From positions 1-9,854 of the forward strand of contig JAJRTK010000106.1 in assembly GCA_024278345.1 (NCBI GenBank): 9,854 nucleotides of DNA, in the 5' to 3' direction. The position numbers were made by a program, and so were the translations under genes. Position 1 is the first letter of the stretch. Each line of letters opens with the position of its first letter. Below, in pieces: positions 1 through 9,854 of the stretch. This stretch comes from a bacterium. Lineage in GTDB: Bacteria; CSSED10-310; JAJRTK01. The notes under the pieces were generated by a model. The model made no database searches, was not told the origin of the DNA, and worked only from the letters and a program-made list of their open reading frames with translations.

Positions 1-142
1 CGTAAGCGAGACGCGGCCCAAGGGGCCGCAGCGCAAGCTCCCAGCGGAGGTCCGGAGGCGGAGCCTCCGCCGGGTTCCAGGGCTGGAAGCCCCGGGGCGG
101 CGTCTGAAATCTGAACCGTGGCCGGTACCATGACCGAGGCCC
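1..142. repeat. Right part of a hairpin-rich intergenic element, cut by the window edge
   Basis: Bases 37-142 align without gaps to 7902-8007, with about 20 mismatches in 106 positions counted by eye. The segment holds a perfect hairpin GCGGCCC-AAG-GGGCCGC (13-29), a perfect hairpin CGGAGGC-GGA-GCCTCCG (53-69) and a nearly perfect one (77-95, loop GGA). Bases 118-142 correspond to the right terminal arm of the full element at 7802-8007. The matching left arm should lie just outside the window. The element ends 40 bases before the methyltransferase gene, so it may be in that gene's leader or be a terminator-like end of an upstream gene. No coding sequence is supported here. Confidence 0.75.
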
Positions 143-182
143 CTCACTGGAATCCTTCTACCTACCTCACTGGTGACGAAAC

Positions 183-1082
183 ATGCCCCAAACCTTTGTA
201 GAGATTGAGCGCATTGATCTGTTGACCCCCCCCTGGCCGGATTATGCTCTCATCGATTCCGGCGCCGGACAGAAGCTGGAGCGTTTCGGCGAGCTTCTTC
301 TTGTGCGGCCCGCCCAACAGGCTGTCTGGGAGCCGCGTCTTGATGCCGGCTGCTGGAGAGAAGCCCAGGCGGTCTTCACCCGAGCATCCAGTGGTCGCGG
401 CTCTTGGGATTGTCGGCAGCCATTGCCGGACTCCTGGCCTCTGGCTTTGGGGGATCTGAAGCTCAACCTGCGAAGAACGAGCTCGGGGCACGTGGGCTTT
501 TTCCCGGAGCAGCAGCCTTGCTGGGAACGAATCCGGCCCCATCTTGCCAAGCCGGGCAGTTCCCCCAGCCTCCTGAACCTCTTCGCCTACACGGGAGCCA
601 TGACCCTGGCGTCAGCGGCGGCGGGGGCCAGGGTTTGCCACCTGGACGCATCGAAGCCCGTGGTGGATTGGGCGGCGGAAAACGCTCGGCGGAGCGGTCT
701 CGGAGAGGCTCCCATCCGCTGGATTGTCGAGGACGTGACCCGGTTCGCGCGGCGGGAAGAGCGTCGCGGAAACCGCTACGACGCGATCATCCTCGATCCG
801 CCCTCCTTCGGGCGCGGCCCCAAAAAACAGCTCTTCAAGCTGGAAAACGATCTTCAATCCCTTCTCAAGAGCTGTTTTGGGATTCTTAGCGAGCAGCCTC
901 TCTTTTTGCTCTTGAGCTGCCACACACCGGGAATCACCGGAGCCGCACTGGGCAACCTCTTGCGAGTCCTCCTGGATCGTCACGGCGGTCACCTGAGCGC
1001 CGGAGAGCTTCTCCTCCAGGGAGAAAACGGGGGGCACGTCCTGCCTTCCGGCGCCTTCGCCCTTTGGGAGCACAAGGATTGA
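183..1082 (+). CDS. Class I SAM-dependent methyltransferase, RlmI-like (putative rRNA cytosine-C5 methyltransferase)
   Basis: A 299-residue Rossmann-fold methyltransferase. The SAM-binding motif I region is NLFAYTG (residues 132-138), followed by an acidic strand end (HLDAS) expected to contact the ribose of SAM. The motif IV region is DPPSFGRG (205-212), typical of the RlmI/RlmK family that methylates 23S rRNA. SCHTPG, about 40 residues later, offers a cysteine in the region where m5C enzymes carry their motif VI. The protein is about 100 residues shorter than E. coli RlmI and no N-terminal PUA domain is evident, so it belongs to the short branch of the family; the substrate is inferred. The ATG at 183 has GGTGA six bases upstream. 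The gene follows the repeat element at 1-142 and precedes lysK by 109 bases on the same strand. Confidence 0.85.
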   Translation: MPQTFVEIERIDLLTPPWPDYALIDSGAGQKLERFGELLLVRPAQQAVWEPRLDAGCWREAQAVFTRASSGRGSWDCRQPLPDSWPLALGDLKLNLRRTSSGHVGFFPEQQPCWERIRPHLAKPGSSPSLLNLFAYTGAMTLASAAAGARVCHLDASKPVVDWAAENARRSGLGEAPIRWIVEDVTRFARREERRGNRYDAIILDPPSFGRGPKKQLFKLENDLQSLLKSCFGILSEQPLFLLLSCHTPGITGAALGNLLRVLLDRHGGHLSAGELLLQGENGGHVLPSGAFALWEHKD

Positions 1083-1105
1083 TCTTCTACACGTTGCCGC
1101 CGATA

Positions 1106-1123
1106 ATGTGGCCTTCCCCACAT
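1106..1123. other. Short inverted repeat between the methyltransferase and lysK
   Basis: ATGTGG (1106-1111) and CCACAT (1118-1123) form a 6-bp stem with a 6-base loop in the 109-base gap. No T-run follows, so it is not a convincing terminator. It also lies over a GTG codon at 1108, which would be a poorer lysK start than the ATG at 1192. Confidence 0.3.
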
Positions 1124-1191
1124 CGCTCCAGATCCAAAAGTCACGCCTGGCAGGGGGAGCAGGACCCAAAAACGATGAGCAGAGGTCATTC

Positions 1192-2895
1192 ATGAGCCAA
1201 AAAGGCGGCAAGAGCTGGCCCTACCAAGAAGCCCGAAAGATCCTCTCCGAGCTGGAAGCCAGAAAAGAGACCAGCGGTACCGTTCTTTTCCAGACGGGTT
1301 TCGGGCCGTCGGGACTGCCCCATATAGGCACGTTCGCCGAGGTTGCCCGGACCAGCTTTGTCCGCCATGCTTTCGGCATCCTGTCCGGCCTTCCATCCCG
1401 TATCATCGCTTTTTCCGACGATATGGACGGCCTCCGAAAAGTCCCTCTCAACATGCCAAACCGCCAGGAGCTGGCGAGCCACTTGGGCAAGCCGTTGTCG
1501 AAGATACCCGATCCCTTTCGCCAGGCCGAGAGCTATTCCGGCTTCATGAATGACAAGCTTCGGGAGTTTCTCGATCGGTTCGGTTTCGAATACGAGTTCC
1601 GAAGCTCGGCGAAGCAGTACTCCAGCGGAGCTTTCGACGAGGGGCTCATGGGAGTCCTCCAGAATTACGACGCCATCCGGAATCTTGTCCGGCCGACGCT
1701 TCGCCAGGAGAAGAGGGAGCACTGGTCGCCCTTCCTGCCTCTTTGTTCTCAGTGCGGCCGATACACGACCCGGGTTGTGGCATCCCATCCGGAGCGCGAT
1801 TCCATCTCCTATATCTGCGACCAGGGCTTCGGCCAGCTACCGGCCTCGCCAAAAACCGCCGGAGTGGCTACCGAGGTTGCTACCTCCGCCGCCGATGGTG
1901 CTTCCTCCTCCGTCGAGAGCGCTCCTTCAGCCGCCGCCAAGGCCCGCTCCAAACAGCTAGTGGAAGGCTGCGGCCACGAAGAAGAGACTCTTGTCACCGG
2001 CGGGAGGGTCAAAGTCGGCTGGAAGGTCGATTGGGCACTCCGCTGGTACACCTTCGGCATCCACTACGAGATGTACGGCAAGGATCTCATCGAAAGTGCC
2101 AGGCTCAGCGGCCGCATTACCCGCATCCTTGGCCGCCGCCCGCCCGTGGGCTTTTTCTACGAAATGTTTCTGAACGAGAAGGGCGAAAAGATCTCCAAAA
2201 GCGTGGGAAAAGGGCTCACTGTCGATACCTGGCTCGACTATGCACCCCTGGAGTCTCTCACTCATTACCTCTTCCTCAACCCCCGCAAGGCCCGGCGCCT
2301 TCACTACGATGTTATTCCCAAGGAAACAGACGCCTACCTCAAGGATCTTCGGGGCTGGCCCAAGCTGGACGAGGCCAGGCAACTCGATAACGCCATCCGC
2401 TTCGTCCATCGCACCACGGTCCCCGAACCTTGGGGCGGTTCTATCACTTTCTCCCTGGTCCAGAACCTGGTCGCGGCCATTTCCAGCGACGACGAAGAGC
2501 TCATCTTCAACTATCTCCAGCGTTACGAGGAGAAGGTGGCGGAAAACCCCGAACCCGTCCGAAACCTCATCCGTGGCGCTCTGGCCTACTACCGGGATCA
2601 CCTGGCGCGCCTGCGGAAAAAGCGCCTCCCCACCAGAGAAGAGCTCCCCGCCTTCGAGCATTTCGCCGCCAGCCTGGAATCCACCGAAGACTTTTCTCCA
2701 GAAGCCCTTCAGTCCCTTGCCTTCGACACCACCAGGGCCCTCGGCCTCGATCAAAGAAGCTTCTTCACAAGCTGCTACGAAGTACTCCTGGGTTTCCAGA
2801 GAGGTCCGCGCCTTGGCACCTTCGTGGCGCTCATCGGCCCCCGGAAAATCGCAGCCAGGCTCAGGGAAGCCGTCCAGAAGGCCGGTGAAGCGTAG
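1192..2895 (+). CDS. lysK: Lysyl-tRNA synthetase, class I
   Basis: This enzyme charges tRNA-Lys with lysine using ATP. It is the class I form (LysK/LysRS-I), unrelated to the common class II LysS. The class I signature HIGH is HIGT at residues 44-47 after the FGPSGLP loop, and the KMSKS loop is KISKS at 333-337. A candidate zinc-binding set is C185/C188 (CSQC), C209 and C260/H262 (GCGH). An Ala/Ser-rich stretch of about 43 residues (roughly 214-256) separates the last two groups and looks like a lineage-specific insertion. The C-terminal half is the expected helical anticodon-binding region, with the motif WPKL near 400. I chose ATG 1192 because AGAGGT lies five bases upstream; an in-frame GTG at 1108 would add 28 residues without family similarity. 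Total length is 567 residues, near the family norm. Confidence 0.95.
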   Translation: MSQKGGKSWPYQEARKILSELEARKETSGTVLFQTGFGPSGLPHIGTFAEVARTSFVRHAFGILSGLPSRIIAFSDDMDGLRKVPLNMPNRQELASHLGKPLSKIPDPFRQAESYSGFMNDKLREFLDRFGFEYEFRSSAKQYSSGAFDEGLMGVLQNYDAIRNLVRPTLRQEKREHWSPFLPLCSQCGRYTTRVVASHPERDSISYICDQGFGQLPASPKTAGVATEVATSAADGASSSVESAPSAAAKARSKQLVEGCGHEEETLVTGGRVKVGWKVDWALRWYTFGIHYEMYGKDLIESARLSGRITRILGRRPPVGFFYEMFLNEKGEKISKSVGKGLTVDTWLDYAPLESLTHYLFLNPRKARRLHYDVIPKETDAYLKDLRGWPKLDEARQLDNAIRFVHRTTVPEPWGGSITFSLVQNLVAAISSDDEELIFNYLQRYEEKVAENPEPVRNLIRGALAYYRDHLARLRKKRLPTREELPAFEHFAASLESTEDFSPEALQSLAFDTTRALGLDQRSFFTSCYEVLLGFQRGPRLGTFVALIGPRKIAARLREAVQKAGEA

Positions 2896-2973
2896 GAGGG
2901 ATTGAGCCGAGAAACGTCTTGGGGGAAGTAAGCTCTGTTCGGACTGCCACCGCCCCGACCGGAATCCAACCAT

Positions 2974-3022
2974 AAAAAAATCTACGGGAACCCTGCCCTG
3001 AAAGGGGCCATTCACCAGGGTT
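2974..3022 (-). terminator. Probable rho-independent terminator for the folE-Nudix operon
   Basis: Read on the minus strand, AACCCTG (3022-3016) pairs with CAGGGTT (2995-2989) in a 7-bp stem that encloses a smaller GC-rich hairpin. Seven T residues (2980-2974) follow after about 8 bases. It lies 12 bases past the Nudix stop codon, in the convergent gap with lysK. The distance from stem to T-run is longer than ideal, so the call is moderate. Confidence 0.45.
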
Positions 3023-3033
3023 TCGCACCAGTT

Positions 3034-3447
3034 CTATACGGGTCTTGCCGCTAAAAAGACCTCCAAGAGCTGGCGGGTGGGAAGATTGAGATCGAGGGAG
3101 ATGGCTTCTTGAGGCAACACCCAGAGGTGAGCCTGGGCCTCGTCGTTCAACTGGACTTCCACGGAATCGACTCGGCAGTGGTAGTTTAGCAGGATCATGT
3201 GGGCGGGCCGGTAGAACTCCGGCGAGTCGATGGAATCTTGGGCCAGTAGGAACCGGATCTCTCGGATGGCCAAGCCGGTTTCTTCGAGCATTTCCCTGCG
3301 AAGAGCCCCGTGCTGGGATTCACCCAGTTCGATTTTACCGCCGGGAATCCCCAGTAAATGGTTCCACTTATGGGTTCGAACCAGGAGGATTTCTCCCTGT
3401 GGGTTCTCCGCCAGAGCGCCCACGGTGACGATGGGATATTGCCGCAT
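3034..3447 (-). CDS. Nudix hydrolase, possible dihydroneopterin triphosphate pyrophosphohydrolase
   Basis: A 137-residue single-domain Nudix protein. The Nudix box GX5EX7REUXEEXGU fits in full: it begins GKIELGE, and the catalytic helix reads REMLEETGL. Nudix enzymes cleave nucleoside diphosphates linked to another group, using Mg ions held by the REUXEE glutamates. The start codon directly follows the folE stop codon (TAG then ATG, no gap), which implies co-transcription and coupled translation. Folate synthesis needs removal of pyrophosphate from dihydroneopterin triphosphate, a step done in several bacteria by a Nudix enzyme (NudB/FolQ), so that role is inferred from context. A general nucleotide-cleaning role cannot be excluded. 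No signal peptide is seen, so it should be cytoplasmic. Confidence 0.88.
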   Translation of the reverse strand: MRQYPIVTVGALAENPQGEILLVRTHKWNHLLGIPGGKIELGESQHGALRREMLEETGLAIREIRFLLAQDSIDSPEFYRPAHMILLNYHCRVDSVEVQLNDEAQAHLWVLPQEAISLDLNLPTRQLLEVFLAARPV

Positions 3448-4008
3448 CTACACGGTCCTGTGGAGTAGGGAGAGGACTTCGGTTCGGGAGGCTCCATCCT
3501 CCAGGAAAATGCCCCGCAGTGCCGAGGTCACCACGGATGCGCCGGGCTTCTTGATTCCCCGGAGTGTCATGCAGGCATGGGAGGCGTCCATGATCACGGC
3601 CACGCCGTGGGGGTTCAGCTCGCCCATGATGAGATCGGCCACTTGGCTTGTCAGCCGCTCCTGCACCTGGGGTCGCCGGGCGAATTCCTCCACCACCCGG
3701 GCGAACTTGCTGATCCCAAGGACCCTTCCGGCCGGCACGTAGGCCACGTGGGCCTTGCCGATGAAAGGCATCAGATGGTGCTCGCACATGGAATGGAAAG
3801 CGATGTCCCGGATGAGGACGATTTCGTTGTAGTTCTCTTTGAACACCGCGCTCATGTGCTTGCAGGGATTGGTGTGAAGCCCGGAAAAAATCTCTTCGTA
3901 CATCCGGGCGACTCTGGCGGGGGTGTCCCGGAGTCCTTCTCGTGCCGGATCTTCGCCGATGGCCTCGAGGATCATCAGCACCGCGGTTTCGATCTTCGCC
4001 TTGTCCAT
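3448..4008 (-). CDS. folE: GTP cyclohydrolase I
   Basis: Converts GTP to 7,8-dihydroneopterin triphosphate and formate, the first step of folate (and queuosine or biopterin) synthesis. The 186-residue protein carries the family signature SMCEHH and the later [10 protein letters not shown]. The zinc ligands corresponding to E. coli C110, H113 and C181 are C75, H78 and C146, all present, so it is the zinc-dependent type IA enzyme rather than FolE2. Length is slightly under the E. coli protein because of a shorter N-terminus. The ATG at 4008 has GGAG nine bases upstream (4021-4018). It is the first gene of a two-gene minus-strand operon with the Nudix gene, and it faces away from the glycosyltransferase across a 320-base gap. 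Confidence 0.96.
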
Positions 4009-4328
4009 TGTTCTTCACTCCAGGTTGTGGAAAAGTTGCAAAGAGAAGGTTTGAACGACAAAACAACCCGCGGGGAAGGGTTATTCCGGTAGCGAAACTC
4101 TCCCATGAGAGAATCCAAGAAGAGCGCCGTCTTTTCTTTTGGTTGCCTTCCGCTCCCGTCGGCGGCAATCCGTCCGCCGCCACTCGCCTATCACGCCCGG
4201 GAACGGAGCAACATACCATTCCACGGAATCGCGAATCCCCGCCATCGAAAAAAAACTTGAGGATCGAATGGCAAGTCCTTCCGGGCAGGAGGTGCCAGGT
4301 TTCCCGGGTTTTTGGTAGCCTCCCACCC
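4009..4328. other. Divergent intergenic region between folE and the glycosyltransferase gene
   Basis: This 320-base gap must hold the promoters for both directions, but I see no convincing -35/-10 pair. It contains a dispersed repeat (4148-4188), a small stem CTCTC-CCAT-GAGAG (4098-4111), an AACCC/GGGTT stem near 4065-4082, and an eight-A run near 4248-4255. The open frame that reaches back into folE on the + strand is not supported as coding. Confidence 0.5.
4148..4188. repeat. Dispersed intergenic repeat, copy A
   Basis: 41 bases match 9087-9127 with only two mismatches; 30 of them (4159-4188) are identical. Weaker similarity extends on both sides, for about 65 bases in total. The core contains GGCGGC (4161-4166) and GCCGCC (4176-4181), which can form a 6-bp stem with a 9-base loop. 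It lies in the folE/glycosyltransferase divergent gap. Confidence 0.8.
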
Positions 4329-5990
4329 ATGAATTCCATCTCCAACCCGGCGCACCGTGCAAGAGCCCAAGGGCGGCCCTGGGGCTGGATCTTTTTGGGT
4401 CTCTTGGCCCTTTTTCCCCTTTGGCTTCTCCTCTGGCGGGGAGCCTACCATGCTCCACTCTGGCTCGACGAGGTCAACTACTTCCTGTACGCCCTTGACT
4501 GGGGCGTCCGAGAATCGGCACCGGGGACTCCGGTCACCGGCCTCCAGGGCTGGCTTTACTGCATGTTCTCCTATTCGAACTTGCTCATGCCCTATCTGGC
4601 GGGCTTGAAGATCGTGGGCATCGATTGGCGTACTGCCCCGGAACTGATTCTTCACGTTCCGAGCATTGCCGCGTTCCTTTTCACCTCTTTTCTGGCTGGT
4701 CGCCTCTTGGGTCGCCGCTCCCCCTGGGACGCCGTATTGATGACGGCCACGATCTCTTCGATTCCCCTGTTCCAATACTATGCTTTTGAAGGCAAGATCT
4801 ACAGTTTGGCGGCGTTGGCCGCACTGGGCTACTTGGCCATGGCTCTCCGCTGCATCGAGGGGCCCACGGCCAAGAACCTCCTTTTGACGGCCGCGGCGGG
4901 CGCGGTGCTTCCCTATCTCCATGTATGGAGCGCTCTCTATCTGGCGGCCGTTCCCCTTTTCGGGCTGGTGGAGTGGCGGCGAAGGCGGGCCTCTTTTGGG
5001 GCGGCGATCCGGCTGGCGGCGACTTCCATCCCGGGTATTGGAATGGCCGCCCTCCAGGTGTTCTTTTTGAAAACGGCCTTCGCCTACCAGACGAAGCTCC
5101 AGTTTTCGCGGTTTCTCGACCCGTGGAGCCTGGCTCAAGGGGTGACCCGCGGCCTCTGGTCAGGCCCGAACCACCAGCCGCCGCCTCTCCCATCCAGTTT
5201 GGCCATTGCTGGCGGAGCCCTCTTCTGGGTTTTGGTGGCAGGCTGCATCTTCCATCTATTTCGGGGAAAGCCCGCCAAAAAGGAGCGGCTCGTTCTTCTC
5301 GCTTCCATCTCTGTCCTGGGATTCCTCCTGGTTTCCGGGTCCCTTGTGGAGGGCTTCATCTTCGGCCGGTACGAGGCGCCCCTCATGCTTGCGCCCATTT
5401 TGGCCATCGCCGCTCTTCCGCGCCTCGGCCGCCGAGCTGGATTGGCCGGACTTCTGCTCTTGGGCCTTCTTTCCATGCCCTGGACCTTGCAGCGAATCGC
5501 CGGGAAAAGCACAACCAGGGCGATGATCCAGGAGGTTCGGCGAAGCGGGGACCGCGGATCCGAGGCGATCCTGGCCCGTTTCTACCACCGCTGGGATCCT
5601 CTCCATCGCTATACGGCCTATTTTTATGCCCAGCTCTTGCCGCCATCCTGGATCGCCGTGGACTATCCACCTCTCGACCCCGTGGGCTCGGACCACATGC
5701 TCTTCGGGAACGTCGTCCGCACTCCCAAGAGCTGGAGACTCTTGCAAAAACCCCACAACCCAGCCCTGGCAGCTTGGGCGGAAGAAAGAAGGCTCCAAGG
5801 ACTCTGGGTCCTTTCACCCGTCACCGAGGATCTGCCGGGCCTTGAACGGATTCTGGTCAAAGCGGGTTTTTCCAGAAGATCCCGCAAACTCTTCCGAGGC
5901 CACCCCGATAGTTGGCTCCTGCACTACCGGCGCTTCCGGCCTCTGGAGAAACAACCGGACAGTCCCCGGGAAATGAAACTTTTCCCATGA
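4329..5990 (+). CDS. GT-C family membrane glycosyltransferase (ArnT/PMT_2-like)
   Basis: A 553-residue polytopic inner-membrane protein with roughly ten to twelve hydrophobic segments between residues 19 and 386, then a soluble C-terminal part of about 160 residues. In the first loop, LWLDEVNYF places Asp47-Glu48 where GT-C enzymes keep the acidic motif that helps bind metal and polyprenyl-phosphate sugar donors. By family, such proteins move a sugar from a lipid carrier to lipid A, protein or a surface glycan; the acceptor here is unknown. ATG 4329 is the first plausible start: it puts the first membrane helix near the N-terminus, and the open frame further upstream crosses a repeat and antisense folE. 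No good Shine-Dalgarno site is seen; AGGAGG at about 4288 is too far away. It is followed by a small unknown gene and a ureohydrolase on the same strand. Confidence 0.85.
   Translation: MNSISNPAHRARAQGRPWGWIFLGLLALFPLWLLLWRGAYHAPLWLDEVNYFLYALDWGVRESAPGTPVTGLQGWLYCMFSYSNLLMPYLAGLKIVGIDWRTAPELILHVPSIAAFLFTSFLAGRLLGRRSPWDAVLMTATISSIPLFQYYAFEGKIYSLAALAALGYLAMALRCIEGPTAKNLLLTAAAGAVLPYLHVWSALYLAAVPLFGLVEWRRRRASFGAAIRLAATSIPGIGMAALQVFFLKTAFAYQTKLQFSRFLDPWSLAQGVTRGLWSGPNHQPPPLPSSLAIAGGALFWVLVAGCIFHLFRGKPAKKERLVLLASISVLGFLLVSGSLVEGFIFGRYEAPLMLAPILAIAALPRLGRRAGLAGLLLLGLLSMPWTLQRIAGKSTTRAMIQEVRRSGDRGSEAILARFYHRWDPLHRYTAYFYAQLLPPSWIAVDYPPLDPVGSDHMLFGNVVRTPKSWRLLQKPHNPALAAWAEERRLQGLWVLSPVTEDLPGLERILVKAGFSRRSRKLFRGHPDSWLLHYRRFRPLEKQPDSPREMKLFP
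5968..5986 (+). promoter_or_regulatory. Small hairpin before the glycosyltransferase stop codon
   Basis: GGGAAA (5968-5973) and TTTCCC (5981-5986) form a 6-bp stem with a 7-base loop, ending exactly at the ATG of the possible leader cistron at 5987. It could hold back or position initiation there, but there is no direct support for function. Confidence 0.3.
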
Positions 5991-6022
5991 AGCCCCACCA
6001 TCACCACAGGATAGATCCATGA
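5987..6022 (+). CDS. Possible 11-codon leader cistron (MKPHHHHRIDP)
   Basis: A tiny open frame starts at an ATG that overlaps the glycosyltransferase stop as ATGA (5987-5990). It ends at a TGA that overlaps the next gene's ATG, also as ATGA (6019-6022). It encodes MKPHHHHRIDP, with four consecutive histidine codons. This places a minicistron exactly between two genes with stop-start overlap at both ends, a layout that permits re-initiation by the same ribosome. Its own ribosome binding site is weak (GGGAAA 13 bases upstream). It may equally be chance, since the second overlap lies in a tandem repeat. Confidence 0.25.
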   Translation: MKPHHHHRIDP

Positions 6023-6084
6023 CCCAAGATCCACGGGAGAGATCCCTGACCCAAGATCCACAGGATAGATCCATGACCCAAGAT
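6004..6084 (+). repeat. Three tandem copies of a 27-bp unit carrying a ribosome site and start codon
   Basis: Units lie at 6004-6030, 6031-6057 and 6058-6084. Units 1 and 3 are identical; unit 2 differs at several bases. Each full unit carries AGGA, seven bases, then ATG, so the Shine-Dalgarno site and start are duplicated at 6019 and 6073. Unit 2 keeps a purine-rich stretch but has CTG in place of ATG. Since 27 is a multiple of three, the two starts are in frame, 18 codons apart. Confidence 0.9.
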
Positions 6085-6471
6085 CCGGCACCGGGTGCCT
6101 CCCCGAAACCCGACGAGGCATTTTCCGACAATGCCCCCTGGGAGACGCTGGGGCAGTCTTCCGAAGGACTTTCCCCGAAACCCGTCGAGGCACTCTCCGA
6201 CAGCGACCTCCGCCATCGCGCCCGGCAATTGTCCAACTCCGTCCAAGTTCGGGCGCTGGGCAACAGCCGATATCGCGTCGAGAACGTCCTTACCGGTCGC
6301 GGGGTTGACCTCTCCTGGCAGGAGCTCACGTTGGTCCGGCAGTTCAACCAACCGGAGCTCCCTTCCAGGGCGCTGAAAGTCGCCCAACTTCCCGGTTCCA
6401 GGGGACCCGAGCTCCTGGAAGAGCTTCTTGGCCTGGCCATCCTTACCAGCGCCTTGGCCACGGCCGCCTAA
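6019..6471 (+). CDS. Hypothetical protein with N-terminal 9-residue repeats
   Basis: I do not recognise this 150-residue protein. Residues 2-23 are a repeat built on TQDPxxRS(L/M), encoded by the 27-bp tandem repeat. Residues 28-61 hold a second internal duplication, SPKPDEAFSD and SPKPVEALSD, encoded by 31-base imperfect repeats at 6100-6130 and 6172-6202. The first 60 residues are polar and probably disordered. Residues from about 62 onward (DLRHRARQLSNS to the end) look like a compact alpha/beta unit with a basic middle and a hydrophobic C-terminal helix (ELLEELLGLAILTSALATA). Two equivalent starts exist, ATG 6019 and ATG 6073, each with AGGA seven bases upstream; the second would give 132 residues. 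It lies 28 bases after the glycosyltransferase and 33 bases before the ureohydrolase, so co-transcription is likely. Confidence 0.65.
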   Translation: MTQDPRERSLTQDPQDRSMTQDPAPGASPKPDEAFSDNAPWETLGQSSEGLSPKPVEALSDSDLRHRARQLSNSVQVRALGNSRYRVENVLTGRGVDLSWQELTLVRQFNQPELPSRALKVAQLPGSRGPELLEELLGLAILTSALATAA

Positions 6472-6504
6472 CCGCGCCACTGGACGGTTCGGCCCCACAA
6501 GACA

Positions 6505-7398
6505 TTGTTCGGCCTCCCCTTCGCCGAACCCCGGGAATCGCCGGTTTCGTGCGACTTCTGCTTTTTCGGGGTCCCCTACGAAAAGGGGCGCACGGGCCTG
6601 CCTGGTGCCGCCGAGGCTCCCGACTCCCTCCGCGCCTACTCTGGTAACCTTCCCGCCCTGGTGAGTACGGAGACGGGCCGGAACCAGGGCTGGCTTGATT
6701 ACGATTTGGATCGGCCTCTCCTCCGAGATGCCCTGCTTATGGATGCTGGAAATATCCTATCGTTTCCCGGGGAACCCCCGGCCAAGGTTTTCCGCCGGGT
6801 CACGGAACTGCTGGAAGCAATTCTCCAGTCCGACGCCATCCCTGTAGCCATCGGTGGAGACCACAGCATTACCGCCCCCATCCTTCGCGGCTTTGGCAAG
6901 AATCGCCTCAAGGTGGTTCAGTTCGATGCCCACACGGATCTCGACAACCTGATTCCCGGAGGAGTCCTCCACCACGGGAATGTCATCCGTCGGGCCCTGG
7001 AGTTACCCAACGTGGAACAGGTTTTCTCCTTGGGCTTGCGAGGAATCACTCCCCTCCCGCAAAATTTCCAAGAGTGGGATTCTCCACGCCTCAGCGCAAG
7101 GCAGCTCCGGCAGGGTGGAGTTCAGGCGATGCTCGATCTTCTGGGAGAGCCGGGCCCCGTCTACGTGACCCTGGATCTGGACGTCCTGGACCCGGCCTAT
7201 CTTCCCGCCGTGGGCACGCCGGCGCCAGGCGGCCTTGATCCCGGATTGCTCAAGGAACTTCTCTGGAGCCTGGGTAGCTCAATGGAAGTGGTCGGTTTCG
7301 ACATAGTAGAACTCAGCCCCCGAGACCACGGTGTCACCAGCCTGGCCCTGGCCACGGAAATGCTCTTGACCCTGGCTGGCGCCATCTACGGAGGGTAA
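6505..7398 (+). CDS. speB: Agmatinase/arginase-family ureohydrolase
   Basis: A 297-residue binuclear manganese ureohydrolase. All six metal ligands of the family are present: His120 in GGDHS (117-121), Asp141, His143 and Asp145 in DAHTD (141-145), and Asp224 and Asp226 in DLDVLDP (224-230). The GTPAPGG loop follows at 237-243. The family splits a guanidinium group to urea plus an amine. Agmatinase (agmatine to putrescine) is the likeliest bacterial role, but arginase, guanidinobutyrase or formimidoylglutamase cannot be ruled out from motifs alone. The start is TTG at 6505: no ATG or GTG precedes it after the in-frame TAA of the upstream gene at 6469-6471, and the next ATG falls at about residue 77, inside the domain. 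No clear Shine-Dalgarno site is visible, so initiation may depend on coupling with the upstream gene. Confidence 0.9.
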   Translation: MFGLPFAEPRESPVSCDFCFFGVPYEKGRTGLPGAAEAPDSLRAYSGNLPALVSTETGRNQGWLDYDLDRPLLRDALLMDAGNILSFPGEPPAKVFRRVTELLEAILQSDAIPVAIGGDHSITAPILRGFGKNRLKVVQFDAHTDLDNLIPGGVLHHGNVIRRALELPNVEQVFSLGLRGITPLPQNFQEWDSPRLSARQLRQGGVQAMLDLLGEPGPVYVTLDLDVLDPAYLPAVGTPAPGGLDPGLLKELLWSLGSSMEVVGFDIVELSPRDHGVTSLALATEMLLTLAGAIYGG

Positions 7399-7499
7399 CT
7401 CGTTGCCTCGCTACGATCCGTGAGGAGAAATCCGGGTAGGGGGGCACTGAACACTCATGGAAATGAATCGAACCACCCCGTAGAATGAAAGAAAAGAGG

Positions 7500-7690
7500 C
7501 GTAGCGTACATAGATGTGGGTGGGGAACTCGTTGCTTTTCATTGCAACGGGTCCTTGCGAGCTCCCTGGTGGGTGCAGGGCAAAGCCCGATGCATGCTAC
7601 AATTTTCGGACGACCTTCGAGTCACGCAAACGTGACCCGCCGAGCGACAGCGAGAGCTGCCGAAGGCACCACCGATGACCGAGGCCGCCA
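7500..7690. repeat. Diverged relative of the snap-back element, in tandem with it
   Basis: Landmarks occur in the same order as in 7802-8007, at a nearly constant offset of about 314-343 bases: GTACATAGATG (7506-7516), GCTCCCTGG followed by TGGGT (7561-7574), and a right-arm-like ATGACCGAGGCC (7675-7686) that matches the window-start copy at 130-141. Hairpins differ in sequence but recur: CGTTGC/GCAACG (7530-7549), GGGC-AAA-GCCC (near 7580) and GTCACG-CAAA-CGTGAC (7621-7636). No left arm was found, so this copy is truncated or decayed. Confidence 0.5.
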
Positions 7691-7801
7691 CTCCCTCTCG
7701 CTACCAGAGAGCCCCCGGTTCCAGGAGAGCTTCCTCTTTCCTCCTTCAGCTTTCGGCAAGGCCGTTGGCGAGCAGCCGACGTGCTGGTGGATGCGGAGGC
7801 G

Positions 7802-8007
7802 GGGCCTCGTCCATCGTTTCGGCCACAAAAATACGACGCGGAGCGTCGTACATAAATGTACGTCCAGGGAGCTAGCTCCCTGGCGTGGGTCTGGGAGCAG
7901 CGCTCCCAGCGGAGGTTCGGAGGCGGAGCCTCCGCAGGGTTCCAGGGCCGGAGGCCCTGGCGCTGTGTCCGGATTTCGCAGCGTGGCCGAAACGATGGAC
8001 GAGGCCC
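7802..8007. repeat. Complete snap-back element: 25-bp terminal inverted repeats around a hairpin array
   Basis: Bases 7802-7826 and 7983-8007 are perfect 25-bp inverted repeats. The 156 bases between them form successive perfect short hairpins: 7832-7850 (8 bp, loop GGA), 7847-7862 (7 bp, loop AA, overlapping the previous one), 7864-7883 (9 bp, loop TA), 7891-7909 (8 bp, loop AGC), 7918-7934 (7 bp, loop GGA) and 7942-7960 (8 bp, loop GGA). CGCTG/CAGCG (7961-7983) adds a weaker seventh. As RNA or single-stranded DNA it would fold into a multi-branched cloverleaf closed by a long stem. No protein is encoded, and no target-site duplication was identified. Confidence 0.85.
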
Positions 8008-8024
8008 TGGATCGACGACAATTC

Positions 8025-8042
8025 GTCCCGCCTTGCGTGGAT
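8025..8042 (+). repeat. 18-base exact repeat, copy 1
   Basis: GTCCCGCCTTGCGTGGAT occurs here and again at 9578-9595 in the same orientation. It lies 17 bases outside the right arm of the snap-back element. Confidence 0.7.
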
Positions 8043-8191
8043 ACTTACGACGGGGGCACGTACATGGCGTCGTCCGTCGCCGCGTCCGGAGAATCATGCT
8101 TCCGCCGAATGGTGGACCCTTGTTTCTCCGGTAGTGACGGGGAGCCGCATTTTCTCGTGGACGCCACGGGGGCCTCGGGACTTCCCCGATG

Positions 8192-8211
8192 ACCATCGTT
8201 TGAGTGATGGT
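8192..8211. terminator. Hairpin between the repeat region and the secreted-protein gene end
   Basis: ACCATC (8192-8197) and GATGGT (8206-8211) form a 6-bp stem with an 8-base loop, 31 bases past the minus-strand stop codon at 8243. There is no T-run on either side, so termination is only a weak suggestion. Confidence 0.25.
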
Positions 8212-8242
8212 GGTCGCCTCCGCGGTCTGGACGTGGCCTCTA

Positions 8243-8992
8243 TCACGGAAGGCAGATTCCCTTCCTGGAATGAGGATCATCCGCAAGTTTTTCGTGGGCC
8301 TCCCGTTCCGGAGTTCCCGCCTTGCCCCACGCCCGGTCCACGGCCTCACGGGCATCGTGATCTTCCAGGAACCGCACCGCAAGAGCCAGAAGATAGGGAT
8401 TCTTGCTCTCCCGGAGGATCTCCCTTTGCCCTTCCCAGAGCATTTCCGGGGCCACCGCCCGCATTCGTTCCTCCGTCCATGATCGAGCCTGTGTGATGGC
8501 CTCCAATAGCTCCGGATAGGCGGGGTTGAGGTCGGTAAACATCCCGGTTTCGTGCTCCACGCCGAAGAAGCCCGCCGGTTTCCCGGAATTCGATTTGCGG
8601 TAGAAGCCCAGTGTGCGAAGCCGCCCCTTTTCGTGGGCCTTCCACCAGCACGGAGAGCCCACGGAGAAAACCCAAATCCGTTCCGGAAGCCGCGGAGGCT
8701 CCTTGGGTTGTTCGAAATTGGCCAGCGTGCTCACCAGGCTGGCCGAAGCCAGAGCCTTGCGGAGCAGGCTATCGGGAAACGCATAACCCCGCCGGTCGTA
8801 ACTCTTGTTGGGCCAGTGGTCGGGAATCGCCTGGTCAAAGACGATTTCGTATTCCAATATCTGGTCTGAAAGGAAAACCTTGTCGCCTAAAGAGAGCCAC
8901 TCTCCGGCATTGGCCTCGCCACAAACAAAAGCGGTCAAAAGAACCACGCCCACAAGAGCGCGGAGCGGAATGAGGGGGAGCTTCATTCTCAT
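8243..8992 (-). CDS. Hypothetical secreted protein
   Basis: I do not recognise the 249-residue product. It opens with a classical Sec signal peptide: basic MRMK, a hydrophobic stretch at about residues 11-24, and an AxA site that predicts cleavage between Ala29 and Gly30 (ANA|GEW). The mature part of about 220 residues is soluble, with no further membrane segment. Its middle is rich in aromatic and basic residues (IWVFSVGSPCWW, FYRKSNSGKPAGFFGVEHETG), and the C-terminal third is helical and charged (WTEERMRAVAPEMLWEGQ onward). This suggests a periplasmic or exported protein of unknown role. ATG 8992 has AAGGAG eight bases upstream (9006-9001), an excellent ribosome site, so it is preferred over the second ATG six bases later. 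It is transcribed towards the repeat region, and a dispersed repeat lies about 95 bases upstream. Confidence 0.8.
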   Translation of the reverse strand: MRMKLPLIPLRALVGVVLLTAFVCGEANAGEWLSLGDKVFLSDQILEYEIVFDQAIPDHWPNKSYDRRGYAFPDSLLRKALASASLVSTLANFEQPKEPPRLPERIWVFSVGSPCWWKAHEKGRLRTLGFYRKSNSGKPAGFFGVEHETGMFTDLNPAYPELLEAITQARSWTEERMRAVAPEMLWEGQREILRESKNPYLLALAVRFLEDHDAREAVDRAWGKAGTPEREAHEKLADDPHSRKGICLP

Positions 8993-9086
8993 GGGTCGGA
9001 CTCCTTGGAAGATCGCGCCAGCAGTTCAGTCCGGCGTGCTCGTTGGGACAGCTTTTCGGTTTCCTCGGATACTTTCTTGGCTTGCG

Positions 9087-9127
9087 TTCCGCTCGCATCG
9101 GCGGCAATCCGTCCGCCGCCACTCGCC
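9087..9127. repeat. Dispersed intergenic repeat, copy B
   Basis: Matches 4148-4188 with two mismatches in 41 bases, including 30 identical bases (9098-9127). It has the same GGCGGC/GCCGCC stem. It lies upstream of the secreted-protein gene and downstream of the Thr/Pro protein gene. Confidence 0.8.
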
Positions 9128-9193
9128 ATTTTCGCCCCTGGACTTCTCGGCTGCCCCAAAATCGGGGTTTCACCGTTGAGGTGCCGCGAAGCC

Positions 9194-9556
9194 CTACTGA
9201 GCGTATGGATTTCGAATCCAAGTCCCGCGGCGGTACAGCGTGAGAACTATCAGTAGCACCACAAGCATCCACCACCAAGTTGGCGTCAAGATGGGAGTCA
9301 GCGTTGCGATGGGTGTTTCGGTTGCCGTAGGCGTGGGCGGGGATGTTGGCGTCAAGGTGGGAGTCAGCGTTACCGTGGGGGTGGATGTCGATGTCAAGGT
9401 GGGAGTCGGCGTCACCGTCGGTGTCTCGGCTGCCGTAGGCGTGGGGGTGGATGTCGATGTCAAGGCGGGAGTCGGCGTCACCGTGGGCGTCACCGTGGGG
9501 GTGAGTGTGGGGGAAGGAGCTACCGTGTTGGAACTGACCTCGGCTCGGCACCACAT
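9194..9556 (-). CDS. Thr/Pro-rich stalk protein with C-terminal membrane anchor, possibly a fragment
   Basis: From ATG 9556 the product is 120 residues. Residues 14-93 are almost purely Thr-Pro repeats with Ser, Val, Leu and Ala ([11 protein letters not shown] type), a pattern seen in extended, often glycosylated cell-wall stalks. Then comes WWW, a hydrophobic helix (about 97-108, [12 protein letters not shown]) and a basic tail starting RRG. This order (stalk, helix, positive tail) is that of C-terminal surface anchors. No signal peptide or folded N-terminal domain precedes it, so it may be the remaining end of a longer surface protein cut off by the repeats at 9600-9854. The frame stays open upstream, but the 83-bp repeats there have a stop in one of the three frames and cannot be coding throughout. 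The ribosome site at 9556 is weak (AGGAAA immediately upstream). Confidence 0.5.
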
Positions 9557-9577
9557 TTTCCTTTTTTTTCCTGTTCT

Positions 9578-9595
9578 GTCCCGCCTTGCGTGGAT
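9578..9595 (+). repeat. 18-base exact repeat, copy 2
   Basis: Identical to 8025-8042 in the same orientation. It lies between the Thr/Pro protein start and the hairpin at 9613. Confidence 0.7.
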
Positions 9596-9612
9596 GCCCC
9601 CCGGCAAGAAGC

Positions 9613-9638
9613 GGGTGCGGGCCGGAAGGCCCGCACCC
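9613..9638. other. 11-bp perfect hairpin with a GGAA loop
   Basis: GGGTGCGGGCC (9613-9623), GGAA (9624-9627) and GGCCCGCACCC (9628-9638) form an 11-bp GC-rich perfect stem. On the + strand the loop is a GNRA tetraloop; on the minus strand it is TTCC. No T-run follows on either strand, so it is not a typical rho-independent terminator. Confidence 0.75.
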
Positions 9639-9652
9639 AAAATCCGTTCCCC

Positions 9653-9854
9653 ATCCGTCCCATTCCCGGGAGTAAAACTCCACCCAACGCCCGTGGAACA
9701 CCTTTTCAGCCACCCGGGAAGGCATCCCGCGGCTGATCCGTCCCATTCCCGGGAGTAAAACTCCACCCAACGCCCGTGGAACACCTTTTCAGCCACCCGG
9801 GAAGGCATCCCGCGGCTGATCCGTCCCATTCCCGGGAGTAAAACTCCACCCAAC
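9653..9854. repeat. 83-bp tandem repeat running off the window
   Basis: Units begin at 9653 and 9736, with a third partial one at 9819-9854; full units appear identical. Each holds two small stems, GGAGT-AAA-ACTCC (9669-9681 in unit 1) and CGGGA-AGGCA-TCCCG (9715-9729). The period of 83 is not a multiple of three and one minus-strand frame has a TGA, so coding through three or more units is not possible. The array continues past the window end. Confidence 0.9.

Follow-up and report, generated by a model that had tools for sequence, protein, structure and literature searches.

The window, i.e., the whole 9,854-nucleotide stretch analyzed here, contains a 204-bp element that we read, with a probability of about 0.93, as a non-autonomous, MITE-type DNA transposon with fixed ends and a swappable palindromic interior. 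The first-pass annotation had put forward a non-autonomous mobile element, a structured RNA and a DNA cruciform site as options, and the first of these was strongly supported because of the high copy number, the target-site duplications and the conservation of the terminal inverted repeats (TIRs). The family combines the defining features of a MITE, i.e., short length without a transposase gene, TIRs, a target-site duplication and multiple dispersed copies.

Architecture and fold of the window element

The longest inverted repeat of the region is perfect and 25 nt long (7802–7826 and 7983–8007), as the first-pass annotation had described. We set the element boundaries from target-site duplications at other copies, which refined them to 7803–8006 and gave a 24-bp TIR. 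The following features were assigned in the window:

7803–8006, plus strand: full-length MITE copy of subfamily A, 204 bp, aligned end to end with copies L002 and L003 (97–98%) and about 25 full copies
7803–7826, plus strand: left TIR, GGCCTCGTCCATCGTTTCGGCCAC, a perfect inverted repeat; the same TIR is present in other genomes
7832–7850, plus strand: hairpin H1, loop GGA, 8-bp stem, subfamily A only; a T run comes after it on the minus strand, giving a terminator-like site at 7851–7831
7864–7883, plus strand: hairpin H2, variable 2-nt loop, 99.6% of cells paired
7891–7909, plus strand: hairpin H3, 99.0% paired, both sides changed in three pairs
7919–7933, plus strand: hairpin H4, loop GGA, 98.7% paired
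7942–7960, plus strand: hairpin H5, loop GGA, 96.4% paired; closing pair C-G changed to T-A between subfamilies; loop inverted in L003 (TCC for GGA)
7983–8006, minus strand: right TIR, a perfect inverted repeat with the left TIR
37–141, plus strand: second copy, from subfamily B, reduced to its right half and located at the contig edge; 96% identity to positions 97–201 of the subfamily B query, minus-strand TIR at 132
7478–7691, plus strand: probable third relative, a decayed mosaic with uncertain left boundary and end GAGCTGCCGAAGGCACCACCGATGACCGAGGCC; right end as in the mosaic copy L012 and in L133, 7500–7570 resembling L136

The element is intergenic and lies between two converging genes, an arginase-family gene (6505–7398, plus strand) and a hypothetical ORF (8243–8992, minus strand). 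At the contig end, positions 9194–9853 (minus strand) hold an ORF in which a long Thr/Pro repeat of low complexity is accompanied by other repeated segments. Within the element, a GTACAT-AA-ATGTAC hairpin overlaps H1, and a weaker last stem follows H5. We confirmed the series of short hairpins, in which H1, H4 and H5 share the GGA loop; the fold goes far beyond that of shuffled sequences on both strands. For positions 7790–8020, the MFE was −153.7 kcal/mol on the plus strand (z −11.1) and −139.4 kcal/mol on the minus strand (z −12.2), values reached by 0/200 shuffles in either case; the interior folded alone still had a z of −6.7.

This extreme fold on both strands, together with stems that are conserved and partly compensated, would fit a structured non-coding RNA, i.e., a riboregulator or small RNA that is kept for its fold and only incidentally multicopy. 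We consider this very improbable, given that the fold is equally strong on both strands, that target duplications are present and that no consistent promoter was found in the window. Moreover, Rfam gave no match at the gathering score and one chance-level match (E 0.81) at relaxed thresholds, and the same ends occur with unrelated interiors. With interiors replaced freely and ends kept, the structured RNA named in the first-pass annotation was not supported as the primary nature of the element.

The window copy is situated downstream of the minus-strand ORF 8243–8992. Transcripts of this ORF could end at the predicted terminator-like site 7851–7831, because H1 is followed there by a T run and a run of at least four A is kept at this place in 42 of the 50 copies with a left TIR. 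The family might thus act as an intergenic terminator module, SPRITE-like, that spreads or is retained via a benefit to the host, a role compatible with, and additional to, a MITE origin. We regard this role as unlikely, since the T run is missing from subfamily A2 and the interiors differ greatly; orientation relative to neighboring genes was considered for the window copy only.

Copy number and target-site duplications in the host genome

The host genome is a 6.06-Mb draft of 550 contigs (88% complete). The inner TIR matched it 330 times (171 + 159) with at most one mismatch, compared with 0 + 1 matches for the reversed control. Hairpin H3 was found 162 + 158 times, with symmetrical loops scoring on both strands, i.e., at least 160 hairpins are present. 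The family has well over a hundred copies in the host genome; a single copy, which the first-pass annotation had considered as evidence against its proposal, was not what we found. When TIR-centered regions were fetched, 18/20 reached a contig end, and we therefore conclude that the family itself breaks the assembly. Element lengths of 201–204 bp are below the MITE limit of about 600 bp, and a transposase reading frame cannot fit. The family end sequence is GGCCTYGKYCATCGTTTCGGCCA, with GGCC at the element ends. We distinguished two main subfamilies, A (TIR ...CATCGTTTCGGCCAC, including the window copy) and B (...CATGGTACCGGCCAC), and intermediates exist. Another short palindromic repeat, CCCGTTGC...GCAACGGG, is dispersed in the host genome in or beside MITE copies (L017, flanks of L057, L111, end of L242; window 7525–7551).

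Transposition was shown by direct repeats flanking 19 of the 25 bounded copies, compared with 0.15% expected at random positions that were scored by the same rule, i.e., with nine boundary offsets per copy. These repeats are 7–11 bp long, mostly 8–9 bp, and flush with the GGCC ends, as exemplified by AAAACCAG, GATTTAAC and GGGCTCGGT. Copy count and flank comparison, two of the checks named in the first-pass annotation, both spoke for a mobile element. L003 had inserted into a TIR of another element and produced a 9-bp duplication. The window copy (7803–8006) has no intact target-site duplication; it is therefore probably older, or its flank was altered. One left-truncated copy of 98 bp (L120 603–700, G000:C370) lies in frame and without stops within the Ala/Pro-rich linker of an E2-like protein with a lipoyl domain. 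It is flanked by the 9-bp repeat AAACCAGAG, and the effect is similar to that of Rickettsia palindromic elements.

Conserved hairpins and exchanged interiors

We analyzed base pairing over 25 full copies, in which 90% of cells were paired and 13 pairs had changed on both sides (8.1 in shuffles). The covariation score was 0.139 compared with 0.073 in shuffles, of which 0/500 reached the observed value, and slid structures scored at most 0.043. The 24-bp TIR was paired in 94.7% of cells and H2–H5 in 96–99.6%; over 96 full and partial copies, 1.6–6.1% of H2–H5 cells were unpaired. In contrast, H1 was paired in only 42.6% of cells and hence rejected as a family-wide stem; it is retained in subfamily A only. 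Stem compensation, whose absence the first-pass annotation had named as evidence against its proposal, held for most stems and failed for H1. H2–H5 and the TIR are family-wide, whereas the GTACAT hairpin and the 8-bp stem of H1 occur only in the window copy or its subfamily. In our reading of the alignment, a similar A run is followed in subfamily B and others by a shorter hairpin in place of H1. Double changes were located mostly in the TIR, followed by H3 and H5. Those in the TIR can reflect shared recognition, as both ends must match one enzyme, and in part shared ancestry of the subfamilies. H2 loops occur as reverse-complement pairs (TG/CA and AC/GT), which together with the GGA to TCC change of the H5 loop in L003 suggests that hairpins are occasionally inverted.

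Outside the host, only G003, from the same phylum, gave matches among 60 other genomes, mainly covering the TIR. G003 is apparently identical to the assembly recorded as Schekmanbacteria JACPHN; the interior of its element (L034) consists of other hairpins, and the repeat measures 10 bp. The TIR also matched a genome of another phylum, MAG Yes70-08 (G060), 414 times (219 + 195) with up to three mismatches, with 0 matches for the control. A further genome of that phylum, G072, had 20 matches at no more than one mismatch. Elements in G060 and G072 are about 100–400 bp long, have 8–9 bp duplications and enclose quite different palindromes. Taken over both phyla, the same TIR and 8–9 bp duplications bound elements with unrelated interiors in the host genome, in its relative G061 (same phylum) and in G060 and G072, in a list of non-main elements that was partly selected on those duplications. 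Searches with the TIR yielded no credible TIR pairs in viral contigs and only weak, chance-level matches in plasmids. Cyanobium matches to the TIR pattern were set aside because they look like unpaired matches inside genes.

We folded the interiors of 36 elements without their TIRs and obtained a median z of −4.65, with 78% below −3, in a set that was chosen by TIR pairs and is not independent, since several interiors are mutually related. Equally long flanks had a median z of −0.46 and 0/29 below −3. Some copies are mosaics. L012 combines a left part from the window family with a right end of a different type and has its duplication CAAACTCA intact. L107, L109, L111, L113, L119 and L136 have the right half in common and carry other hairpins at the places of H2 and H3, which indicates that hairpin slots are exchanged. 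A 1.1-kb TIR pair in G060 was rejected as an autonomous element, as it consists of two MITEs flanking one gene. These same-TIR MITEs (L222 319–1421, G060:C276) form a possible composite arrangement around a pgsA-like gene, which from our ORF reading looks like a CDP-alcohol phosphatidyltransferase.

Mobilization and relation to known elements

An autonomous element with these ends was not found in searches with DDE_Tnp_1, IS1595, Transposase_mut and Y1, with contigs breaking at repeats. DDE_Tnp_1 gave one match only, an unlinked fragment; Transposase_mut was absent from the host genome and gave a single weak fragment in G060. IS1595 was rejected as mobilizer: IS1595-type copies of the host end in GGCTCTATATGCGATCC and their shared end reads GGCTCTATATGCGATCCAGGG, unlike the MITE TIR. 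Two IS1595-type transposase genes (L242 and L243) share the end GGCTCTATATGCGATCCAGGGATCTAGA and are perhaps a separate IS family of the host genome. The autonomous partner may have been lost, may be on an uncollected contig or may belong to a transposase family outside those searched.

High-copy palindromic units could also be a REP/REPIN-type array mobilized by a Y1 (RAYT) transposase, and Y1 transposases are present in G061. We give this reading hardly any credence. REPINs and REPs have a RAYT partner and are not known to make target duplications, and flush 8–9 bp duplications and perfect 24-bp TIRs are not among the known features of REPINs. In the host genome, Y1 gave a below-cutoff match only, so no Y1 is linked to palindromes there. 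REPINs and GTAG/CGTC-tagged REPs are high-copy palindromic repeats (PMC3116915, PMC3733652); the window family is likewise high-copy and palindromic but differs by its TIR and duplication.

For the MITE-type transposon that we favor instead, we propose that a transposase acting in trans would recognize the 24-bp TIRs and that insertion makes the observed duplications, with an enzyme probably from a family that generates 8–9 bp duplications. Between the fixed ends, the interior is a replaceable palindrome array, so that a transcript or single strand of any copy snaps back. New subfamilies, whose states are seen in the copies, may have arisen by point change, hairpin-loop inversion, one-end exchange and added palindromes. 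Interior hairpins probably persist as tolerated, transcriptionally quiet filler or as intergenic terminators.

BOX elements have a boxA-B-C order, and foldback elements such as Galileo and Tm1 snap back and have variable interiors. No boxA-B-C order was seen in the window family, and no sequence shared with BOX or SPRITE is claimed; pneumococcal BOX is modular and SPRITE terminator-like (PMC3049150; PMC10969869). Unlike the window family, Galileo and Tm1 are eukaryotic and of other transposase families (PMC4168063, PMC3169594). QMITE2 of Coxiella burnetii has TIRs of 23–29 bp, direct repeats of 7–9 bp, a core of 113–145 bp and a predicted transcript fold of about −113; it hence resembles our family in TIR length, direct-repeat size and a strongly folded core (PMC10969869). 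It differs in that the window family is GC-rich, has an interior of separate hairpins in an array and uses one TIR around many unrelated interiors across two phyla. The first-pass annotation had called the element more structured than simple MITEs; the strong fold stood, whereas the contrast was too strong, as QMITE2-like MITEs have folded cores. Correia/NEMIS, ERIC/RU-1 and RUP are under about 200 bp and have TIRs, target duplications and stable stem-loops, but mostly have 5'-TA-3' ends, are A+T-rich and form a single long stem, in contrast to the GGCC ends and 8–9 bp duplications found here (PMC2229807).

We found no description of the family in the open-licence literature searched, and within this limited literature the combination of one TIR in two phyla with interchangeable hairpin interiors is apparently undescribed. 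Tentatively, we consider it possible that two candidate phyla share one transposase-recognized end pair, which carries palindromic cassettes that can be interchanged, with an interior selected for folding and not for sequence. Folding might serve as shielding, i.e., termination without read-through, or a folded strand might aid transposition of the element or help it to survive replication. For genome work, these elements fragment draft assemblies, with contigs stopping inside copies. The ends of a miniature transposon stayed constant across phyla while its cargo was replaced by ever-different hairpins, which makes the family a natural test of whether selection acts on the secondary structure of a non-coding transposon or such structure is merely tolerated.
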